Positions 1 through 64,000 of a stretch of 64,000 nucleotides of DNA are shown here, piece after piece; position 1 is the first letter of the stretch, and each line of letters starts with the position of its first letter. The notes beneath the pieces were generated by a model. That model was given only the letters and a program-made list of their open reading frames with translations, was not told where the DNA came from and searched no databases. Source of the stretch: Jiella avicenniae (lineage in GTDB: Bacteria; Pseudomonadota; Alphaproteobacteria; Rhizobiales; Rhizobiaceae); assembly GCF_021390325.1 (NCBI RefSeq), contig NZ_JAJUWU010000016.1, positions 1-64,000 on the forward strand. The letters run 5' to 3'. The position numbers and the translations under genes are program-made.

Positions 1-306
1 GCCTGGACTTTGGCAACGCTGGTTCGGCAATGGACAGGGACATGAGAGCGCTCCGCGAATCAAACCCCTTCATCGAATCAGATCAAAAGCAACCCGTCAT
101 CCGCTGTCATATGAATTCGGAGCCCTGCCTTCGCATGGAGCACGCTTGCCGGCGCCTCGCAGGGTCGGGTAAGGCTGCGCACCGAGGCCGTGAGCGAGAT
201 CCGGATTTCCCCACACGGGAGCGCTTTCCATCTTTAAAGATGCATTTTTTCGGGATGCAATTTCAAGGGGATCGTGTTGAAGTTTAACTATTTCGTAAAC
301 TAACCA
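1..306. other. 5' stretch without a supported gene
   Basis: Frame 1 reads in-phase up to a TGA at 43-45 and could be the last residues of a gene lying mostly outside the window, but 14 codons are too few to judge. An 85-codon frame at 30-287 has an Arg/His-rich composition unlike the neighbouring proteins and I do not accept it. The last 50 bases before the next gene (about 255-306) are AT-richer than their surroundings and probably hold its promoter. Confidence 0.4.
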
Positions 307-1170
307 ATGGGCGAAAAATTCTTGCGCTGGTTGATTCTCGTCGTCGTTTGCCTGCTGGGCCCGGGTTCCTCGAGTTGGAGTGCCGAGGTCGGCGGCGAGA
401 GCGTCGCAACTCCCAATTTCGTCGATCAGCATCAGCGGATCGCCAAGCCGGATCTTGCCGGCCGTCAGCGCATCCGCTTCCTGACGTCGACGGATTATCC
501 CCCGTTCAACTTCCTCGATGGCGAGGGGCGGCTGACGGGCTTCAACGTCGATCTCGCCCGGGCGATCTGCGAGGAGCTGGACATCCTCGCCCGGTGTCAG
601 ATCGAGGCATTGCCGTTCGCCGACATCGTCCCGGCGCTGAAGAAAGGTGACGGCGAGGCGATCGTCGCGGGCCTTGCGATGAATCCGACGACGCGGGCGG
701 AATTTGCCTTCAGCCAGCCCTATTTCCGCTATCCGGCCCGGTTCGTCGTGCGCAAGGACCGGCCGATCGAAAGCCCGATCGCCGATCGTCTGGCCGACAA
801 GGTGGTGGGCGTGACGGTCGGCAGCGCCCATGCGGCGATGCTCGGCGCCTTCTTTCCGACGGCCAAGGTGCAGACCTATCCGGACCGGTTTCAGGCGCTG
901 AACGCGATGCGGGACGGCAAGATCGACGCCTATTTCGGCGACGGCGTCAGCCTGTCCTTCTGGCTGGAAAGCGAGGCGGCCGGCGATTGCTGCGCCTTTG
1001 CCGGCGGGCCGTTCCTGTCCGACCGGTTTCTCGGCGAAGGGCTCTCGATCGCGGTCCGCCCAAACGATGCCGCTCTGGCCGACGCGGTCGATTACGCCAT
1101 CGCCCAGCTGGTCGCGAAGGGGCGGATGACCGAGCTGATGCTGCGCTACTTCCCGATCAGCGCCTTTTGA
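307..1170 (+). CDS. Periplasmic substrate-binding protein, SBP_bac_3 family
   Basis: A 287-aa protein of the family 3 extracellular solute-binding proteins, which bind amino acids or similar small polar molecules for ABC uptake or for sensing. The N-terminus has a hydrophobic stretch (about residues 7-25) followed by AEVGG, a plausible Sec signal. The family opening strand is visible as IRFLTSTDYPPFNFLDGEGR, followed by the GFNVDLARAIC helix; TVGSAHAAML and IDAYFGDGVSLSFWL mark the second lobe. Length is normal for the family. No ABC permease or ATPase gene is next to it, so it is an orphan binding protein whose ligand and partner are unknown. The ATG at 307 is kept because the signal peptide starts there, although no clear ribosome site is seen. 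Confidence 0.85.
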   Translation: MGEKFLRWLILVVVCLLGPGSSSWSAEVGGESVATPNFVDQHQRIAKPDLAGRQRIRFLTSTDYPPFNFLDGEGRLTGFNVDLARAICEELDILARCQIEALPFADIVPALKKGDGEAIVAGLAMNPTTRAEFAFSQPYFRYPARFVVRKDRPIESPIADRLADKVVGVTVGSAHAAMLGAFFPTAKVQTYPDRFQALNAMRDGKIDAYFGDGVSLSFWLESEAAGDCCAFAGGPFLSDRFLGEGLSIAVRPNDAALADAVDYAIAQLVAKGRMTELMLRYFPISAF

Positions 1171-1240
1171 CGCACCGCTCGGCTGCCGGTGGTCATGCCG
1201 GTCGAGGCGAGCGGAGGCAGCGCGGGCCGGCGCCGGGCGC

Positions 1241-1651
1241 TCAGAGCTTGCGGTAGCGGACCCGTGCGGAATGCTCGATCGCGCCAGCCGTCAGCCGGTC
1301 GAGTTCGAAGGCGTCGCGGAGCATTTCGAGCAGCCTCAGTTCCGGCTGGGAGGCCGATACGTCGGCCGATACGACCTCGACGGCGAGGGCATAGGCGGTC
1401 TCGTAAAGCGTTTGCGGAACGGCAGCGCGGACATTCGCGATGATCCGGTCGAGGCCGTCGTCTTCGTCGAGCAGCGCCCCGCAATCCTGGGCAATGTCCA
1501 TCAGGCGGCTTTCGTCGAAGCCTTCGAAGACCGGGAGGGTGCCCAGCAGCACGGTGAATTCCCGCCGCTCGATGCCGCTGATCTGCCCGTCCGCCGCCGC
1601 GACGGCAATCATCAGATGGACGAGCGCGTCCTGCGGGTTCATTGCGGCCAT
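1241..1651 (-). CDS. TerB-like protein
   Basis: A 136-aa all-helical protein resembling the TerB (tellurite resistance B) fold family. The diagnostic stretch is near the start: LVHLMIAVAAADGQISGIER, the acidic loop A-A-A-D-G-x-I followed by an E-R, as in TerB metal-binding domains. No signal peptide or membrane segment is seen, so it is probably cytoplasmic. It is convergent with the upstream binding protein and stands alone; no other ter genes are nearby, so a role in tellurite resistance should not be assumed. A second Met at residue 4 is an alternative start. Proteins of this kind in Hyphomicrobiales are usually uncharacterised. Confidence 0.7.
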   Translation of the reverse strand: MAAMNPQDALVHLMIAVAAADGQISGIERREFTVLLGTLPVFEGFDESRLMDIAQDCGALLDEDDGLDRIIANVRAAVPQTLYETAYALAVEVVSADVSASQPELRLLEMLRDAFELDRLTAGAIEHSARVRYRKL

Positions 1652-1859
1652 GCTTCCTGCTCCTCAAAGGTCGAGTGCGGCAAACCTAGGAGGCGCGACG
1701 TCCTGCCACAAGGGCGATGGCCCGGCGGGGGCGGCTTTGCGGGCGCGCGGGCTTTGTTGACGCCGGACCGGCTTCTTTCTAGACCACTCGCCTGATCGCT
1801 CGCAGCCGCCTTCTTGCGGCGGCGCGCTCGTTTCCTTCTCGATCTTTCTGGAATTTCGA

Positions 1860-3515
1860 ATGCCGACGCCCGCCGACCATGCCGAACCGATGCGCGAAGA
1901 GGCGCTTGCCTCGAATGCCTGGCCGTTCGAGGAGGCGCGCAAACTCCTGAAGCGGTTCGAGGCGCCCGGCATGCCGGCGGAGGTGCTGTTCGAGACCGGC
2001 TACGGTCCGTCCGGCCTGCCGCATATCGGCACCTTCGGCGAGGTCGCCCGAACCTCGATGGTGCGCCACGCCTTCCGCGTTCTCACCGACGACCAGGTGC
2101 CGACGCGGCTTCTCTGTTTTTCCGACGACATGGACGGGCTGCGCAAGGTGCCGGACAACGTGCCGAACCGCGAGATGATGCTCACCCATCTCGGCAAGCC
2201 GCTGTCGCGCATTCCCGATCCGTTCTCGAACGAATATCCTTCCTTCGCGGCGGCCAACAACGCCAAGCTCCGCCGCTTCCTCGACGGCTTCCGTTTCGAC
2301 TACGAATTCGCCTCGGCGACGGACTATTACACCGCCGGCCGTTTCGACGAGACGCTGCTCAAGATGCTCGCCGCCTATGACGAGGTGATGGAGATCATCC
2401 TGCCGACGCTGGGGCCGGACCGGCGCGCAACCTATTCGCCCTTCCTGCCGGTCCACCCGAAGACCGGCATCGTGCTGCAGGTGCCGATGGTCGAGCGGGA
2501 CGTCGCCGCGGGCACGATCGCGTATCTCGACCCGGATACCGGCGAGCGGATCGAGACCTCCGTCACCGGCGGCAGGGTGAAGTGCCAGTGGAAGGCCGAC
2601 TGGGCGATGCGCTGGGCGGCGCTCGGCGTCGACTACGAGATGGCCGGCAAGGACCTGATCGACAGCGTCACCCTGTCCTCGAAGATATGCCGCGCCCTCG
2701 GAGCGAAGCCGCCGGAAGGCTTCAACTACGAACTCTTCCTCGACGACGCCGGCCAGAAGATATCCAAGTCGAAGGGCAACGGCCTGACGATCGACGACTG
2801 GCTGGCCTATGCCTCGCCGGAGAGCCTGTCGCTCTACATGTTCCAGAAGCCGAAGACGGCGAAGAAGCTGTATTTCGACGTCATCCCCAAGGCGGTCGAC
2901 GACTATTACGCCTTTCTCTCCGCCTATCAGCGCCAGGATCAGAAGCAGCGGCTGCAGAATCCCGTCTGGCACATCCACGACGGCGTGCCGCCGGCGCAGG
3001 GAATCGCCGTACCCTTCGCCATGCTGCTCAATCTGGTCTCGGCCTCGAACGCCTCCAATACCGAGACGCTCTGGGGCTTCATCAGCCGCTATGCGCCGGG
3101 CACGACGGCAACGACCGATCCCGAACTCGACCGGCTGGTCGGCTATGCGCTTCGCTACTACGACGACTTCGTCAAGCCGGCGAAGCGCTTCCGGGCGCCC
3201 GACGAGGTCGAGCGCGGGGCGCTGGAGGCCCTCGACGCCAAGCTCGCCGCTCTGCCCGAGGACGCCGACGGCGAGGCGATCCAGAATGCCATGCTCGACG
3301 TCGCCCGGCCGATCGAACGGTATCAGGATCTGAAGAAGAAGGGCCCCGAGGGTGGGCCCGGCGTCTCGGTCGAGTGGTTCCAGGCGCTCTACCAGATCCT
3401 GCTCGGCCAGGAGAAGGGTCCGCGTTTCGGCTCCTTCGTCGCGCTCTACGGCATCGGCGAGACCCGGTCGCTCATCCGCCAGGCGCTGGACGGGACACTC
3501 GCCGGCGCGAACTAG
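1860..3515 (+). CDS. lysK: Lysyl-tRNA synthetase, class I
   Basis: A 551-aa class I lysyl-tRNA synthetase, which charges tRNA-Lys with lysine. It is the archaeal-type enzyme also found in many alphaproteobacteria in place of class II LysS. The HIGH-type signature is present as PHIG at about residues 54-57 within [15 protein letters not shown]. The KMSKS-type signature is KISKSKGNG at about residues 300-308. Length matches the alphaproteobacterial family. It stands as a single gene. Its TAG stop codon lies inside the first bases of a 102-bp palindromic repeat, so the repeat sits directly at the end of the gene and could shape the 3' end of the mRNA. Confidence 0.97.
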
Positions 3516-3615
3516 AGCTTGATCCCGAAAAGTGGGAACCGGTTTTCGGGAAAGATCATGCTTCAACAGAAAGATAGAGCGGAGGGCTGAGCGAAGCTCA
3601 TCTCATCCCGCTCTA
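3514..3615. repeat. 102-bp two-hairpin intergenic repeat, copy 1
   Basis: This copy and that at 26873-26974 have the same length and about 13 mismatches. The left half forms a stem CCCGAAAA / TTTTCGGG around an 11-nt loop. The right half forms a second structure with outer arms AGAGCGG / CCGCTCT and an inner hairpin around a GAA loop (TGAGC-GAA-GCTCA). I recognise this type (starting AGAGCNTGATCCCGAAA) as a common palindromic repeat of Rhizobiales genomes. It begins inside the lysK stop codon and ends 4 bp before the stop of the convergent thermonuclease gene. Confidence 0.85.
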
Positions 3616-3619
3616 ACGT

Positions 3620-4378
3620 CTACTGGGCGGCAGGCGGAACGGCATCGTACTGCCAGACGCCGCGCCGGGCCTTCTTCGCCGCGGCCTGCGCCTCTGCATA
3701 GGGCCCACCGGCGGTCGCCTTGCCCCAGCCGTTCTCGACCACCCACCGGCCGATGTCGTCGCCCGCGACGGTGCAGGCGCTGGTCGCCTCGCCGCGCCTG
3801 ACGCCGAATTCCGGCGGCACGTCGCATTCGATCGACCGGCCGCGCAGGAAGCGGCGCAGCTCCGTGCGCGCCATGACGCCGCAGGGAAAGGCCTCGGCGC
3901 CCGTGCCGCAGCGCTGGTCGAGAGGCAGCGCCTCGACGCCGGGCAGATTGATGGTCCCTTGGCGATAGGCGATGCGCGCGCCGTCGAGGGCCACGGGGCG
4001 GGGGAGAAGCTGCGGCTTGGGGGTATCGGCCCTGAGCGTTTCGTCGGACAGGGGCGGGCGCGGCGGAAGCCGCTCCAGCGCGCCGTCGTCTGCCGTGCCG
4101 CTGGCCTCGGAGGGAGCGGCATCCGGCGACGGCGCGCCGGCACGCGAGGGATCGTCGGCCGTCGTCTCCCCGCTCTCCGGATGCTCCGCGATGCGGGTGG
4201 CGGTTTCCTGCCGCCGGGATTCGGCCGCGGCCAGCCGGCTCGATCGGACGGCATCGAAGACCGTGCGAAAATCGCCTTTTTCCGGCGCGAGCCACAGGAG
4301 AAGTAGCGTGACGAGAACGAGGCTCACCGCAACGACGATGACGCGCCGGACGTCTTCCAGGTCGAGCCGCGATCTCAC
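3620..4378 (-). CDS. Membrane-anchored thermonuclease-family protein
   Basis: A 252-aa protein with one N-terminal membrane segment (about residues 13-30), a Pro/Ala/Glu-rich low-complexity stretch (about 35-110) and a C-terminal SNase-like (staphylococcal nuclease homologue) domain. The domain is recognised by its end: an ENGWGKA motif then YAEAQAAAKKARRGVW, the typical last helix and tryptophan of the family. Several Cys residues (RCGTG, FPCGV, ECDV, ACTV) suggest disulphides and thus a periplasmic domain. The catalytic Arg/Glu set of true thermonuclease is not clearly intact, so activity is uncertain. The start is a GTG overlapping the TGA of the upstream S24 repressor gene (GTGA), so the two are translationally coupled. 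Confidence 0.75.
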   Translation of the reverse strand: MRSRLDLEDVRRVIVVAVSLVLVTLLLLWLAPEKGDFRTVFDAVRSSRLAAAESRRQETATRIAEHPESGETTADDPSRAGAPSPDAAPSEASGTADDGALERLPPRPPLSDETLRADTPKPQLLPRPVALDGARIAYRQGTINLPGVEALPLDQRCGTGAEAFPCGVMARTELRRFLRGRSIECDVPPEFGVRRGEATSACTVAGDDIGRWVVENGWGKATAGGPYAEAQAAAKKARRGVWQYDAVPPAAQ

Positions 4379-5028
4379 TGGCTCGCCCAGAGGATGCGCG
4401 CCATCCAGTCGATCTCCTCGAGGCGGAAATGCCGGTCGGGATAGTCCGGATTGACCGAGGCGAGTTCGATCGTCCGCGCCGTCTGGCGCTGCAGGATCTT
4501 CGCCATCACCTCGCCGTCGCGGGTGCGCACCACCACCCGGTCGCCGCGGCGCACCGAGGCGCCGGGCGCGACGATGATGACGTCGCCGTCGCGGTAGAGC
4601 GGCAGCATGGAATTACCGGCGACTTCGAGCGCGTAGGTGGTCTCGTCGGAACGCGCCGGAAGGCGGATCTCGTCCCAGCCCTGACCGACCGGATAGCCGG
4701 CATCGTCGAAGAAGCCGCCGCCGCCGGCCTGGGCGAAGCCGAGCAGCGGCACCGAGACGGCGGCGCGGCGCGCCTGGACGCCGGCGTCGACCGCGCCTTT
4801 GCCGGCCATCAGCGTGGTGAATTCCTCGATCGTCGAGCCGGTCGCCTCGATCACCTTGGCGATCGATTCGGTCGAGGGCCAGCGCGGCCTTCCGTCGCCG
4901 GCGCTGCGCTTGGAGCGGTTGAACGTCGTCGGATCGAGGCCGGCCCGCCGCGCCAGACCGGAGGCCGAGAGGTTGTTGCGCGCGGCGAGCGCGTCGATCG
5001 CGGCCCAGATGCGGTCATGCGAGAACAT
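4375..5028 (-). CDS. LexA-like transcriptional regulator, S24 peptidase family
   Basis: A 217-aa repressor with an N-terminal helix-turn-helix (about residues 3-42, SASGLARRAGLDPTTFNRSK) and a C-terminal S24 self-cleavage domain like that of LexA and phage CI repressors. The catalytic dyad is visible: Ser140 in VAGNSMLPLYRDGD and Lys177 in GEVMAKIL. The usual cleavage region would be near residues 98-105 (FAQAGGGG, an Ala-Gly site). I start at the Met of MFSHDRIW; a Met 17 codons upstream gives an Arg/Ser-rich leader that looks non-native. It forms a two-gene unit with the thermonuclease-like gene by a 4-base overlap. Similar single-copy S24 regulators are common in Rhizobiales chromosomes and do not by themselves mean a prophage. 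Confidence 0.88.
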   Translation of the reverse strand: MFSHDRIWAAIDALAARNNLSASGLARRAGLDPTTFNRSKRSAGDGRPRWPSTESIAKVIEATGSTIEEFTTLMAGKGAVDAGVQARRAAVSVPLLGFAQAGGGGFFDDAGYPVGQGWDEIRLPARSDETTYALEVAGNSMLPLYRDGDVIIVAPGASVRRGDRVVVRTRDGEVMAKILQRQTARTIELASVNPDYPDRHFRLEEIDWMARILWASQ

Positions 5029-5288
5029 GGCGGAAGATCCGTCGTCAGGCGCTGAGGAAAATATCCCTCGACGCTTCATAAAAGCGCGTCGTGTCGTTGT
5101 CCATAGGAAATGACGGACCGTCAGGGGACGCTCGCAGGTCGGTCGAGACGGCGGGAACGAAGAGCGCCGTACGGCATTTGGCGAGCGTGGGCCACCGCTG
5201 GCGAGGATATGCTAGTCCTGGTCGGACGATGGTTCGCCGGGGGCGGCCCGAGTCGCCATGAAGGCGGTTCCAGTGGAGTCGAGACGAG

Positions 5289-6305
5289 GTGAGTGAGACG
5301 CGGTTCGCCGCCCAGACGAGCGAGGAGATGCGCCATCGGGCGAGCGAGCCGGGCCGCGGCCGAGACGCCGACTATCCGACCAGAATCCCATGGAAGGGCT
5401 GGAAGGACATCGCGGCTCGGCTCTACGTCTCGTTCTTCGAAGACCGGGTCATGCTGATCGCCGCCGGCGCGACCTTCTACCTTCTGCTCGCTTTGTTTCC
5501 CGCCTTCGCGGTCTTCGTCTCCTTCTACGGCTTCGTCAGCGATCCGACGACGATCAGCGACCACATCGCCTTCATCGGCCGATTCCTGCCGCAGGCCGGA
5601 ACCGATCTCCTCGAAGCGCAGCTCACCAATCTCACCGAGCAGAATTCGACCTCGCTTTCCTTCGGTTTCATTTCCGGCCTCGTCTTCGCGATGTGGAGCG
5701 CCAACAACGGCATCAAGACGCTGTTCGAGGCGATGAACGTCGCCTATGGCGAGAGCGAGAAGCGCAGCTTCGTCCGCCTCAATCTCGTCGCCCTCGGCTT
5801 CACCCTCGGGGCGATCTTCATCGGCATCGTCCTGATCGCGGTCGTCGGCGTGGTGCCCGCTTTGATGGCGATCTTCGGCCTGAGGACGCTTTCCGAAGCG
5901 GTCATCGCCGCGGCTCGCTGGCCGGTGGCCTTCCTGCTCATCGTCGCCTCGATCGCGATCATCTACCGCTACGGGCCGAGCCGCAGGCGCGCGCGGTGGC
6001 GGTGGGTGACCCTCGGTGCGGTCCTGACGGCGAGCGTCTGGCTCGTCGCGTCGATCGGCTTTTCCTGGTATCTGCAGAACTTCGCCAATTACGGCGCCAT
6101 CTACGGCTCGCTCGGCGCCGTGGTCGGCTTCATGATGTGGGTGTGGATCTCCTCGCTGATCTTCATCGTGGGGGCGGAGATCAATGCCGAGATGGAGCAC
6201 CAGACGGCGGTCGACACCACCGACCCGCCGCCCAAGCCCATCGGCCGGCGCGGCGCCCGCGTCGCCGATACGGTCGGCCGGCGCATCGGCCGATCAAAGG
6301 CTTGA
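5289..6305 (+). CDS. YihY/virulence factor BrkB family membrane protein
   Basis: A 338-aa integral inner-membrane protein of the YihY/BrkB family (sometimes wrongly called ribonuclease BN). About six membrane segments are visible, the first around residues 55-75 (AAGATFYLLLALFPAFAVFV) and the last two around 265-300. Family marks are the A-A-G-A-T-F-Y-x-L-L-A-L-F-P motif in the first segment and GAIYGSLGAVVGFMMWVWISS near the end. The C-terminal 35 residues are polar and Arg-rich, predicted cytoplasmic. The start is a GTG (VSETRF); no earlier ATG fits. The molecular function of the family is not established. It is a single gene, about 260 bp downstream of a divergent promoter shared with the S24 regulator. 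Confidence 0.9.
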   Translation: MSETRFAAQTSEEMRHRASEPGRGRDADYPTRIPWKGWKDIAARLYVSFFEDRVMLIAAGATFYLLLALFPAFAVFVSFYGFVSDPTTISDHIAFIGRFLPQAGTDLLEAQLTNLTEQNSTSLSFGFISGLVFAMWSANNGIKTLFEAMNVAYGESEKRSFVRLNLVALGFTLGAIFIGIVLIAVVGVVPALMAIFGLRTLSEAVIAAARWPVAFLLIVASIAIIYRYGPSRRRARWRWVTLGAVLTASVWLVASIGFSWYLQNFANYGAIYGSLGAVVGFMMWVWISSLIFIVGAEINAEMEHQTAVDTTDPPPKPIGRRGARVADTVGRRIGRSKA

Positions 6306-6383
6306 CGCGGCAGCACTCTTCAGGCTCCCATTCGTCCGGGCGTCGCCGATTTTGGCGGCGCCGTGGCCAGATCGGAGTGCCGC

Positions 6384-7763
6384 ATGTCGGTCAGCCTGTT
6401 CGACCTCTTCAAGATCGGCATCGGTCCGTCCTCCTCGCACACGGTCGGGCCGATGTGGGCGGCACGGCGGTTCCTCGACCGGCTCGAGCAGAAGGGCCGG
6501 AAGGGCGAGGTCGCCGGCGTCAGGGCGGAACTCTACGGCTCCCTGGCGCTGACCGGCATCGGTCATGGCACCGACAAGGCGGTGATGCTGGGACTTCAGG
6601 GGATGCGTCCCGACCAGGTCGACCCCGACGCCGCCGAGGCCGCCTATGCCGCGATCCGCGAAACGGGCGAGCTTTCGTTCGACGCCGGCCGGAAGATGCC
6701 GTTCCGAGCGGGCGAGGAACTCACCTTTCACAAGCGCGAGCGTCTGCCGCATCATCCGAACGGCCTGCGCTTCGTCGCCCTCGACGAGACCGGGGGGGAG
6801 ATCGACCGGGCCGATTATTATTCGGTGGGCGGCGGCTTCGTTCTTTCGGCGGAGGAGGCGAGCAATGAGACTCCGGTCCTAAGGAATGCCGTCGCCCCCT
6901 ACGAGTTCGCCGATGCGGCCGAAATTCTCGTCCATTGCGACGCGGAGAATTTCGCGATCGCCGACCTCGTCCTCGCCAATGAGGAAACCTGGCGCAGCCG
7001 TGCCGAGGTGCGGGCCGGCATCCTGTCGATCCGTGACGCGATGATTTCCTCCATCGAGCGCGGCTGCCGCATGGAGGGGCTGCTTCCCGGCGGGCTGAAG
7101 GTGAAGCGGCGGGCGAAGCTTCTTTACGAGGGGCTCCTGCACCGGCCGGAGCGGGCGCTGCGCGACCCGCTGACGACCCTCGACTGGGTCAATCTCTATG
7201 CGCTCGCCGTGAACGAGGAAAACGCCGCCGGCGGGCGCGTCGTCACCGCGCCGACCAACGGCGCGGCCGGGGTCATCCCGGCGGTGCTCGCCTATTACGA
7301 GCGGTTCATTCCCGGCGCCGACGACGACGGCGCCATCCGCTTTCTGGCGACGACCGCGGCGATCGGCGCGCTCTACAAGCAGAACGCCTCGATCTCGGCG
7401 GCCGAGATGGGCTGCCAGGGGGAAGTGGGCGTCGCCTGTTCGATGGCCGCGGCGGGGCTCGCCGCCGTCCTCGGCGGCACGCCGCGACAGGTCGAGAACG
7501 CGGCCGAGATCGCCATGGAACACAATCTCGGCCTCACCTGCGATCCCATCGGCGGGCTCGTCCAGATCCCCTGCATCGAGCGCAACACGATGGGCGCGGT
7601 GAAGGCGATCAACGCGGCGCGCCTGGCGCTGAAGGGCGACGGTACGCATTTCGTCTCGCTCGATCAGGTGATCGAGACGATGCGCCAGACCGGCGAGGAC
7701 ATGAGCGAGAAATACAAGGAGACGGCCCTCGGCGGTCTCGCCGCCAACGTCACCCTGTGTTGA
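6384..7763 (+). CDS. sdaA: L-serine ammonia-lyase, single-chain iron-sulfur type
   Basis: A 459-aa L-serine dehydratase converting L-serine to pyruvate and ammonia with an oxygen-labile [4Fe-4S] cluster rather than pyridoxal phosphate. The N-terminal beta domain carries the serine-binding motif [10 protein letters not shown] at about residues 14-23. The C-terminal alpha domain has the cluster cysteines in [18 protein letters not shown] and QIPCIERN. The fused arrangement and length match the single-chain SdaA form of proteobacteria. I take the ATG at 6384 ([19 protein letters not shown]), where homologues start; a GTG 21 bp upstream gives an extra seven residues. It is transcribed alone and converges on the SH3 protein gene. 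Confidence 0.95.
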
Positions 7764-7791
7764 GACGATAAGCCGGTCCGCCGGCTCGTCG

Positions 7792-9069
7792 TCAGCCCAG
7801 CGTGCCGCGCGCGATGAACTTTTCGTAGACGTAGCCCTTCGCGCCGCTCGAGGTCTCGACCTCGCACCATCCCTTGCAGGAGACGACCTTGACGGCCTCG
7901 TCCTTCGACAGGACGGCGACGATCTTGCCGTCGTTCGTCGGCTCGGCGCGCAGGTTGACCGAGGCGGTGGCGCGACCGTCGGCGGTCGATACCGGCGCCT
8001 CGGCGGTCGCTGGATCTTCGTCCGCTGCGTCGGCCGTCTTCGCGTCCTCGACGACACCGGTCGGCGCGACCGGTTCCGGGCCGTCGTCTTGCGAGGAGGC
8101 GATCAGGATCGAGGGTGAGACGGCGATGAAGCCCTTGGCCGGCCCGGCGGTTTCCATGCCGGGCACAGTCGCGGCCTCTTGCGGGGATCCGGCCGGCGCC
8201 GCGGCGGGAGAGATGCTGCCGGTCGTCGCCGGATCGAGGGTCGTCGGCACCGCCGTTTCCGTACCCGACGGCTCCACCGGCAGGCGCAGGGCGAGAGCCG
8301 CAGCGACGGGATCGATGCCGGGCCGTTCCGCGGGGTTTGCCGATGCGTCGGTTTCGGTCTGACGGTCGGGCAGGGCCGGCGCGACCTCGCGAAGCGAGGC
8401 GGTTTCGAAAAGAGCGGGATCGTCCCCCGGCAAGGCGCGGGTTCCGCCAGGCGCCACGGTTGAAGCAGTGGTCCTTTCCGCGGTGTCGGGGCGGTCGGAG
8501 GGCTCGGCGGACGCCGCGGTTTCCTCGCTTTCGAGCGTCTCGAACACCGATCCGTCGGGCGCCGGGGGCGCGATGGGAGCGCGGACCTCGGCCGTCGCCG
8601 TCGGCTCCATGTCGGATTGCGGGCTGGACGAGGCGCTCATCGACGGCGGCGACTGCTCGCCCTCTACGGTGCCGGCGGAATGGGTGCGAGCCGGCGAGGC
8701 CGGCAGCGGCATCTCGCCCGGCAGCGGCGCGTAGGAGGACAGGGCCAGCGGCACGAGTATGACCGCGGACAGCGAAGCCGCCGCGACGAAGGCGCCGATC
8801 GGCCGGTTCCGCAACGCTTCGGCGCCGCGAGAAACCGCCTTCGCCGGCGCGAGCGCTCGCCGCGACCAGGACACGGAAGACCCGCCGGCGCGCATCTTCT
8901 GGCGAAAGCGATGGGCCAGCTTGCGCCCGGCCTCCGCCTCGTCGAACGCCCTGCGGCGATCGATCAGCCGACCTCGGATGGCCTCTTCGCTGGGGCGTCC
9001 GCCTGTCTGCCGGTATCCGTCTTCGTCGACGCCGTCAGCGTCGCGGGACAGCCGATCCCCCGTTTCCAT
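7792..9069 (-). CDS. Membrane-anchored protein with C-terminal bacterial SH3 domain
   Basis: A 425-aa protein. The N-terminal about 85 residues are charged and cytoplasmic (a REAFDEAEAGRKLAHRFRQKM-like helix). One membrane segment follows (about 92-112, GAFVAAASLSAVILVPLAL). A long Ala/Pro/Glu/Thr-rich linker (about 115-355) follows, and then an SH3b domain (about 365-425) starting ATASVNLRAEPTNDGKIVAVL with a Cys pair in VSCKGWCEVE. SH3b domains of this type usually bind cell-wall components, so the C-terminus is inferred to be periplasmic. It may help anchor or sense peptidoglycan; nothing more specific can be read. The linker is compositionally biased and probably disordered. It stands alone on the minus strand. 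Confidence 0.8.
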   Translation of the reverse strand: METGDRLSRDADGVDEDGYRQTGGRPSEEAIRGRLIDRRRAFDEAEAGRKLAHRFRQKMRAGGSSVSWSRRALAPAKAVSRGAEALRNRPIGAFVAAASLSAVILVPLALSSYAPLPGEMPLPASPARTHSAGTVEGEQSPPSMSASSSPQSDMEPTATAEVRAPIAPPAPDGSVFETLESEETAASAEPSDRPDTAERTTASTVAPGGTRALPGDDPALFETASLREVAPALPDRQTETDASANPAERPGIDPVAAALALRLPVEPSGTETAVPTTLDPATTGSISPAAAPAGSPQEAATVPGMETAGPAKGFIAVSPSILIASSQDDGPEPVAPTGVVEDAKTADAADEDPATAEAPVSTADGRATASVNLRAEPTNDGKIVAVLSKDEAVKVVSCKGWCEVETSSGAKGYVYEKFIARGTLG

Positions 9070-9389
9070 CGATCCCCGTCTCCATGCCCGTGCTCGCCGG
9101 CGTCGCCTTCAGGCGCCTCGCCGGAGATCGCGACCTTCTCCGCACGCGCGGGACGGATCCGATCGGATCTCGCCCTGCACGGTCGATTTCGGCGCATGCC
9201 GGCTGGCCCGTCCCCACGCACTCACCCGGCCTGCGCCGCAAAGTCCGCATCGCATCCCTTCGTTCGATTGGAACCCGTAAACATGGCGAACGTCTGACGC
9301 CATCCCATTTTGAAACAAGAACGGCATGGGCGGGACTGGATTGCCTGCGAGCGCTTCGCCGGCGCGGCGGCGCTCGCAGGTTGCGCCCC
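9070..9389. other. Spacer between SH3 gene and fadJ-like gene
   Basis: This 320-bp spacer lies upstream of the SH3 gene and downstream of the fadJ-like gene, both on the minus strand. Frames crossing it are low-complexity Arg-rich readings without family resemblance. Apart from the hairpin at 9344-9380 I see no gene. Confidence 0.5.
9344..9380 (-). terminator. Hairpin downstream of fadJ-like gene
   Basis: An 11-bp perfect inverted repeat (CCTGCGAGCGC / GCGCTCGCAGG) with a 15-nt loop lies just 10 bp beyond the fadJ-like stop codon. There is no T-run after it on the minus strand, so it may protect the 3' end or assist rather than act as a classical intrinsic terminator. Confidence 0.5.
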
Positions 9390-11597
9390 TTACGCCGCCC
9401 TGGCGGAGGCCCCTTGCGGATCGAACCTTTGGTAGAAGGTTTCGCCCTTCTCGGCCATCTCGCGCAGCAGCGGGGTCGGCTCGAAGCGCTCGCCGAACCT
9501 TGCCTCGAGCTTTTCGCACAGCGCGACGAAGGCCTTGGCGCCCATGCCGTCGATGTAGCTGATCGTCCCGCCGGTATAGGGCGCGAAGCCGAAGCCGAAG
9601 ATCGAGCCGATGTCGGCTTCGCGCGGGTCGGTGACGACGCCTTCCTCCATGGTGCGGGCGGCCTCCAGCGCCATCGTTACGAGGAAGCGCTGCTTCAGCT
9701 CCGTGAAGTCGATCGTCTCCGGGGCCTTCTGGGCAAACATCTCCTTCAGCCCGGGCCACAGTTTCTTCTTGGCGGGCTTTTCGGGATAGTCGTAGAAGCC
9801 CTTGCCGGCCTTGCGGCCGAGCCGCCCGTTCGACACCATGGTCTCGATCAGCTGGAAATGGCGCGGATCGACGGCATCCTCGCCCATGTCGCGCATCGTC
9901 GCCTTCATGATCTTCTGCGACAGGTCGACCGCCGTCTCGTCGTTGAGGGCGAGCGGCCCGACCGGCATGCCGGCGAACTTCGCGGCATTCTCGATCATTG
10001 CCGGCGGCACGCCCTCGACCAGCATGTCGTAGGCCTCGTTCATGTAGCGAAGGACGCAGCGGTTGGCGAAGAAGCCGCGCGAATCGTTGACGACGATCGG
10101 CGTCTTTTTGATCGCCCGGACGAAATCGAGGGCGATGGCGAGCGCCTCGTCCCCGGTCTTCTCGCCGAGGATCACCTCGGTGAGCTGCATCCGGTCGACC
10201 GGCGAGAAGAAGTGGATGCCGATGAAGCGCTGCGGATCCTCGAAGGTCTCGGCGAGGCTGGTGATCGGGATGGTCGAGGTGTTGGAGGCGTAGATCGCGT
10301 CCTTGGCGAGTACCCCGGCGACCTTCTTCGTCACCTCGGCCTTGACGTCGCGGTCCTCGAACACCGCCTCGACGACGAGGCCGGCATCGGCGAGCTGGCC
10401 GTAGTCGGTCGTCGCGGTGATGCGCGAGACGAGGGCCTTGGCGTCGGCCTCGGCCATCCTGCCCTTCGACACGGCCGCTTCGACGAGCTTTTGCGAATGC
10501 GCCTTGCCCTTGTCGGCGGCCGCCTGCTGCTGGTCGATCAGCACCACCTCGAGCCCGCCCTTGGCCGCGACATAGGCGATGCCGGCGCCCATGAAGCCGG
10601 CGCCGACGACGCCGATCTTCTTCAGTTCGCTGGGCGGGACGTCCTTCGGCCGCCGGGCGCCCTTGGCGAGCGCCTGTGACGAGACGAACAGCGAGCGGAT
10701 CATCATCCGCGCCTCGGTGGTGCGCAGCACCTCCGTAAAGTAGCGCTGCTCGACCTTCAGGCCCAAATCCATCGGCAGCAGAAGGCCCTCGTAGACGCAT
10801 TTCACGATCGCCTTGGCGGAGGGATAGTTGTCGCTGGTCTCCTTGCGATAGAGCGAGGCGACGGCCGGCCAGACCTTGGCGCCCGCCGGCGAATAGACCG
10901 GTCCCGAAGGCAGCTTGAAGCGCTCCTCGTCCCAGGGCTTCACCGGCGAGACGCCCTTCTTCAGCATCGCCTTGGCGGCCGAGACGAGTTCGCCGTCCTC
11001 CACCACGGCATCGATCAGCCCCATCTTCAGGGCGTCTTCCGCCGAAAGGGTCGAGCCCTTCATCAGCATCTGCAGCGCGCCCTGGGTCTCCATCATCCGG
11101 GGGACGCGCTGGGTGCCGCCGGCGCCGGGCAGGATGCCGACCTTGACTTCCGGAAGGCCCATATTGGCCGAACGGGCGGCGACGCGGCCGTGGCTCGCCA
11201 GCGCCAGTTCGAAGCCGCCACCCATGCAGGTGCCGTTGATCGCCGCGACGAAGGGCTTGCCGCAGGTCTCCAGCTTGCGCCAGATCCACGACATGCGCCC
11301 GGCCCGCTCGAACAGGGTGGCGATCGCGGCATCCTGGTTCCGGCCTGCCTCGGCGTAAAACGCCTCGAACATCGCGCTGACCGATTTGAGGTCGGCGCCG
11401 CCGGTGAAGGAGCCCTTCTTGCCCGAGGTGATCACCGCGCCCTTGATCGCGTCGTCGGCGACGATCTGGTCGATGATCGCGTCGATCTCGCCCGTCGCCT
11501 CGTCGGTGAAGACGTTCATCGAGCGTCCCGGCATGTCCCAGGTGACGAGGGCGATGCCCTCGGCGTCGGTCTCGACGGTGAAGTTCTGATAGCTCAT
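9390..11597 (-). CDS. fadJ: 3-hydroxyacyl-CoA dehydrogenase/enoyl-CoA hydratase (FadB/FadJ type)
   Basis: A 735-aa bifunctional beta-oxidation enzyme that hydrates 2-enoyl-CoA and oxidises the L-3-hydroxyacyl-CoA with NAD+. The N-terminal third is a crotonase fold: oxyanion-hole GTCMGGGFELALASHG at about residues 115-130 and the catalytic-Glu segment MGLPEVKVGILPGAGGTQR. The dehydrogenase half has the Rossmann motif GVVGAGFMGAGIAYVAAKGG at about 335-355, then SNTSTIPIT and the IGIHFFSPVDRMQLTEVI catalytic-His region, and two C-terminal dehydrogenase domains. I chose the Met of MSYQNF, which has a GGAGCC ribosome site; a Met four codons earlier is the alternative. The partner thiolase lies 1 kb upstream on the same strand, beyond an EAL-domain gene of opposite orientation. 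The symbol follows common annotation; FadB and FadJ cannot be told apart here. Confidence 0.93.
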   Translation of the reverse strand: MSYQNFTVETDAEGIALVTWDMPGRSMNVFTDEATGEIDAIIDQIVADDAIKGAVITSGKKGSFTGGADLKSVSAMFEAFYAEAGRNQDAAIATLFERAGRMSWIWRKLETCGKPFVAAINGTCMGGGFELALASHGRVAARSANMGLPEVKVGILPGAGGTQRVPRMMETQGALQMLMKGSTLSAEDALKMGLIDAVVEDGELVSAAKAMLKKGVSPVKPWDEERFKLPSGPVYSPAGAKVWPAVASLYRKETSDNYPSAKAIVKCVYEGLLLPMDLGLKVEQRYFTEVLRTTEARMMIRSLFVSSQALAKGARRPKDVPPSELKKIGVVGAGFMGAGIAYVAAKGGLEVVLIDQQQAAADKGKAHSQKLVEAAVSKGRMAEADAKALVSRITATTDYGQLADAGLVVEAVFEDRDVKAEVTKKVAGVLAKDAIYASNTSTIPITSLAETFEDPQRFIGIHFFSPVDRMQLTEVILGEKTGDEALAIALDFVRAIKKTPIVVNDSRGFFANRCVLRYMNEAYDMLVEGVPPAMIENAAKFAGMPVGPLALNDETAVDLSQKIMKATMRDMGEDAVDPRHFQLIETMVSNGRLGRKAGKGFYDYPEKPAKKKLWPGLKEMFAQKAPETIDFTELKQRFLVTMALEAARTMEEGVVTDPREADIGSIFGFGFAPYTGGTISYIDGMGAKAFVALCEKLEARFGERFEPTPLLREMAEKGETFYQRFDPQGASARAA

Positions 11598-11751
11598 GTC
11601 TGGCTCCATCCCGATCGGCCGAAGTGTGTCCGGCTATTGATTTCGTTTGACTTTGAATGCCCTAGAGAGCGCGAGACGGGTGCCGTTGAGACGGTCTCAA
11701 CCTTTGCAGCCTATCGTTTGCCTCAAGAACGAATGCGAGGAAACGAACGAC

Positions 11752-12546
11752 ATGTCCGCGACCGCCTGCCCCGGCTGCCAGACCTCCAAGCCGCTCGACT
11801 TCAACTTCTCCATGGCCTTCCAGCCGATCGTCGATGCGAAGGCCGGACGGGTCTGGGGCTACGAGGCGCTGGTCAGAGGCGAAGCGGGCGAGGGCGCCTA
11901 TTCGGTGCTGAACCGCGTTTCGGACGAGCAGAAGTACCGCTTCGATCAGGCTTGCCGGGTCAAGGCGATCGACCTTGCCGCGCGGCTGTTTCCCGATCCG
12001 AACCTGCATCTGTCGATCAACTTCCTGCCCAACGCCGTCTACGAGCCTGCCGCATGCCTCCGGGCAACGCTCGCCGCCGCCCGCAAGAGCCAGTTTCCGC
12101 TGGGCTCGATCATGTTCGAATTCACCGAAGCCGAAGAGATGACGGACGTCGCGCATCTGCAGCGGATCATCGCCGAATATCGCCGCATGGGCTTCATCAC
12201 CGCGCTCGACGACTTCGGCGCGGGCTATGCCGGGCTCGGTCTCCTCGCCGATTTCCAGCCCGATCTCATCAAGATCGACATGAAGCTCGTCCGAAACGTC
12301 GACGGCTCCCATTCCCGGCAGGTCATCCTGTCGGCGATCCTCTACGTCGCCCGGGAACTCGGCATCACCGTTCTGGCCGAAGGCATCGAGACGGAAGCGG
12401 AGTTCGGTGCTCTGAAGGCGGCGGGCGTCGCCCTGTTCCAGGGGTACTACTTCGCCAAGCCCGCCTTCGAGGCGCTGCCCACCGTCCACGTTTGGCCGAA
12501 CGGCAGTCCGGCGGATGACGGCGACGCAGCCTTCGCGATCGCCTGA
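11752..12546 (+). CDS. EAL-domain cyclic-di-GMP phosphodiesterase
   Basis: A 264-aa stand-alone EAL-domain protein predicted to hydrolyse cyclic di-GMP to pGpG in the cytoplasm. The active-site set appears complete: the E of GYEALVRGE, the SINFLPNA asparagine, the E of FEFTEAEEM, the DDFGAGYAGLGLL loop, the K of DLIKIDMKLV, AEGIET and the FQGYYFAKP end motif. No GGDEF, PAS or membrane segment is present. The first residues contain CPGC (Cys6, Cys9), a possible small metal or redox site. I start at the ATG 11752, after an AGGAAACGAACGAC leader; upstream codons give no family similarity. It is transcribed against both beta-oxidation genes that flank it, so it is not part of their operon. Confidence 0.9.
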   Translation: MSATACPGCQTSKPLDFNFSMAFQPIVDAKAGRVWGYEALVRGEAGEGAYSVLNRVSDEQKYRFDQACRVKAIDLAARLFPDPNLHLSINFLPNAVYEPAACLRATLAAARKSQFPLGSIMFEFTEAEEMTDVAHLQRIIAEYRRMGFITALDDFGAGYAGLGLLADFQPDLIKIDMKLVRNVDGSHSRQVILSAILYVARELGITVLAEGIETEAEFGALKAAGVALFQGYYFAKPAFEALPTVHVWPNGSPADDGDAAFAIA

Positions 12547-12585
12547 CACCGCCGATCCGGCAATAGGCCGTACCACCCCGTCGCC

Positions 12586-13794
12586 TCACACCCGCTCGAT
12601 GATCGTCGCCGTCCCCATGCCGGCGCCGATGCAAAGGGTGACGAGAGCGGTCTGCTTGTCCTGACGCTCCAGCTCGTCGAGGACCGTCCCGAGGATCATC
12701 GCCCCGGTGGCGCCCAGCGGATGGCCCATGGCGATGGCGCCGCCATTGACGTTCATGATCGCGGGATCGATCTCGAAAGCCTGGCAGTAGCGCAGCACGA
12801 CGGCGGCGAAGGCCTCGTTCAGCTCGAACAGGTCGATGTCCTTCAGCGCCATGCCGGAACGCTCCAGCAGCTTCTTCGTCACGTCGACCGGCCCGGTCAG
12901 CATCAGCGCCGGATCCGAGCCGATATTGGCGAAGGCGCGGATGCGGGCCCTGGGCTTGACGCCCAGCGCCTCGCCGCCGGCCTTCGAGCCGATGAGGACG
13001 CCGGCCGCGCCGTCGACGATGCCGGACGAGTTGCCGGCATGGTGGACGTGGTCGATCGCCTCGATCTCCGGATGGGCCTGAATGCCGACGGTGTCGTAGC
13101 CGCCCATCTCTCCGATCTGGGCGAACGACGCCTTCAGGCTGCCGAGGGACTGCATGTCCGTCGACGGGCGCATGTGCTCGTCCTTGTCGAGGATGGTCAG
13201 GCCGTTCTGGTCCCTGACCGGGATGACGGATTTCTCGAAGCGGCCCTCGGCCCAGGCCTTGCCCGCGCGCTTCTGGCTCTCGACGGCGTATGCGTCGACG
13301 TCGTCGCGGGAGAAGCCGTATTTCGTCGCGATCAGATCGGCCGAGACGCCCTGCGGCATGAAATAGGCCGGAATGCCGACGGAGGGATCCATGACCCAGG
13401 CGCCGCCCGACATGCCCATGCCGACGCGGGACATCGATTCGACGCCGCCGGCGATGACGAGATCGTCGGCGCCCTGCGCGACCTTTGCGGCGGCGAGGTT
13501 CACCGCGTCGAGGCCCGAGGCGCAGAAGCGGGAAATCTGCATGCCGGGCGCCGAGAAGGCGTAGCCGGCCTCGAAGGCGGACGCCTTCGGAATGACGCTG
13601 CCGGCTTCGCCGACCGGATCGACGCAGCCGAAGATGATGTCGTCGATCTTGGTCGTGTCGATGCCGTTGCGGTCCCGCAGGGCTTCGAGAACCTTGGCGC
13701 CGAGACGGACCGCCGGCACTTCGTGCAGGGCGCCGTCCTTCTTGCCGCGTCCGCGCGGGGTGCGCACGTGATCGTAGATGTAGGCCTCGGCCAT
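12586..13794 (-). CDS. fadA: Acetyl-CoA acyltransferase (thiolase)
   Basis: A 402-aa thiolase that cleaves 3-ketoacyl-CoA with CoA to acetyl-CoA and a shortened acyl-CoA, the last step of the beta-oxidation cycle. The nucleophile is Cys91 in [15 protein letters not shown]. The C-terminal catalytic motifs are [18 protein letters not shown] (His) and [10 protein letters not shown] (second Cys). The ATG at 13794 is preceded by a strong GGAGAGGAGGC ribosome site. Nearby genes encode the dehydrogenase/hydratase partner and a MerR regulator, and a perfect inverted repeat typical of MerR regulators of acyl-CoA catabolism lies about 95 bp upstream of the start. The annotation could also read acetyl-CoA C-acetyltransferase; fadA is chosen from context. 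Confidence 0.93.
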
Positions 13795-14151
13795 GAGCGT
13801 TGCCTCCTCTCCCATGATCCTGCCGCGGTCGCCGCCCCGAAGGACGGGACATCCGCGGTCTCTGCTATGCCCAGTCTATGGCTTGCATTGACGTAAACGT
13901 CAATCGCAATGCCGGGCAAAGCCATCGATCGAGCAGGCTGACGCTCCACCCAGAGGGAGAAGACGGGCCGCCCGGAGAAAGAAGATGGAGAAAACGCCAT
14001 GACGGCACGAGTCGCTGCCGGGGTGACCGGCAAGCGACACCGTGCCGGACGCGACGGCGGCCCGACGGATCCGTCCCGGGTGAAAGCGCCGGCACGGAGC
14101 CGGCACGTCACATCTCGGGCGGGCTCGACGGCGCGCCCTGGCGATTTGCGG
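13795..14151. other. Thiolase promoter region and MerR gene 3' spacer
   Basis: This spacer of about 360 bp carries the thiolase promoter with its operator-like inverted repeat at 13888-13903. A GCCGGC / GCCGGC hairpin at 14088-14104 lies some 50 bp past the MerR stop and could be its terminator. No coding frame in it resembles a protein family. Confidence 0.5.
13888..13903. promoter_or_regulatory. Inverted-repeat operator TTGACGT-AA-ACGTCAA
   Basis: Perfect 7-bp arms around two A residues. From memory, this closely resembles the sites bound by MerR-family LiuR-type regulators of branched-chain amino acid and fatty-acid degradation in proteobacteria (core ACGTNNACGT). It sits about 95 bp upstream of the thiolase start, and a MerR gene is next door, so the MerR protein is the likely ligand. 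Confidence 0.65.
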
Positions 14152-14628
14152 CTATTCGGCGGCTTGCTGCTGCAGACGGTCGCGCGCGTAGTCGATCGTC
14201 TTGTCCATTGCAGCAATCGACTCTTCGATCTCGCGCTTTTGCTCGAGTAGAATGTGCCGCTGTTCTTCGAAGCGCTCCAAGGAAATTTCGAGCTGCTTCT
14301 GCTTGCCGTTCGGCTGATGGTAGAGCTCGATGAGCTGCTTGGCCTCGGTCAGCGAAAAGCCCAGCATCTTGGCGAGGAGGATGAGCCGGAGGCGCGCACG
14401 GTCGCGGCGGCTGTAAAGGCGGGTCGTGCCGCGACGCGCCGGAGCCAGAAGGCCGCGGTCCTCGTAGAAACGTAGCGTTCTCAGGGTGACGCCGAATTCC
14501 TGGGAGAGGTCGCCGATCCTGAAGGTCTCCTTCTCGGCATGGGGGTCTCCGGCGAGGCCCAGGAGGAAGTCGATGTCGACTTGCGCTTCTTCTTCTTCCG
14601 GCCTTTCGACCGCTGATGGGTTAGACAT
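14152..14628 (-). CDS. MerR-family transcriptional regulator
   Basis: A 158-aa MerR-type regulator. An acidic 35-residue N-terminal extension precedes the DNA-binding domain, which begins FRIGDLSQEFGVTLRTLRFYEDRGLL (helix-turn-helix) and continues with the wing RRGTTRLYSRRDRARL. The long C-terminal helix (about residues 105-155, Gln/Glu/Lys-rich) forms the dimer coiled coil. No Cys metal-binding site is present in the effector tail, arguing against a metal sensor. The position upstream of the thiolase, in the same direction, and the inverted repeat between them suggest it represses beta-oxidation or branched-chain catabolic genes like LiuR; this is inference. It is divergent from podJ. Confidence 0.88.
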   Translation of the reverse strand: MSNPSAVERPEEEEAQVDIDFLLGLAGDPHAEKETFRIGDLSQEFGVTLRTLRFYEDRGLLAPARRGTTRLYSRRDRARLRLILLAKMLGFSLTEAKQLIELYHQPNGKQKQLEISLERFEEQRHILLEQKREIEESIAAMDKTIDYARDRLQQQAAE

Positions 14629-14931
14629 TGCGAAATTCCATTTTTGCCCCGAGACTCAGGTCCACCTGCCGATAAGCAAGCCCCGAGTCCCTACCTAGAG
14701 GAATATGGATCGAATTGCGGCTCTTCAAAGACAGATTTGTTGCGGTTGGTGACGGACTCCAGCTTCAAGCGGGCTTGCCGGTCTAATCGCTAACGATGCG
14801 GGTGTGGGCCTTCATGACAGGATCAGTCCGAAAACGGCTGGTTTTGCAGGGCGGTACTCAAGCCAAGCGCGATGCGAGCCATGGGGGTGGGCCGTTGGGT
14901 CCACGGCCCTGAAGAAGCGGGAAGAGCGGAC
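14629..14931. other. Divergent promoter region between merR-type gene and podJ
   Basis: About 300 bp containing the start regions of two divergently transcribed genes. The part nearest the MerR gene (14630-14760) is AT-richer. I see no further open frame or clear operator; the ACGTAAACGT core seen upstream of the thiolase is not repeated here. Confidence 0.45.
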
Positions 14932-17900
14932 ATGGCCGACCAAAGAGGGATGGAAGCAGGCAGGCGTCAGGCGTCGGACGAGACGTCCTCGCTCGAATCG
15001 CTGAGCCGGACTCTCGAACAGCTCGAAGCGCGCTTGTCCAAATTGACCGCCAGTCAGGCCCGTGCCGCCGCGGACCTGCGACGACACGAGAGCGATACCC
15101 CGCTTCCGGCGCTGGCGGCCGATTCGCAGGCCGCCGCCGCGGTCGGACGCCGGGCGATCGGCGCGGGCCGCCAGTCGCCGCGCGGCGACTTGTCGCAGGC
15201 GGTCTCGGAAATCGTCATGCGCCAGCGCAGCCTCAACCGGGCAGCGCCCCCGCAGCCGGCTTTCGGCGCGACGGAGGACCAGGCACCGGCCGACGACCTG
15301 CGCCGGCCGGTCGAGCGGCGCGAGCGAGTGGCCCGGCTGCCGGTCGCCGACGAAGCCGCCGCCGCGCGCCTCGCGGCGCGGCCGGCCGTGCCGGCGGGCC
15401 CGAGCATCACGGAACAGCTCGAGCGGCTGCGCGAAGAGCTGCGCGCCGACATGGCGAAGAGCTTCCAGCCGCGCTTCGACGACATGCGCGCGGCCGTGGA
15501 CGAACTGCGCCGCATGATCGCGGACCGGGCCAGCAGCGACAGAATCGATGCCGAGATCGCCCGCGTTCACGAAGGCCTGGCGCAGATGGCGACGACGGGC
15601 GCCGACGAGCACGGCGTCAAGGGACTGCGCACCGAACTCGAATCGATCAAGTCGCTGGTGAAGGACCTCGCCCGCGAGGAGAGCCTCAAACTCGCCGGCG
15701 AGAAATGGGACGGCATCCGCAAGACGATCGACGATCGCGAGGCCGCGTCCACCTCCGAGCGCCGCGACATCAAGGACGAGCTGGAGCGCCTGCGCCAGTC
15801 GCTGGGTGGTCTTGCGAGCGAGGAACACATCAAGGCCGTCGAGCGGCGCTGGGACGAATTCGAAACCCGCTATCTCGACAAGCCGGAACGTGCCGAGGGC
15901 CCGGACCTCACCGAGCTTCTGAAGTCGGAGATGGCGAGCCTTCGCGACAAGCTGGAGACGCTGGCTTCCGAGCAGTCGGTCAAGGCAGTGGAGGAGCGCT
16001 GGGGCTCGCTCGAGGAGCGCTTCGCCTCGCGGGCGATCGAGGAAAACATCGAGACGCTCGCCGGCCGCATGGAGCAGCTCGAAAAGGCCCTGAGCAAACT
16101 GCCCGACAGTTTCGCGCTCGGGCCGATCGAGGCGCGCCTGCAGGCCTTGTCGGAGGGTCTCGAAAGCCTCGGCAAGGCCCAGGACCGCGAAGCGGACGAC
16201 GCCAATTTCCAGGCGCTGGAAGAGCGGCTCGACGAGATTTCGCGCGCCATCGTCGCCGCCGCCACCAAGGCACCACCGGTCGACATGTCGCCTGTCGAGC
16301 GGGTCGAGGCACGGCTGCAGTCGCTGCAGACCCGCGTCGACAGCCTCGGCGAGGCCGACGTCGAGGCGATGTCGGCGCGGATCGCCGAACTCGCCGACCG
16401 GATCGAGAGCCTGTCCAACGGCCCCGCCATCGCCGCTCTCGGCGAGCGGATCGAGACCTTCTCGACGCAGCTCGACGCCCTTGCCAATCTCGGCGTCGCG
16501 CCAGGCCCCGACGTCGGTGCGATCGAGGCGCGGCTCGCGAGCCTGAACGAACGTCTCGAATCCATGGCGACTCCCGGCCTCGATCCGGAGATCGTTGCGG
16601 CGCTCGAGGCGCAGATCGCCCGCCTGTCGGAGCGGATCGCCGACGTCGGCAGCGCCGGCGCTCTCGCCGATCCCGAACTCGACGAGCGTCTTGCGACGAT
16701 CGAGTTCCGCATCGAGGAGAACCGCGAGGCGATCCTGGAATCGGCGCAGGCGGCCGCCGACGCGGCGGTGCGCCGGATGATGGAAGAGGGCGAGGGACGC
16801 CAGGGCGCCTATGTCGAGCAGCTCGCCGGCGATCTGCGAGCGCTCCAGGAAATGTCCCGCGCCAGCGGCGAGCAGAGCCAGTCCTTCTACGAGGCGATGC
16901 ACGCGACGCTCCTGAAGCTCGTCGAGCGAATCGATCGGATAGACGCCGATCTCGTCGGCGGCGGACACGGGGAGGTCGCGGACGGATTCGACGAGCCTCC
17001 CGTCGTCGAAAAGGCGCCTCGGGGGCTTCGCGCCATGCTGAAGCGCCGTACCGGCAAGGCCGGCGGACCGGCCGTTCCGCAAGGCGAGCGGCACCAGGAC
17101 TGGCAGGAGCCGGCATTCGACGATGCGTCGCACGGTGTCGCTGACGCCGGTAGGGCAGATGACGGCGAGGACGCCGACGAGGACGATGCCGGCGCATTTG
17201 ACGCAGGTGATGCCAACCGGCCCCTGGCGGTCGGCTCGGGCCAACCCGACATCGTTTCGCTGATCGAGCGCGTGCGGGCCCAGCAGGCCGGACGGGCCAG
17301 CGAGGAGGATACCGGCAAGGCGGACTTCATCGCCGCCGCCCGCCGCGCCGCCCTCGCCGCGGCGGCGGAAGCCGACGCCATGCGCAACGCGTCCGACGAC
17401 GAGGAAATCGACGGCAACGAGGGCTTCGTCGCCAAGGTCCGTCGCCGCCGCAAACCGATCCTTCTGGCGGTCAGCGCCATTCTCCTCGCCGTCCTCGCCA
17501 GCCAGATGGCACCGCGGTTGTTTTCCGCGACGGTCTCCCCCGACTCCGCTATTCAGGACGACGTCGCGGCCGACCGGATCGGCGGATCTGCCGGCGACGC
17601 CGCCGCGCCCCGTTCCACCGATGCGGCTCCGGCCGTCGAGGGCGTCGCCAGCCCGTCGCAGAGCGCTGCCGATGCCGCCGTCGCACCGCCGGCGGACGAG
17701 GGCATCGCCGTGCCGTCGCTGCCCGCATCGGCGCAGGCGCCGAAAGTCGGTTTCTCTCTGAACGACGGTCCGCGTCAGTCGGGTTTCGTCGACGCCGCCA
17801 GCTCCGAGGCAACCGCCACGGCGGATCGTGAGGAAGTCGCGCCGGCCGCGACGGGCTCAGACGAGACCGGCGCATCGGCGGCGTCCGACGCTGGATCGAG

Positions 17901-18828
17901 CGAGCCGCAGGGGGTTGCCGCGGTCGATCCGGGCGAGCCCCGGGCGGTGGCACCCGCCGATCTTCCCTCCATCCCGGAAGGCATCGCCTCCGAGCCGCTG
18001 ACGAAGGCTGCCCAAGCCGGCGATCCGAAGGCGCTGTTCGAAATCGGCCTCCGGCTGATGGAGGGCCGTGTCGGCGAGCCCGATCCGAAAGCGGCGGCGG
18101 CCTGGTTCGAGCTTGCCGCGGCGAACGGTTTCGCGCCGGCCGAATACAGCCTCGGGACGCTCTACGAGAAGGGCAACGGCGTCGATCGCGATCTTGCCAA
18201 GGCACGCGACGCCTATCTCGCCGCCGCCGACGGCGGCAACGTTCGCGCCATGCACAATCTCGCCGTCCTCTACGCCACCGGCATCGACGGCAAGTCGGAC
18301 CCGGCGCAGGCCGCACAGTGGTTCGAGAAGGCGGCGACCTACGGCATGCCCGACAGCCAGTACAATCTCGGCATTCTCTATGCCCGCGGCGCCGGGGTCG
18401 ATCAGGACCTCGCCAAGTCCTACAAGTGGTTCTCGATCGTCGCGGCCAATGGCGACTCCGATGCCGCGGCAAAGCGCGACGAGATCAAGAAGGGCCTGAC
18501 GCCGGCGCAGCTGGAGACCGTCGATGGCCAGATCGCCGACTTCGAGCCATCGGAGCGGAACGAGGGGGCCAACACGGTCGACATCCCGCAGGAATGGATG
18601 GGACGGCCGGAATCGACGGTGACTTCGTCGATCGACATGACCCGGGCGATCCGCAACATCCAGGCCATCCTGATCAAGATCGGCTACGATCCGGGCACGC
18701 CGGACGGCGTCATCGGCACCAAGACGACGGAGGCGATCAAGGCCTTCCAGAAGGATGCCGGGATCGCCGTCACCGGCAAGGTCGACGAGACGCTGATCCG
18801 CAAGCTCCTGGAACGCAAGGACGGCTGA
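14932..18828 (+). CDS. podJ: PodJ-like polar localization protein
   Basis: A 1298-aa protein with the PodJ layout. A long cytoplasmic coiled-coil region (about residues 15-690) is rich in LEERLDEI/ERIESL-type heptads, with repeated EARLQSL segments. An acidic, low-complexity stretch follows, and then one membrane segment (about 840-858, KPILLAVSAILLAVLASQM). The periplasmic part has a Pro/Ala linker, three to four Sel1-like repeats (about 1025-1170; AAAWFELAAANG, ARDAYLAAADGG, AAQWFEKAATYG, SYKWFSIVAANG) and a C-terminal peptidoglycan-binding domain (about 1238-1295, GTPDGVIGTKTTEAIKAFQ). In Caulobacter and Agrobacterium, PodJ marks a cell pole and recruits division or polar-growth factors. 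The start chosen (MADQRGMEAG) follows a GGGAAGAGCGG sequence. The length is close to the Agrobacterium protein. Confidence 0.88.
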   Translation: MADQRGMEAGRRQASDETSSLESLSRTLEQLEARLSKLTASQARAAADLRRHESDTPLPALAADSQAAAAVGRRAIGAGRQSPRGDLSQAVSEIVMRQRSLNRAAPPQPAFGATEDQAPADDLRRPVERRERVARLPVADEAAAARLAARPAVPAGPSITEQLERLREELRADMAKSFQPRFDDMRAAVDELRRMIADRASSDRIDAEIARVHEGLAQMATTGADEHGVKGLRTELESIKSLVKDLAREESLKLAGEKWDGIRKTIDDREAASTSERRDIKDELERLRQSLGGLASEEHIKAVERRWDEFETRYLDKPERAEGPDLTELLKSEMASLRDKLETLASEQSVKAVEERWGSLEERFASRAIEENIETLAGRMEQLEKALSKLPDSFALGPIEARLQALSEGLESLGKAQDREADDANFQALEERLDEISRAIVAAATKAPPVDMSPVERVEARLQSLQTRVDSLGEADVEAMSARIAELADRIESLSNGPAIAALGERIETFSTQLDALANLGVAPGPDVGAIEARLASLNERLESMATPGLDPEIVAALEAQIARLSERIADVGSAGALADPELDERLATIEFRIEENREAILESAQAAADAAVRRMMEEGEGRQGAYVEQLAGDLRALQEMSRASGEQSQSFYEAMHATLLKLVERIDRIDADLVGGGHGEVADGFDEPPVVEKAPRGLRAMLKRRTGKAGGPAVPQGERHQDWQEPAFDDASHGVADAGRADDGEDADEDDAGAFDAGDANRPLAVGSGQPDIVSLIERVRAQQAGRASEEDTGKADFIAAARRAALAAAAEADAMRNASDDEEIDGNEGFVAKVRRRRKPILLAVSAILLAVLASQMAPRLFSATVSPDSAIQDDVAADRIGGSAGDAAAPRSTDAAPAVEGVASPSQSAADAAVAPPADEGIAVPSLPASAQAPKVGFSLNDGPRQSGFVDAASSEATATADREEVAPAATGSDETGASAASDAGSSEPQGVAAVDPGEPRAVAPADLPSIPEGIASEPLTKAAQAGDPKALFEIGLRLMEGRVGEPDPKAAAAWFELAAANGFAPAEYSLGTLYEKGNGVDRDLAKARDAYLAAADGGNVRAMHNLAVLYATGIDGKSDPAQAAQWFEKAATYGMPDSQYNLGILYARGAGVDQDLAKSYKWFSIVAANGDSDAAAKRDEIKKGLTPAQLETVDGQIADFEPSERNEGANTVDIPQEWMGRPESTVTSSIDMTRAIRNIQAILIKIGYDPGTPDGVIGTKTTEAIKAFQKDAGIAVTGKVDETLIRKLLERKDG

Positions 18829-18836
18829 CGCCGCCC

Positions 18837-18870
18837 GCCCGCCGCGTCACCAGCGACGACGGCGGCGGGC
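18837..18870 (+). terminator. GC-rich hairpin after podJ
   Basis: Inverted repeat GCCCGCCG / CGGCGGGC with an 18-nt loop, 8 bp after the podJ stop codon. No T-run follows, so its terminator role is only probable. Confidence 0.45.
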
Positions 18871-18960
18871 ACGTCGACATTTGACACTCGTCGGGCTTCG
18901 GGCCAGAACGATCAGGTCCACCGCACTGCGGAATCTCGAAAAATCCATCGGCCGCGCCCC

Positions 18961-19890
18961 GTGAATCTGTACCTGCCGATCGCGGAAATTTCGCTCAACG
19001 TCTTCGTCCTCGTCGGTATGGGCGCGGCGGTCGGTTTCATTTCCGGCCTGTTCGGCGTCGGCGGCGGGTTCCTGATCACGCCGCTCCTCATCTTCTACAA
19101 CATCCCGCCGGCGGTGGCGGTCGCGACCGGCGCGAACCAGGTCATCGCCGCGTCCTTCTCGGGCGCTCTCGCCCATTATCGCCGCGGCACGGTGGATCTG
19201 CGCCTCGGCACCGTCCTTTTGATCGGCGGCTTCGGCGGCTCGGTGGCGGGCGTCCTCTTGTTCACCCTGCTGCGGCGGCTCGGCCAGCTCGATCTCGTCG
19301 TCTCGCTTCTCTACGTCGTCTTCCTGGGCGGCATCGGCGGGCTGATGCTGGTCGAGAGCCTCCAGTCGATCCTCAAGTCCCGGTCGCAGGGCTCGGGCGA
19401 AATCCGCCGGCCGGGACAGCACAGCTGGGTGCACGGCCTGCCGCTGAAGATGCGGTTCCACCGCTCCAAGCTCTACGTCTCGATCATTCCGGTGCTGCTG
19501 CTCGGCTTCCTGATCGGCCTTCTGGCCGGCATCATGGGCGTCGGCGGCGGCTTCATCGCCGTTCCGGCGATGATCTATCTCCTCAGGGTGCCGACCAGCG
19601 TCGTCATCGGCACGTCGCTGTTCCAGATCATCTTCACCGCCGCCGCGACGACCATCCTGCAGGCCGCGACCAACCGCACGGTCGACGTGGTCCTCGCCTT
19701 TCTTCTGATGCTCGGCGGCGTCATCGGCGCGCAGTTCGGCACCCAGGCCGGCCGCAAGCTGCGCGGCGACCAGCTGCGCGCGCTGCTGGCCATCCTGGTG
19801 CTCGCCGTCGGGCTGCGCCTCGGCTACGAACTCGTCGTGACGCCGGACGAGCGGTTCACCATCACGCTTCCGACGGGAGAGATCGGGTGA
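18961..19890 (+). CDS. Sulfite exporter TauE/SafE family permease
   Basis: A 309-aa inner-membrane protein with about eight membrane segments in two homologous halves, each opening with the family motif: GLFGVGGGFLITPLLIFYNIPP (about residues 29-50) and GIMGVGGGFIAVPAMIYLLRVP (about 190-212). The family exports or imports small anions such as sulfite, sulfoacetate or other organic anions. A cytoplasmic loop (about 135-165) separates the halves. It starts with GTG at 18961. Its stop overlaps the start of the TIGR02186-type gene (GTGA), so the two form a coupled pair, a pairing I know from other alphaproteobacteria. The real substrate is unknown. Confidence 0.92.
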   Translation: MNLYLPIAEISLNVFVLVGMGAAVGFISGLFGVGGGFLITPLLIFYNIPPAVAVATGANQVIAASFSGALAHYRRGTVDLRLGTVLLIGGFGGSVAGVLLFTLLRRLGQLDLVVSLLYVVFLGGIGGLMLVESLQSILKSRSQGSGEIRRPGQHSWVHGLPLKMRFHRSKLYVSIIPVLLLGFLIGLLAGIMGVGGGFIAVPAMIYLLRVPTSVVIGTSLFQIIFTAAATTILQAATNRTVDVVLAFLLMLGGVIGAQFGTQAGRKLRGDQLRALLAILVLAVGLRLGYELVVTPDERFTITLPTGEIG

Positions 19891-20816
19891 GGGGCGCGAG
19901 GCCGCGGCGCGGACGGTTCATGCCGGCAGGCTTCGCGCTCGTCGCCGGCTGCCTGGCGCTGGCCGCGTCGTCCGCAAGCTTCGCGCAGGAGGGTATCGAG
20001 ACCTTCGAGATCGGTCTGTCGACCAGCACGATCTCGATCAGCTCCGATTTCACCGGAGCGAGACTGGTGGTCTTCGGCGCACTCGACAACGCCGATGCCA
20101 AGCTCCTCCGACAGCAGCGCTACGACATCGTCGTCGTTCTGGTCGGGCCGCGGAGCCCGGCCGTGGTGCGCGAGAAAGAGCGCACCTTCGGCCTGTGGAT
20201 CAACCGCGGCTCGGAGACCTTCGATGCGGTGCCGGGCTCCTATGCGCTCGCGGCGACCCGGCCGCTCGCCGACATCGCCAGGCAGGAGCTCAGACAGCGC
20301 CTGTCACTCGGCATCGCCGATCTGAGGCTGGACAGCGGCGCGACCACCGGAGCCTTCGGTCAGCCGGCGCCCGACAAGCCGGAAGAGGCGAAGGGCCAGG
20401 TGAATATCAGCCTCGCCGAACGCCGCGCCAAGGCGGCCCAGGACATCGGCGGCACGTCGGCGGACGCTGCCGTGACGGTCGACGACTACGCCGAGGCGCT
20501 CAAACGCATCCGACGCGCGAAGGGTCTCTACAATCAGAGCGTCGGCACGGTGCAGTTCGTCAGTCCGACGCTGTTTCGCGCCGACCTGAACCTGCCGGCC
20601 GACCTTCCGACGGGCACACACATGGCGCGGGCCTATCTGTTTCGCAGCGGCGTCTTCATCCGCGAGAGTTCCGAGCCGCTCTTCGTCCGCAAATCCGGCT
20701 TCGAGAGCTATATCGACGACATGGCGACGCGCTACGGCGTCTTCTACGGGATGGCCGCCGTTCTCCTCGCGATCTTCACAGGCTGGTTCGGCCGCCTCGT
20801 CTTCAAGCGCGACTGA
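19887..20816 (+). CDS. TIGR02186-family membrane-anchored protein
   Basis: A 309-aa protein of the alphaproteobacterial TIGR02186 (Alph_Pro_TM) family. It has a Sec-type signal (about residues 12-31, ending SASFAQ), a large periplasmic domain, and one C-terminal membrane segment (about 285-303, GMAAVLLAIFTGWFGRLVF). The start of the mature region, ETFEIGLSTSTISISSDFTGARLVVFGALD, and the DIVVVLVGPRSPAVVREKERTFGLWIN block are typical of the family. It begins with GTG overlapping the TauE stop; an ATG 33 bp downstream is an alternative that still leaves a signal peptide. Function is unknown; the tight coupling suggests an accessory periplasmic subunit of the TauE-family exporter. Confidence 0.85.
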   Translation: MRGARPRRGRFMPAGFALVAGCLALAASSASFAQEGIETFEIGLSTSTISISSDFTGARLVVFGALDNADAKLLRQQRYDIVVVLVGPRSPAVVREKERTFGLWINRGSETFDAVPGSYALAATRPLADIARQELRQRLSLGIADLRLDSGATTGAFGQPAPDKPEEAKGQVNISLAERRAKAAQDIGGTSADAAVTVDDYAEALKRIRRAKGLYNQSVGTVQFVSPTLFRADLNLPADLPTGTHMARAYLFRSGVFIRESSEPLFVRKSGFESYIDDMATRYGVFYGMAAVLLAIFTGWFGRLVFKRD

Positions 20817-20907
20817 TCGGCCGGACCCTTCGAAACCGGCGACGGGTGGCGGCGGAACGTCGGGCTCACACGATGACTGTCGCCGCACGGCGCCTATCTT
20901 CGGCACC

Positions 20908-21426
20908 ATGAGCACCATCGAAGAAGACGACGCCGGCCACCCCCGCTCCGGCGATGCCGCCGCATCGGCACGAACGACCGGCCGACCTCACGACCACCAG
21001 CGCACGGCCTGGACGCTGGGGTTTGCCGGTCTCGTGCCCTTCGTGATCATGACCGGCCTGCTCGCCTATGCCGGCCGCGACTTCATCGCCTATCCGCAGC
21101 TGATCCTGGCGCTCTCCGGCTATTCCGCGACGATCCTCGCCTTCCTCGGCGGCATCCGCTGGGGCTTTTCCCTTGCTCCCGCCCATCAGGCCATCGGCAC
21201 GCTCGTCGCCTCCGTCCTGCCGTCGCTTCTCGGCTGGGTGCTGCTCTTCGCGCCGAGCCCCTGGGCCTTCGCCGGCTTCGCGGCGGGCTTCGTGCTGACC
21301 GGCCTGTGGGACGTCGTCTCGGCACGGCGCGGCGAGCTGCCGGGGTGGTTCGGGCGGCTGCGGCTGGTGCTTTCCTCCGTGGTCACGCTCTGCCAGATCG
21401 TCGCCTTCGTCTCGACCTGGGGCTGA
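20908..21426 (+). CDS. DUF3429 membrane protein
   Basis: A 172-aa inner-membrane protein with a polar N-terminal region (about 30 residues) and five predicted membrane segments. The family-typical core is AYAGRDFIAYPQLILALSGY then ATILAFLGGIRWGFSL, which I recognise from the DUF3429 family. No catalytic motif is visible and the function is unknown. It lies about 90 bp after the TIGR02186-type gene in the same direction and may be co-transcribed with it. It converges with pdeM. Confidence 0.82.
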   Translation: MSTIEEDDAGHPRSGDAAASARTTGRPHDHQRTAWTLGFAGLVPFVIMTGLLAYAGRDFIAYPQLILALSGYSATILAFLGGIRWGFSLAPAHQAIGTLVASVLPSLLGWVLLFAPSPWAFAGFAAGFVLTGLWDVVSARRGELPGWFGRLRLVLSSVVTLCQIVAFVSTWG

Positions 21427-21471
21427 GGGCGAGCGGCCGGAGACATCCGTGGTCTCAACCGGCGTGGACGC

Positions 21472-22185
21472 TCAACCCGCCGACAAGGCGCCGAAGCGGA
21501 CCGGATAGATGCCGGCATGGCCGATCATGCAGGCGAGGGCCCTCGGCATGTCGAACAGCCCGTGAAAGGCGCGGTCGAGGACGTTGAGACCGCCGGTGGT
21601 GACACCGAAGGAGGGCAGGATCATCCGGTCGCCGTCGGTGGCGAAACAGGCCCGGCGCGAGCCGCGGCCGGCGAGGCGCGCCACCGGATGGAGATGGCCC
21701 GACACTTCGCCGCGGCGAGGCCCGGCGCTCGGCTCGTGCCGGAAGGCGAGGGCGCCAACGCTGATTTCGCCATGCGTCTCGCCGCCGATCCCGACCGGCG
21801 GCTCCGGATCGTGGTTTCCGGCGATCCAGATCCAGTCCCGCCCGCGCATCAGGCTCGCCAGCGCCTCCCGCTCGCCGGCCGGCATCAGCGCCGCGCCCTT
21901 GCGGTCGTGGAAGGAGTCCCCGAGGCAGACGACGCGGGCCGGGCGCCAGCGGTCGAGGGCAAGGGCGAGGAGCGACAGCGTCGCCGCCGTGTCGTAGGGC
22001 GGCAGGAACATGCCGCGGCGTGCGAAGGCGGCACCCTTTTCCAGATGGAGGTCCGAGACGATCAGGCAGTCTTCCGCCGGCAGGTAGAGGACGCCGGACG
22101 GATCGCAGGCGACCCGCTCGCCCGCCAGAGATATCTCCAGCGCCTCGCACTCAACGTGCCGCCGTCGCCGTGCCAGAGCATTCAT
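21472..22185 (-). CDS. pdeM: Ligase-associated DNA damage response phosphodiesterase PdeM
   Basis: A 237-aa calcineurin-like metallophosphoesterase. All metal-binding motifs are visible in order: DLHLEKG (D-x-H), GDSFHD (G-D-x-x-x-D), AGNHDPE (G-N-H-D) and VSGHLHP (G-H-x-H). PdeM proteins occur with a ligase-associated Lhr-type helicase, an ATP-dependent ligase and an exonuclease, and are proposed to act in DNA repair. Here the helicase is present 2.1 kb upstream on the same strand, but a glycoside hydrolase gene lies between them and no ligase or exonuclease is in the window. I start at the Met of MNALARRRRHVE, because upstream codons in frame are Arg/Pro-rich and contain the AT-rich promoter region. 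Confidence 0.88.
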   Translation of the reverse strand: MNALARRRRHVECEALEISLAGERVACDPSGVLYLPAEDCLIVSDLHLEKGAAFARRGMFLPPYDTAATLSLLALALDRWRPARVVCLGDSFHDRKGAALMPAGEREALASLMRGRDWIWIAGNHDPEPPVGIGGETHGEISVGALAFRHEPSAGPRRGEVSGHLHPVARLAGRGSRRACFATDGDRMILPSFGVTTGGLNVLDRAFHGLFDMPRALACMIGHAGIYPVRFGALSAG

Positions 22186-22605
22186 CGCGTCCCGCCGCCT
22201 GATTCGCGTTTCGTTCCCATCTGGCCGAGAGGACGGGCCGATGGCAAGAGTCGGGGCGCGGCTTCGATGCGGCAGGACGGCGCAGGGCGGAGGGAACGAG
22301 CGGGTCACGGCGTTGGGACAGGGGCACGATCGGGCGCCGTAGTGACCTGCTTCGAGAGGGCCCGGTAAAGCGTTCATGTAAATCGTCTGCCAAGCGGTTG
22401 TCCGTCGATGGTCGCGCGAGGACATAGACGTTTCGTCATCCCGGCTCGGGGGCCGGGATGACGAGGCGGTTATGATGGCGATCATCCCGGATCGGCCTTG
22501 GGCGACGAGATGGCGGACCAAGGTGCCTCACGTCGATCCTTGCGGATGCTCCGACCGTAAAACGAGTGCCCGCCGGTTCTGACGCGCGCGCTTCGCCCCG
22601 ACGTC
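22186..22605. other. Spacer between pdeM and the amylase gene
   Basis: About 420 bp upstream of pdeM. It holds the strong hairpin at 22434-22463, a second partial copy of its TCATCCCGG arm near 22484, and an otherwise featureless GC-rich stretch. The reading frame continuous with pdeM has no family resemblance here. Confidence 0.45.
22434..22463. terminator. Perfect 12-bp hairpin after the amylase gene
   Basis: CGTCATCCCGGC and GCCGGGATGACG flank a 6-nt loop, about 140 bp past the amylase stop. The CGTCATCCCGG sequence is a frequent intergenic palindrome in alphaproteobacteria, so it may be a dispersed repeat that also ends transcription. Confidence 0.6.
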
Positions 22606-24240
22606 TCACGCCCCCTCCGCCACCGCCTCCAGCCGCAGCCATTCGTAGCCATAGGCGCCGAGCTTCAGGGTCAGCCCGTCGCCCGTCCGGTCGATGTCGA
22701 TGCCTGCCCTGAGGACGGGCCGGACCTCGCAGCCCTCGATCAGGGGAGAAATCTCCACGGTCTGCGGTTCGTCGGAGAGATTGTGCAACGTGACCAGATG
22801 ATTGCCGCGCCAGGAGTAGCGCAGGCCGATGACGGACGGGCCGTCGACGTCGAGCACTTCTGGCCGGCTCCAGCCGATCTCCGGACAGCTTCGGCGCGCC
22901 CGGATCAGCCGCTGGACCGTTGCGAACAGCGAGGCCGGGTCGACCCTCTGGGCATCGGCATTGACATGGGCGTAGCCGAACGGCCCCTCCGTCACCGGCG
23001 TGCGGACGCAGTCCGCGGGTCTGGCGGTGGAGAACCCGCCGGAGCGCTTGGCCGACCACTGCATCGGCGTGCGCACGGCGTTGCGCTCCGGCAGGTCCAG
23101 ATTGTCGCCCATGCCGATCTCGTCGCCATACCAGATCACCGGCGTTCCCGGCAGCGACAGCATCAGCGAAAAGGCCATCGCGATCCGCCGCTCGTCGCCG
23201 CCGAGCATCGCCGCGAGCCGTCGGCGGATGCCGCGATCGTAGATCTGCATCGACTTTTCCGGCCCGAAGGCGGCGAAGACTTCGGCCCTTTCCTCGTCCT
23301 TCAGCCGGCCGAGATCGATCTCGTCGTGATTGCGCAGGAAGGTCGCCCATTGCGCCGTCTCGGGGATCTCCGGCAGCGCCTTCAGGAAGTCGCGCACCGG
23401 CAGCGCCTCGCGCCGCGCCAGCGCCAGGAAGAGCTTCTGGTTGAGGGGAAAGTTGAAGACGAGGTTCAGCCGGTCGTCGTCGCCGAAATAATCCGCCGCC
23501 TGATCCATCGGGATGTTGGCCTCGGCGAGCAGGATCGCCTCGGCCCGCCGCCAGGACAGGAACCGGCGGATCTGGCCGAGATAGCCGTAAGGGCTCTGCC
23601 CGTCGCCCGGACCCTGAAGATCCTCGAGGATGAACGGCACGGCATCGACGCGAAAGCCCGAGACGCCGAGCGCCAGCCAATAGCCGATGATCCGCTCGAT
23701 CTCCTCGCGCACCGCCGGGTTGGCGATGTTGAGATCGGCCTGGTGCTTGTAGAACCGGTGGAAATAATAGGCCTGGCGCTTGCGGTCGAAGGTCCAGGTG
23801 GATTCCTGCACGCCCGGAAAGATCACGCCCTTTTCGGCATCCGCCGGCTTCTCGTCCTTCCACAGATACCAGTCGCGATATTTCGGATGTCCCTCGCGGC
23901 TCGCCTTGAACCAGGGATGGTCGATCGAGGTGTGGTTGACCACGAGATCGACCATGATCTTCAGGCCGCGGTCCTTGGCGCCCTGCGCGAATTCGACGAA
24001 GTTGCCGAGATTGCCGAGCCGCGGATCGACCGCATAGTAGTCGGTGATGTCGTAGCCGTTGTCCCTGTCCGGCGAGGGATAGAAGGGCAAAAGCCAGATC
24101 GTGTCGCAGCCGAGCGCCTCGATATGGTCCAGCCGATCGGCCAACCCCTGAAAATCGCCGACCCCGTCGCCGTCGGAATCCATGAAGGCGTCGACGTCGA
24201 GGCAGTAGATGACGGCATTCTTGTACCAGAGATTGTACAT
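22606..24240 (-). CDS. Alpha-amylase family glycosyl hydrolase (GH13, trehalose-synthase-like)
   Basis: A 544-aa GH13 enzyme of the trehalose synthase/maltose-active type, acting on alpha-1,4 or alpha-1,1 glucosidic bonds of small glucans in the cytoplasm (no signal peptide). Family regions are in order: ALGCDTIWLLPFYPSP, MVDLVVNHTSIDHPWF, GFRVDAVPFI (nucleophile Asp), ILLAEANI (acid/base Glu) and FLRNHDEIDL (transition-state Asp), then PGTPVIWYGDEIGMGDNL. A C-terminal beta domain (about residues 460-540) follows. Trehalose synthases share the opening WYKNAVIYCLDVDAFMDSDGDG. It starts at the ATG 24240 with an AGGAG site. It interrupts the usual neighbourhood of the helicase and pdeM. Confidence 0.88.
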   Translation of the reverse strand: MYNLWYKNAVIYCLDVDAFMDSDGDGVGDFQGLADRLDHIEALGCDTIWLLPFYPSPDRDNGYDITDYYAVDPRLGNLGNFVEFAQGAKDRGLKIMVDLVVNHTSIDHPWFKASREGHPKYRDWYLWKDEKPADAEKGVIFPGVQESTWTFDRKRQAYYFHRFYKHQADLNIANPAVREEIERIIGYWLALGVSGFRVDAVPFILEDLQGPGDGQSPYGYLGQIRRFLSWRRAEAILLAEANIPMDQAADYFGDDDRLNLVFNFPLNQKLFLALARREALPVRDFLKALPEIPETAQWATFLRNHDEIDLGRLKDEERAEVFAAFGPEKSMQIYDRGIRRRLAAMLGGDERRIAMAFSLMLSLPGTPVIWYGDEIGMGDNLDLPERNAVRTPMQWSAKRSGGFSTARPADCVRTPVTEGPFGYAHVNADAQRVDPASLFATVQRLIRARRSCPEIGWSRPEVLDVDGPSVIGLRYSWRGNHLVTLHNLSDEPQTVEISPLIEGCEVRPVLRAGIDIDRTGDGLTLKLGAYGYEWLRLEAVAEGA

Positions 24241-24310
24241 GAGGCGGGCTCCTGAGCGACGGAGGGGAGCTAGGGCATTGAGCGATAAGGGCGAGTGAGC
24301 GTTCGGCCGC

Positions 24311-26860
24311 TCAATTGCCGGGCTCCCCCATCGCCAGCGCGATCATCGCCTCCCGCGAGGCCTCCCTCAGATCCGCGTCGCGCGCCTCGCCGACGACGCT
24401 CTCGCGGCCGATCTCCAGCATCACCGGGACGGCCAGCGGCGAGATCTGGTCGAGGTCCCTGTGGACGATGTGGTGCTTGATGCGGGCCAGCAGGTCTGAC
24501 ACGCGGGAAACGTCGAGGAGGCCGGTCGCCGCGTCCGCCCAGGTCGCCTGCATCAGGATGTGGTCCGGCTCGTGGGCGCGCAAGACATCGTAGACGAGAT
24601 CGGTCGAGACGGTGACCTGCCGGCCGGTCTTCTCCTGGCCCGGATGGCGCTTTTCGATCAGCCCGGAAATCACCGCGCATTGCCGGAAGGTGCGTTTCAG
24701 CAGCCAGGAATCGGCCATCCAGCTTTCCAGATCGTCGCCGAGCATGTCCTCGTCGAACAAGGCGTCGAGGGAGAGCGAGCCCTTGGCGATCATCTCGCCC
24801 AAGTCGCGCCGGCCCCAGATCGAGATCGCGTAGTCCGTCGCGACGAAGCCGAGGGGCATCGCCCGGGCGCGTTCCAGCCGCCGGGTGAGCAGCATGCCGA
24901 GCGTCTGGTGGGCGAGGCGGCCTTCGAAGGGGTAGAGCACCATGTGGGAGAGCTTGCCGTTCGGAAAGGTCTCGACCAGGAGGTCGTCCGGGCCGGGGAT
25001 GACCGACTTCAGCTTCTGGATCGACAGCCAGTCCCGCACCTGATCCGGCAGAACGGACCAGCGGGCGGGGTCGGCCAGCATCGCCCGCACTTCCTTGGCG
25101 AGATAGGTGGTGAGCGGAAACTTCGAGCCGCCGTAATAGGGCACCTTCGGCTCTTCGCTCGCCGCCTTGGTGACGAGGCAGGAGGTCTCGTGGATGCCTT
25201 CAAACCTCAGCACCTCGCCGGCGAAGAGGAAGGTGTCGCCCGGCGACAGCGTCTCCAGAAACGCCTCCTCGATCTTGCCGAGCGCCCGGCCGCCGCGGAC
25301 GATGGCCGAGGCCGTGCGCCGCCGGATCATCCGGATCTCCAGCATCGGAGCCTCGATGATGGTGCCGGCATTCATCCGGTATGCTTGAGCGAAGCGCGGA
25401 TGGGTGAGCCGCCAGGTGCCGTCTTCGGTCAGCCTGATCTTGGCGTAGCGCTCATAGACCTTCAGCGCGTAGCCGCCGGTGGCGACGAATTCGACGATCC
25501 GGTCGAAGGTCTCGCGAGGAAGGCCCGCATAGGGCGCGGCGGACGTGATCTCATCATAAAGGTCACCTGAGCGGAACGGCGCCGCCACCGCCATGCCGAG
25601 CACGTGCTGGGCGAGAACGTCGAGGGCGCCGTCGCGCAAGGGGGGCGTGTCCTGCGCGCCGAGATAGTTGGCGTCGAGCGCGGCGCGGCACTCCATCACC
25701 TCGAAGCGGTTGGCCGGCACGAGGATCGCCTTGGAGGGCTCGTCCATCCGGTGGTTCGCCCGGCCGATCCGCTGGGCGAGGCGCGAGGCGCCCTTCGGCG
25801 CGCCGACATGGACGACGAGATCGACGTCGCCCCAGTCGATGCCGAGATCGAGGGTGGACGTGGCGACGACGGCCCTCAGCTCGTTCTTCGCCATCGCCGC
25901 CTCGACCTTGCGGCGCTGGCCGACGTCGAGCGAGCCGTGATGCAGCGCGATCGGCAGCGTGTCGTCGTTGATCCGCCACAGCTCCTGGAACAGGAGCTCG
26001 GCCTGGCTGCGGGTGTTGACGAAGAGCAGCGTCGTCCGGTGCGCCTTGATCGCCGCGTAGATCTCCGGCAGCGCATAGCGCGCCGTGTGGCCCTGCCAGG
26101 GGACGCGTTCCTCCGATTGAAGGATCGCAATGTCCGGCTTCGCCCCGCCCTCGACGGTGATCAGATCGGCCTCCGGCGACGCGCCCGGCCTCTGCGCCAC
26201 CAGCCAGCGGCAGAGTTCGGCGGGCTCGGACACCGTCGCCGACAGGCCAATGGTCTGCAGGTCCGGCCTGAGCTTCCGCAGCCGGGCGAGGCCGAGGGCC
26301 AGGAGATGCCCGCGCTTCGACGTCACCAGCGAATGCAGCTCGTCGAAGACCACGTATCTGAGATCGGAGAAGAAATCGGCCGCGTCCTTGGCGGCGATCA
26401 AGAGGGCGAGCTGCTCCGGCGTCGTCAGCAGGATGTCCGGCGGCTTCAGCTTCTGGCGCTGGCGGCGCACCTGCGACGTGTCGCCGGTGCGCGTTTCGAG
26501 CGTCACCGAAAGCCCGATCTCCGCGACCGGCCGCTCCAGATTGCGGGCGATGTCGGTCGCCAGCGCCTTCAGGGGGGAGACGTAGAGCGTATGCACCCCG
26601 CGCGGCCGCTCGCCGGGCTTCCTGCGCCTCCGCCGCGACAGATCGACCAGCGCCGGCAGGAAACCGGCGAGCGTCTTGCCCGCCCCGGTCGGCGCGATGA
26701 GCAGCACCGAAGCGCCGGCCTCGGCCTTCGCCAGCAGCTCCAGCTGATGCGGCCGCGGCGCCCAGCCATGCTGCGCGAACCACCGGACGAACGGCTCCGG
26801 CAGGGCGATCGGGGCGGCGTCGGGCGCAAAGAGCCCGAAGGGCGGGGGATGAGCGGTCAC
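24311..26860 (-). CDS. Ligase-associated DEXH-box helicase (Lhr-like)
   Basis: An 849-aa superfamily 2 helicase of the Lhr-core type. Visible motifs are the Q-like HQLELLAKAE, motif I APTGAGKTLAGF, motif Ia YVSPLKALATDIARN, motif II DELHSLV, motif III GLSATVSEP, and motifs IV-VI with LLFVNTRSQAELL, ATSTLDLGIDWGDVDLVVHVGAPKG and RLAQRIGRANHR. A winged-helix and Lhr-type C-terminal region (about residues 430-845) follows. It is inferred to unwind DNA or RNA-DNA hybrids in damage repair together with PdeM. The likely start is GTG at 26860; no good ribosome site precedes it, so a different initiation is possible. A 102-bp palindromic repeat abuts the start region at 26873. Confidence 0.93.
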   Translation of the reverse strand: MTAHPPPFGLFAPDAAPIALPEPFVRWFAQHGWAPRPHQLELLAKAEAGASVLLIAPTGAGKTLAGFLPALVDLSRRRRRKPGERPRGVHTLYVSPLKALATDIARNLERPVAEIGLSVTLETRTGDTSQVRRQRQKLKPPDILLTTPEQLALLIAAKDAADFFSDLRYVVFDELHSLVTSKRGHLLALGLARLRKLRPDLQTIGLSATVSEPAELCRWLVAQRPGASPEADLITVEGGAKPDIAILQSEERVPWQGHTARYALPEIYAAIKAHRTTLLFVNTRSQAELLFQELWRINDDTLPIALHHGSLDVGQRRKVEAAMAKNELRAVVATSTLDLGIDWGDVDLVVHVGAPKGASRLAQRIGRANHRMDEPSKAILVPANRFEVMECRAALDANYLGAQDTPPLRDGALDVLAQHVLGMAVAAPFRSGDLYDEITSAAPYAGLPRETFDRIVEFVATGGYALKVYERYAKIRLTEDGTWRLTHPRFAQAYRMNAGTIIEAPMLEIRMIRRRTASAIVRGGRALGKIEEAFLETLSPGDTFLFAGEVLRFEGIHETSCLVTKAASEEPKVPYYGGSKFPLTTYLAKEVRAMLADPARWSVLPDQVRDWLSIQKLKSVIPGPDDLLVETFPNGKLSHMVLYPFEGRLAHQTLGMLLTRRLERARAMPLGFVATDYAISIWGRRDLGEMIAKGSLSLDALFDEDMLGDDLESWMADSWLLKRTFRQCAVISGLIEKRHPGQEKTGRQVTVSTDLVYDVLRAHEPDHILMQATWADAATGLLDVSRVSDLLARIKHHIVHRDLDQISPLAVPVMLEIGRESVVGEARDADLREASREAMIALAMGEPGN

Positions 26861-26872
26861 GGAGGATAAGTT

Positions 26873-26974
26873 AGAGCATGATCCCGAAAGGTGGGAACCG
26901 GCTTTCGGAAAAGATCATGCGCAAACAGGAAGATGGAGCGGGAGGATGAGCGAAGCTCATTTCATCCCGCTCTA
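26873..26974. repeat. 102-bp two-hairpin intergenic repeat, copy 2
   Basis: The second copy of the element at 3514-3615, same orientation and identical length. Its first stem reads CCGAAAG / CTTTCGG. Relative to copy 1 the changed base pair is compensated on both sides (A-T becomes G-C), which indicates selection or a functional fold in RNA or cruciform DNA. It lies immediately upstream of the helicase gene. Confidence 0.85.
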
Positions 26975-27276
26975 GGGGCGGTGCGCCGCCAGCGCCAGCC
27001 GTGTCGGCCGAGGCTCGGCGCCGCGAGGCCTTCGCCTGCCCGCCACCTTCGTGACCGCGGATGAACGCCCGCGCATCCTCGCACGCGACGAAGCCCGGAC
27101 GGAACCTTCCGCCCGCACCACGCCCCCACGAAAAAAACCTCGCCGAGGGTTCACATCCGACCGACACCCCGTTATATGACGGCGCGTCGCTGGCGGTCAG
27201 AGCCACGCGGCAAGTTTCGCGCCGGTTTGCTCTGCCATAGCATCCTGCGCAGGCTTCGGTGCCCCCGGGCGCCCGT
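26975..27276. other. Spacer between repeat and tRNA-Gln
   Basis: About 300 bp. Arg-rich frames here do not resemble a protein. The last 80 bases are expected to hold the tRNA promoter. No other element recognised. Confidence 0.4.
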
Positions 27277-27350
27277 TGGGGAATAGGTTAACGGTAGACC
27301 CACGGACTCTGACTCCGTTAGTCCTGGTTCGAATCCAGGTTCCCCAGCCA
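27277..27350 (+). tRNA. tRNA-Gln (anticodon CTG)
   Basis: A 74-nt cloverleaf with encoded CCA. The acceptor stem TGGGGAA pairs with TTCCCCA (27340-27346), followed by G and CCA. The D arm is GGTT...GACC, the anticodon arm ACGGA-CTCTGAC-TCCGT with anticodon CTG at 27309-27311, and the T arm contains GGTTCGAATCC. It decodes CAG. Accessory DNA with gene debris begins straight after the CCA end, consistent with an old integration at this tRNA. Confidence 0.97.
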
Positions 27351-27440
27351 CTCTTCTTTTCCACTGCAAAATCAGTCACTTACGAAATAGCCCGCTGCTA
27401 CACGTGTAGCAGTTTTGGGGTTCATCGGACTGTGGATATC

Positions 27441-27648
27441 TCAGAGCGGCGGCAGGCGCTCGATGATGATGAAGCCGGATCGCTCGCCGGACAGAGTTAG
27501 GGTCTGTAGCGACGCCTTTTCCGCGTTGCAGCCTATGCAGCGGATATGGGAGCTGAGAGACGCCGAGCGCCTTCTGTCGTTCGATGATGTCAGCGGCGAG
27601 GAAGCAGGCGAACCGATTGCAGCCCCGGCAGGTGATTTTGACCACCAT
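27441..27648 (-). pseudogene. Frameshifted small zinc-ribbon protein gene
   Basis: Read in two frames, this stretch gives one plausible protein of about 69 aa. The first frame starts at ATG 27648 with MVVKITCRGCNRFACFLAAD and runs through the region near 27560. The second frame continues SSHIRCIGCNAEKASLQTLT and ends GFIIIERLPPL at the TGA at 27441-27443. The two CxxC pairs (CRGC, CIGC) would form a zinc ribbon. Either frame alone has only one pair and a poor-looking other half, so a single-base indel near 27550-27575 has probably broken the gene; a sequencing error is the alternative. I recall similar small two-CxxC proteins near tRNA-linked accessory DNA in alphaproteobacteria, but the family has no function known to me. 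Confidence 0.55.
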
Positions 27649-27863
27649 CGATCGGCGGAAACTGTCAGCGTTGGTGATATCTCTTCGGCCCATGAAGTGT
27701 GTCGAGAACAAAAAATGAACAGTACAATAGGTTGCACTTTGATGACGCGGTTAGAGTCGCGAAAATTGACGACTCAGTCGCAAGCAGTCGGGCATTAAGC
27801 TTTATCAAACGGGCTTGAAAACCTATAATTATCAATAGATTGAAACTTTCATTACCGCGGATG

Positions 27864-28139
27864 CTAGCAGTCGGTCCTTGTTGTGGTCCACTTGGCGTGC
27901 CAAGCGCTTGTGAACTGGCCCCCATTTTCGATCGGACAGTCGGCATAGCCCTGGAGGCTTTCCGCGAGCATCAGCTGCGCGACCTGGTCGTCAGGCAGTT
28001 CGCCAAGCTGAGGCGATTTAGTCTTGGTAAGGCCGTTGCCCTCCACGGTGACAACAGCAGACTTGCCGCGTCCGCTTACAGTATATTTACCGAGATATGT
28101 CGCCCCGCCAATCGTAACCTCGATCTCGTTTGCCATCAT
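27864..28139 (-). CDS. Small conserved hypothetical protein
   Basis: A 91-aa protein starting [32 protein letters not shown]. It reads as a small beta-strand domain (alternating hydrophobic residues, residues 5-35) followed by a short helix [17 protein letters not shown] (about 47-63). I know short alphaproteobacterial proteins of this pattern (ITINGxxYxGxYxV, then LGxLPPExLARxLLxEL) without assigned function. The last about 28 residues differ in composition (Trp/Thr/Cys-rich) and may be a non-native extension after a lost stop. A second Met is at residue 2. It is isolated, in AT-richer DNA between broken genes, and starts some 15 bp from a transposase fragment. Confidence 0.6.
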
Positions 28140-28153
28140 GCCGCCCTATCGAG

Positions 28154-28452
28154 GGGTTCGACAGCATGCGGGAAGCCGAACCCGACGTTCTCGCCTACAT
28201 GACCTTCCCCAAGGAGCATCGCGCCAAACTGCGGAGCACCAACCCGATCGGGCGCCTGAACGGCGAGATCAACTGCGCACCGACGTGGTTGGCATCTTCC
28301 CCACCGACGACGCCATCACCCGTCTCGTCGCTGCCCTGCTGCTGGAACAGAACGATGAGTGGGCGGTGCAGCGCGCCCGCTACATGACGCTGGAAACCAT
28401 CGCGCCCTTGAGCGATGATCCTCTCGTCAGCCTGCCTGCCGTGGCACGCTGA
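28154..28452 (+). pseudogene. IS256-family transposase remnant (C-terminal tail, frameshifted)
   Basis: The last about 100 codons of a Mutator/IS256-type transposase. One frame gives [20 protein letters not shown] then [15 protein letters not shown]. The next frame continues [40 protein letters not shown] and [18 protein letters not shown] with a TGA at 28450-28452. Intact relatives read [16 protein letters not shown] here, so one base has been lost around 28271-28278. The catalytic N-terminal and central parts are absent, so the element cannot move by itself. It marks past IS activity in this accessory segment. Confidence 0.85.
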
Positions 28453-28768
28453 TCATTCCGGCTCTGCCAGAGAGCATGGCGACCGACACCAGCTACACCA
28501 TGCCCCGCGACATCATCAGACGAGGTCAAAGACCAGAACGCAGAGTTCTCGTAACCCAGTTTCGAAGCCCCGGGTCAGTTCCGGGAGGAAATCGAAAGAT
28601 TGCGACATGTCAGCGATCGGGAACGTGCCGGTTCGGCGAATCTCGGCGCGATGAACCATGTCGTTGGGTAAGATTGCTGCGACGCTACTGTGGCCATATC
28701 GAATAAATTATGTTACCAGTGATTGTATTGCAAATGTAGCGTCCCATTCGCATTGGGGAGCATTGCTC
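28453..28768. other. Likely IS256 right end and promoter of the protease operon
   Basis: The first about 80 bp probably still belong to the insertion sequence (sequence after the transposase stop). From about 28510 a frame reads EVKDQNAEF, a stop, then FEAPGQFREEIERLRH, which looks like another worn gene fragment that I cannot place. The last 90 bp (28680-28768) are AT-rich and should carry the promoter of the next operon; GGGGAG at 28755-28760 is its ribosome site. Confidence 0.45.
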
Positions 28769-30997
28769 ATGCCTTTCTTGAAAACCATTCCTATAGACGA
28801 ATTGGAGCGGATGCTCCTGGATCCGCAGGTTCCGGACCATGAAATTCGTCCCTACCTGATGCCCGATTCCAGCGCCAGTAGCGCATTCGCGCCGCGCGTC
28901 CGGGTCAATCCGTCGCGAATTGCCGGTGTCGGCCCGTCCCAGGGCGTGCGGCCACAATCGGCCCTGCTGCTCAATGCCCTCAATGCCGCAGATCGCTGGC
29001 GGCGGCAGCGGCGTTATCGTGACCGCCTGCCCGGCTGGACGGGGCCCCGGATCGTGTCGGAGGGAGATTCCTGGTTCCAGTATCCATTTCTGCTCGACGA
29101 CGTCGTTGACCAGCTCGACACCGATTTCGCCATCTTCAGCCTCGACGGGGCGGGCGATACGCTCGCCGACTACCTCAAGCAGGATGAGCTCGTCAGTGCG
29201 GTTTTGACCGAAAAGCCTGATGCGGTGATGCTTTCGGGCGGCGGCAACGATCTGTTGGGCGGTGGGCGCATCCGCCATGTCGTCGAACCCTTCGCGCCGG
29301 GGCGACCGGTCGAAAGCTACTTGCAGGCAGCCTTCGACCGCCGCCTGGAAGAGGTGCTCGACGACTATCAAAGGGTGTTGTCGGGTCTCGCGGCGGCGGC
29401 CCCCGATACGCCTGTCTTCATCCACAGCTATGCCCATGCCGTGCCCAATAGCGGCCGCTGGCTCGGCGACCCGCTGGCCAGCCGTGGCATCATCGATCGC
29501 GGTCTGCAACGCGACATCGTCCGCCTCATCGTCGACCGGTTTCATGCCGGGCTCGAAGCCTTGCTGGCCGATCCCGTCTTCGGCCGCCGGGTGACGCTGG
29601 TCGATTGCCGCGACGCGGTCGCCGGGGATCTTTGGTACGACGAGTTGCATCCGAAGGATGAGGGCTTTGCCGCCGTCGCCGCGCGGTTTCGATCGGCCAT
29701 GGCGGTTGTGGGCCCGAGGCGGTCGTCGCGCGGTGTGATCGCGAGCGGACTGCCGGCCACGGTCGGGGCAGGTGCGGCGGCGCGCGAGCAGTCGCCTGCC
29801 GGCGATGCGGTTCTCGCCCTGGCCTCGACCTTTGACGAGACGGTGCTTTGCCGGGAACTCGGTCGTCAGATGACGCTGGCGAGCGGTGACGGCGATCGGG
29901 CAAGCACCCCGCCAGGCGTGCTGCTCAACATGCCCGCCAGTTCGATCGACGGGGCATCGGACGCCCTCTATCTGCTCGGCCGCCGTGTCCTGGCGCGCAT
30001 GCATCGCGAGGTCCAGCGCCTGCTTTGCGGAAACGAACGCGTCGATCAGGAAGATCGCGCCGCGCTCCGCAGTGCCTTCGACCTTGGCCAGGGGGCGGTG
30101 GCGGCCAGCCTTGCGGGGCTCCTGGCCGGCAGCGGCTTCGGCCTGCCGGCGGTGGCGGCGGCGATCGTCGCCTCGATCCTCGTGCGTCGCTTCGCTCGGT
30201 CGGGATGGGAGGAGGTCTGCCTCGCCTGGGGCGAGCAGCTTGCACCGGGGGGAAATGCAAGGCCGCGCCCTGCCGGGATGATCGCGGCCCTTGAAGTGGA
30301 GGAAGTCGCCATGGCAACGAACGAACAACACTTTTGCATCTGCATGACCAAGACGAACGTCGCGATGGGGGAGAAGGCCGCCGTCCTCGACCCCACGAAG
30401 TGGAACCCGCAGGATGTCATCCGGGTGCGTTTTCTGGAGGGCTCGCAGGCGCTACGGGACCGCGTGAAGGCCGTGGCGGAGGAGTGGGTGAGCAATGGCA
30501 TGGCCAATCTCACCTTCGACTGGATCGATCAGGGCGATGCCGAAATCCGCATCGCCTTCGTCCAGGGCAATGGCTCCTGGTCCTATCTCGGCACCGATTG
30601 CCGCCAGATCACCGATCAGAACGAACCGACCATGAACTATGGCTGGCTGACCGATCAGTCGACCGACGCGGACGTGCGGCGCGTCGTCCTGCACGAATTC
30701 GGCCATGCCCTCGGCCTCATCCACGAGCACCAGAACCCGGAGGGCGGCATCGTCTGGAACGAGCCTGCGGTGATCGCCGATCTCTCCGGCCCGCCGAACA
30801 ACTGGTCACTTGCGCAGATCCGTGAAAACGTCCTGAAGCACTACGACCCGAGCGTGATCAGCGGGAGCGATCTCGATCCCCACTCGATCATGATGTACCC
30901 GATCCCGGACGCCTGGACGGTGGGTGATTTTTCGACGGGCTTCAACGACGATCTCTCCGATATCGATCGGGAGGTCATCCGCCAGGCCTATCCATGA
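28769..30997 (+). CDS. SGNH/GDSL hydrolase fused to M12-type metalloprotease
   Basis: A 742-aa protein with two enzyme domains. Residues about 90-315 form an SGNH hydrolase: Ser101 in SEGDSWFQYP, Asn160 in SGGGNDLLGG and the Asp291/His294 pair in YDELHPKDEGF, so the catalytic set looks complete. Residues about 355-490 are helical, with a hydrophobic stretch (about 441-472) that could insert in a membrane. Residues about 520-742 form a metzincin protease of the M12/astacin kind: HEFGHALGLIHEHQNP (zinc ligands His642, His646, His652; catalytic Glu643) and a Met-turn in SIMMYPIP. No signal peptide is seen. The ATG 28769 has a GGGGAG ribosome site. An internal in-frame ATG at 30311 with its own GGAGGA site could give the protease alone (228 aa). 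It is the first gene of an operon with a caspase-like protease 22 bp downstream. Substrates are unknown. Confidence 0.85.
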   Translation: MPFLKTIPIDELERMLLDPQVPDHEIRPYLMPDSSASSAFAPRVRVNPSRIAGVGPSQGVRPQSALLLNALNAADRWRRQRRYRDRLPGWTGPRIVSEGDSWFQYPFLLDDVVDQLDTDFAIFSLDGAGDTLADYLKQDELVSAVLTEKPDAVMLSGGGNDLLGGGRIRHVVEPFAPGRPVESYLQAAFDRRLEEVLDDYQRVLSGLAAAAPDTPVFIHSYAHAVPNSGRWLGDPLASRGIIDRGLQRDIVRLIVDRFHAGLEALLADPVFGRRVTLVDCRDAVAGDLWYDELHPKDEGFAAVAARFRSAMAVVGPRRSSRGVIASGLPATVGAGAAAREQSPAGDAVLALASTFDETVLCRELGRQMTLASGDGDRASTPPGVLLNMPASSIDGASDALYLLGRRVLARMHREVQRLLCGNERVDQEDRAALRSAFDLGQGAVAASLAGLLAGSGFGLPAVAAAIVASILVRRFARSGWEEVCLAWGEQLAPGGNARPRPAGMIAALEVEEVAMATNEQHFCICMTKTNVAMGEKAAVLDPTKWNPQDVIRVRFLEGSQALRDRVKAVAEEWVSNGMANLTFDWIDQGDAEIRIAFVQGNGSWSYLGTDCRQITDQNEPTMNYGWLTDQSTDADVRRVVLHEFGHALGLIHEHQNPEGGIVWNEPAVIADLSGPPNNWSLAQIRENVLKHYDPSVISGSDLDPHSIMMYPIPDAWTVGDFSTGFNDDLSDIDREVIRQAYP
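30298..30313 (+). promoter_or_regulatory. Possible internal translation start for the metalloprotease
   Basis: GGAGGA at 30298-30303 is followed by 7 nt and ATG (30311-30313), in frame with the SGNH-metzincin gene. The protein starting here, MATNEQHFCICMTKTNV, would be a complete 228-aa metzincin domain. The position falls exactly at the domain junction. Confidence 0.5.
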
Positions 30998-31019
30998 ACG
31001 GCAAAGACCGGCCGCTCCC

Positions 31020-33335
31020 ATGAACACAGACGATCATGCCGTGGTGATCGGCGTCGGTCGCTATCCGACCTTGGGCGGGCGAAGCCCGGCCAAGGCCAAC
31101 GACCTGAAGGGGCCAGACGAAGACGCCAAGGCCGTCGCCGCCTGGTTGGCCGATCCGAATGGCGGGGGTGTCCCCGCCGCCAACATCCAGCTGGTTCGAT
31201 CCGCCAACTACGCCGATCCCTTCGATGGTCACGGCCCGCAACCGATCGAAAACGATATCGTTCAAGCGTTCCTGACCGTCGCCGATGCGATAAAGCAGAG
31301 TGGCCACCCGGGTCGACGGCTGTACATCTACGCCGGAGGGCATGGCTTTTCGCCGGAGCGCAAGCGCGGCGCGCTGTTCACAGCCAATGCCGATGACTTG
31401 AACCGCGCCCATCTCTATGTCTCGGAATACTTCAACTGGTTCGTCAACGGTGCCAGCTTCGCGCAATATGTTCTCTGGTTCGACGCCTGCTCCAGTCGCG
31501 ATCGCCTGTTCACGCCGCAGCCACCCAGCTTTCTGCCGAGATTTGCTCCGATGGTGGCGAAAACCGTCGAGATGTCTGCCTATGCGGCCAATTTCACCCA
31601 GAAGGCCGTCGAGAATCTGATCGACGGTCGTGTCCGGGGAGTCTTTACCCACTCTCTGTTGCAAGGGCTGTCCGGCAAGGCCGTCGATCCCGCGACCGGG
31701 GCGATCACCACGGCAAGCCTCAGAAACCATCTCTTCAACGATATGCGCCGGTACATGTCGCAGGATCAGATCGATGATCCCGACATTTCGACCGAGCCCG
31801 ACTTCGGCGCGGTGGACGACTTCGTCCTGATTCCCGGCCTGGCGCCGCCCGCGCCCGCTCCCGCGCCCGTCACTCCGGTCGCCAAGGTCAAACTGAGCGT
31901 CAAAGCGGATGACGAGGCGACGGAAATCCTGCTCGTCAACGAAGCCCATGCGCTTGCCGCGCGAGGGCTGGGCGCGATCGAGATCAAGGTCCCGAAGGGC
32001 CGATATCTCCTGCGAGCCAAGCTCGGCCGCGCCGAACACGAGCAACGGATCGAGCTCGACAGCGAGCGGACGATCCAACTGCCCGGCATTCAGTTCGCCT
32101 CCGCCGCGCCGCTGGCCGGGACATCGCGGATCCATGAGACCCATGAGGCGGCGTCGTTCGATGCCATCGCCCGGATCAACGGGGGACCGGGGGAGCGTGC
32201 CTCGCTGATGGTCATGACGCGCTGGTGGAGCGACACGGCCGAGCATCGCCGCTTCCGGGCGCCCCATTCGGGTCTCACGCTCCTTCATCACGGCAGCGAG
32301 CGGTTCGATCTCGCATCCGGGGCGAGCGAGGGCGACATCGACCGTGACCGCTGGGCGACCCGGACGATCTCGATCGACCCCGGACTGCATCGGCTGGATT
32401 TCCGGATCGGTGGGAAGTCCGCCGCGTCGATGACGATCAGCGGGTTGACCAACTTTCAAACCCGGCTCTATCTGCTCTTTGCGCCCAATCCCGACAATTC
32501 CTTCGAACCGCGGCTGGTCGACGCTTCCGTCTTCATGTGGAACACGCTCTATCCCGAGCGTCCGGACGTCGTCCGCCTCACCGATGCCGCCCGCCTGGCG
32601 CTGGCGGACGAGCGCTCGACACTATCGCCCCAGCTTCTTCAAAGCGCCTGGGGGCGCAAGCTCAACCCGATGATGATGCTCTACGCCCTGCATCACATGC
32701 TCTTGCTGAAGCAAAAGGAGATCGACGACGCGCGCCAAGGCGGTGAACCCGGCGGCGAGATGCCCCAGGGTGCGTCGCGCCCCGTCCGATTCGATCCACA
32801 CCTCTTCGATCTGACGCTGGACGAGGCCGAGACGGTTTTCGGTGAGGACCATCCCGACATCCGCGCCATTCGCTTTGCGGCCGCCCAGGATGCCGGCTTC
32901 CTGCCGATCACCATGCCGCCGATGCTTTGGCCGAGCTGGTCGCGGCTGATGGAGGCGAGCAACCGGCAGCCGCGACTGATTCCCCTCGATATCGCCGAGA
33001 TGGTCGCCGAACAACCGCTCAGTCGTCCGCATTTCGTCTGGTTTCGCCGGTCGGCGCGGCAGATCCGTCGCGGCACGCACGTGGAGGCGGTCGCGGAGAT
33101 CCTGAACCGCGCCGAACGTCAGTCAAGAGAGGTCGGGGCAACGCTGCCACGGCCAGCCGCAGACGGCGGCGCGGAGATCGCGTTCGCTCCTGCGCCGGTG
33201 GCGGATGTGGGAGGCCCCGCCCCAGCGGCTTGGCCGCAATCGGACGCCGAGATGCGGGCGCGGCTCTCCCGCGACATGGGCCTGCCGCGGTCGGTGGTCG
33301 ACGCCGCCTTGGCACGGTGCGGTGCGGGACCATGA
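31020..33335 (+). CDS. Caspase-like (C14) cysteine protease with large C-terminal region
   Basis: A 771-aa protein. The N-terminal about 270 residues are a caspase/metacaspase-type p20 domain. It opens with HAVVIGVGRYPTLGG, then the DLKGPDEDAKAVAAWL helix, and carries the catalytic dyad His108 (YIYAGGHGFSP) and Cys157 (VLWFDACSSRD). A Pro/Ala linker follows (about 278-290). A beta-rich segment (about 295-370) has PEGA-like character, and a second beta region ends near residue 500. The C-terminal part has a Met-rich helix (NPMMMLYALHHMLLLKQKE) and the stretch MPPMLWPSWSRLMEASNRQP before a short helical tail. No signal peptide or membrane segment is seen. It follows the SGNH-metzincin gene by 22 bp, and its stop overlaps the start of the next gene (ATGA). 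Bacterial caspase homologues often act in regulated cell death or defence; that role here is inference. Confidence 0.85.
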   Translation: MNTDDHAVVIGVGRYPTLGGRSPAKANDLKGPDEDAKAVAAWLADPNGGGVPAANIQLVRSANYADPFDGHGPQPIENDIVQAFLTVADAIKQSGHPGRRLYIYAGGHGFSPERKRGALFTANADDLNRAHLYVSEYFNWFVNGASFAQYVLWFDACSSRDRLFTPQPPSFLPRFAPMVAKTVEMSAYAANFTQKAVENLIDGRVRGVFTHSLLQGLSGKAVDPATGAITTASLRNHLFNDMRRYMSQDQIDDPDISTEPDFGAVDDFVLIPGLAPPAPAPAPVTPVAKVKLSVKADDEATEILLVNEAHALAARGLGAIEIKVPKGRYLLRAKLGRAEHEQRIELDSERTIQLPGIQFASAAPLAGTSRIHETHEAASFDAIARINGGPGERASLMVMTRWWSDTAEHRRFRAPHSGLTLLHHGSERFDLASGASEGDIDRDRWATRTISIDPGLHRLDFRIGGKSAASMTISGLTNFQTRLYLLFAPNPDNSFEPRLVDASVFMWNTLYPERPDVVRLTDAARLALADERSTLSPQLLQSAWGRKLNPMMMLYALHHMLLLKQKEIDDARQGGEPGGEMPQGASRPVRFDPHLFDLTLDEAETVFGEDHPDIRAIRFAAAQDAGFLPITMPPMLWPSWSRLMEASNRQPRLIPLDIAEMVAEQPLSRPHFVWFRRSARQIRRGTHVEAVAEILNRAERQSREVGATLPRPAADGGAEIAFAPAPVADVGGPAPAAWPQSDAEMRARLSRDMGLPRSVVDAALARCGAGP

Positions 33336-33820
33336 CGACCGATCGCAGCCCGAGGCTCGATCAGGGTCGGCTCGCTTTTTCTCAAGATTTGATCCTCTCG
33401 GTTCAGCGCCGGGAAACGGGGCCCGGCCGGCGCCGCAATCTCGGCCTTTTGCCGCTTCGTCCCTGCGAAAACGGCCGAGACGGCCGTGATTTCATCGGCA
33501 CGGTCCCGCCAAAGGAGACGGCCTGGCTAGGCCTGCAGGCATCGCACTCCAATCGCGTCTTCACAGTTCGCGTCGCCGCCCGGCCTTCAACGGAAATGGA
33601 ACGGGTGACACGCGAACTTCTAACGCTCCCACCGACGTTCGCTCTGGATCTTGCCGTGCCGGAAGAGCAAGAAGAGGCGCTGTGGATTATCGTCAGCACC
33701 ATGCGGCGTTCGATCCGAATTCTCTTAACACACGAAATATCACCGACGGCTTCCGCGGAAATCGTACCGGAACTCCGCGATCCAAAATTGAGAGCGTATG
33801 GGGGCTGGAGGCTTCCATGA
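33332..33820 (+). CDS. Hypothetical protein, third gene of protease operon
   Basis: A 162-aa protein of no family known to me. It starts with an ATG overlapping the caspase stop (ATGA), which strongly supports translation. The N-terminal 50 residues are polar and Arg-rich. A beta-like core follows (WLGLQASHSNRVFTVRVAAR), then an acidic segment (LAVPEEQEEALWIIVSTMRR) and a final strand-helix region. Its small size and coupling to a protease suggest an inhibitor, an activator, an adaptor or a cleavage substrate; the sequence does not decide which. Its own stop overlaps the next possible start by the same ATGA arrangement. Confidence 0.65.
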   Translation: MTTDRSPRLDQGRLAFSQDLILSVQRRETGPGRRRNLGLLPLRPCENGRDGRDFIGTVPPKETAWLGLQASHSNRVFTVRVAARPSTEMERVTRELLTLPPTFALDLAVPEEQEEALWIIVSTMRRSIRILLTHEISPTASAEIVPELRDPKLRAYGGWRLP

Positions 33821-34017
33821 GCGACTTCACCCAATTGTCGGACGGACGCAACGGATGCCACTGTCGCACCGTCGTTCCATTACAGAAGAATTTCGGCGGC
33901 GACGTGCGGAGGCCCGACCTCCGCCATCAGGAATATCGAACCACTTTTAGAACGGCCGAAAACGCAGTACATCGATTGACTTTGCGCGAGCGTGCTCGGT
34001 CGACTGCATCGCAGTAA
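33817..34017 (+). CDS. Possible small protein at operon end
   Basis: A 66-codon frame whose ATG overlaps the stop of the preceding gene (ATGA). The start reads MSDFTQLSDGRNGCHCRTVV, with a Cys-His-Cys cluster, and the rest is Arg- and Thr-rich without recognisable domain. Codon use is less regular than in the upstream genes and AT-rich DNA begins right after its stop, so it may be the truncated or frameshifted beginning of a once longer gene. The overlap is its only positive support. Confidence 0.35.
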   Translation: MSDFTQLSDGRNGCHCRTVVPLQKNFGGDVRRPDLRHQEYRTTFRTAENAVHRLTLRERARSTASQ

Positions 34018-34597
34018 GTGCAAATACGAAACTTTTTGGTTTCTTGCCATAGTGCATTGCTAAATCATAAATGAATTTCAGTTCAGGCTGTAAAATTTTC
34101 TAAATCGTATCTCTACATCAATGGGCATATGGCAAAGACGAGTAGAAAATAATTAAAAACCGAAATAAATAACGAAGTTATCAAAACTCTTGCTGGTCAA
34201 ATTAAGGACCACGCTCTTGCCGACCGGCCTCCGGTCGACGTCGTCATTCCGCTTGGGCCGATCAAAGGTCGTTGCCATCGATCGGGCCACTGGAGGATCG
34301 GATCGCGAGCCTGTTGTCGTGCGAGGGCATCGTTCCTTGCCGACAGGTCAGCGAGCGCGTGCCGGGGCTGTCGATGCCCATCCTGAAGACGCTCTTCTAT
34401 CGTCCGACCGAGCATGTCCTGCTGCAAGCGCTGGACGAGTCTCATCCCATCACCCGGATCATGTTCCCGGGGATGGTGTATGAGCGCCGACCTTCGGAGA
34501 GGTCCGAGGTTGGTCAGGCGGCCACGGCGGGCAGTCTGATGGTACCGAGGATCGGCATGGCGGCGGAGGAGACGATCCTCCTCCGCCATCGCGCTTC
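34018..34597. other. AT-rich island edge and decayed spacer
   Basis: 34018-34200 is clearly AT-rich, unlike the chromosome around it, with runs such as AAAATAATTAAAAACC, and contains no gene. 34200-34560 returns to high GC. A 115-codon frame on the plus strand and an Arg-rich frame on the minus strand are both open there, but neither resembles a protein family. I take 34018-34200 as the likely right edge of the accessory segment. Confidence 0.5.
34562..34587 (-). terminator. Hairpin after the leftward catabolic operon
   Basis: Perfect 10-bp inverted repeat GGCGGAGGAG / CTCCTCCGCC with a 6-nt loop, ending 10 bp past the stop of the last gene of the leftward operon. The strong stem suits a terminator or 3' stabiliser, though no T-run follows. 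Confidence 0.6.
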
Positions 34598-35599
34598 TTA
34601 CTTCGACGTCTTTTCGTAATAGGAGGTGTCGGTGTATTTGGCAGGATCCGTCAGATCCTTTTGCGGCTGGCCGTATTCGCTTCTCAGTTCCAGCACCTTC
34701 TGGACGCCTTCCGGGCTGACCGCGCCGTCCTTGAAGAAGCCGGACTGGTCGTCGAGCAGGATCTTGTAGGAGACCTGGGCGACGGGACCCGCCATCTGCG
34801 GCACGTGCTTTTCGAGGATCGCGATCGCCTCGTCCTTGTTGGCCGGGTCGTAGAGCCAGTCGAGCGCCGCGCGGTAGCCGCCGATATAGCCGACGAGGTC
34901 GTCCTCGTTCTCGGAGGCCCAATCGCGACGGGCGGCGCCGACGACGCCCTGATAGGCGCCGAGCGTCTCCGACCCGTTGCCGAGAAGGTTGAAGCCCTGG
35001 CGTTCGGCCGCGGCCTCGAGCGGCGAGACGAGGAGCGTCGCCGCGAACTTCTTCTCCATCAGCGAGCCGAACCGGCTCATCACGCCGCCGGCCTCGACGA
35101 ATTCGAAATCGTCCTCGGAAAGTCCGTTCAGCTCCAGCATCTTGCGCAGGACGAAGGCATAGCCCGTCGTCAGCGCGTCGACGCCCACCTGCTTGCCCTT
35201 GATGTCGTCGTAGGTCTTCACGTCGGGCACCGAAACGAGACGCAGGAAGCCGTTGTCGACGCCCATGAAAGCGAAGATGTCGGCTTCGTTCTCCGTTTCG
35301 ACGGCGCCCTGGCCCTCGGAATAGGCGACGACATTGTCCATCGCGGTCATGGCGATGTCGAACTCGCCGTCGATCAGGCCCTTCATCTGGAACTTGGAAT
35401 CGGGCGTCGGCGTCACCTCGACCGACACGCCCTTCTCGTCGAAGAAGCCCTTGTCCTGCGCCACGAAGATCGGCCAGTTGAAGCCGCCCGGGAAGACGAT
35501 GACCTTCAACGCTTGCTCTCCTTCTTGGGCGTGTGCGGAAACGGACATGGCGCTCACGGACATGGCCGTGGCCAATGCCAGGGTTTTCAGAACTTTCAT
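34598..35599 (-). CDS. ABC transporter substrate-binding protein, NMT1/TauA type
   Basis: A 333-aa periplasmic binding protein of the nitrate/sulfonate/thiamine-precursor class. The signal peptide is clear (MKVLKTLALATAMSVSAMSV...AHAQ). The mature part starts LKVIVFPGGFNWPIFVAQDKG, the typical first strand and FVAQDKGFF helix, followed by GLIDGEFDIAMTAMDNVVAY and IKGKQVGVDALTTGYAFVLRKML. The start at ATG 35599 has a GGAGGAGAC ribosome site. It is the last gene after the VOC dioxygenase on the same strand, separated by about 170 bp, without a cognate permease or ATPase. It might borrow the TauBC-type permease encoded at 50922-52537; this is a guess. Confidence 0.88.
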   Translation of the reverse strand: MKVLKTLALATAMSVSAMSVSAHAQEGEQALKVIVFPGGFNWPIFVAQDKGFFDEKGVSVEVTPTPDSKFQMKGLIDGEFDIAMTAMDNVVAYSEGQGAVETENEADIFAFMGVDNGFLRLVSVPDVKTYDDIKGKQVGVDALTTGYAFVLRKMLELNGLSEDDFEFVEAGGVMSRFGSLMEKKFAATLLVSPLEAAAERQGFNLLGNGSETLGAYQGVVGAARRDWASENEDDLVGYIGGYRAALDWLYDPANKDEAIAILEKHVPQMAGPVAQVSYKILLDDQSGFFKDGAVSPEGVQKVLELRSEYGQPQKDLTDPAKYTDTSYYEKTSK

Positions 35600-35771
35600 T
35601 GTCTCCTCCTTCAGCTTTTCGGTGATGACGGCGCCGACCCTCTGGAACGAGGCCCGCACGCCGCGTCACGGCGTTCGGCGGCGCGCCGAACGCCGGCTTT
35701 GCGGGGAGGCGGTCCTCCGTCCTCCCCTGGCCTGCAGTCGATATGGCGAGGGGTCCTCCCGACCCCCTCGA

Positions 35772-36656
35772 TCAGTCGAGGAAGCCCTCCGGCGGCGGCG
35801 AACCCCACATGTTCGCGGCGAGCTGGATGTCGTCCCAGACCTTGCCGCGCTGGGGAAACTCCTGATGCACCCGGCGCGGCTCGTAGAGGTCGAGTTCCTC
35901 GTTGACCCTGTCGAGCTCGCAATAAAGCTCGATGATCTGGCCGTCGGCATTGCGGTGATAGGTCGAGAGGTTGTGGCCGATGCCGTGGCGGACCGGCCCC
36001 CAGACGAGAGGAATGCGATCCTTGGCGAGCCAGTCGCAGGCGTCGCGGATATGGGCCCAGTCGCGCAGCTCGAAGGCGATGTGGTGCATCTTCACCTTTT
36101 GCCCGGCGACGAGATTGATCGTGTGGTGATCGGGCCCGCAGCGCAGGAAGGCGAAGAAATCGCCCATCCAGTCCGAGACCTTGAAGCCGAGCACGTCGCA
36201 ATAGAACTTCACGTCGCTCTGGACGTCCGTGCAGTTGAAGGCGATGTGGCCGAGCTTGTTCGGCGAGATGCCGGCGCCCTGGAAGCCGACGCCCGATGGC
36301 TCGGCCTCGACGAAGACCTCCATCTTGGTGCCCTTGGAATCCTCGAAGACGACGGCGTCCTTGACGTTGGGCTGCGGATCGCTCTGGCGGGTCGTCTTCA
36401 GGCCGTTAGCCTCGATCTGCTTGGCATAGGCGTCGAGGTCGATGCCGGGCGCGAGCTGAAAGCCGATCGCATCGCATTTCGCGGCCGATCCCTTGCGAAG
36501 CACGACCGTATGATGATCGCCGCTGGTCGAGAGATAGGCGGCATCATCGCCGCGCTCGACGAGCGTCAGGCCCATGACCTTGCTGTAGTGGTCGATCTGA
36601 CCTTCCAGATCCGGCGTCTGGAAGGCGCCATAGACGATACGGTTGACTTTGATCAT
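35772..36656 (-). CDS. Extradiol ring-cleavage dioxygenase, VOC family
   Basis: A 294-aa two-domain vicinal-oxygen-chelate protein resembling catechol 2,3-dioxygenase, which opens catecholic rings next to the two hydroxyls with Fe(II) and O2. The N-terminal domain (about 1-120) is the non-catalytic repeat. The C-terminal domain has the metal ligands His137 (LGHIAFNC), His192 (MHHIAFELRD) and Glu243 (GQIIELYCELD), plus His226/His229 (RHGIGHN) near the active site. It sits between an FAH-family hydrolase (stop-to-start spacing 14 bp) and a binding protein in one operon, fitting a meta-cleavage route. The true substrate, a catechol or an acid derivative, cannot be read. Confidence 0.85.
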   Translation of the reverse strand: MIKVNRIVYGAFQTPDLEGQIDHYSKVMGLTLVERGDDAAYLSTSGDHHTVVLRKGSAAKCDAIGFQLAPGIDLDAYAKQIEANGLKTTRQSDPQPNVKDAVVFEDSKGTKMEVFVEAEPSGVGFQGAGISPNKLGHIAFNCTDVQSDVKFYCDVLGFKVSDWMGDFFAFLRCGPDHHTINLVAGQKVKMHHIAFELRDWAHIRDACDWLAKDRIPLVWGPVRHGIGHNLSTYHRNADGQIIELYCELDRVNEELDLYEPRRVHQEFPQRGKVWDDIQLAANMWGSPPPEGFLD

Positions 36657-36670
36657 GTCGTTTTCCCGTT

Positions 36671-37549
36671 TCAGACAAACTGATTTTCGAGGGTGCCGAG
36701 GCCCTCGATGGTGACGCGGACGCGGTCGCCGGCTTTGAGGAACTCCTGCGGCTGGCGCCCGAAGCCGACGCCTGCCGGCGTCCCTGTCGCGATGATGTCG
36801 CCGGGTTCCAGCGTCATCATGCCGGAGAGATGCTCGAGGATCGCCGCGACGCCGAAGATCATCTGGCCGGTGTTCGACTTCTGCTTGACGGTTCCGTTGA
36901 CGGTCAGCTCGATGTCGAGGTCTTCCGGGTCGGCGACGAAGCGGGCCGGGGTGATCCAGGGGCCGGTCGGCTGGAACTTGTTCCACGCCTTCTGCATGAC
37001 CCAGTCGATGCCGACGAAGGGGCGCGAGGCGATCCAGTCTCTTGCCGAAACGTCGTTGATCACGGTGTATCCGGCGACCGCGTCGAGCGGATCGCCGCCG
37101 TCGCCCGGTCCGAGACGGCGGCCGATGACGATGCCGAGTTCGGCCTCCCAGTCGTTCATCTTCGCGCCCGATGGCAGGGGCACGTCCTCGCCATGGGCGG
37201 CGAGGCAGGTCTGCGGCCGCATGAAGGCATAGGGAAATTCCGGCGGCGTGGCGACCTTCATCTCGGCGAGATGGTCCTTGTAGTTCGTGCCGATGCAGAT
37301 GACCTTACGCGGGTTCGACAGGGGCGTCAGGTAGTCGATCGTCGCGGGATCCAGGCCACCGCCCGACAACGCGCCCGCACGCTCCGAGAGCCGTCCATCG
37401 AGGTCGGCCCAGTTTGCGAAGACCGCTTCCAGGTTCGACGGAGCGTCGGCGCCAAGGACCTCCGACAGCCGGTGGGCCTTACCCGCGATCAGAACCAGCG
37501 GGGTCGGCTTGCCGTCGAGGAGGCCCGTTCCGAGCTTGTATGCGCTCAT
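36671..37549 (-). CDS. Fumarylacetoacetate hydrolase family protein
   Basis: A 292-aa FAH-superfamily enzyme. It has an N-terminal about 75-residue domain followed by the catalytic domain starting KVICIGTNYKDHLAEM. Metal-binding acidic residues are seen in NDWEAELGIVIGR and GYTVINDVSARDW, and the C-terminal signature LEPGDIIATGTPAGVGFG is intact. Such enzymes split C-C bonds of 3-keto acids or isomerise meta-cleavage products. In this operon, between the dioxygenase and a beta-hydroxyacid dehydrogenase, it probably acts on the ring-cleavage product. The start at ATG 37549 lies 5 bp from the stop of the upstream gene. Confidence 0.88.
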   Translation of the reverse strand: MSAYKLGTGLLDGKPTPLVLIAGKAHRLSEVLGADAPSNLEAVFANWADLDGRLSERAGALSGGGLDPATIDYLTPLSNPRKVICIGTNYKDHLAEMKVATPPEFPYAFMRPQTCLAAHGEDVPLPSGAKMNDWEAELGIVIGRRLGPGDGGDPLDAVAGYTVINDVSARDWIASRPFVGIDWVMQKAWNKFQPTGPWITPARFVADPEDLDIELTVNGTVKQKSNTGQMIFGVAAILEHLSGMMTLEPGDIIATGTPAGVGFGRQPQEFLKAGDRVRVTIEGLGTLENQFV

Positions 37550-37554
37550 GCTTG

Positions 37555-38451
37555 TTATCCTTGTGTCTTGTTGGGGACGGGCAGGCCGGCGGCCTCGGCG
37601 AAGGCCGCGTAGACGGAGGCGACGTCGGTCTTGTCGTAGCCGGTCTCCATCGCCCGATCGTAGAGGCGGGCGGCGCTCGAAAGCACCGGCATGGGGCAGT
37701 CGATCTCCGCCCCCATCTGCTCGATCAGGTGGACGTCCTTGGCGAGCATCGCGGTGGAGCCGAGGACCCGATCCCAGTCGCCCCTGGCCATGCGTTCGGC
37801 CCGGGCCTGGAACTGCAGCGAGGTGCCGGCGCTGGCCTTCAGCGCCTCGATCAGGGTGAGCTGGTCGAGCCCCATCTTGGCGGCGAAGGAGAGCATTTCG
37901 GCGGTTGCCGCGAGATTGGCCGCGACCAGCATGTTGGCGCAGAGCTTCGCCTTCATCGCCGCGCCGAACGGGCCCATGAAGAACAGGTTGTCGGTCACGA
38001 CTTCGAGGATCGGCTTCGCCTTTTCGAAAGCCGAATGGTCGCCGCTGAGGAGAAAGATCGCCTTCTTGGCCGCGAGCATCGGCGGCAGGCCGCTGATCGC
38101 CCCGTCGAGCATGATCCCGCCCCTGGCGGTGACGGCGTCTGCTTCGCGCTGCTTGACGTCGCCGGACAGGGTCGAAAGCTCGACGACGACCTTGCCCGAG
38201 CAGTCGCCGCCGGCGATCCCGGTGGGTCCGGAGATGACCTCGCTCAGCGCGTCGTCGCCGGGAATGCAGCACAGGACGATGTCACTGCCTTCCGCGACCG
38301 CTCGCGGGGAGGCTGCGAACTGGCCCCCGAGCGCCTCGAACTCCGACGGATCGCCCCGCCTGAATCCGAGGACTTCGTGTCCGGCGTCGATGAGGTTCTC
38401 CGCCATGGGCTTTCCCATGTTGCCGAGACCGATCAGGCCAATCGTCGTCAT
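37555..38451 (-). CDS. NAD(P)-dependent oxidoreductase, 3-hydroxyisobutyrate dehydrogenase family
   Basis: A 298-aa beta-hydroxyacid dehydrogenase. The N-terminal Rossmann motif is IGLIGLGNMGKPMAENLIDAG. The substrate-binding segment is DGAISGLPPMLAAKK, and the catalytic Lys sits in FGAAMKAKLCANMLVAANLA. The all-helical C-terminal half shows the family pattern. I start at MTTIGLIG, five codons after an alternative Met, because the dinucleotide fold begins there. Enzymes of this family oxidise 3-hydroxy acids such as 3-hydroxyisobutyrate, tartronate semialdehyde or 2-(hydroxymethyl)glutarate. It is coupled to the FAH-family gene and follows the Liv-type transporter genes in the same operon. 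Confidence 0.88.
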   Translation of the reverse strand: MTTIGLIGLGNMGKPMAENLIDAGHEVLGFRRGDPSEFEALGGQFAASPRAVAEGSDIVLCCIPGDDALSEVISGPTGIAGGDCSGKVVVELSTLSGDVKQREADAVTARGGIMLDGAISGLPPMLAAKKAIFLLSGDHSAFEKAKPILEVVTDNLFFMGPFGAAMKAKLCANMLVAANLAATAEMLSFAAKMGLDQLTLIEALKASAGTSLQFQARAERMARGDWDRVLGSTAMLAKDVHLIEQMGAEIDCPMPVLSSAARLYDRAMETGYDKTDVASVYAAFAEAAGLPVPNKTQG

Positions 38452-38553
38452 CTCATTGCCTCCCATTCGAGTGGACGCGCACGCGGTGTCTCGCTGGAAG
38501 ACCCGATGCCTTGCGCGCCGGCTGTCTCGATGCGGCTTCCGTGCGAAAGCCGA

Positions 38554-39744
38554 TCATTTCATCTGGCACTCGCCGGTGTGGGAATCCGCCTTCGCTTCGA
38601 AGATGCGGGTCACCAACTCGTTGCGCAGGGTGCCGTCGTCGCCCTTGGCGATGCGGCTGATGTAGAAGTCCTGGATCGGAAAGTGATTGTTTGCGAAAGA
38701 GAATTCGCCACGGACCGAGTCGAACTCGACGTTTTCGAGGGCTTCGCGGAAGGCGTCGAGATCGCGGACATTGCCATCCACCGCGCCGACGGCGGCATCG
38801 AGGAGAAGGACCGTGTCATAGGCCATCGCCGCCAGGATCGACGGGTTTCGCCCGTATTTTTCGTTGAAGGCCTCCACGAATTTCTTGTTCGCGGCATTGT
38901 CGAGTTCGGGGTTCCAGGGGCCGGCATTCAAGGTTCCGGCCGCCGCGTCGCCGAGCGCGCCGAAGGTCGTCTCGTCGGCCTGGAAGGTCGCGAGATAGGG
39001 ATCGACCGTCTCCTGCATGCCGGACTGGTTGAACTGGCGCTGAAAGGCGATGCCGGAGCCGCCGGGCAGGAACATCACCAGCGCCTGCGGGTCGGCGGCG
39101 CGGATCTGGCTGAGTTCGGCACCGAAATCGGACTGGTTGAGCTGAACCAGGAGTTCGGCCGCAAGATCGCTTTCGTAACCGAGCTTCAGGCCGGAAACCG
39201 CGTCCCAGCCCGCCTGATAGTTCGTCGCGATCGCGGCGACGCGCTCGACGCCCTCCTGTTTCAGATAGGCGCCGATCGCCTCGAACATCGTGTCGGTGTT
39301 CCAGGAGGCGATGAAGTAGTTCGCCTCGCAGCCGGCGCCGGCAAGGTTGGACGAGCCGCCGACTGAGGCGACGACCATGCGGTCCGCGGGCAGGATGACG
39401 GAGTTCACCGCCTCGCCCACATGGCTGAAGAGAAGGCCGGACATCAGGTCGATGTCGTCGCGCTGGAGCATCTGCCGGGCGAGCTGGATCGCGATCTGGG
39501 GCTTGGCCTGATCGTCGCCGGTGACCAGCTCGACCTCCTTTCCGCCGAGTTTTCCGCCGGTGTGTTCGAGGCCGAGATTGTAGGCGTTGAGCATTTCGAC
39601 GCCGTAGCTTCCGGCAGGACCGGACAGCGTGCTGATATAGCCGAGCTTCAACGTGTCGCCGTCCTGCGCGACCGCGCCACCGGCCATGGTCAGGCCCGCG
39701 AGAATGGCCGCGTATTTCGCCGCCCGTCCGATCTTCGAAGTCAT
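38554..39744 (-). CDS. ABC transporter substrate-binding protein, LivJ/LivK type
   Basis: A 396-aa periplasmic leucine-binding-protein-fold receptor. It has a signal peptide (about residues 1-26, ending GGAVAQ) and the family opening LKLGYISTLSGPAGSYGVEML. GKEVELVTGDDQAKPQIAIQ and the VASVGGSSNLAGAGCEANYF region follow. It completes the Liv-type importer encoded by the four genes upstream (livF, livG, livM, livH types). Receptors of this kind in catabolic operons often bind aromatic acids rather than branched-chain amino acids, and the dioxygenase downstream points that way. A Cys near the C-terminus (TGECQMK) could pair with the one at GAGCEA. Confidence 0.92.
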   Translation of the reverse strand: MTSKIGRAAKYAAILAGLTMAGGAVAQDGDTLKLGYISTLSGPAGSYGVEMLNAYNLGLEHTGGKLGGKEVELVTGDDQAKPQIAIQLARQMLQRDDIDLMSGLLFSHVGEAVNSVILPADRMVVASVGGSSNLAGAGCEANYFIASWNTDTMFEAIGAYLKQEGVERVAAIATNYQAGWDAVSGLKLGYESDLAAELLVQLNQSDFGAELSQIRAADPQALVMFLPGGSGIAFQRQFNQSGMQETVDPYLATFQADETTFGALGDAAAGTLNAGPWNPELDNAANKKFVEAFNEKYGRNPSILAAMAYDTVLLLDAAVGAVDGNVRDLDAFREALENVEFDSVRGEFSFANNHFPIQDFYISRIAKGDDGTLRNELVTRIFEAKADSHTGECQMK

Positions 39745-39759
39745 GAATGCGCCTCCCTG

Positions 39760-40464
39760 TTAGACGCCGAGATGCTGCTGATGCAGGCTTTCATCCTCGG
39801 CAAAAGCTTGGGCGGCGCCCTCCCAGACGGACCGCCCCTTGGATATGACGACGACCCGCTGCGCGATGCGCGCGAGCGCCTTGAGATTCTTGTCGACGAC
39901 GATGACGGACAGGCCTGCCTTCGCGATGCTTTCGAGGCACAGCCAGATGTCCTTGCGTACGAGCGGCGCGAGACCCTCGGTCGCTTCGTCGAGAATGAGG
40001 AGTTTCGGGTTCGTCACCAGCGCCCGGCCAATGGCGAGCTTCTGCTGTTCGCCGCCCGACAGCGTGAAGGCGAGGTTCGCGCGCCGCTCCTTCAGCCTCG
40101 GAAACATCTCGAACACCCGCTCGCGCGTCCAATAATGGCCGCCCGGGCCGGACCGCTCGGCGAGCTTCAGGTGCTCCTCGACGCTCAGGTTCGAGAAGCA
40201 GCGGCGCCCTTCCGGCACCAGCCCGACGCCCATGCGCGAAATCTGGTTGGGCGAGACGGTCGCGATCGACGTGCCGTCGAAGCGGATGTCGCCGGACATC
40301 GCCGGAAGCTCGCCGGTCAGCGTCTTGATCGTCGTCGTCTTGCCCATACCGTTGCGGCCGACGAGCGCGACGACCTCGCCTTCCTCGACGGTCAGATCGA
40401 CGCCGTGGAGAACCTTGATCGGGCCGTAGCCGCCGGTCAGATCGGAAACGTGGAGGAGGCTCAC
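39760..40464 (-). CDS. livF: ABC transporter ATP-binding protein, LivF type
   Basis: A 234-aa ATPase subunit of the Liv-type importer. Walker A is VALVGRNGMGKTTTIKTLTG (about residues 33-48), the signature is LSGGEQQKLAIGRAL and Walker B is LLILDEATEGLAP. The conserved LVPEGRRCFSNLSVEEHL stretch is typical of LivF. The switch position that is usually His reads Asp in VIVVDKNLKAL, whereas most LivF proteins have VEQN or VDQN there. I start at the GTG overlapping the TGA of the livG-type gene (GTGA), since upstream codons in frame read backwards through that gene. Confidence 0.93.
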   Translation of the reverse strand: MSLLHVSDLTGGYGPIKVLHGVDLTVEEGEVVALVGRNGMGKTTTIKTLTGELPAMSGDIRFDGTSIATVSPNQISRMGVGLVPEGRRCFSNLSVEEHLKLAERSGPGGHYWTRERVFEMFPRLKERRANLAFTLSGGEQQKLAIGRALVTNPKLLILDEATEGLAPLVRKDIWLCLESIAKAGLSVIVVDKNLKALARIAQRVVVISKGRSVWEGAAQAFAEDESLHQQHLGV

Positions 40465-41216
40465 CAGACGTCCTCCGTTCCGAAATAGGCGTGCTGGACG
40501 CTCTCCATTTCGCGAACCTCCGCGGGGGCTCCCGTCGCGATCATCCGGCCCTCGACGAGCACCGATACCCGGTCGGCCAGTGCGAAGACGACGTCCATGT
40601 CGTGCTCGACGAGAAGGATCGCGCAATCGGTTCTGAGATTGGAGACGAGCTCGGTCAATTCGTGGCCCTCTTCCGTTCCGACGCCAGCCATCGGCTCATC
40701 GAGGAGAAGGACCTTCGGCTTCAGCGCAAGGGCCATGGCGAGTTCCAAATGGCGGCGCTCGCCATAGGACAGGGTCGCGACCTTCGCGTTCGCCCGGCGG
40801 GCGAGGCCGACCTTTTCGAGAGCGGCCATGGCCTCCTCGACGCCCTGCGTGTCGGAAAGGGTCGAGCGCCACCAGTTGAGCGCCGGCTGGCGGCGGCCGA
40901 CGACCGCGAGAAGGGCGTTTTCGAGAACCGTGAAATCCTTGAGGACGCTTGAAACCTGGAACGAACGGGCAAGGCCGGAGCGAACCCGCTGCTCGGAATG
41001 AAGGCCGGTCACATCCACGCCGTTGAGGCGGATCGCGCCGGAATCGGGCCTGAGTTCGCCGGCGATCAGATTGATCAGCGTCGACTTGCCGGCACCGTTC
41101 GGGCCGATCAAAGCGTGGATCTCGCCGGGCTTCAGGTCGAGACTGACGGAGCGGGTGACGTTCAGCCCGCCGAAGGATTTGCTCAAATCGCGGACGACGA
41201 GAGGCGCCTCAGTCAT
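40461..41216 (-). CDS. livG: ABC transporter ATP-binding protein, LivG type
   Basis: A 251-aa ATPase subunit. It has Walker A HALIGPNGAGKSTLINLIAG (about 35-50), the LSYGERRHLELAMALALKP signature variant used by LivG, Walker B VLLLDEPMAGVG and switch His in ILLVEHDMDVVF. It starts 8 bp inside the end of the LivM-type gene and is coupled to the LivF-type gene by a 4-base overlap. It energises uptake through the LivH/LivM channel pair. The assignment of G versus F rests on the GERR signature and gene order. Confidence 0.94.
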   Translation of the reverse strand: MTEAPLVVRDLSKSFGGLNVTRSVSLDLKPGEIHALIGPNGAGKSTLINLIAGELRPDSGAIRLNGVDVTGLHSEQRVRSGLARSFQVSSVLKDFTVLENALLAVVGRRQPALNWWRSTLSDTQGVEEAMAALEKVGLARRANAKVATLSYGERRHLELAMALALKPKVLLLDEPMAGVGTEEGHELTELVSNLRTDCAILLVEHDMDVVFALADRVSVLVEGRMIATGAPAEVREMESVQHAYFGTEDVW

Positions 41217-42198
41217 CGCGCCCTCCGAGCAGCCGTTCCACGGCCGGATGGACGCCCTTGTGGAGATAGAGCACCGAGAGGATGACGGCCGGTCCGAGGA
41301 AGATCCGCCAATAGGTGGTGTATTCGGAGAAGATCGCCTCGAAGAGCACCAGGATCAGCGCACCGAAAAGCCCGCCCGACAGGGATGCGATGCCGCCGAG
41401 CGCCACCATCACCAGAAGCTCGCCGGAGACGATCCAGTGGAGATAGGCGGGGCCGACGAACTGGTAGAAATTCGCGGCCAGAACCCCGGCAAATCCCGTG
41501 ACGACGGCTGAGAAGACGAAGGCGGCGAGCTGCAGGCGCTTCGGGGCATAGCCGAGCGCCTTCATGCGCCGCTCGTCATGGGCGATGCCGCGCAGCGCCA
41601 GCCCCGCCGGCGAGCGCGAAAGGCAAACCATGACGAAGAGCACGAGGCCGAGCGCGACGAGAACGAGGTAGTGAAAGCCGTGTATCGCATCGAGCGAAAG
41701 CCCGGCGAGCGTGTCGCGACCGAAGAGCGGCAGGCCATCGGCGGCGCCGAGGCTCTGGCTGCCCGAGATGATGAAATAGACCATCTGGGCAAAGCCCAGC
41801 GTGATCATGATGAATGCGACACCGCCGGTCCTGAGCGAGAGAAGACCGATGACCAGTGCCAGAACGGCGACGGCCAGAAGCGCCAGCGGCCAGACGAGAA
41901 GCGCGTCCTGATAGCCGGCATTGCGCGCCATCAGGACGCAATAGGCGCCCATTCCGAAGAAGGCCGCATGGCCGAAACTCACCAGCCCGCCGTGTCGGAT
42001 CGCGAAGCCGACGGCGCAGGCGGCCATGCCGTAGATCATGACCCGCGTCAGCTCGCCGAGGAGATAGGCTTCGAGGCCCAACGGCGCGACGGCCAGCAGG
42101 AGGAAGAGGAGGAGCATGGACCGGTCGCCGCCGAGCGACGGCAATCCAGGCCGTGCGGCCGGGGCGGGGAGGGTTCTTTCGGCTGATGGAGACGTCAT
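41209..42198 (-). CDS. livM: Branched-chain-type ABC transporter permease, LivM type
   Basis: A 329-aa inner-membrane permease with about nine to ten membrane segments. Family marks are GGLVSFGHAAFFGMGAYCVL (about residues 69-88) and MVALGGIASLSGGLFGALIL near residue 270, the cytoplasmic loop that contacts the ATPase. The ATG at 42198 overlaps the TGA of the LivH-type gene (ATGA). It pairs with LivH to form the translocation channel. Confidence 0.94.
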   Translation of the reverse strand: MTSPSAERTLPAPAARPGLPSLGGDRSMLLLFLLLAVAPLGLEAYLLGELTRVMIYGMAACAVGFAIRHGGLVSFGHAAFFGMGAYCVLMARNAGYQDALLVWPLALLAVAVLALVIGLLSLRTGGVAFIMITLGFAQMVYFIISGSQSLGAADGLPLFGRDTLAGLSLDAIHGFHYLVLVALGLVLFVMVCLSRSPAGLALRGIAHDERRMKALGYAPKRLQLAAFVFSAVVTGFAGVLAANFYQFVGPAYLHWIVSGELLVMVALGGIASLSGGLFGALILVLFEAIFSEYTTYWRIFLGPAVILSVLYLHKGVHPAVERLLGGRDD

Positions 42199-43103
42199 CG
42201 TGCGAAAAGCCCCTGTGGACGCGCGATCAGCACGGCGGCCATCAGCACGTAGATCAGGACCGCCGACAGCGAGGGCGCGACGCTGGCGACGGTGCGCGGC
42301 TCGAAAAAGCCGCCCATGAGAACCGGCGTGTAGGCCCGGCCCAGCGTGTCGACCAGACCGATCGCGAGGGAGGCCCAGAACGTGCCCTGGATCGAGCCCA
42401 TGCCGCCGACCACGACGATGACGAAGGCGATGATGAGAACCTGTTCGCCCATGCCGACCTCGACGGAGACGAGCGGTCCGCTCATCACACCGGCCAGCCC
42501 GGCAAGGGCGGCACCGGCGGCAAAGACCATCGCGCCGACCAGGCGAACGTCGAAGCCGATATGGCGGACCATTTCCGGATCGCTCGCCGAGGCGCGCACC
42601 AGCATGCCGGCCCTGGTTTTCGCCAGCACGAACCACAAGCCTGCCGCGACGACGAGTGAGGCGACGGTCACGGCGAGGCGGTAGCGGGAATAGAAAAAGC
42701 CGTCGAAGAATTCGATCGCGCCGCCGAAACCATCGGGTGTCGGCGAAAAGAGCGGCGTTCCGCCCGACAGCCAGCGCAGAAGCTCGTTGAAGAAGAGGAT
42801 GAGGCCGAAGGTCGCCAAGACTTGATCGAGATGGCTGCGGGCGTAGAGCGACCTGACGATCAGCCGCTCGATCAAGAGGCCTGCAAGGAAGGTCGCGACG
42901 ACCCCCACAAGCGCGCCGAGCCAGAAGCTGCCGGACCAGCCGGCGACACCGACGGTGACGAAGGCGCCGACCATGAAGAGCGAACCGTGGGCGAGATTGA
43001 TGAGGTGCATCACGCCGAAGACGAGCGACAGCCCCGCGGCGATCAGGAACAGGAGCAGGCCGTAATTGAGGCCGTTCAACAGCTGTTCGAGGAAGAAGAC
43101 CAT
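42195..43103 (-). CDS. livH: Branched-chain-type ABC transporter permease, LivH type
   Basis: A 302-aa inner-membrane permease with about eight membrane segments. The N-terminal FFLEQLLNGLNYGLLLFLIA and VFGVMHLINLAHGSLFMVGAF blocks and the ATPase-contact loop VVVGGMGSIQGTFWASLAIG are characteristic of LivH. It is the first gene of a leftward operon of nine genes that runs from here to the NMT1-type binding protein. The promoter lies in the 43104-43364 spacer shared with a divergent GntR regulator gene. Confidence 0.94.
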   Translation of the reverse strand: MVFFLEQLLNGLNYGLLLFLIAAGLSLVFGVMHLINLAHGSLFMVGAFVTVGVAGWSGSFWLGALVGVVATFLAGLLIERLIVRSLYARSHLDQVLATFGLILFFNELLRWLSGGTPLFSPTPDGFGGAIEFFDGFFYSRYRLAVTVASLVVAAGLWFVLAKTRAGMLVRASASDPEMVRHIGFDVRLVGAMVFAAGAALAGLAGVMSGPLVSVEVGMGEQVLIIAFVIVVVGGMGSIQGTFWASLAIGLVDTLGRAYTPVLMGGFFEPRTVASVAPSLSAVLIYVLMAAVLIARPQGLFAR

Positions 43104-43205
43104 CGGCAGCCTTCCTCAATCGCGCAAGAAAATGCCGGAGGCATGGCCGCCGACCGTGAAGACCTCCGTCGCCTCGTGAGCTTCGTCCCGCATTTCATCC
43201 TCCCA

Positions 43206-43230
43206 TTGGAAATTATTTTTAAATTTCCAA
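43206..43230. promoter_or_regulatory. Inverted-repeat operator, site 1
   Basis: TTGGAAATT and AATTTCCAA flank a 7-bp AT spacer, a perfect 9-bp inverted repeat centred between the livH-type and gntR-type starts. The TGGAA and TTCCA cores are 13 bp apart, the same as in site 2 at 44675. A second small palindrome, GAGGT-ATC-ACCTC, lies next to it at 43235-43247, and TGTCGACA follows. Confidence 0.65.
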
Positions 43231-43364
43231 ATTTGAGGTATCACCTCGTTTGTCGACATGTCAATGGTGGGGCGGGACCGTCTGAATCCTTCGGAGGATC
43301 GCCGAAAAATGCGAATGGAATCACGGTGCACGCTGTGCGAAGAGATCGCCCCGAGGAGAGGGAC

Positions 43365-44087
43365 ATGACGCGCACGGCATCAGAAATCGACCTGGAGCAG
43401 CGGGACGCGCCGCGGACGGTGTCCGAGGCGATCTATCGACGGCTGAGATCCGACATCATCTGGGGTGTCCTGGTTCCCGGCGCGCCTTTGCGATCCGACG
43501 AACTCCGCAGGAAATACGACGTCGGGATCAGTCCCTTGCGGGAAGCGTTGTCGCGTCTGGCGAGCGAGCGCCTGGTGACCTCCTCGGGGCAACGCGGCTT
43601 CCGTGTCGCGCCGATCGGCGACGCGTCGGTGGTCGACATCACGCGAACGCGGCTGGTGATCGAATGCGCGGCGCTCGAACGCTCCATCGAGGTCGGTGAT
43701 GTGGCGTGGGAGACCCGGGTCGTGGCGACCCACCATGCGCTTTCGCGTGTGCCGTTTCCCACGAGCCAGGGCGCGGAGGCGGAGGTCTGGACCCGGCGCC
43801 ACAAGGCGTTCCACATGGCGCTCCTGTCCGCCTGCCAGTCGGAATGGCAGATCTATCTGGCCGACCTCCTCTTCGATCAGGCGGAGCGCTTCCGCATCCT
43901 GCGCGCGGTGAAGACGGCAGCCGCCGGCAGGCAGCGCGATCCTGCCAAAGAACACCAGGAGATCGTCGATGCGGTTCTCGATCGCGATCTGGAGCGCTCG
44001 ATCGCCGCTCTTCGCAGCCATTATCGCGTGACCATGGAGATGGCGCTGGAAGCTCTGGCGTCGCCAGCCGAGGAGGCCCTGCAATGA
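43365..44087 (+). CDS. GntR-family transcriptional regulator (FadR subfamily, FCD domain)
   Basis: A 240-aa regulator. The winged helix (about residues 18-85) shows AIYRRLRSDIIWGVLVPGAPL, then LRRKYDVGISPLREALSRLASERLV. The C-terminal FCD effector domain (about 95-230) is all-helical and has the metal/ligand pattern D..R (DITRTRLVIECAALE), HKAFHMAL, and KEHQEIVDAVLDRD with SHYRVTMEMAL. Such regulators are released from DNA by an organic-acid ligand. It is divergent from the Liv-type catabolic operon and is inferred to control it through the inverted repeat in the shared promoter. Its stop overlaps the YciI-type start (ATGA). Confidence 0.92.
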   Translation: MTRTASEIDLEQRDAPRTVSEAIYRRLRSDIIWGVLVPGAPLRSDELRRKYDVGISPLREALSRLASERLVTSSGQRGFRVAPIGDASVVDITRTRLVIECAALERSIEVGDVAWETRVVATHHALSRVPFPTSQGAEAEVWTRRHKAFHMALLSACQSEWQIYLADLLFDQAERFRILRAVKTAAAGRQRDPAKEHQEIVDAVLDRDLERSIAALRSHYRVTMEMALEALASPAEEALQ

Positions 44088-44473
44088 GCCAAGCCGAGCC
44101 GAGCGCGATGAGCGTCCCCGATCTGCTCGACCGGATGATGAAGGCCGAATTCTACCTCATCGAAAACCGACTTCTGACCAAGCCGGACGACCTCAAGGAG
44201 AAGATCAGGGAGCACCTGCTCTACATGATCGACCTCGAGAAATCCGGCACGCTGTTCCTCTCCGGCCCGCTCTACGACGACAGCGGCGCGATGACCGGCA
44301 ACGGCATGACGATCATCCGCGCGGGCTCCTTCGAGGAAGCGGAGGCGATCGCCAGCCGGGACCCGTTCGTCGAGGCGGGCTATCGCGAGCCGAGGATCCA
44401 TCGCTGGGTCGTCAACGAGGGCCGAGTCAACGTCCGGCTCGATCTCTCCGACAAGAGCAGCTCCCTCGCCTGA
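44084..44473 (+). CDS. YciI-like protein
   Basis: A 129-aa protein with a YciI-type ferredoxin-like domain. The features are AEFYLIENRLL, the helix EKIREHLLYMIDLEKSGTL, the strand FLSGPLYDDSGAMTGNGMTII, and then AGSFEEAEAIASRDPFVEAGY, the usual D-P-F-x-x-A-G motif. YciI relatives include muconolactone-isomerase-like and dehalogenase-like enzymes. Its translational coupling to the GntR regulator of an aromatic catabolic operon suggests an accessory isomerase or decarboxylase role, but this is inference. Confidence 0.82.
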   Translation: MSQAEPSAMSVPDLLDRMMKAEFYLIENRLLTKPDDLKEKIREHLLYMIDLEKSGTLFLSGPLYDDSGAMTGNGMTIIRAGSFEEAEAIASRDPFVEAGYREPRIHRWVVNEGRVNVRLDLSDKSSSLA

Positions 44474-45020
44474 AGCCGACGTCGCCGGTGTTCGCCGGAC
44501 GCGGCGCCTCGCAAGGCGGGAGGCCCGCTGACGCGCGCCGCGAGATCGTGGCGCGTCTTTCTTCCCGATTTGGAGACGTCGGCGAGCGCCATCGGGCGTT
44601 CGCGCGGCCGAGATCCGTCGCAGGAGCGCTGGAATATCGCCTTGACAGACGCGGTCCCATGACGGAGTTTAAATTTGGAAATTAAGAATAATATTCCAGT
44701 TTCCAAAATCTTCAGAACGGCAAGGCGCCCGAGCGGATCGTGGGCGAAGCCAAAGAGGCCGAGGACGTACCGTGGCCGGGCCGCACGCGTCCCTTCTGCG
44801 TCTATCCGAAACAGGCCCGCTACACCGGCGTCGGCAGTATCGAGATGGCGGCGAACTTCGAGTGCCGGATGCCGTGACCGTCTGGATGGCGGGCGGTGAT
44901 CGGCAGGGCAATGGCCCCGGTCGCCGCCGGTTCCCGCGACGAGCCGGGCTTGCCGGCAGAGGGGAACGGACGTTCCCGGATCTATCCATCATCCGAAAGC
45001 AGCGCGAAAGGAGATCTCCG
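44474..45020. other. Long promoter region upstream of binding-protein gene
   Basis: About 550 bp. It contains the inverted-repeat site 2 at 44675-44706 in an AT-rich island (44665-44715). The remainder is GC-rich; the frame leading into the next gene is open for 83 codons but shows no family resemblance. No other gene is seen. Confidence 0.45.
44675..44706. promoter_or_regulatory. Inverted-repeat operator, site 2
   Basis: TGGAA (44676-44680) and TTCCA (44694-44698) are 13 bp apart, as in site 1; a further TTTCCAA follows at 44700-44706. Over 30 bp the strand-matched alignment with site 1 has 23 identities. It lies about 320 bp upstream of the next gene. Confidence 0.6.
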
Positions 45021-46067
45021 ATGCGCTCATATCTCAATATCATCGCCGTCGCCGCATTGGCCGTAGGCGCCTGGATGCCCCAGGCCCATGCCCAGAGCGA
45101 CGAGCTGTACGACGAGGCGGCCCAGGAAGGCGAGCTCGTCTACTACGCTCAGGGGCCCAGCCAGGTCTATGAAGACCTCGTGGCCCAGTTCGAGGCGAAA
45201 TACCCGAAAGTCAAGGTGCGGATCGTTCCCGGCCGCTACGATGTCATCGAGAAGATCAACGATCAGCTCGAAGCCGGAGGCGATCTCGACGCCGACATCG
45301 TCACGGCGCAGACCATGCAGGACCTCGTCGAATGGCAGGAGGCCGGCCAGCTCATGAACGTTCAGCCGGACGGGATCGAGACTGTGCCGGAACATCTGAA
45401 GCGGGACGGGTTCTTCCCGCTGTCGATCTATCTGATCGGCAGCGCCTACAATGCGGAGAAACTGGCTGACGGCGAGGCACCAAAGACGGTCGAGGACATG
45501 CTGAAGCCGGAGTTTCGCGGCCAGCTCATCTCGACCTATCCTCATGACGACGACGTGACGCTCTACCTCTACGACCAGATCCGCGAGAAATACGGCTGGG
45601 AGTTCTTCACCGAGTTCATGGAGCTTGAGCCGAAATTCGTGCGCAGCCACGTCCTCGTCGCCGATGCTCTGAAGCAGGGAACAAGCACCGCTTCGTTCGA
45701 CCAGATCACGACGTTCAACTCGTCCGAATTCGTCGTTCCGAAAGACACGCCCCTCGTCGCGTTTCCCTATGGCATCGCGGCCTTCGCCGAGGCGAAACAT
45801 CCCAATGCCGCGAAACTGTTCCTGAGCTTCGCGCTCACCAAGGAGCAGCAGGAGCGCTATGTCAGCCGCAACATCTGGTCGGCGCGCGAGGATGTCGACC
45901 CGCCGGAAGGCTTCGAACCGCTGGAAAGCTATGATGTCGCCGACGGCTTCATCGATTTCATTTCAGATGGCGACAGGGTGAAGGAGCTGCGCTCCCGCTT
46001 CGAGGAGATCATCGGTCCGATCGAAGGCGAATATATCAGCACTGCGCCGAGCGCCCAGAAGCAGTAA
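45021..46067 (+). CDS. ABC transporter substrate-binding protein, Fe(3+)/polyamine-like family
   Basis: A 348-aa periplasmic binding protein of the class that contains iron(III), thiamine and phosphonate or aromatic-acid receptors. The signal peptide is MRSYLNIIAVAALAVGAWMP with cleavage near AHAQ. Mature-part features are GELVYYAQGPSQVYEDLVAQ, FEAKYPKVKVRIVPGRYD, then DADIVTAQTMQDLVEW, and the C-terminal PLVAFPYGIAAFAEAKHPNA with KLFLSFALTKEQQERY. The start has an AAGGAGA site. No permease or ATPase gene adjoins it, so it is an orphan receptor. The shared inverted repeat upstream suggests control with the Liv-type operon. Confidence 0.87.
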   Translation: MRSYLNIIAVAALAVGAWMPQAHAQSDELYDEAAQEGELVYYAQGPSQVYEDLVAQFEAKYPKVKVRIVPGRYDVIEKINDQLEAGGDLDADIVTAQTMQDLVEWQEAGQLMNVQPDGIETVPEHLKRDGFFPLSIYLIGSAYNAEKLADGEAPKTVEDMLKPEFRGQLISTYPHDDDVTLYLYDQIREKYGWEFFTEFMELEPKFVRSHVLVADALKQGTSTASFDQITTFNSSEFVVPKDTPLVAFPYGIAAFAEAKHPNAAKLFLSFALTKEQQERYVSRNIWSAREDVDPPEGFEPLESYDVADGFIDFISDGDRVKELRSRFEEIIGPIEGEYISTAPSAQKQ

Positions 46068-46154
46068 GCGGCCCACCGTCCCCGATTGGATTCGCGTCGC
46101 GGACCGGTGTCTGCGGCGCGACTTTTGTTCGCCAGTTCGTGCCCGTGACGCCGC

Positions 46155-47135
46155 TCAATCGAGCACGCTCGCCTGCGATCGCGCCGCCATCACTGCGGCG
46201 ACTGCTTCGAGGCGAGGGGTGTCCACGCCGGAAGACTTCGCCATTTCCACCAAGGCGAGGATGCCGTTCTCGATCTCCAGGGGCCGGCCGGCCCGGAGAT
46301 CCTGGAGAAAGGACGTCACATGGGGCGGCGCGGTTTCAGGTGCGGTCATCGCTTCCGGATCGGCGTCCACCGGCAAGCCGATCGCGCGGCCGAGCGCCAT
46401 GATTTCCTCGATCACGCCGATCGAAAGCGCGCGGGTTCGCGGATTTTGGCAGATCTCGGCGACGGTCTTCTCGCAGACGGTCGCGACAGACGAGATGCCC
46501 GCATTGATCAGGAGTTTCGACCAGATCTGATGGCGGATATCGTCGACGATCTCGGCGTCGTATCCTCCCGTCTTCGCGATCGCGACGAATTCCGCGATCA
46601 ATGGATGGAAGGACCCGCTCGAGGTGCCGAGCCTCAGCCTGTTTTTGTCCGGGGTCGTGTTGGTGATCACGCCGGGTTCGCTCACCATGTTGCCCGAGGT
46701 GACGACGCAGGCGGTCCACCGCTCGGACGGCACGGTGCGGCCGAACGCGCCGCCGGGATCGAGCAGGGCGGACAGGGCTTCGTCTTCCGCGATGGGCAGT
46801 CCTTCTGCGAACCACCAGGGCATGCCGTTCATCGCGCTGACGATCTGGGTATCCGGGCCAATCAGGGGGTCGATGGCTTTCAAGGCGGCGGCGAGCGCGC
46901 GATATTTGACGGAGATCACCACGACGTCCTGCGGACCCAGGGTCTCGGGCTTGTCCGTTGCGGGCAGGGACACGCGAAACGGCTCGGCGCCCTTGGCGCG
47001 GAGTTCCAGGCCGCGTTCGCGCACGGCAGCCAGGTTTTCCCCTCGCATGACGACGCTGACATCGCCGCCGCCGCGCGCCAGTCTGATCGCCATGTGGCCA
47101 CCCACCGCACCGGCCCCGAAGATGCAGATTTTCAT
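46155..47135 (-). CDS. Ketopantoate reductase (PanE/ApbA) family protein
   Basis: A 326-aa NADPH-dependent reductase of the 2-dehydropantoate 2-reductase family. The Rossmann motif is KICIFGAGAVGGHMAIRLARGG at the N-terminus. VVISVKYRALAAAL and IVSAMNGMPWWF follow, and the C-terminal helical domain has IWSKLLINAGISSVATVCEK with the conserved Lys and Asn. The context, amid binding proteins and catabolic enzymes rather than pantothenate genes, suggests a paralogue acting on another 2-keto acid. It is divergent from the LysR gene, with 143 bp between them. Confidence 0.88.
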   Translation of the reverse strand: MKICIFGAGAVGGHMAIRLARGGGDVSVVMRGENLAAVRERGLELRAKGAEPFRVSLPATDKPETLGPQDVVVISVKYRALAAALKAIDPLIGPDTQIVSAMNGMPWWFAEGLPIAEDEALSALLDPGGAFGRTVPSERWTACVVTSGNMVSEPGVITNTTPDKNRLRLGTSSGSFHPLIAEFVAIAKTGGYDAEIVDDIRHQIWSKLLINAGISSVATVCEKTVAEICQNPRTRALSIGVIEEIMALGRAIGLPVDADPEAMTAPETAPPHVTSFLQDLRAGRPLEIENGILALVEMAKSSGVDTPRLEAVAAVMAARSQASVLD

Positions 47136-47278
47136 CGCTCCCACCCTTTCGAACTGTTTGGATGCTGCAGCAGGGCGTGCCGCCAAGCCCGGCCGTCCCG
47201 CCGGTATGCCCAGCCCATCGGCCGGGCTCCGGAGGCGGCCGTCCTCCCGAATTCCCACGCCGCGATAGTGGTCCGCCC

Positions 47279-48199
47279 ATGCCGAGTTCGCCGCAGTTTC
47301 CCCAATCGCGCCGTCTGCTTCCCTCGACGAAAGCCCTTGCCGCTTTCGAGGCGGTGGCCCGTCTGAAAAGCTTCACGCGGGCGGCCAGCGAACTTTCCTT
47401 GAGCCAAAGCGCCGTCAGCAAGCAGATCTCCGCGCTGGAACAGCAGCTCGGCCTTCAGCTCTTCGAGAGCAAACGCACCCATGGCATCGGTCTGACGCCG
47501 GCAGGCGCCCAATATTTCGAGAACGTCCGCCGCATCCTCGCCGATCTCAGTGCCACGACCGCCTCGCTGATCGCCTCCAATAACGACATGCGAAGCCTGC
47601 GGCTCGGCGTGCCGGCGAGCTTCGGCAGTCGCTGGCTCATTCCGCGCATCGGACGGCTCTTCGAGCGCGAGCCTGACATCACCATCGAGTTCGCGACACG
47701 GATGAACACCCGGCTGGAACCCAATTTCGCCAATCTCGACGCATCGATCGAGTTCGCTCCCGAGCCCGATACCAATCACGTCTGGCGCCAGCTCATGCCC
47801 TGGGTTCTCACCGCCGTTGCGTCGAAGGACCTGACGAGGGGCTACGATCTCGAAAAACCGGAGAACCTGTCCAGGGTTTCGATCCTGATGCACGCCTCCG
47901 ACGTGCCGCTCTGGAACGAGTGGTCGGCTTCCGCTTCCGCCGGTGGCACGTCGTTCAAGACGGTGGTCTTCGAGACATACCCAATGGTATTTCAGGCGGC
48001 TGTCGTGGGGCTCGGCGTCGCGATCGCCCCGGCCGCGCTCATGGAAAAGGAATTGGCGAGCGGCGAGCTGGTCAAACCCTTTCCCTTGGAACTCAAAAGC
48101 CCCAACAAATGCTACCTCGTCTATCCCGGCGACCGCAGCGGCCGGAAGACCCTCGCCCGGTTCGAGGACTGGCTCTTTTCGCTCGATCTCGGCGCCTGA
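47279..48199 (+). CDS. LysR-family transcriptional regulator (GcvA-like)
   Basis: A 306-aa LysR-type regulator. The helix-turn-helix occupies about residues 15-75 (ALAAFEAVARLKSFTRAASE then LSLSQSAVSKQISALEQQLG). The substrate-binding domain begins RLGVPASFGSRWLIPRIGRL, as in the GcvA/AmpR group. I start at MPSSPQFPQS; upstream codons are Pro-rich and lie in the divergent promoter. It is divergent from the ketopantoate-reductase-like gene, its probable target, and convergent with the M24 gene. Confidence 0.92.
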   Translation: MPSSPQFPQSRRLLPSTKALAAFEAVARLKSFTRAASELSLSQSAVSKQISALEQQLGLQLFESKRTHGIGLTPAGAQYFENVRRILADLSATTASLIASNNDMRSLRLGVPASFGSRWLIPRIGRLFEREPDITIEFATRMNTRLEPNFANLDASIEFAPEPDTNHVWRQLMPWVLTAVASKDLTRGYDLEKPENLSRVSILMHASDVPLWNEWSASASAGGTSFKTVVFETYPMVFQAAVVGLGVAIAPAALMEKELASGELVKPFPLELKSPNKCYLVYPGDRSGRKTLARFEDWLFSLDLGA

Positions 48200-48228
48200 C
48201 AACGAAGCGCCAGTGCGCCCATTCATCG

Positions 48229-49431
48229 TCACGCGACCAGGATTTCCTCCGGGCAGGCGTGCAGCCTCTCCATCCGCCCGTCCTCGTGCAGAAGATAGTT
48301 GTCGCAGCACGACACGAATTTCCGATCGTCGAAGATGAAGGGATGAACGCCGAGATTCATGTTGCCGGCGAGCGCCATCGTTTCGTCGGAGCGGATCAGC
48401 GGCCGTTCGACGACGTCCAGGCCCTGACCGTGGGCGTGGAGCCGCCGCTCCTCCGGATAGCCGTGCTCGCGCATGTGGGCGTTGTATTCGGCGAAGATGT
48501 CGGCGCAGTCGCGTCCCGGCGCCATCTGGGCGAGATTGAACCGGCGCACCTCCAGAACCTTCTGGAACGTGTCCTCCAGCTCGGTCGGAGCGGGGCCGCC
48601 GACCGAGATCATCCGCGACATGTGGGTGAACATGCCGCCGGCGCCCGAATTCTCGAGAAGGATGAAGACGAGATCGCCCTTCTGGATTTGACGCCCCTGC
48701 TCGGAACGCTGGCGCAGGGGGAGCGAGCCGTCCGGGAACGAGAAGGACGAGCCGAGGAAGAAACCCGTCTCGCTGCCGAGAAGCTGTCCGGTATATTGGG
48801 CGAACGCCGTGACCTCGTAGTCGCGGCGGCCGGGTTCGATGAATTCGACGAGCTTTGCCATCACCTCGTCCTGCATTGTCGCGGCCGCGCGGATCAGCTC
48901 GATCTCCTCGGCGCTCTTGATCGCCTTCACCGCATCGACTTGCGGCGTCACGTCGACGATCTCGACCGTGCCGGCCAACTCGCTGCGCAGCCCGGCGGCG
49001 ATCGCGTAATACATGGCGCTGCCGCCCAGGATGCCGATCCGCCTATAGCCTTGTCGGCGGACTTCCTCGGCGATGAGGCGCCCGTCGTAGTCCATGGAAT
49101 ATTCGATGGCGGGGAATGTCGGCGTCTGAATGATCCGTCCGAAGCCGCTCTTGACGCGCTCGGCGCTCGGTTCGACGATCCCGCCGAAGGCACCGTGCCG
49201 GATGAAGACGAGCGGTCCGTCGAGCGGCAGGATCGCCGAGACGGGATAGGAGCCGGCGGCCGAATGGCCGGTCATCCAGCGCAGATATCCGGCCGTCCCG
49301 GTCATGTTGTTCGCCGATTGGCCGACCACCGCGTCGAGCTTTTCCGCCCGCATGATCTCGCGCAGCAAACCCCATCGCCGCTCCTGCTCGCGTGCCGTCG
49401 TGGCCTCCAGAGATCGCGTGTCGTTTGCCAT
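48229..49431 (-). CDS. M24-family (creatinase/Xaa-Pro peptidase-like) hydrolase
   Basis: A 400-aa protein with the N-terminal creatinase domain (about 1-165) and the pita-bread C-terminal domain (about 175-395). The usual five metal ligands are largely altered. The first Asp position reads Glu in FILLENSGAGG, the second reads His in MFTHMSR, and the Glu of the T-x-E-P-G motif is replaced in MNLGVHPF. The last Glu reads Asp in CCDNYLLHEDG. HAHGQGLDVVERP keeps the His. This pattern fits metal-independent creatinase-like amidohydrolases more than aminopeptidases. The context of aromatic and sulfonate transporters suggests a C-N bond hydrolase of a small catabolic substrate. Confidence 0.82.
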   Translation of the reverse strand: MANDTRSLEATTAREQERRWGLLREIMRAEKLDAVVGQSANNMTGTAGYLRWMTGHSAAGSYPVSAILPLDGPLVFIRHGAFGGIVEPSAERVKSGFGRIIQTPTFPAIEYSMDYDGRLIAEEVRRQGYRRIGILGGSAMYYAIAAGLRSELAGTVEIVDVTPQVDAVKAIKSAEEIELIRAAATMQDEVMAKLVEFIEPGRRDYEVTAFAQYTGQLLGSETGFFLGSSFSFPDGSLPLRQRSEQGRQIQKGDLVFILLENSGAGGMFTHMSRMISVGGPAPTELEDTFQKVLEVRRFNLAQMAPGRDCADIFAEYNAHMREHGYPEERRLHAHGQGLDVVERPLIRSDETMALAGNMNLGVHPFIFDDRKFVSCCDNYLLHEDGRMERLHACPEEILVA

Positions 49432-49503
49432 GATTTCGTCCTTGGATCGCGTCCGCCCTCTCGCGGAAATTACTGAGACGCAGGGATGGCCGGAAACTCG
49501 AAC

Positions 49504-49526
49504 ATTTCCGCGCGCAATGAGGAAAT
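49504..49526. promoter_or_regulatory. Inverted repeat in M24 gene promoter
   Basis: ATTTCC and GGAAAT flank 11 bp of GC-rich sequence, about 75 bp upstream of the M24 start. The arms share the TTTCC core with sites 1 and 2, but the spacing differs. Confidence 0.4.
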
Positions 49527-49783
49527 TTCATAACGACGCGGCTCTGTGCCACGTCCATTTTTTCACGAGGCCATGAAAAACCGGCATAGCCGAGGCTCTC
49601 GGTCGTGCAAGATCGGGGGCGTGCAACCCCGTCCGTGAAGCGGGTCGCCGGTCGAGGAATTCGATCAAGCCTCTGAATTTGCAAGTAATCCTCGGCGGCT
49701 CGTGGATCCCGAGCATCGGGATGGTCCGGGCGTACGAACGGAGCTGCGAGGGGCGTCCGAGAGCGTACAGCTCCGGCCTTAAT

Positions 49784-49811
49784 TTGGAATTACGCTTCGA
49801 AGTTGGAAATT
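49784..49811. promoter_or_regulatory. TTGGAA direct repeat, site 3
   Basis: TTGGAAT (49784-49790) and TTGGAAATT (49803-49811) occur as direct repeats 19 bp apart in an AT-rich patch about 115 bp upstream of the TauA-type gene. The second half-site is identical to the left arms of sites 1 and 2. Confidence 0.5.
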
Positions 49812-49923
49812 TTCTGATAGGAATAAGCATGGAGGAGACATGTCCGAGCCTTGGCGAGCGCCTCGGTCGGACGATCGGCTGGAGCCGACGATGGTCGCGC
49901 CGGCCAGCATTTGGGAGGAAACA

Positions 49924-50925
49924 ATGCAAAGGCGTGAATTCATTTCACTCGCCGCCGCGCTCGGCGTGGCGAACCTGGCGCCCAGGGTGGCTTTCGGGGC
50001 GGAAAACAGACGCACCAGCCACGCGACGAGCGCGGCCTTCACCGCGATCATCAGCGCCGTCGGCAAAGCCGAGGGCATCTACGAGGATGCCGGCCTCGAC
50101 GTCGAGATCACCAAGCTTCAGCGCGGCTCCGAAGCGCTGCAGGCCCTCCTCGCGGGGCAGATCGAGTTCGCCGAAATCGCGCCCGCCGCGCTGATCCCGG
50201 CCGTCGCCCAGGGGGCGGACGTCAAGGTGATCGGCGTTCACAGCCACGGCTATTACGGCAAGCTGATCGCCTCCGAGGCGAACAAGGATCTCGGCACGCT
50301 CGAAGAGTTCAAGGGCAAGAAGATCGGCATCCAGTTCGGGACCGGGGTGCACACGACCTTCATGATCATCCTGCAGAAGCTCGGCTTGAGCGCATCCGAT
50401 TTCGAGCTGACCAATCTGCGCGTCAGCGACATGCCGACCGCCATGCAGTCGGGCTCCTTCGACGGCGTGATCGGCTGGGAGCCGATGATGACCCGCATCG
50501 TGTCGGCCGGGTTCGGCTTCGAAGCGATCAGTTCCCAGGAATTCGAGAAGATGGCGGGCGTCTATTATCCGTTGCTCCTCGCGACCAAACCCGAACTCGT
50601 CGAAAACGACCCGGAACTCGTCCAGACCTATCTCATGGCGTGGCGGAGAGCCCAGAAATTCGTCGAGACCAACAAGGACGAGACGGTCGAGGTCCTGAAA
50701 AGCCAGCTCGGCGACATCGCCGGCGCTCTCGACGACGAGACCGTTCGGGCGGTGCTTTACGGCGGGACCTATTACGACACGGTCGTGCTGCCCGAGCAGG
50801 GCATCGAGGAGATGCGCGACATCGCGGCCTATCTCGAGGCCGAAGGCGTCATCCAGAACGAGCCCGACATCGACAAGATTCTCGACATGTCCTTCGCCGA
50901 AAAGGCGCAAGCGGAAGTCGGATGA
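49924..50925 (+). CDS. ABC transporter substrate-binding protein, TauA/SsuA type
   Basis: A 333-aa NMT1-type binding protein. It starts MQRREFISLAAALGVANLAP, a short Arg-containing signal (RREF) that could be read as Tat-like, with cleavage near AFGAEN. The mature domain shows AVGKAEGIYEDAGLDVEITK, LQALLAGQIEFAEIAPAALI and FKGKKIGIQFGTGVHTTFMI. Such receptors bind sulfonates, aromatic acids or pyrimidine precursors. The ATG has a GAGGAAAC site. The stop overlaps the start of the permease gene (ATGA), so the three genes form one transporter operon. Confidence 0.9.
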   Translation: MQRREFISLAAALGVANLAPRVAFGAENRRTSHATSAAFTAIISAVGKAEGIYEDAGLDVEITKLQRGSEALQALLAGQIEFAEIAPAALIPAVAQGADVKVIGVHSHGYYGKLIASEANKDLGTLEEFKGKKIGIQFGTGVHTTFMIILQKLGLSASDFELTNLRVSDMPTAMQSGSFDGVIGWEPMMTRIVSAGFGFEAISSQEFEKMAGVYYPLLLATKPELVENDPELVQTYLMAWRRAQKFVETNKDETVEVLKSQLGDIAGALDDETVRAVLYGGTYYDTVVLPEQGIEEMRDIAAYLEAEGVIQNEPDIDKILDMSFAEKAQAEVG

Positions 50926-51770
50926 AAGCGGCGAAGATGACCATTTCGACGATGGACGAAGTGCGCGGTGCGACGGCCCTGCCGGGCTCGGGACTGAGGT
51001 TTGCCAAGTCGGCGGCCTATGGCCTCCTGCCGGTCGTCGCGATCCTGATCTTCTGGGAAATCACCACCCGGCTGGAAATCTTTCCGCCGATCATCTTTCC
51101 GCCGATCAGCGCCGTCGCTTCGTCGCTCTACGACATGACGGTCAGCGGAACGCTTCTGGTGGATGTGGCCGGAACGTTCCGCCGGCTGACGATCAGCGTC
51201 GTCTTCGGCTCCGTCATCGGCGTCGGGCTGGGCGCGGCCATGGGCTATTTCGGCGTCGTCGAGAAGATCGTCGCGCCGAGCCTCAGCTTCCTGCTGTCGA
51301 TCCCCGGAACCGCCTTCTTTCCCCTGACCATGATGTGGTTCGGGCTGAACGAGACGGCGATCCTCGTCATTCTCGTCTATGAAGTCGTGCTGACGACGGC
51401 GCTCTCGACATGGTCGGGCGTCAAGATGATCGACCCGACCATCCTCAATGCCGGACGCTCGCTCGGCGCCAGCGGCTTCTCGCTCTTCTACCGCGTGCTC
51501 GTGCCGGCAGCGCTTCCGTCGATCATCACCGGCTTTCGTCTCGCATTCGCCCGCGCCTGGCGCATTCTCATCGTGGCGGAGATGCTCGTCTCGCTCGGCA
51601 ACGGCCTCGGCTATCGGCTCTACTGGGCCCGTGAGATGTTCCTGTCGAGCCAACTCTATGCCGGGCTGTTCGTCGTCGGCCTCGTCGGTCTCCTGATCGA
51701 ACGGGCCTTCCTTCGGCCCCTGGAGGTGATGACGGTTCAGCGTTGGGGCACGCTGAGGGAGCTCGACTGA
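50922..51770 (+). CDS. ABC transporter permease, TauC/SsuC type
   Basis: A 282-aa permease with about six membrane segments. The BPD_transp_1 features are the cytoplasmic loop LGASGFSLFYRVLVPAALPS (the EAA loop, about residues 182-201) and LSIPGTAFFPLTMMWFGLNE. It follows the binding-protein gene with a 4-base overlap and shares a TGATG junction with the ATPase gene. It is taken to form a homodimeric channel. Confidence 0.92.
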   Translation: MKAAKMTISTMDEVRGATALPGSGLRFAKSAAYGLLPVVAILIFWEITTRLEIFPPIIFPPISAVASSLYDMTVSGTLLVDVAGTFRRLTISVVFGSVIGVGLGAAMGYFGVVEKIVAPSLSFLLSIPGTAFFPLTMMWFGLNETAILVILVYEVVLTTALSTWSGVKMIDPTILNAGRSLGASGFSLFYRVLVPAALPSIITGFRLAFARAWRILIVAEMLVSLGNGLGYRLYWAREMFLSSQLYAGLFVVGLVGLLIERAFLRPLEVMTVQRWGTLRELD

Positions 51771-52537
51771 TGGCCGAGCTTCACGTCCAAAACGTCTCCA
51801 AGGCCTATCGCAGCCGGCGCATGTTCGGCTCGAATTCGACGGTCATCTTCGACGATCTCAACGTCACGCTGAAGGATGCCTCCTTCGTCAGCGTGATCGG
51901 CCCGTCCGGCTGCGGCAAGTCCACGCTTCTCAACATGGCGGCCGGTCTCGAGCCGATCACCGGCGGCGATATTCTGGTCGGCGAGAGCCGGGTCAGAGGG
52001 CCGGGCCTCGATCGGGGCATCGTGTTTCAGCAATATGCGCTGTTTCCTTGGCTCAACGTCATCGACAACGTGGCTTTCGGGCTCAAGAGCCTCGGAAAGT
52101 CCAAAGAGGAGCGCTACGGGATCGCCCGCAGATATCTGCGGATGACCGGGCTTGCCGAGCACGAGACTTACTTCCCGGCGCACCTCTCGGGCGGCATGCG
52201 CCAGCGCGTCGGCATCTGCCGGGCGCTCGCCATCGACCCCGAGGTCCTGCTGCTCGACGAGCCCTTCGGCGCGCTCGATGCCTTTACCCGCGAGACGATG
52301 CAGAACGCGCTGGAAGAGATCTGCGCCAAGGCCCGCAAGACCGTGATGTTCATCACTCACGACATCCGCGAGGCGGTTTTCCTGTCCGATCGGGTCATCG
52401 TCCTCGGCCGTGCGCCGGGCGGTGTCGTCATGGACCTGCCGATCGATCTCGACCGGCCGCGCAATCGCCACGACCGCGAATTCGCCGAGTATGAGGCGAT
52501 CCTGGAAAAGGAAATCCGCAACCAGATGCCTTTGTGA
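51770..52537 (+). CDS. ABC transporter ATP-binding protein, TauB/SsuB type
   Basis: A 255-aa ATPase subunit. Walker A is VIGPSGCGKSTLLNMAAG (about residues 44-61), the Q loop is FQQYALFPWLNV, the signature is LSGGMRQRVGICRALAI, Walker B is LLLDEPFGALDAF and the switch is MFITHDIREAVFL. These match the nitrate/sulfonate/taurine class (the FGALDAFTRE stretch is typical). The start is the ATG overlapping the permease stop (TGATG). The ligand of the transporter is unknown. Confidence 0.94.
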   Translation: MAELHVQNVSKAYRSRRMFGSNSTVIFDDLNVTLKDASFVSVIGPSGCGKSTLLNMAAGLEPITGGDILVGESRVRGPGLDRGIVFQQYALFPWLNVIDNVAFGLKSLGKSKEERYGIARRYLRMTGLAEHETYFPAHLSGGMRQRVGICRALAIDPEVLLLDEPFGALDAFTRETMQNALEEICAKARKTVMFITHDIREAVFLSDRVIVLGRAPGGVVMDLPIDLDRPRNRHDREFAEYEAILEKEIRNQMPL

Positions 52538-52604
52538 GCGACGGGATATGGTCCAGCGCAGCAACTACGACCGCTTGCGATAGAGCGCCCAGGCCCGCCG
52601 TCTC

Positions 52605-52727
52605 GATCTCCCCCTTTGTGGGGGAGATGGGTGGCAACCCAGAGGGGGGTGCGGCGCCGTCGTCTGGAGATATCGCGCGGGGACACCCCCTCTGCCTGCC
52701 GGCATCTCCCCCGCAAAGGGGGAGATC
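52605..52727. repeat. 123-bp palindromic intergenic element
   Basis: Outer arms GATCTCCCCCTTTG (52605-52618) and CAAAGGGGGAGATC (52714-52727) are perfect 14-bp inverted repeats. Inside are nested palindromes: CTCCCCC/GGGGGAG, GGGTGGCAACCC and AGAGGGGG/CCCCCTCT. The whole could fold as one long hairpin. I recognise the CTCCCCCTTTGTGGGGGAG type as a dispersed repeat of Rhizobiales genomes. It lies between the convergent ATPase and acyl-CoA synthetase genes, where it may also end transcription. Confidence 0.8.
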
Positions 52728-52783
52728 AGGCTCGTCGCATTGCTCGACTCCGTGGTTCAAGCGCTGCGCGGTATTTGGAGGGG

Positions 52784-54901
52784 TTACGGCTTTCCGCCGA
52801 GCACCACCAGCGCGTCGAGGGCGACCGCGCCGGTCTCGTTCACCCGCAGGGGATTGATCTCGACCTCGGCGATTTCCGGATGATCGAGGAGAAGCTGGCC
52901 GACGGCGATGGCGACGCCCGCAATCGCCGAGCGGTCGCAGCGGGGCAGGCCACGGAAGCCGTCGAGGAGCTTCTTGCCGCGCAAGGCGTCGAGCATTACC
53001 GCGACGTCCGTCTCGCTCAAGGGTGCGAGGCCGACGACGGAATCGGACAGTGCCTCGGCCTGCACGCCGCCGAGGCCGATGACGACGCAGGGGCCCCAAG
53101 AGGGATCACGGACACCGCCGACGATGAGTTCCACGCCGTCGGGCGCCATTTCCTCGATCAGGACGCGGTTCGGCGTCTTCGTGGGGATCGCGGCGATCTT
53201 GTCGAGCGCCGCCGTGAAGGCGTCGTCGTCGCGGACGTTGAGGATGACGCCGCCCACCTCGGTCTTGTGGGCGACGTCCTCGGCGGCGATCTTGACGACG
53301 ACGGGCTTCCGCAGTTCGGCAAAGGCGGCGAGCGCGGCCTCGCGGGTTTCGCCGAGGACGCTTCTCGGCGCCGCGATGCCGTAGCTGCGCATCAGCTGCT
53401 TGGCGGCATTCTCGTCGAACGGGCCGGTCAGCTTTTCGCGAGCGGGCGAGGGGGCGTTCTCGGCCGCATGCGACAGCCGCCACTGGTGGCGGGCGTCGGC
53501 GTCGAGCACGGTGCCGGCAAGGGCCAGACGGTCCGGTCCGATGACCGTCGGCGTGCCGAGCGCCGCGAGGTCGTCGCGGGCCTTTTGGAGGTCCGGCGCA
53601 GGGCCGAGGGTTCCAAAGAGGATCGGCTTGCCCGTCGCCTCGTCGGCCGGGCGAAGGGCCGCGGCCGGATCGAGCACCGAGGGTTCGCTGATCCCGAAGA
53701 CGAGGACGGCGTCGATCGCCTCGTCCTCGGCCGCGGCGCGCACGACGTCCGGAAAGCCCGGCCCCGGGCGGCCGGTGTCGACCGGGTTCTTGATGAAGGT
53801 CATCGGCGGCAGCAGCGCCTCGATCGTCTCCATCGTGGTGGGGCCGAGTTCGGGCAGCGCGATGCCGGCGGCCTTCAGCGCGTCGGTGATGAGAAGGCCC
53901 GGCCCCGCCTGTCCGGTGATCAGGGCCATGGCGTTCGCGGCCTTGGGCGGCATCCGCCGCCGTGAGAGCACCGCTGCCGCCTGTGCCAGTTCGTCCAGAG
54001 TATCCACCACGATGGCGCCGGCCTGCGTCAGGGCCGCGACGGTGCGCTCGCGCGAGCCCATGAGATTGCCGGTGTGGGAGACCGCGAACTCGCCGATGTC
54101 GGCGCGGCCCGCCACCACGGCGACGACCGGCTTCTTCGGCGTGACGTGCTTCAGCGTCTCGAAGAGCGCGCGGCCATCGGTGACGCCTTCCAGATGCAGC
54201 GCGATGGCGCGCGTGTTCGCGTCCTCGGCCAGAAGATCCAGCATGTCGCGCGTGCCGACATCGACGGCATTGCCGAGACCGGCGGCGATCGAGACGCCTT
54301 CGCCCAGCCGGTCGAGCAGGTAGCCGAGGCTGAGATTGACGCCGCCCGATTGCGCGACGACGGCGACGGAGCCGGTTCCGATCGTGTCGACGCCCGGCAC
54401 GAAGCTGGCGATGCAGCCGGCGGCGGGGTTCACGAAGCCGGACGTGTTCGGCCCGAGCAGCCGCATTCCCGTTCGCGCGCAGATTTCGCCGAGCGCGTCC
54501 TGAAGTCCCGCGCCCTCGGCCCCGGTCTCGCCGAAGCCGCCCGAGACGATGAAGACGCCGCCGACGCCGCGCTCGGCCGCCTCCGCCGCCGCCCTGACGC
54601 AATGTCGGGCCGGGATGGCGAGCACGGCGAGATCGACCGGCTCGGGCAGGTCGGCAAAGCTGGGATAGCAGGGCCGGCCCTGGATTTCCGTCTCGCGCGG
54701 GTGGACGCAGACGAGCTTGCCGGGAAAGCGCGACAGGGTCTTCAGCGCCTGCGAACCCGCCTTGGCCGGATCGGCCGAGGCGCCGACGACGGCGATGGAT
54801 CGCGGCTTGAAGAGACGCGCCAGATTGGCCCGGCGGGTGTCTTCGAGCGCGCTTGCGGCGGCGGGTTCGGTCCGAAGGGCCGTCGGGCGTGTTTGGCTCA
54901 T
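52784..54901 (-). CDS. ADP-forming acetate/acyl-CoA synthetase family protein
   Basis: A 705-aa protein of the acetate-CoA ligase (ADP-forming) family with the alpha and beta parts fused. The N-terminal part is a CoA-binding domain (about residues 25-125, SIAVVGASADPAKAGSQALK). Two succinyl-CoA-synthetase-like domains follow, with the phospho-histidine in VSHTGNLMGSRE. The C-terminal ATP-grasp domain (about 485-700) shows KPVVVKIAAEDVAHKTEVGG and EVEINPLRVNETGAVALDAL. It would interconvert an acid plus CoA plus ATP with acyl-CoA plus ADP and phosphate. The neighbouring IclR gene on the same strand (37-bp gap) and the aromatic operon suggest an aryl or acyl substrate; this is inference. Confidence 0.9.
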   Translation of the reverse strand: MSQTRPTALRTEPAAASALEDTRRANLARLFKPRSIAVVGASADPAKAGSQALKTLSRFPGKLVCVHPRETEIQGRPCYPSFADLPEPVDLAVLAIPARHCVRAAAEAAERGVGGVFIVSGGFGETGAEGAGLQDALGEICARTGMRLLGPNTSGFVNPAAGCIASFVPGVDTIGTGSVAVVAQSGGVNLSLGYLLDRLGEGVSIAAGLGNAVDVGTRDMLDLLAEDANTRAIALHLEGVTDGRALFETLKHVTPKKPVVAVVAGRADIGEFAVSHTGNLMGSRERTVAALTQAGAIVVDTLDELAQAAAVLSRRRMPPKAANAMALITGQAGPGLLITDALKAAGIALPELGPTTMETIEALLPPMTFIKNPVDTGRPGPGFPDVVRAAAEDEAIDAVLVFGISEPSVLDPAAALRPADEATGKPILFGTLGPAPDLQKARDDLAALGTPTVIGPDRLALAGTVLDADARHQWRLSHAAENAPSPAREKLTGPFDENAAKQLMRSYGIAAPRSVLGETREAALAAFAELRKPVVVKIAAEDVAHKTEVGGVILNVRDDDAFTAALDKIAAIPTKTPNRVLIEEMAPDGVELIVGGVRDPSWGPCVVIGLGGVQAEALSDSVVGLAPLSETDVAVMLDALRGKKLLDGFRGLPRCDRSAIAGVAIAVGQLLLDHPEIAEVEINPLRVNETGAVALDALVVLGGKP

Positions 54902-54938
54902 TGTGTCTCCCTTGAATCTGATCGGCAGGTGCGGGCGA

Positions 54939-55721
54939 TCAGGCGATTTCCCGCACCACGGAACGGCCGCGGCAAAAGGCGAGCAGCGCCTGCACCTGCG
55001 GCGCGTTCGGCAGCACGCTCGCAGGGTCGACGCCGACGAGGGTGACGGCGGCCTGCACCTCGCCCTGCCAGTCGAGGATCGGGGCGGCTGCGGCGACGAG
55101 GCCCGGAATGTATTGACCGTCGACGGTCGCATAGCCGCGCTCGCGGATCTCTCCGCTCAGCCGGGCTATGCTGGCCCTCGTCGGTGCCACGTCGGGAAAC
55201 AGCGCCGGATTGCGCGCCGCGCGCCGCAACTCGCTGTCGAGCGTCGCCTGGATCGGTGCTTTCTGCGACCAGGCGAGGAACACCCGTCCGGTCGCGGAAG
55301 TCAGCAGCGGCAGCGTCGTGCCGAGGCCCATCGAAGTGACGGTGGGCGAGACGCTGCGCTCCCACCGCACGACGGTCGCGCCCTCGTTCGCCCAGACCGA
55401 CAGGAGCGCCGTCATCGAGGTGTCGAGTGCCAGATCCGGCAGGCCGTCGGCCGTCCGGTTGACGAAATCGTTGCGGGCGAGCGCTGCGAGCCCGAGCTGC
55501 ATCGCCTCCGGCCCCAGATCGTAACGTCCCGAGCGACCTTCCTGACGGGCGAGCCCGGCCTGCGTGAAGGAGGCGAGATAGCGATGCACCTTGCTGACCG
55601 GCATGCCGCAGTTGCGGGCGATTTCCGACAGGGTGAGCGGCCCGCTCTGGCGGGCCATGAAGGTGAGGACGCCGAGGGCCGCCTGAAGCGACTTCAGTCC
55701 GCTGCCGTTCTCCTCAGCCAT
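54939..55721 (-). CDS. IclR-family transcriptional regulator
   Basis: A 260-aa IclR-type regulator. The N-terminal winged helix (about 8-70) shows LQAALGVLTFMARQSGPLTL and EIARNCGMPVSKVHRYLASF. The effector domain (about 85-255) has the family pattern with ERGYATVDGQYIPGLVAAAA near the end. IclR regulators commonly control aromatic-acid catabolism. It is divergent from the monooxygenase gene of the gentisate operon, with a 200-bp AT-rich spacer that should hold the operator, and is the likely pathway regulator. Confidence 0.92.
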   Translation of the reverse strand: MAEENGSGLKSLQAALGVLTFMARQSGPLTLSEIARNCGMPVSKVHRYLASFTQAGLARQEGRSGRYDLGPEAMQLGLAALARNDFVNRTADGLPDLALDTSMTALLSVWANEGATVVRWERSVSPTVTSMGLGTTLPLLTSATGRVFLAWSQKAPIQATLDSELRRAARNPALFPDVAPTRASIARLSGEIRERGYATVDGQYIPGLVAAAAPILDWQGEVQAAVTLVGVDPASVLPNAPQVQALLAFCRGRSVVREIA

Positions 55722-55923
55722 GGGGCGCGATCCTCCCCGAAACGGCCGCGGGAACGGCGGAGGAAGCCTGAAAAGGCCAATTGAAACAAGTCGTTGCCAG
55801 GCGCGCTGCGGCGCATCGGTTGACCGTTTCTGGTAGGGGCATATTTTCCATATTGCGCGATCGATTGCATATCATGATAAAACTGTCTAGCTTTCCTTGC
55901 ATCAGGGACTCTGGGGAGGAACG
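55722..55923. promoter_or_regulatory. Divergent promoter of IclR gene and gentisate operon
   Basis: About 200 bp. The segment 55842-55895 is AT-rich (ATATTTTCCATATT..., CATATCATGATAAAAC) with a central CGATCG and is the best place for promoter and IclR operator. GGGGAGGAACG just before 55924 is the ribosome site of the monooxygenase gene. No well-defined long palindrome is seen. Confidence 0.5.
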
Positions 55924-57066
55924 ATGTCCAAACTGTCGAGCGTCGAGATTCTGGGCGGGGGCCCGGGCGGACTTTACACCGCGATTCTCTTGCGCAAGTT
56001 CATGCCGCATGTCAGCGTCCGCGTAACCGAGCAGAACCCGGAAGGGGCGACCTTCGGCTTCGGTGTCGTGTTTTCCGATCAGGCCCTGGGCTTCCTCAAG
56101 GCCGACGACCCGGAGACGCACGAGTTCATCACGCCGCATATGGAGCGGTGGCGGGACATGACGCTGAACCTGCCGGGCGGGCAGGTGACGCTCGACGGCG
56201 TCGGCTTCACGGCGATCGGCCGCCTCGAGCTGATCGAGCTTCTGAAGGAGCGTGCCCGCTCGCTGGACGTTCCGATCCGCTTCGAGACCCAGGTCGAGTC
56301 CCTGGACGAATTGCAGGCCGATCTCGTGATCGGCGCCGATGGGCTGAATTCCCTGATGCGGCGTTCGCTCGAGGCCGAGTTCAAGCCGAATGTCGAGTAT
56401 TTCGACAATCACTTTGCCTGGTTCGGCGCGACCATCCCCTTCGACACGCTGACCCAGACCTTCATCAAGACGGACAAGGGACCGCTCAACGCCCATCACT
56501 ACCGCTTCGCCAAGGATCGCAGCACCTTCATCGTGGAATGCGAGCACGCGACCTATGAGGCCTACGGCTTTGGCGAGATGGGCGAAGAGGAAAGCGCCAA
56601 GCTCTGCAGCACGCTGTTCAAGGATGTGCTCAAGGGCACGGAGCTCGTCACCAACAAATCCATGTGGCGGCAGTTTCCGCGGTTGTGGTGCGAAAGCTGG
56701 ATCGCCGGGCGCCATGCCCTGATCGGCGATGCCGTTCACACGGCGCATTTCTCCATCGGCTCGGGCACCCGGCTGGTGATGGAGGACGCCATCGCGCTCG
56801 TGAAGGCGCTCGCGGCTCACGACGACGTCGACGAGGCGCTCGGGGTCTATCAGGAACAGCGCCCGCCGATCGCCCGCAAGATCGTCGACGCGGCCAACAC
56901 CTCGGCGACCTGGTACGAGAGCTTCGGCGAAAAGATGGGCAAGCCGCCGCTGGACTTCGCCTACGACTACCTGATGCGCTCGGGCCGAATGAGCGAGGAG
57001 CGTCTGCGCAAGATCGCGCCCGGATTCGCCGCGGAATATGAAAAGCAGCGGGCATTCGCCGGCTGA
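55924..57066 (+). CDS. FAD-dependent monooxygenase, salicylyl-CoA 5-hydroxylase-like
   Basis: A 380-aa flavoprotein monooxygenase acting on an aryl-CoA. The FAD motif is VEILGGGPGGLYTAILLRKF at the N-terminus. The D-G motif is VIGADGLNSLMRRSL. The second FAD motif is IGDAVHTAHFSIGSGTRLVM. It resembles the N-terminal half of anthraniloyl-CoA (2-aminobenzoyl-CoA) monooxygenase but lacks the old-yellow-enzyme half, the size and layout expected of salicylyl-CoA 5-hydroxylase (SdgC type). With the CoA ligase downstream and gentisate enzymes at the operon end, the inferred reaction is salicylyl-CoA to gentisyl-CoA using NADH and O2. The start follows a GGGGAGGAACG site. Confidence 0.82.
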   Translation: MSKLSSVEILGGGPGGLYTAILLRKFMPHVSVRVTEQNPEGATFGFGVVFSDQALGFLKADDPETHEFITPHMERWRDMTLNLPGGQVTLDGVGFTAIGRLELIELLKERARSLDVPIRFETQVESLDELQADLVIGADGLNSLMRRSLEAEFKPNVEYFDNHFAWFGATIPFDTLTQTFIKTDKGPLNAHHYRFAKDRSTFIVECEHATYEAYGFGEMGEEESAKLCSTLFKDVLKGTELVTNKSMWRQFPRLWCESWIAGRHALIGDAVHTAHFSIGSGTRLVMEDAIALVKALAAHDDVDEALGVYQEQRPPIARKIVDAANTSATWYESFGEKMGKPPLDFAYDYLMRSGRMSEERLRKIAPGFAAEYEKQRAFAG

Positions 57067-57165
57067 GGCTCGAATTTGCCGGGGGACGGGCCGGGTTGCG
57101 CCTTTCCCGCCGGAAGAAGATGCGCGGCCGCTCGGAGCGGCCAAGCGCGCGAACATGGAGAAAAC

Positions 57166-58809
57166 ATGTCGGGTTTGGCGCATATGCAGCCTGCAAGCGA
57201 AGCGACGTCCGAAGCCGGTGTGATCGTCGATCCGGTCGGCGACGACGCCCCAGCCGTTTCCGAGATCGGGTTCGACCGCTCGGCGCATCGCAATTGCTCG
57301 GACATCCTGTGGCGGAATCTGATCCGCAATCCGGACAAGGCCGCCGTCATCGGACCCGGCGGCAGCTTGACCTATGCCGCACTCGTCGAAGAGGCCTCGC
57401 GGTGGGGGCATGCCTTCCAGGCCTTCGGGCTGAGGCGGGGCGAGCGCATCGCCTTCTTCCTCGATGATACGCCGGTCTTTCCGGCGGCGTTCTTCGGTGC
57501 TGTCAGGGCCGGCTTCGTGCCGGTACTCCTCAATATCCTGACGCCGCCCGACACGCTGAACTTCTTTCTCGCGGATTCCGGCGCCCGCCTCGCTCTCGTC
57601 GATGCGGGCTTTTCGCGGATCTTCGAGGGCGACACGCTGAAGGGCACCGCGCTCGAAAGGACGATCGTCGCCAATGGCGCGGCATCCGGCCCGGACCGCA
57701 TTTCCGCAGCGGACTTCATCGTTGGCCAGCCCGGCGATCTGGCGGTTGCCGATACCGGCCCCGACGACATGGCCTTCTGGATGTACTCGTCCGGATCGAC
57801 CGGTAGGCCGAAGGGGATCGTCCATCTCCATCACGACATGGCCTACATCCAGGAAAGTTTCGGGACCCACGTCCTGAAGCTTCGGCCCGACGACATCGGC
57901 TATTCGGTGCCGAAGCAATACTTTGCCTATGGCTTCGGCAATTCGATCGTCTTTCCCTTCTCCATCGGCGCGACGGCGCTTCTCGTCCCCGGCCAGCCGA
58001 AGGCGGATACGGTCTTGAATGCGATCGAAGCCTTCAAGCCGACCGTCTTCTTCGGCCTGCCGACCCTCTTCACCGCACTCTGCCGCGCCGAGGGCGTCGA
58101 ACGCCGAGACCTCGCTTCGATCCGCCAGTCCATGTCGGCGGCCGAGATCCTGTCGGAAGACGTCTACAACGCCTGGAAGAAGCTCGTCGGGCACGGGCCG
58201 ACCGAAGGGCTCGGCTCGACCGAGGTGCTGCACGTCTATCTCTCGAACCGGATCGACGATCACCGGATCGGCGCGGCGGGAAGCCGGGTTCCCGGCTACG
58301 AGGTCCGGCTGGAAACGCCCGAGGGCAAACCGGCCGAACCCGGCGAGGAAGGCGTCATGCTGGTGCGCGGCCATTCCAACGCGCCGCTCTACTGGAACCG
58401 GCCGGACAAGACCGCCGACACCATGCGCGGCGAGTGGCTCTATACCGGCGACCGTTTCCTGGAGCGCGACGGATTCTACTATTTCCAGGGCCGCGCCGAC
58501 GAACTGATCAAGGTCTCGGGCCAGTGGGTCTGGCCGCTGGAGGTCGAGCGCTGCCTCAACGAACATCCGGAAGTCCACGAATGCGCGGTCTTTGCCCATC
58601 AACTGGAAGACCGGCGCATGGCGCTGCGGGCGATCGTCACCTTGAAGGACGGCGTCGTCGCGGGCGATGCCCTGACGGCGCGGCTCCGCGACTACGTCAA
58701 GACCAAGCTCGCGCCCTACAAGGCGCCGCGCCTGTTCGAATTCGTCGAGGAGTTGCCGAAGACCGGCACCGGCAAGATCGACCGGCAGGCTCTGGTTTCG
58801 AGCGCCTGA
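57166..58809 (+). CDS. Aryl-CoA ligase (benzoate-CoA ligase family)
   Basis: A 547-aa AMP-forming acyl-CoA ligase. Family motifs are WMYSSGSTGRPKGIVHLHHD (P-loop), YSVPKQYFAYGFGNSIVFPF (the benzoate-CoA ligase type), GLGSTEVLHVYLSN, the YTGDRFLERDGFYYFQGRAD hinge and the C-terminal Lys in PKTGTGKIDRQAL. Benzoate-CoA ligases and salicylate or anthranilate relatives share this pattern. In this operon it probably activates salicylate to salicylyl-CoA for the upstream monooxygenase; benzoate or 2-aminobenzoate remain possible. I start at MSGLAHMQP after a GGAGAAAAC site; an in-frame Met 30 codons upstream reads through the intergenic region. Confidence 0.85.
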   Translation: MSGLAHMQPASEATSEAGVIVDPVGDDAPAVSEIGFDRSAHRNCSDILWRNLIRNPDKAAVIGPGGSLTYAALVEEASRWGHAFQAFGLRRGERIAFFLDDTPVFPAAFFGAVRAGFVPVLLNILTPPDTLNFFLADSGARLALVDAGFSRIFEGDTLKGTALERTIVANGAASGPDRISAADFIVGQPGDLAVADTGPDDMAFWMYSSGSTGRPKGIVHLHHDMAYIQESFGTHVLKLRPDDIGYSVPKQYFAYGFGNSIVFPFSIGATALLVPGQPKADTVLNAIEAFKPTVFFGLPTLFTALCRAEGVERRDLASIRQSMSAAEILSEDVYNAWKKLVGHGPTEGLGSTEVLHVYLSNRIDDHRIGAAGSRVPGYEVRLETPEGKPAEPGEEGVMLVRGHSNAPLYWNRPDKTADTMRGEWLYTGDRFLERDGFYYFQGRADELIKVSGQWVWPLEVERCLNEHPEVHECAVFAHQLEDRRMALRAIVTLKDGVVAGDALTARLRDYVKTKLAPYKAPRLFEFVEELPKTGTGKIDRQALVSSA

Positions 58810-58902
58810 GGCTGGAGACGGGCAGGGGCCGCGGGCTCGTGGCCTCGGCGAACCGAAGAAGACGCTCCGACGGAGAGGGTCGGCTCGAATGGGAGGAATG
58901 AC

Positions 58903-59868
58903 ATGAAGGTTTTCAGACATTTGATGGCGGCGGGCTTCGCCTTCGGCATCGTGGGCGCCGCCCATGCGCAGGTGTCGTCGATCTCGACCCCGCCGCAGGG
59001 CTCGGTGTGGAACACGATGGCCAGCGTCATCGCCGGCCAGGCGCGCGAGAGCGGCGGCATGCGCATGGTCGTCCAGCCCTATGGCGGCAACGCGCAGATG
59101 ATGCAGTCCGTCAACGAGGGGCTCGCCGAGTTTTCGCTGAACGACGTCAACGACGTGATCACGGCGGTCGAGGGGAGCGGCGAATACGACGCTGCGCTTC
59201 CGAATCTGCGCGTCGTGGCGCGGATCAACCCGTTCCCGATCGGGCTCTACGTCAAGGAAAGCTCCGGCATGACTTCGGTCGCCGACCTGAAGGGCAAGAG
59301 CGTTCCCTCCGGCTGGGATGCCTTTCCGATCGCCCGCTCGCACATCACCGCTATCCTCGCCGCCGGCGGCCTGATCTGGGACGACGTGACCAAGGTGCCC
59401 GTGCCGGAGCTCATCCGCGGCTCCGACGACATGGCGTCCGGCCGCGTCGACAGCGCCTTTTTCGCCGTCGGCGGGCCGAAAGTCGCCGAGGTCGACGCCT
59501 CGGTCGGCGGCGTGCGCTTCCTGACGGTCGATCCGAGCGAGGAGAACCTCGCCAAGATCCAGAAGGTGCGCCCGGCCTTCTATTTCTCGGACGTGACGCC
59601 CGCGCCGCCGCGCGTCGGGGTCAAGGAACCGATGGCCTTCGTCACCTGGGACAACATCCTGGTCGCCGGAACCCATGTGTCCGACGAACAGGTGAAGACG
59701 CTGCTCACGGTCCTCTTCGACGAGGCGGATGCGATCGGCAAGGCCTATCCGCCGCTCCGCGCCCTCGACCTTCAGACCGCCTACAAGGCCTATCCGGGCC
59801 TCGAATACCACCCGGGGGCGGTCGCTTTCTTCGAGGAGCGCGGCGTCGCGCAGACGCCTGCCGACTGA
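58903..59868 (+). CDS. TAXI-family TRAP transporter solute-binding protein
   Basis: A 321-aa periplasmic receptor of the TAXI type. The signal peptide is MKVFRHLMAAGFAFGIVGAA with cleavage near AHAQ. The mature start SSISTPPQGSVWNTMASVIA and GGNAQMMQSVNEGLAEFSLN are characteristic, and the FYFSDVTPAPPRVGVKEPMA stretch follows in the second lobe. It serves the fused TRAP permease encoded next. In this operon the ligand is inferred to be an aromatic acid such as salicylate or gentisate. The start has a GGGAGGAATGAC ribosome site. Confidence 0.9.
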   Translation: MKVFRHLMAAGFAFGIVGAAHAQVSSISTPPQGSVWNTMASVIAGQARESGGMRMVVQPYGGNAQMMQSVNEGLAEFSLNDVNDVITAVEGSGEYDAALPNLRVVARINPFPIGLYVKESSGMTSVADLKGKSVPSGWDAFPIARSHITAILAAGGLIWDDVTKVPVPELIRGSDDMASGRVDSAFFAVGGPKVAEVDASVGGVRFLTVDPSEENLAKIQKVRPAFYFSDVTPAPPRVGVKEPMAFVTWDNILVAGTHVSDEQVKTLLTVLFDEADAIGKAYPPLRALDLQTAYKAYPGLEYHPGAVAFFEERGVAQTPAD

Positions 59869-59935
59869 GCGACAGAGCATGACGAGGCGGGAGGCCATGA
59901 GGGCCTTCCGCCGCTTCCACACCAAGGGCTCCTGA

Positions 59936-61915
59936 ATGGCGATCGACGAGCGATCAGAAACTTCCGGCGCGCGGGGGCTCGGTGGACCCCGCCGGAACGA
60001 ACCGCGATGGACCGGCGTGACGAGGGCCGCGCTTGCCGGCCTTCTCACGCTTCTGTCGCTGGGGCAGGCCGCCGATGTCGGCTCGCGTCTCGCTTATTCC
60101 TATTATACCGAGCAGTTCCTGGCGGTCGTCCTGGGTCTGAGCCTCGCGCTCGTTTTCCTCGGCCAGAACGGCATGCAGGGCACCGCGTCCTCTCGCCGCG
60201 GGCTCGGCGTTCTCGACCTCGTCCTCGCCGCGGTGGGCCTCGGCCTTTCTCTGTATGTTGCCTGGTTCTATCCCTCGCTGGTCGGCCGGGCGCTGATGCT
60301 GCCCTGGGATGCGCTGATCACGGGCATTCTCCTCTTCATCCTCGTTCTCGAGGCGCTGCGACGCTGCGTCGGCTGGGTGCTCGTCATCGTGGTTCTGGTG
60401 ATTGCCGGATACGGCCTCATCGGCCATCTGGTGCCGGGCATCCTGCAGACGCGCGAGGTCGCCCCAGCGCGCATGGCGGTCTATCTCGCCTTCGATCCGA
60501 ACGGTCTCCTCGGCCTGACCTTGAACGTCGCGGCGACGGTCGTCATCGCCTTCGTCTTCTTCGGACAGCTTCTCCTCCACTCCGGCGGCGCCGGCTTCTT
60601 CAACGACATAGCCTCGGCGACGATGGGCCGCCGGCGGGGCGGGGCCGCCAAGATCTCGATCGTCGCTTCCGGCCTTTTCGGCTCGATCTCGGGCGTCGTC
60701 GTCTCGAACATCGTCGCGACCGGCGTCGTCACGATCCGCCTGATGGTCAATTCCGGCTTTCGCCGCACCACGGCCGCTGCCGTGGAGGCCGTCGCCTCCA
60801 CCGGTGGGCAGATCGCGCCGCCCGTCATGGGCGCCGTCGCCTTCCTGATGGCCGACATCCTGCAGAAGCCCTATTCCGAGATCGTCGTCGCCGCGATCGT
60901 GCCGGCGCTGCTCTATTACGTCTCGCTCTTCGCCCAGGCCGATCTTCTCGCCGCCAAGCAGCACATCAAGCCGGTCGAGGGCGAGGAGATGCCGCCGATC
61001 GGGGGCGTGATGGCGCGTGGCTGGGTGTTCATCCTGCCCTTCGCCGCAATCGTGGTGGCGCTGTTCTGGTTCAACCAGCGGCCCGAGACGGCGGCGCTCT
61101 GGGGCGCCGGCGCCGCACTGGCGATCGGCCTGACGGTCGGCTACGGCGAGACCCGGATGGCACTCCGCCATCTCTGGGACTGCCTCGTCGAGACCGGTGT
61201 CGCGATCACCGACATCATCATGATCTCGGCGGCCGCCGGCTTCATCATCGGCGTCCTCAACGTCACCGGCCTCGGCTTCGCCGTCACCTATGCTCTCGTC
61301 GATCTGGGGCAGGGCAACCTGTTCCTGCTGCTCCTGATTTCGGCGGCGGTCTGTCTCGTGCTCGGCATGGGCATGCCGACGGTCGGCGTCTATCTGCTTT
61401 TGGCCGTCCTGGTCGCGCCCTCCCTGGTCGAAACCGGCGTCGATCCGATCGCCGCCCATCTCTTCATCTTCTATCTCGGCATGATGTCCATGGTGACGCC
61501 GCCGGTCGCGATCGGCGCCTTCTTCGCCGCCTCGATCGCCAAGGCGCCGCCCATGGAAACCGCCTTCGAATCCATGCGCTTCGGCTGGACGGCCTACATC
61601 ATCCCCTTCCTCTTCGTCTTCTCGCCGGCGCTGCTCCTGATCGGCAGCCCGCTCGACAGCCTAATCGCGGTCGTGACGGCGGTGCTCGGCGTCTACGCGA
61701 TCTCGGCCGCCTTCATCGGCTGGCTGCACGGCCCGGCCGGTCCCTTGCGGCGGATCGCGATCGGAATTGCTGGCGCAGCGCTCCTCCTTCCCCCCGGCAT
61801 CGGCGGTGACCTGACGCTTTGGATCAACGGCGCCGGCCTTTTGGGGCTGGCGGCCGCCTGGGGTTTCGGACGCGAGACCTCGGCAGACAAGCTGGCGGAG
61901 GCGGTGCGCCATTAG
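59936..61915 (+). CDS. TRAP transporter permease, fused small and large subunits
   Basis: A 659-aa inner-membrane protein with about 16 or more membrane segments, in the fused DctQ-DctM form that accompanies TAXI receptors. The DctM core shows FFGQLLLHSGGAGFFNDIAS, GSISGVVVSNIVATGVVTIR and ASTGGQIAPPVMGAVAFLMA, then CLVLGMGMPTVGVYLLLAVL and MSMVTPPVAIGAFFAASIAK. It should use the sodium or proton gradient for uptake. The ATG directly follows a TGA closing an 18-codon mini-frame (59879-59935), which may couple translation. The C-terminal 110 residues add extra membrane segments. Confidence 0.92.
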   Translation: MAIDERSETSGARGLGGPRRNEPRWTGVTRAALAGLLTLLSLGQAADVGSRLAYSYYTEQFLAVVLGLSLALVFLGQNGMQGTASSRRGLGVLDLVLAAVGLGLSLYVAWFYPSLVGRALMLPWDALITGILLFILVLEALRRCVGWVLVIVVLVIAGYGLIGHLVPGILQTREVAPARMAVYLAFDPNGLLGLTLNVAATVVIAFVFFGQLLLHSGGAGFFNDIASATMGRRRGGAAKISIVASGLFGSISGVVVSNIVATGVVTIRLMVNSGFRRTTAAAVEAVASTGGQIAPPVMGAVAFLMADILQKPYSEIVVAAIVPALLYYVSLFAQADLLAAKQHIKPVEGEEMPPIGGVMARGWVFILPFAAIVVALFWFNQRPETAALWGAGAALAIGLTVGYGETRMALRHLWDCLVETGVAITDIIMISAAAGFIIGVLNVTGLGFAVTYALVDLGQGNLFLLLLISAAVCLVLGMGMPTVGVYLLLAVLVAPSLVETGVDPIAAHLFIFYLGMMSMVTPPVAIGAFFAASIAKAPPMETAFESMRFGWTAYIIPFLFVFSPALLLIGSPLDSLIAVVTAVLGVYAISAAFIGWLHGPAGPLRRIAIGIAGAALLLPPGIGGDLTLWINGAGLLGLAAAWGFGRETSADKLAEAVRH

Positions 61916-61968
61916 GCGCTGTCGTTCCATCCGCTCGAACACCAATCCTGGTAAGCAAGGAAGTTAGA

Positions 61969-62667
61969 ATGGCCTACGTCTTTCCCCCGGCACCGACCCC
62001 GACCGTCGCGGTTGCGAACAGCGACGATCGCCTGCCGGTGCGCCGCATCTTCTGCGTCGGGCGCAATTATGCCGCCCATGCCCGCGAGATGGGCAAGGAC
62101 CCGGATCGCGAACCGCCCTTCTTCTTCACCAAACCGGCGGATGCCGTGGTGATGGATGGCGAAACGATCGCCTATCCGCCGGAGACCGAGAATTTTCACT
62201 ATGAGGCGGAACTCATCGCCGTGATCGGGACGGCGGGCAAGGATATCCCCGAGGCCGACGCGCTGTCCCATGTCTGGGGCTATGCCGTCGGCAACGATCT
62301 CACCCGCCGCGACATCCAGCTCGCCGCCCGCGACAAGGGCCGGCCCTGGGATCTCGGCAAGGGCTTCGACCGCTCGGCCGTCATCGGCCCCGTTCATCCT
62401 GTTTCCGAGACCGGTCACCCGGAAGAGGGTTCGATCCGCCTCACCGTCAATGGCGAGGTGAAGCAGGATGCCGATCTCGCCGAGCTGATCTGGGGTGTCG
62501 ACGAGATCGTCTCGATCCTCTCCCATTCCATCGAGCTGCGCCCCGGCGATCTGATCATGACCGGCACGCCGGCGGGCGTCGGGCCGCTGAAGCCAGGCGA
62601 CAGCTGCGTCGTTTCGATCGCCGGCCTCGGCGAGATCACCACGACGATCGGACCGCGCGAGTCGTGA
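61969..62667 (+). CDS. Fumarylpyruvate hydrolase (FAH family)
   Basis: A 232-aa FAH-superfamily enzyme. The catalytic domain opens RRIFCVGRNYAAHAREMGKD, the metal ligands lie in FHYEAELIAVIG and YAVGNDLTRRDIQLAARDKG, and the final signature is LRPGDLIMTGTPAGVGPL. Short FAH proteins of this length next to a maleylpyruvate isomerase and gentisate dioxygenase typically split fumarylpyruvate into fumarate and pyruvate. The start follows an AAGGAAGTTAGA site. Its stop overlaps the alternative GTG start of the next gene. The name rests on context; the sequence family alone is broader. Confidence 0.87.
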   Translation: MAYVFPPAPTPTVAVANSDDRLPVRRIFCVGRNYAAHAREMGKDPDREPPFFFTKPADAVVMDGETIAYPPETENFHYEAELIAVIGTAGKDIPEADALSHVWGYAVGNDLTRRDIQLAARDKGRPWDLGKGFDRSAVIGPVHPVSETGHPEEGSIRLTVNGEVKQDADLAELIWGVDEIVSILSHSIELRPGDLIMTGTPAGVGPLKPGDSCVVSIAGLGEITTTIGPRES

Positions 62668-63317
62668 CGATGGCGCTGACGCTGCACAACTTCTTCCGCT
62701 CCTCGACCTCGACGCGGCTTCGCGCCGCGTTGAACCTGAAAGGGCTGGAATATGATTACGTGCCCTACGTGCTGCGGAAGGGCGAGACGCGGACGCCGGA
62801 CTATCTGAAGCGCAATCCGCAGGGGCTCGTTCCCTCGCTGGAACGGGAAGACGGCAAGGTTCTCACCCAGTCGCTCGCCATCATCGAGTGGCTGGAGGAG
62901 ACCCATCCCGAGCCCGCGCTTCTGCCGAAGGACGCCGACGGCCGGGCGCGGGTGCGGGCGCTCGCCCATATGATCGCGCTCGAGGTTCATCCGCTCAACA
63001 ATCTGAGGGTGCTCGGCTATCTCGCCGAGCATTTCGGTGCCGACGACGCGGCCCAGAAGGCGTGGTTCACCCATTGGGTGACGACCACCTTCGACGCGCT
63101 GGAAACGACGCTCGCCCGCGATGCCGAGACCGGCCAATTCTGCCATGGCGACACGCCGGGGCTCGCCGATCTCTGCCTATACGCGCAGGTCTGGAACAAC
63201 AAACGCTTTGAGATCGACATCGCGACCTGGCCGGTGATCGCCGGCATTTTCGAGCGGCTCGATGCCTTGCCGGCCTTCCGCGATGCCGCGCCCCCCAACC
63301 AACCGGATGCCGCCTGA
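62664..63317 (+). CDS. maiA: Maleylpyruvate isomerase (zeta-class GST)
   Basis: A 217-aa glutathione S-transferase-fold enzyme of the zeta class. The active-site segment HNFFRSSTSTRLRAALNLKG carries the S-S-x-S-x-R pattern. RNPQGLVPSLEREDGKVLTQ then SLAIIEWLEETHPEP is the glutathione-binding region, and PGLADLCLYAQVWN the zeta-class C-terminal motif. It isomerises maleylpyruvate to fumarylpyruvate with glutathione in the gentisate route; maleylacetoacetate is the alternative substrate. The start is GTG at 62664 (GTGA overlap) or the ATG at 62670; the latter gives MALTLHNFF, the usual start. Confidence 0.88.
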   Translation: MTMALTLHNFFRSSTSTRLRAALNLKGLEYDYVPYVLRKGETRTPDYLKRNPQGLVPSLEREDGKVLTQSLAIIEWLEETHPEPALLPKDADGRARVRALAHMIALEVHPLNNLRVLGYLAEHFGADDAAQKAWFTHWVTTTFDALETTLARDAETGQFCHGDTPGLADLCLYAQVWNNKRFEIDIATWPVIAGIFERLDALPAFRDAAPPNQPDAA

Positions 63318-63358
63318 GCCTTATCGGGCGGCGCCAAGTCAACGAACGGAGGATTGTC

Positions 63359-64000
63359 ATGAACGAGGCCGTGACCCACGAAAGCGTCAAGCACGCCATG
63401 CAGCCCGAGGACACCCCGGAACTGCGCGAACTCTACAAGGGATTTGCCGACAACAATCTGATCCCGCTCTGGACCCAGCTCGGCGACCTGATGCCGGTCC
63501 ATCCGAAATCGAAGGCGGTCCCCTTCGTCTGGAAATGGTCCGAGCTTCTGCCGCTTGCCGAGAGATCCGGCGAGCTCGTGCCGGTCGGGCGCGGCGGCGA
63601 GCGCCGGGCGATCGGTCTCGCCAATCCGGGCCTCGCGCCCAACGCCTACATCTCGCCGACGCTCTGGGCGGCGATCCAGTATCTCGGCCCCCGCGAGACC
63701 GCGCCCGAACACCGCCATTCGCAGAATGCCTTCCGCTTCGTCGTCGAAGGCGAGGGGGTCTGGACGGTGGTTAACGGCGATCCGGTCCGCATGTCGCGCG
63801 GCGATCTCCTGCTGACGCCGGGCTGGAACTTCCACGGCCATCACAACGACCGCGACGCGCCGATGGCCTGGATCGACGGGCTCGACATTCCCTTCAGCCA
63901 GCAGATGGACGTCGGCTTCTTCGAATTCGGCTCCGACCGCGTCACCGACTATGCGACGCCCAACTTCTCGCGCGGCGAGCGGCTGTGGTGTCATCCGGGA
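63359..64000 (+). CDS. Gentisate 1,2-dioxygenase (partial, runs off the window)
   Basis: The first 214 codons of a cupin dioxygenase that opens the gentisate ring with Fe(II) and O2 to give maleylpyruvate. The family opening is ELYKGFADNNLIPLWTQLGD and the active-site cupin motif is ETAPEHRHSQNAFRFVVEGE with the HxH ligands, then GDLLLTPGWNFHGHHNDRDA with the third His. The C-terminal about half lies outside the window. The start at ATG 63359 has a GGAGGATTGTC ribosome site. It is the ring-cleavage step that identifies this operon as a gentisate pathway. Confidence 0.92.
   Translation, partial: MNEAVTHESVKHAMQPEDTPELRELYKGFADNNLIPLWTQLGDLMPVHPKSKAVPFVWKWSELLPLAERSGELVPVGRGGERRAIGLANPGLAPNAYISPTLWAAIQYLGPRETAPEHRHSQNAFRFVVEGEGVWTVVNGDPVRMSRGDLLLTPGWNFHGHHNDRDAPMAWIDGLDIPFSQQMDVGFFEFGSDRVTDYATPNFSRGERLWCHPG

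Follow-up and report, generated by a model that had tools for sequence, protein, structure and literature searches.

A mobile operon of Jiella avicenniae pairs a caspase with an SGNH hydrolase-metzincin fusion and may form a protease-activated conflict cassette

Introduction

In the window, the 64,000-nucleotide stretch of Jiella avicenniae DNA analysed here, three consecutive genes (A, B and C) encode an SGNH hydrolase fused to a metzincin zinc protease, a caspase-like protease and a small protein. This arrangement raises the question of whether the two proteases act in a chain, and what such a chain would serve. An earlier note on this DNA, made from the letters alone, had proposed a zymogen cascade with a role in defence. 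Caspase homologues have been reported in antiphage Type III CRISPR, gasdermin/CARD, NLR, Thoeris and Canu systems (PMC12799240, accessible part). Among the papers listed by literature searches, none dealt with the combination seen here.

Results

The operon is intact and mobile

The A-B-C operon is real and intact. The three genes were found where the earlier note had placed them, with the 22-bp gap between A and B and the ATGA overlap of B and C that it had described, and each residue that it had picked out is in place: Ser101 (GDSW), Asn160 and Asp291/His294 (DELH) of the SGNH hydrolase, HEFGHALGLIH of the metzincin, and His108 and Cys157 of the caspase. The domain matches and the preserved catalytic residues uphold its description of three intact enzymes. 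The locus contains the following features.

27277–27350, + strand: tRNA-Gln (anticodon CTG), at the border of core and accessory DNA
28184–28455, + strand: Mutator-type transposase remnant (Pfam 3e-4, slightly below cut-off), adjoining the cassette in both Jiella genomes
28649–33823, + strand: extent of the cassette, the sole long stretch in common with locus L013 of Jiella sp. LLJ827 (blastn)
28769–30997, + strand: gene A, 742 aa; SGNH hydrolase, helical linker and metzincin, from domain searches and the full-length homologues L032 (Jiella LLJ827) and L033 (Marivita)
28769–29698, + strand: SGNH/GDSL hydrolase domain, residues 1–310, with Ser101, Asn160, Asp291 and His294 (Pfam GDSL_2)
29699–30319, + strand: linker of A, residues 311–517, mostly helical in a low-confidence model, resembling the PADLOC candidate PDC-M35B
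30320–30994, + strand: myroilysin-family metzincin, residues 518–742; HEFGHALGLIH at 642–652, Met-turn SIMMYPIP
30335–30337, + strand: codon of Cys523, candidate cysteine switch, invariant in 6/6 alignment rows
31020–33335, + strand: gene B, 771 aa; caspase and C-terminal region (PADLOC caspase)
31020–31799, + strand: caspase domain with the dyad His108/Cys157; p20 His-Cys dyad kept in 15/15 aligned homologues
31884–32543, + strand: two predicted beta-sandwich domains, residues 289–354 and 394–508 (AlphaFold2, mean pLDDT 60)
32562–33137, + strand: predicted helical domain of B, residues 515–706, conserved in homologues
33332–33820, + strand: gene C, 162 aa; N-terminal half related to a family of about 300 aa, C-terminal tail YGGWRLP

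The left flank, with a helicase gene and the tRNA-Gln, is present in 10/10 Jiella genomes. Comparison of the right flank (34598–38466) with the nine other Jiella genomes gave partial matches only, the best of about 475 bases and none in one genome. The cassette itself is missing from 8/10 Jiella genomes. When the whole window was compared by blastn with 19 kb of L013, the interval 28649–33823 matched at 86.9% DNA identity and the only other match was to 28184–28455. Because this second Jiella copy, with 87% DNA identity, occupies a different genomic site and has flanks unrelated to those of the window, the operon represents a mobile cassette. The mobile-element debris that the earlier note had seen in abundance here is only partly borne out: one element, the Mutator-type transposase remnant, was identified.

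SGNH domain and linker of protein A

The matches of A to GDSL_2 (2.3e-9) and Peptidase_M10 (5.1e-6) both exceed the Pfam cut-offs. The Ser, Asn and Asp/His blocks of SGNH/GDSL hydrolases are all present, and among 15 homologues Ser and His are retained in 15/15, Asn in 14/15 and Asp in 13/15. The N-terminus of the domain carries the motif IxxDELxxxLxDPxVPD, which is common to metzincin fusions, caspase fusions and stand-alone SGNH proteins and was not found in S8, DUF882 and amidase fusions. In other proteins the domain is joined to a caspase, S8, trypsin, amidase or DUF882 partner, most of these being named by their annotation; on plasmids it matched 22 records, of which seven loci were examined. 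Such a range of partners, and a short motif that links two fusion types to the stand-alone proteins, would suit a structural adaptor that brings various peptidases into one complex rather than an enzymatic effector. We consider this reading unlikely, because a pure adaptor would not need the catalytic residues that are kept here.

Of the parts of A, the linker varies most (82% identity, against 93% and 94%), and it includes a hydrophobic stretch at residues 449–483 with a hydropathy peak of 1.93. Its match to PDC-M35B is weak in the window (6.2e-3) and reaches 7.4e-6 in Marivita; the full-length A protein of LLJ827 had no PADLOC match to PDC-M35B, and the linker had no plasmid match at 0.01. 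In a scan of hydropathy only, run with no signal-peptide predictor, none of the three proteins began with a strongly hydrophobic segment, and a secreted protease operon was rejected on this basis.

Metzincin domain and candidate cysteine switch

The metzincin of A displays the HEXXHXXGXXH zinc motif and the Met-turn of the myroilysin-like M12A class, and is a clear homologue of myroilysin (PDB codes 5czw, 5gwd and 5zjk; 7.8e-79 by profile and 1.2e-48 by single sequence). Myroilysin is a secreted elastase, and its family is therefore not tied to immunity. The domain in A differs in that it stands behind an SGNH domain and a linker and is coupled to a caspase gene. According to the accessible part of PMC9848320, the cysteine switch is proven in the myroilysin family, the only astacin family for which this holds. 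Membership of this family lends support to the zymogen-like design that the earlier note had suggested.

A Cys is found 115–125 aa before HEXXH (150 in Bradyrhizobium) in 10/10 caspase-linked metzincins, a distance that fits the myroilysin switch. A similar Cys, at 120–132 residues, occurs in 4/7 stand-alone metzincins too and is thus not special to the caspase-linked set. Cys523 is equated with the switch cysteine of myroilysin by spacing only, since the PDB alignment begins 11 residues past Cys523, and the AlphaFold model of A (mean pLDDT 48.7) is too poor to place this residue relative to the zinc. The metzincin of A is probably latent.

Caspase protein B

For the Pfam, PADLOC and NCBIfam searches, the sequence of B was started at 31014, which adds two upstream codons. 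The match to the PADLOC caspase (5.9e-12) shows B to be a caspase of a kind that PADLOC includes, which supports the earlier note; Pfam returned no caspase match up to E 1. With the dyad kept in all aligned homologues, and the SGNH residues retained as above, the active-site loss in relatives that the earlier note had allowed for is not borne out. In Foldseek the beta-sandwich domains weakly matched small domains of this fold, and no one PDB entry stood out. Searches with Pfam, PADLOC and NCBIfam gave no sensor domain (STAND, NACHT or receptor) in any of the three proteins.

B weakly matches NCBIfam caspase_w_EACC1 (7.1e-7; 28.9 bits, cut-off 140), which recalls the two-gene EACC1-caspase system (PMC7159879, accessible part); however, B is preceded by A and not by an EACC1 gene with a TM helix. 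This system was rejected, as Pfam and NCBIfam gave no EACC1 match and the caspase score is far below the cut-off. A phage origin of the caspase was likewise rejected, since neither a tblastn search of 50,697 phage records at 1e-3 nor a pattern-based scan of IMG/VR returned a match.

The small partner C

C gave no domain match in Pfam, PADLOC and NCBIfam, even with E values as high as 1, or in PHROGs with E values as high as 0.1. It is a real gene, because its dN/dS between the two Jiella copies is 0.32 (162 gap-free codons) and three other genomes carry homologues behind the caspase gene; a spurious ORF was rejected on these grounds. Comparison of the C alignment with that of the family of about 300 aa gave P 1.5e-5 and a probability of 80% (hhalign; control 0.69). 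Relatives of this length occur on 21 IMG/VR contigs and are not called phage proteins, as Terminase_6N was found in 0/14 of the contigs tested (control positive in 6/14 genomes). A search of the family against 200 genomes, run without a positive control, found nothing.

C diverges fast: between the Jiella copies its dS is 0.94, against 0.32 and 0.31 for A and B, or about threefold at silent sites. This divergence, as if C were exchanged as a unit, together with its small size, its ATGA coupling and a conserved tail at its C-terminus, which could block an active site, would fit an addiction pair in which A and B are toxic and C protects, maintained on mobile DNA by self-protection. Such a toxin-immunity function has a low probability, given that Cupriavidus (two records) and Marivita lack C behind the caspase, that a Burkholderiales MAG retains just a C-terminal remnant of it, and that no secretion or delivery signal was seen by hydropathy. 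Its absence from Cupriavidus and Marivita also means that C is not a universal sensor or inhibitor.

Relatives of the caspase and exchange of neighbouring genes

The B-type set comprises 14 records with a B-type caspase; the plasmid caspase matches H3, H4 and H5 were omitted from the counts, and G041, G021 and G544 were excluded as weak caspase-only matches. Two genome scans scored at most two candidates per genome, so that their counts are lower bounds. The metzincin lies immediately upstream of the caspase in 10/14 records, or 9/13 if two Cupriavidus campinensis strains are counted once, with gaps of -4 to 22 bp (17 bp in L008, with its ATG at 9744). The pair occurs in Alpha- and Betaproteobacteria and in a Bryobacter MAG (Acidobacteriota), and cassette relatives are also found in Cupriavidus and the Burkholderiales MAG. 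The homologues, which the earlier note had considered might never co-occur, do so repeatedly, and the metzincin-caspase pairing recurs in distantly related bacteria. The three-gene combination to which it had drawn attention is intact in the window but not obligate, with the SGNH-metzincin fusion in 3/14 records and a short C in 5/14.

The constant part of the system is the caspase and its C-terminal region. An alpha/beta-hydrolase-like gene stands immediately upstream of the caspase in 2/14 records, a trypsin-NucA protein is encoded near the caspase core in 4/14, and the Marivita locus contains a haem peroxidase gene. The trypsin-NucA type resembles LypC, a trypsin and endonuclease protein needed for the lysis that releases gene transfer agents in the CARD-NLR-like LypABC system of Caulobacter, where peptidase domains are required (PMC13236601, accessible part). 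The cassette might, by analogy, be a regulated self-lysis or developmental module that lyses a fraction of the cells and is not antiviral, and many of its hosts are Alphaproteobacteria. We regard this as improbable, since the cassette, unlike a core developmental function, is a rare and mobile element that most Jiella genomes lack, since it extends to Cupriavidus and to the Burkholderiales and Bryobacter MAGs, and since the window copy lacks a trypsin-NucA gene. LypABC also differs in its NLR-like ATPase and CARD-like domain, and the accessible part of its description names no caspase or metzincin component.

Genomic context and defence

We further scanned 18 chosen flanking and partner proteins with PADLOC, with no control loci and leaving aside the flanks of the window, L008, L014, L020, L021, L027, L034 and L037. 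Convincing matches were found beside two cassettes: that of LLJ827 adjoins an RdrB-like deaminase and an ATPase, and the relative in S. terangae adjoins a PDC-M01A ATPase (6e-146) and an HNH protein. An IetA match in Marivita, limited to about 130 aa of AAA core, and kinase matches beside the Burkholderiales MAG operon were left out of the defence count. In the window, the few neighbouring genes tested encode a binding protein and a glyoxalase-family protein; they look metabolic, and none is defence-like. The defence role that the earlier note had put forward is consistent with the neighbours of these two relatives and with the trypsin-NucA type in four, but not with those tested in the window; on this evidence, the cassette may act in defence.

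Ordinary turnover of protein or polymer by intracellular proteases and an esterase, serving nutrition or housekeeping and co-transcribed by chance, would suit these neighbours and the stand-alone metzincins of the family (6/7 class-level matches from the metzincin side have no caspase nearby), yet it is the least probable of the readings, given a caspase with a specific C-terminal region that is paired to a metzincin in most records and in distant bacteria, and the patchy presence, mobility and exchange with nuclease and peroxidase genes.

Discussion

We give an even chance to the reading that the operon is a protease-activated conflict cassette, mobile and probably cytoplasmic, with a chain from caspase to metzincin. 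In this chain, the caspase probably releases the latch of the metzincin and sets the SGNH hydrolase free. The caspase itself may be kept idle by C or by the C-terminal region of B, which would also help to sense the trigger, the presumed invader being a phage. Active B would then cleave A within its variable linker, a cut that would withdraw the Cys523-bearing segment from the metzincin zinc, in the manner of a cysteine switch, and part the SGNH hydrolase from the metzincin. The free metzincin would degrade proteins and the free hydrolase may attack an ester substrate, in lipid or cell wall, and together they would stop or kill the infected cell. Relatives carry other putative effectors instead of the SGNH part or beside it: the alpha/beta-hydrolase-like protein, the trypsin-NucA protein or the haem peroxidase.

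The best reading of the cassette in terms of known systems is a variant of the protease-activated conflict systems, namely NucA-peptidase System 3, Canu and LypABC. System 3 operons, which combine several peptidases (trypsin, S8, papain-like), come mostly from Alphaproteobacteria, and a proteolytic cascade that deploys an effector was proposed for them (Kaur et al. 2020, PMC7159879, accessible part). The trypsin-NucA proteins near the B-type core are reminiscent of it, whereas the window cassette has neither NucA nor trypsin in a Pfam search of A, B and C and its core is metzincin and caspase. In the accessible main text of PMC7159879 the term SGNH is absent, and the metallopeptidase passages concern other systems. 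In Canu (CanABC), a caspase complex activates a pro-nuclease (PMC12799240, accessible part); both are three-gene operons with a caspase. The C-terminal Ig-like fold of the Canu caspase may correspond to the two predicted beta-sandwich domains of B, and the cassette would likewise include a complex-forming partner and an activated hydrolytic pro-enzyme. CanC, however, is an MBL-type nuclease, a domain not found in A, B or C with Pfam, PADLOC or NCBIfam; here its counterpart is the SGNH-metzincin, and the gene order is different. The candidate PDC-M35 is similar in both components, the linker of A resembling component B (best in Marivita) and the trypsin-NucA proteins of L012, L027 and L036 component A (1.4e-4, 1.8e-5 and 3.9e-4), but the matches are weak and the trypsin-NucA proteins of L028 and L021 have none to component A.

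More tentatively, and with rather less assurance, the cassette may be a class of its own among bacterial immune cascades, one in which a caspase unlatches a cysteine-switch metzincin, the effectors are exchangeable (SGNH hydrolase, alpha/beta-hydrolase, trypsin-NucA protein or haem peroxidase) and the partner C evolves fast. If this is true, a single operon would hold a two-tier proteolytic zymogen cascade that parallels the activation of caspases and matrix metalloproteases in animals, and bacteria, too, would chain the protease classes of caspase and cysteine-switch metzincin. The question of what such cascades cut would become directly testable with three purified proteins, and a constant caspase core with changing effectors around it would provide a handle in the search for further systems.

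Organization of the operon

The operon comprises three co-directional genes, with a spacing of 22 bp between A and B and an ATGA overlap at the B/C junction:

Gene A: 28769-30997, + strand, 742 aa; SGNH (esterase-like) hydrolase, linker and metzincin
Gene B: 31020-33335, + strand, 771 aa; caspase and C-terminal region
Gene C: 33332-33820, + strand, 162 aa; small protein

This arrangement had been proposed in the earlier note, and the gene coordinates agree with it; every active-site position numbered there proved correct on the translated proteins. Gene A matches the Pfam families GDSL_2 (SGNH/GDSL hydrolase; 2.3e-9) and Peptidase_M10 (metzincin; 5.1e-6), both of which exceed the Pfam cut-off. 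The caspase domain of gene B is matched in PADLOC (5.9e-12), and a Pfam search to E 1 gave no match to it. Gene C has no match in Pfam, PADLOC, NCBIfam or PHROGs. The caspase dyad is intact in 15 of 15 sequences, namely 14 B-type records (caspases with the same C-terminal region as gene B) and Bradyrhizobium L012, and the SGNH catalytic residues are retained in most of 15 homologues (Ser 15/15, His 15/15, Asn 14/15, Asp 13/15). The metzincin domain (30434-30994) also matches NCBIfam NF050131, 'beta-glucuronidase AbsR1', at 1.4e-41 and 142.7 bits against a cut-off of 650; either the AbsR1 protein has a metzincin or the family name misleads.

In the AlphaFold model of gene B (pLDDT 60), residues 1-260, the part that matches the caspase domain, alternate between strands and helices; predicted beta-sandwiches follow at 289-354 and 394-508, and a predicted helical domain at 515-706. 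A Foldseek search with this model returned weak matches to small beta-sandwich domains, with no caspase among the 50 matches listed. The C-terminal region is conserved along with the caspase and constitutes a separate gene in some loci.

Distribution of B-type caspase loci

Relatives of gene B are rare, and were found in at least 3 of the 397 genomes sampled from the order and at least 4 of 398 in the phylum sample (one a caspase-only match), with the window's genome included and a maximum of two candidates scored per genome. One scan of genome contigs gave five B loci, and seven plasmid records contain any caspase match. The B-type set (n = 14) comprises the window, Jiella sp. LLJ827 (L032), Marivita (L033), two Cupriavidus campinensis records (L034, L008), a Burkholderiales MAG (L035), a Bryobacter MAG (L036), Sinorhizobium terangae (L007), genomes G123 (L027), G335 (L028), G527 (L037) and G010 (L014), Mesorhizobium huakuii (L020) and S. 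mexicanum (L021).

A metzincin is positioned immediately upstream of the caspase in 10 of the 14, the two genes being spaced by -4 to 22 bp (17 in L008). In two others (L014, L037) it is replaced by a gene for an alpha/beta-hydrolase-like protein (motif GHSTG); the L037 protein has weak Pfam matches (0.03-0.06). The SGNH-metzincin fusion occurs in three records (window, LLJ827, Marivita), and a trypsin-NucA protein lies near the caspase in four (L036, L028 and L021 by Pfam; L027, convergent, by similarity). Bradyrhizobium L012, which stands outside the 14 records and in which the C-terminus of B was not detected, also has a trypsin-NucA gene; 5.7 kb past it, a C-like protein, a metzincin, a caspase and a trypsin-PLD protein are encoded consecutively. 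An animal-type haem peroxidase gene (L033:4915-6732; 1e-18) directly precedes the Marivita SGNH-metzincin gene, and the start of a gene at L085:8316-10217 looks similar to it.

A mobile cassette in Jiella

Two of the ten Jiella genomes carry the caspase gene, one of them being the window's own genome, and the two B genes match at 87%. In a comparison of the window with the 19-kb LLJ827 locus, positions 28649-33823 align at 86.9%, and the sole other aligned piece (28184-28455, 272 bases) is the remnant of a transposase of the Mutator type (Pfam 3e-4, slightly below the cut-off). The left flank, including a tRNA-Gln, occurs in all 10 Jiella genomes, and the right flank (34598-38466) has partial matches only in the other nine, the longest of ~475 bases. 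Because the alignment is confined to the operon and the remnant, the flanks differ, and the tRNA region of LLJ827 sits on a separate contig, the operon is a mobile cassette with sharp borders; the window copy occupies the tRNA-side edge of an accessory region, and the LLJ827 copy lies elsewhere. A ~104-base repeat at 26872-26976, with no match in Rfam, has many more copies in the Jiella genomes searched, including 26 whole-query matches in the window's genome alone.

Between the two copies, dN/dS values are 0.16, 0.20 and 0.32 for A, B and C, and dS values are 0.32, 0.31 and 0.94, respectively. From its dN/dS, gene C is under constraint. Its silent-site divergence is about three times that of A and B and is elevated in each of three parts tested (0.72, 1.68 and 0.71), which would reflect either exchange of gene C among cassettes or faster mutation; each fits. 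Gene A varies most in its linker, with 82% identity compared with 93% for the SGNH domain and 94% for the metzincin.

The metzincin and its candidate cysteine switch

A profile of four metzincins matches three PDB sequences of myroilysin, a metzincin with a proven cysteine switch (PMC9848320), at 7.8e-79 to 1.5e-77, and matches matrix metalloproteases far more weakly (2e-6); the window domain alone matches PDB myroilysin at 1.2e-48. Cys523 lies just N-terminal of the catalytic domain and is invariant in a 6-row alignment. It is a candidate switch cysteine by spacing only, as the PDB myroilysin alignment starts 11 residues past it, and the AlphaFold model of gene A (pLDDT 48.7) is too poor for its geometry. 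A cysteine precedes HEXXH by 115-125 residues in 10 of 10 caspase-linked metzincins (the Bradyrhizobium spacing is 150), and is the sole cysteine of the Cupriavidus MJ1 metzincin. The upstream cysteine is not restricted to caspase-linked metzincins: among seven stand-alone ones the spacing is 120-132 residues in four and 95-97 in two, and the second Jiella protein has no such cysteine. That second protein of the family (L072:8790-9959, contig C11 of the window's genome) has an N-terminal hydrophobic stretch by eye and no caspase nearby.

A search of 385 class genomes with the metzincin gave seven hits in six genomes, of which only the window's adjoins a caspase; the other hits are more distant. 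Ten of the 17 metzincins placed in a tree are caspase-linked, and these group together (2 changes; as low in 0 of 500 shuffles). Support is good for just 3 of the 14 inner branches, the row for Bradyrhizobium falls among stand-alone metzincins, and that for Bryobacter has a weak link to two of the latter.

Gene C and a related family

In LLJ827, S. terangae, G123 and G335 (the last with a tentative gene start), a homologue of gene C lies 3' of the caspase or of the gene for its C-terminal region. Together with the window protein, all five terminate in G-x-x-LP (window YGGWRLP, S. terangae YQGYQLP, G123 YRGYRLP). In the Burkholderiales MAG, an apparent remnant (L035:6502-6540) consists of the C-terminal peptide DPRAGYRGWRLP alone, out of frame with the caspase gene end. 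The first 600 downstream bases in Marivita and Cupriavidus LMG 19282 and the first 500 in G527 showed no gene C, and none follows the caspase of Cupriavidus MJ1; L020 and L021 lay outside this survey, and the G010 contig ends too early for it.

The N-terminal half of gene C aligns with a family of ~300-residue proteins (hhalign P 1.5e-5, probability 80%, 63 columns; unrelated control 0.69). In Bryobacter, Bradyrhizobium and Kovacikia, a member of this family is encoded immediately before the metzincin. The metzincin is thus accompanied by two forms of one partner protein. The family (~300-400 aa; motif RTLRxP..PLPPxLG..RQFVAMPLG) also occurs on 21 IMG/VR contigs (L044-L064) and on plasmids L040-L043. 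It adjoins an annotated small HTH regulator on three large plasmids (L040-L042); by eye, the same holds for two (L052, L053) of the six IMG/VR loci that were inspected. No other cassette module was detected near it on the IMG/VR contigs, and Terminase_6N was matched in 0 of 14 large contigs that carry it.

Defence-like components and SGNH partners

The gene A linker matches PADLOC PDC-M35B, part of a candidate system, at 6.2e-3 in the window and 7.4e-6 in Marivita (three models); the full-length LLJ827 protein has no hit. PDC-M35A is matched by the trypsin-NucA proteins of L012 (1.4e-4), L027 (1.8e-5) and L036 (3.9e-4), and not by those of L028 and L021. Two PDC-M35 components thus recur at these loci, by weak matches.

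The PADLOC scan of neighbours covered 18 chosen proteins from part of the flanks, the window flanks not among them, without control loci. In LLJ827, an RdrB-like protein (PADLOC 1.5e-30; Pfam A_deaminase 4.3e-10) is encoded ~0.7 kb downstream on the opposite strand, adjoining a gene for a 954-aa ATPase that no PADLOC model matched at 0.001. In S. terangae, a PDC-M01A ATPase (6.3e-146) and an HNH gene lie 3.3 kb downstream, and at an S. meliloti SGNH-caspase locus that is not B-type (L009) two nearby genes match PDC-M30/M41 (5.1e-21, 1.1e-49). The window neighbours tested by Pfam, an NMT1-like binding protein and a glyoxalase-family protein, are not defence genes.

The SGNH domain was matched in 6 of 289 class genomes. 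Among the other five, one is fused to trypsin, as judged by similarity, and has a gene for a C1-like peptidase two genes further, one has a C1-like gene next, one lies beside a gene resembling the C25 gene of L016 by eye, and two have no such partner in view. In a set of 37 plasmid records, 22 have an SGNH match, annotated as caspase/C14 (5), amidase (3), S8 (1), DUF882 (1) or hypothetical (4), or without annotation (8). The same domain is present in the alphaproteobacterial clusters L009, L010, L011, L015, L016, L017, L019, L085 and L086, where its fusion partner or neighbour is a caspase, S8, DUF882, amidase, trypsin or papain-like protein; L016 continues with genes for chitosanase, L,D-transpeptidase and C25. 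These clusters constitute a wider multi-hydrolase class.

Proposed relation to protease-activated conflict systems

In published systems, a caspase activates a pro-enzyme in Canu (PMC12799240), lysis depends on a peptidase in LypABC (PMC13236601), and myroilysin has a cysteine switch. By analogy, the operon may combine caspase activation of a pro-enzyme, peptidase-dependent lysis and a cysteine switch. Among the papers listed by searches of the open PMC literature (subscription papers and preprints lie outside this scope), no title or abstract opening describes an SGNH-metzincin-caspase operon; the closest of those listed are PMC7159879, PMC8195603 and the Canu and LypABC papers. We read the operon as a probable variant of protease-activated conflict systems.
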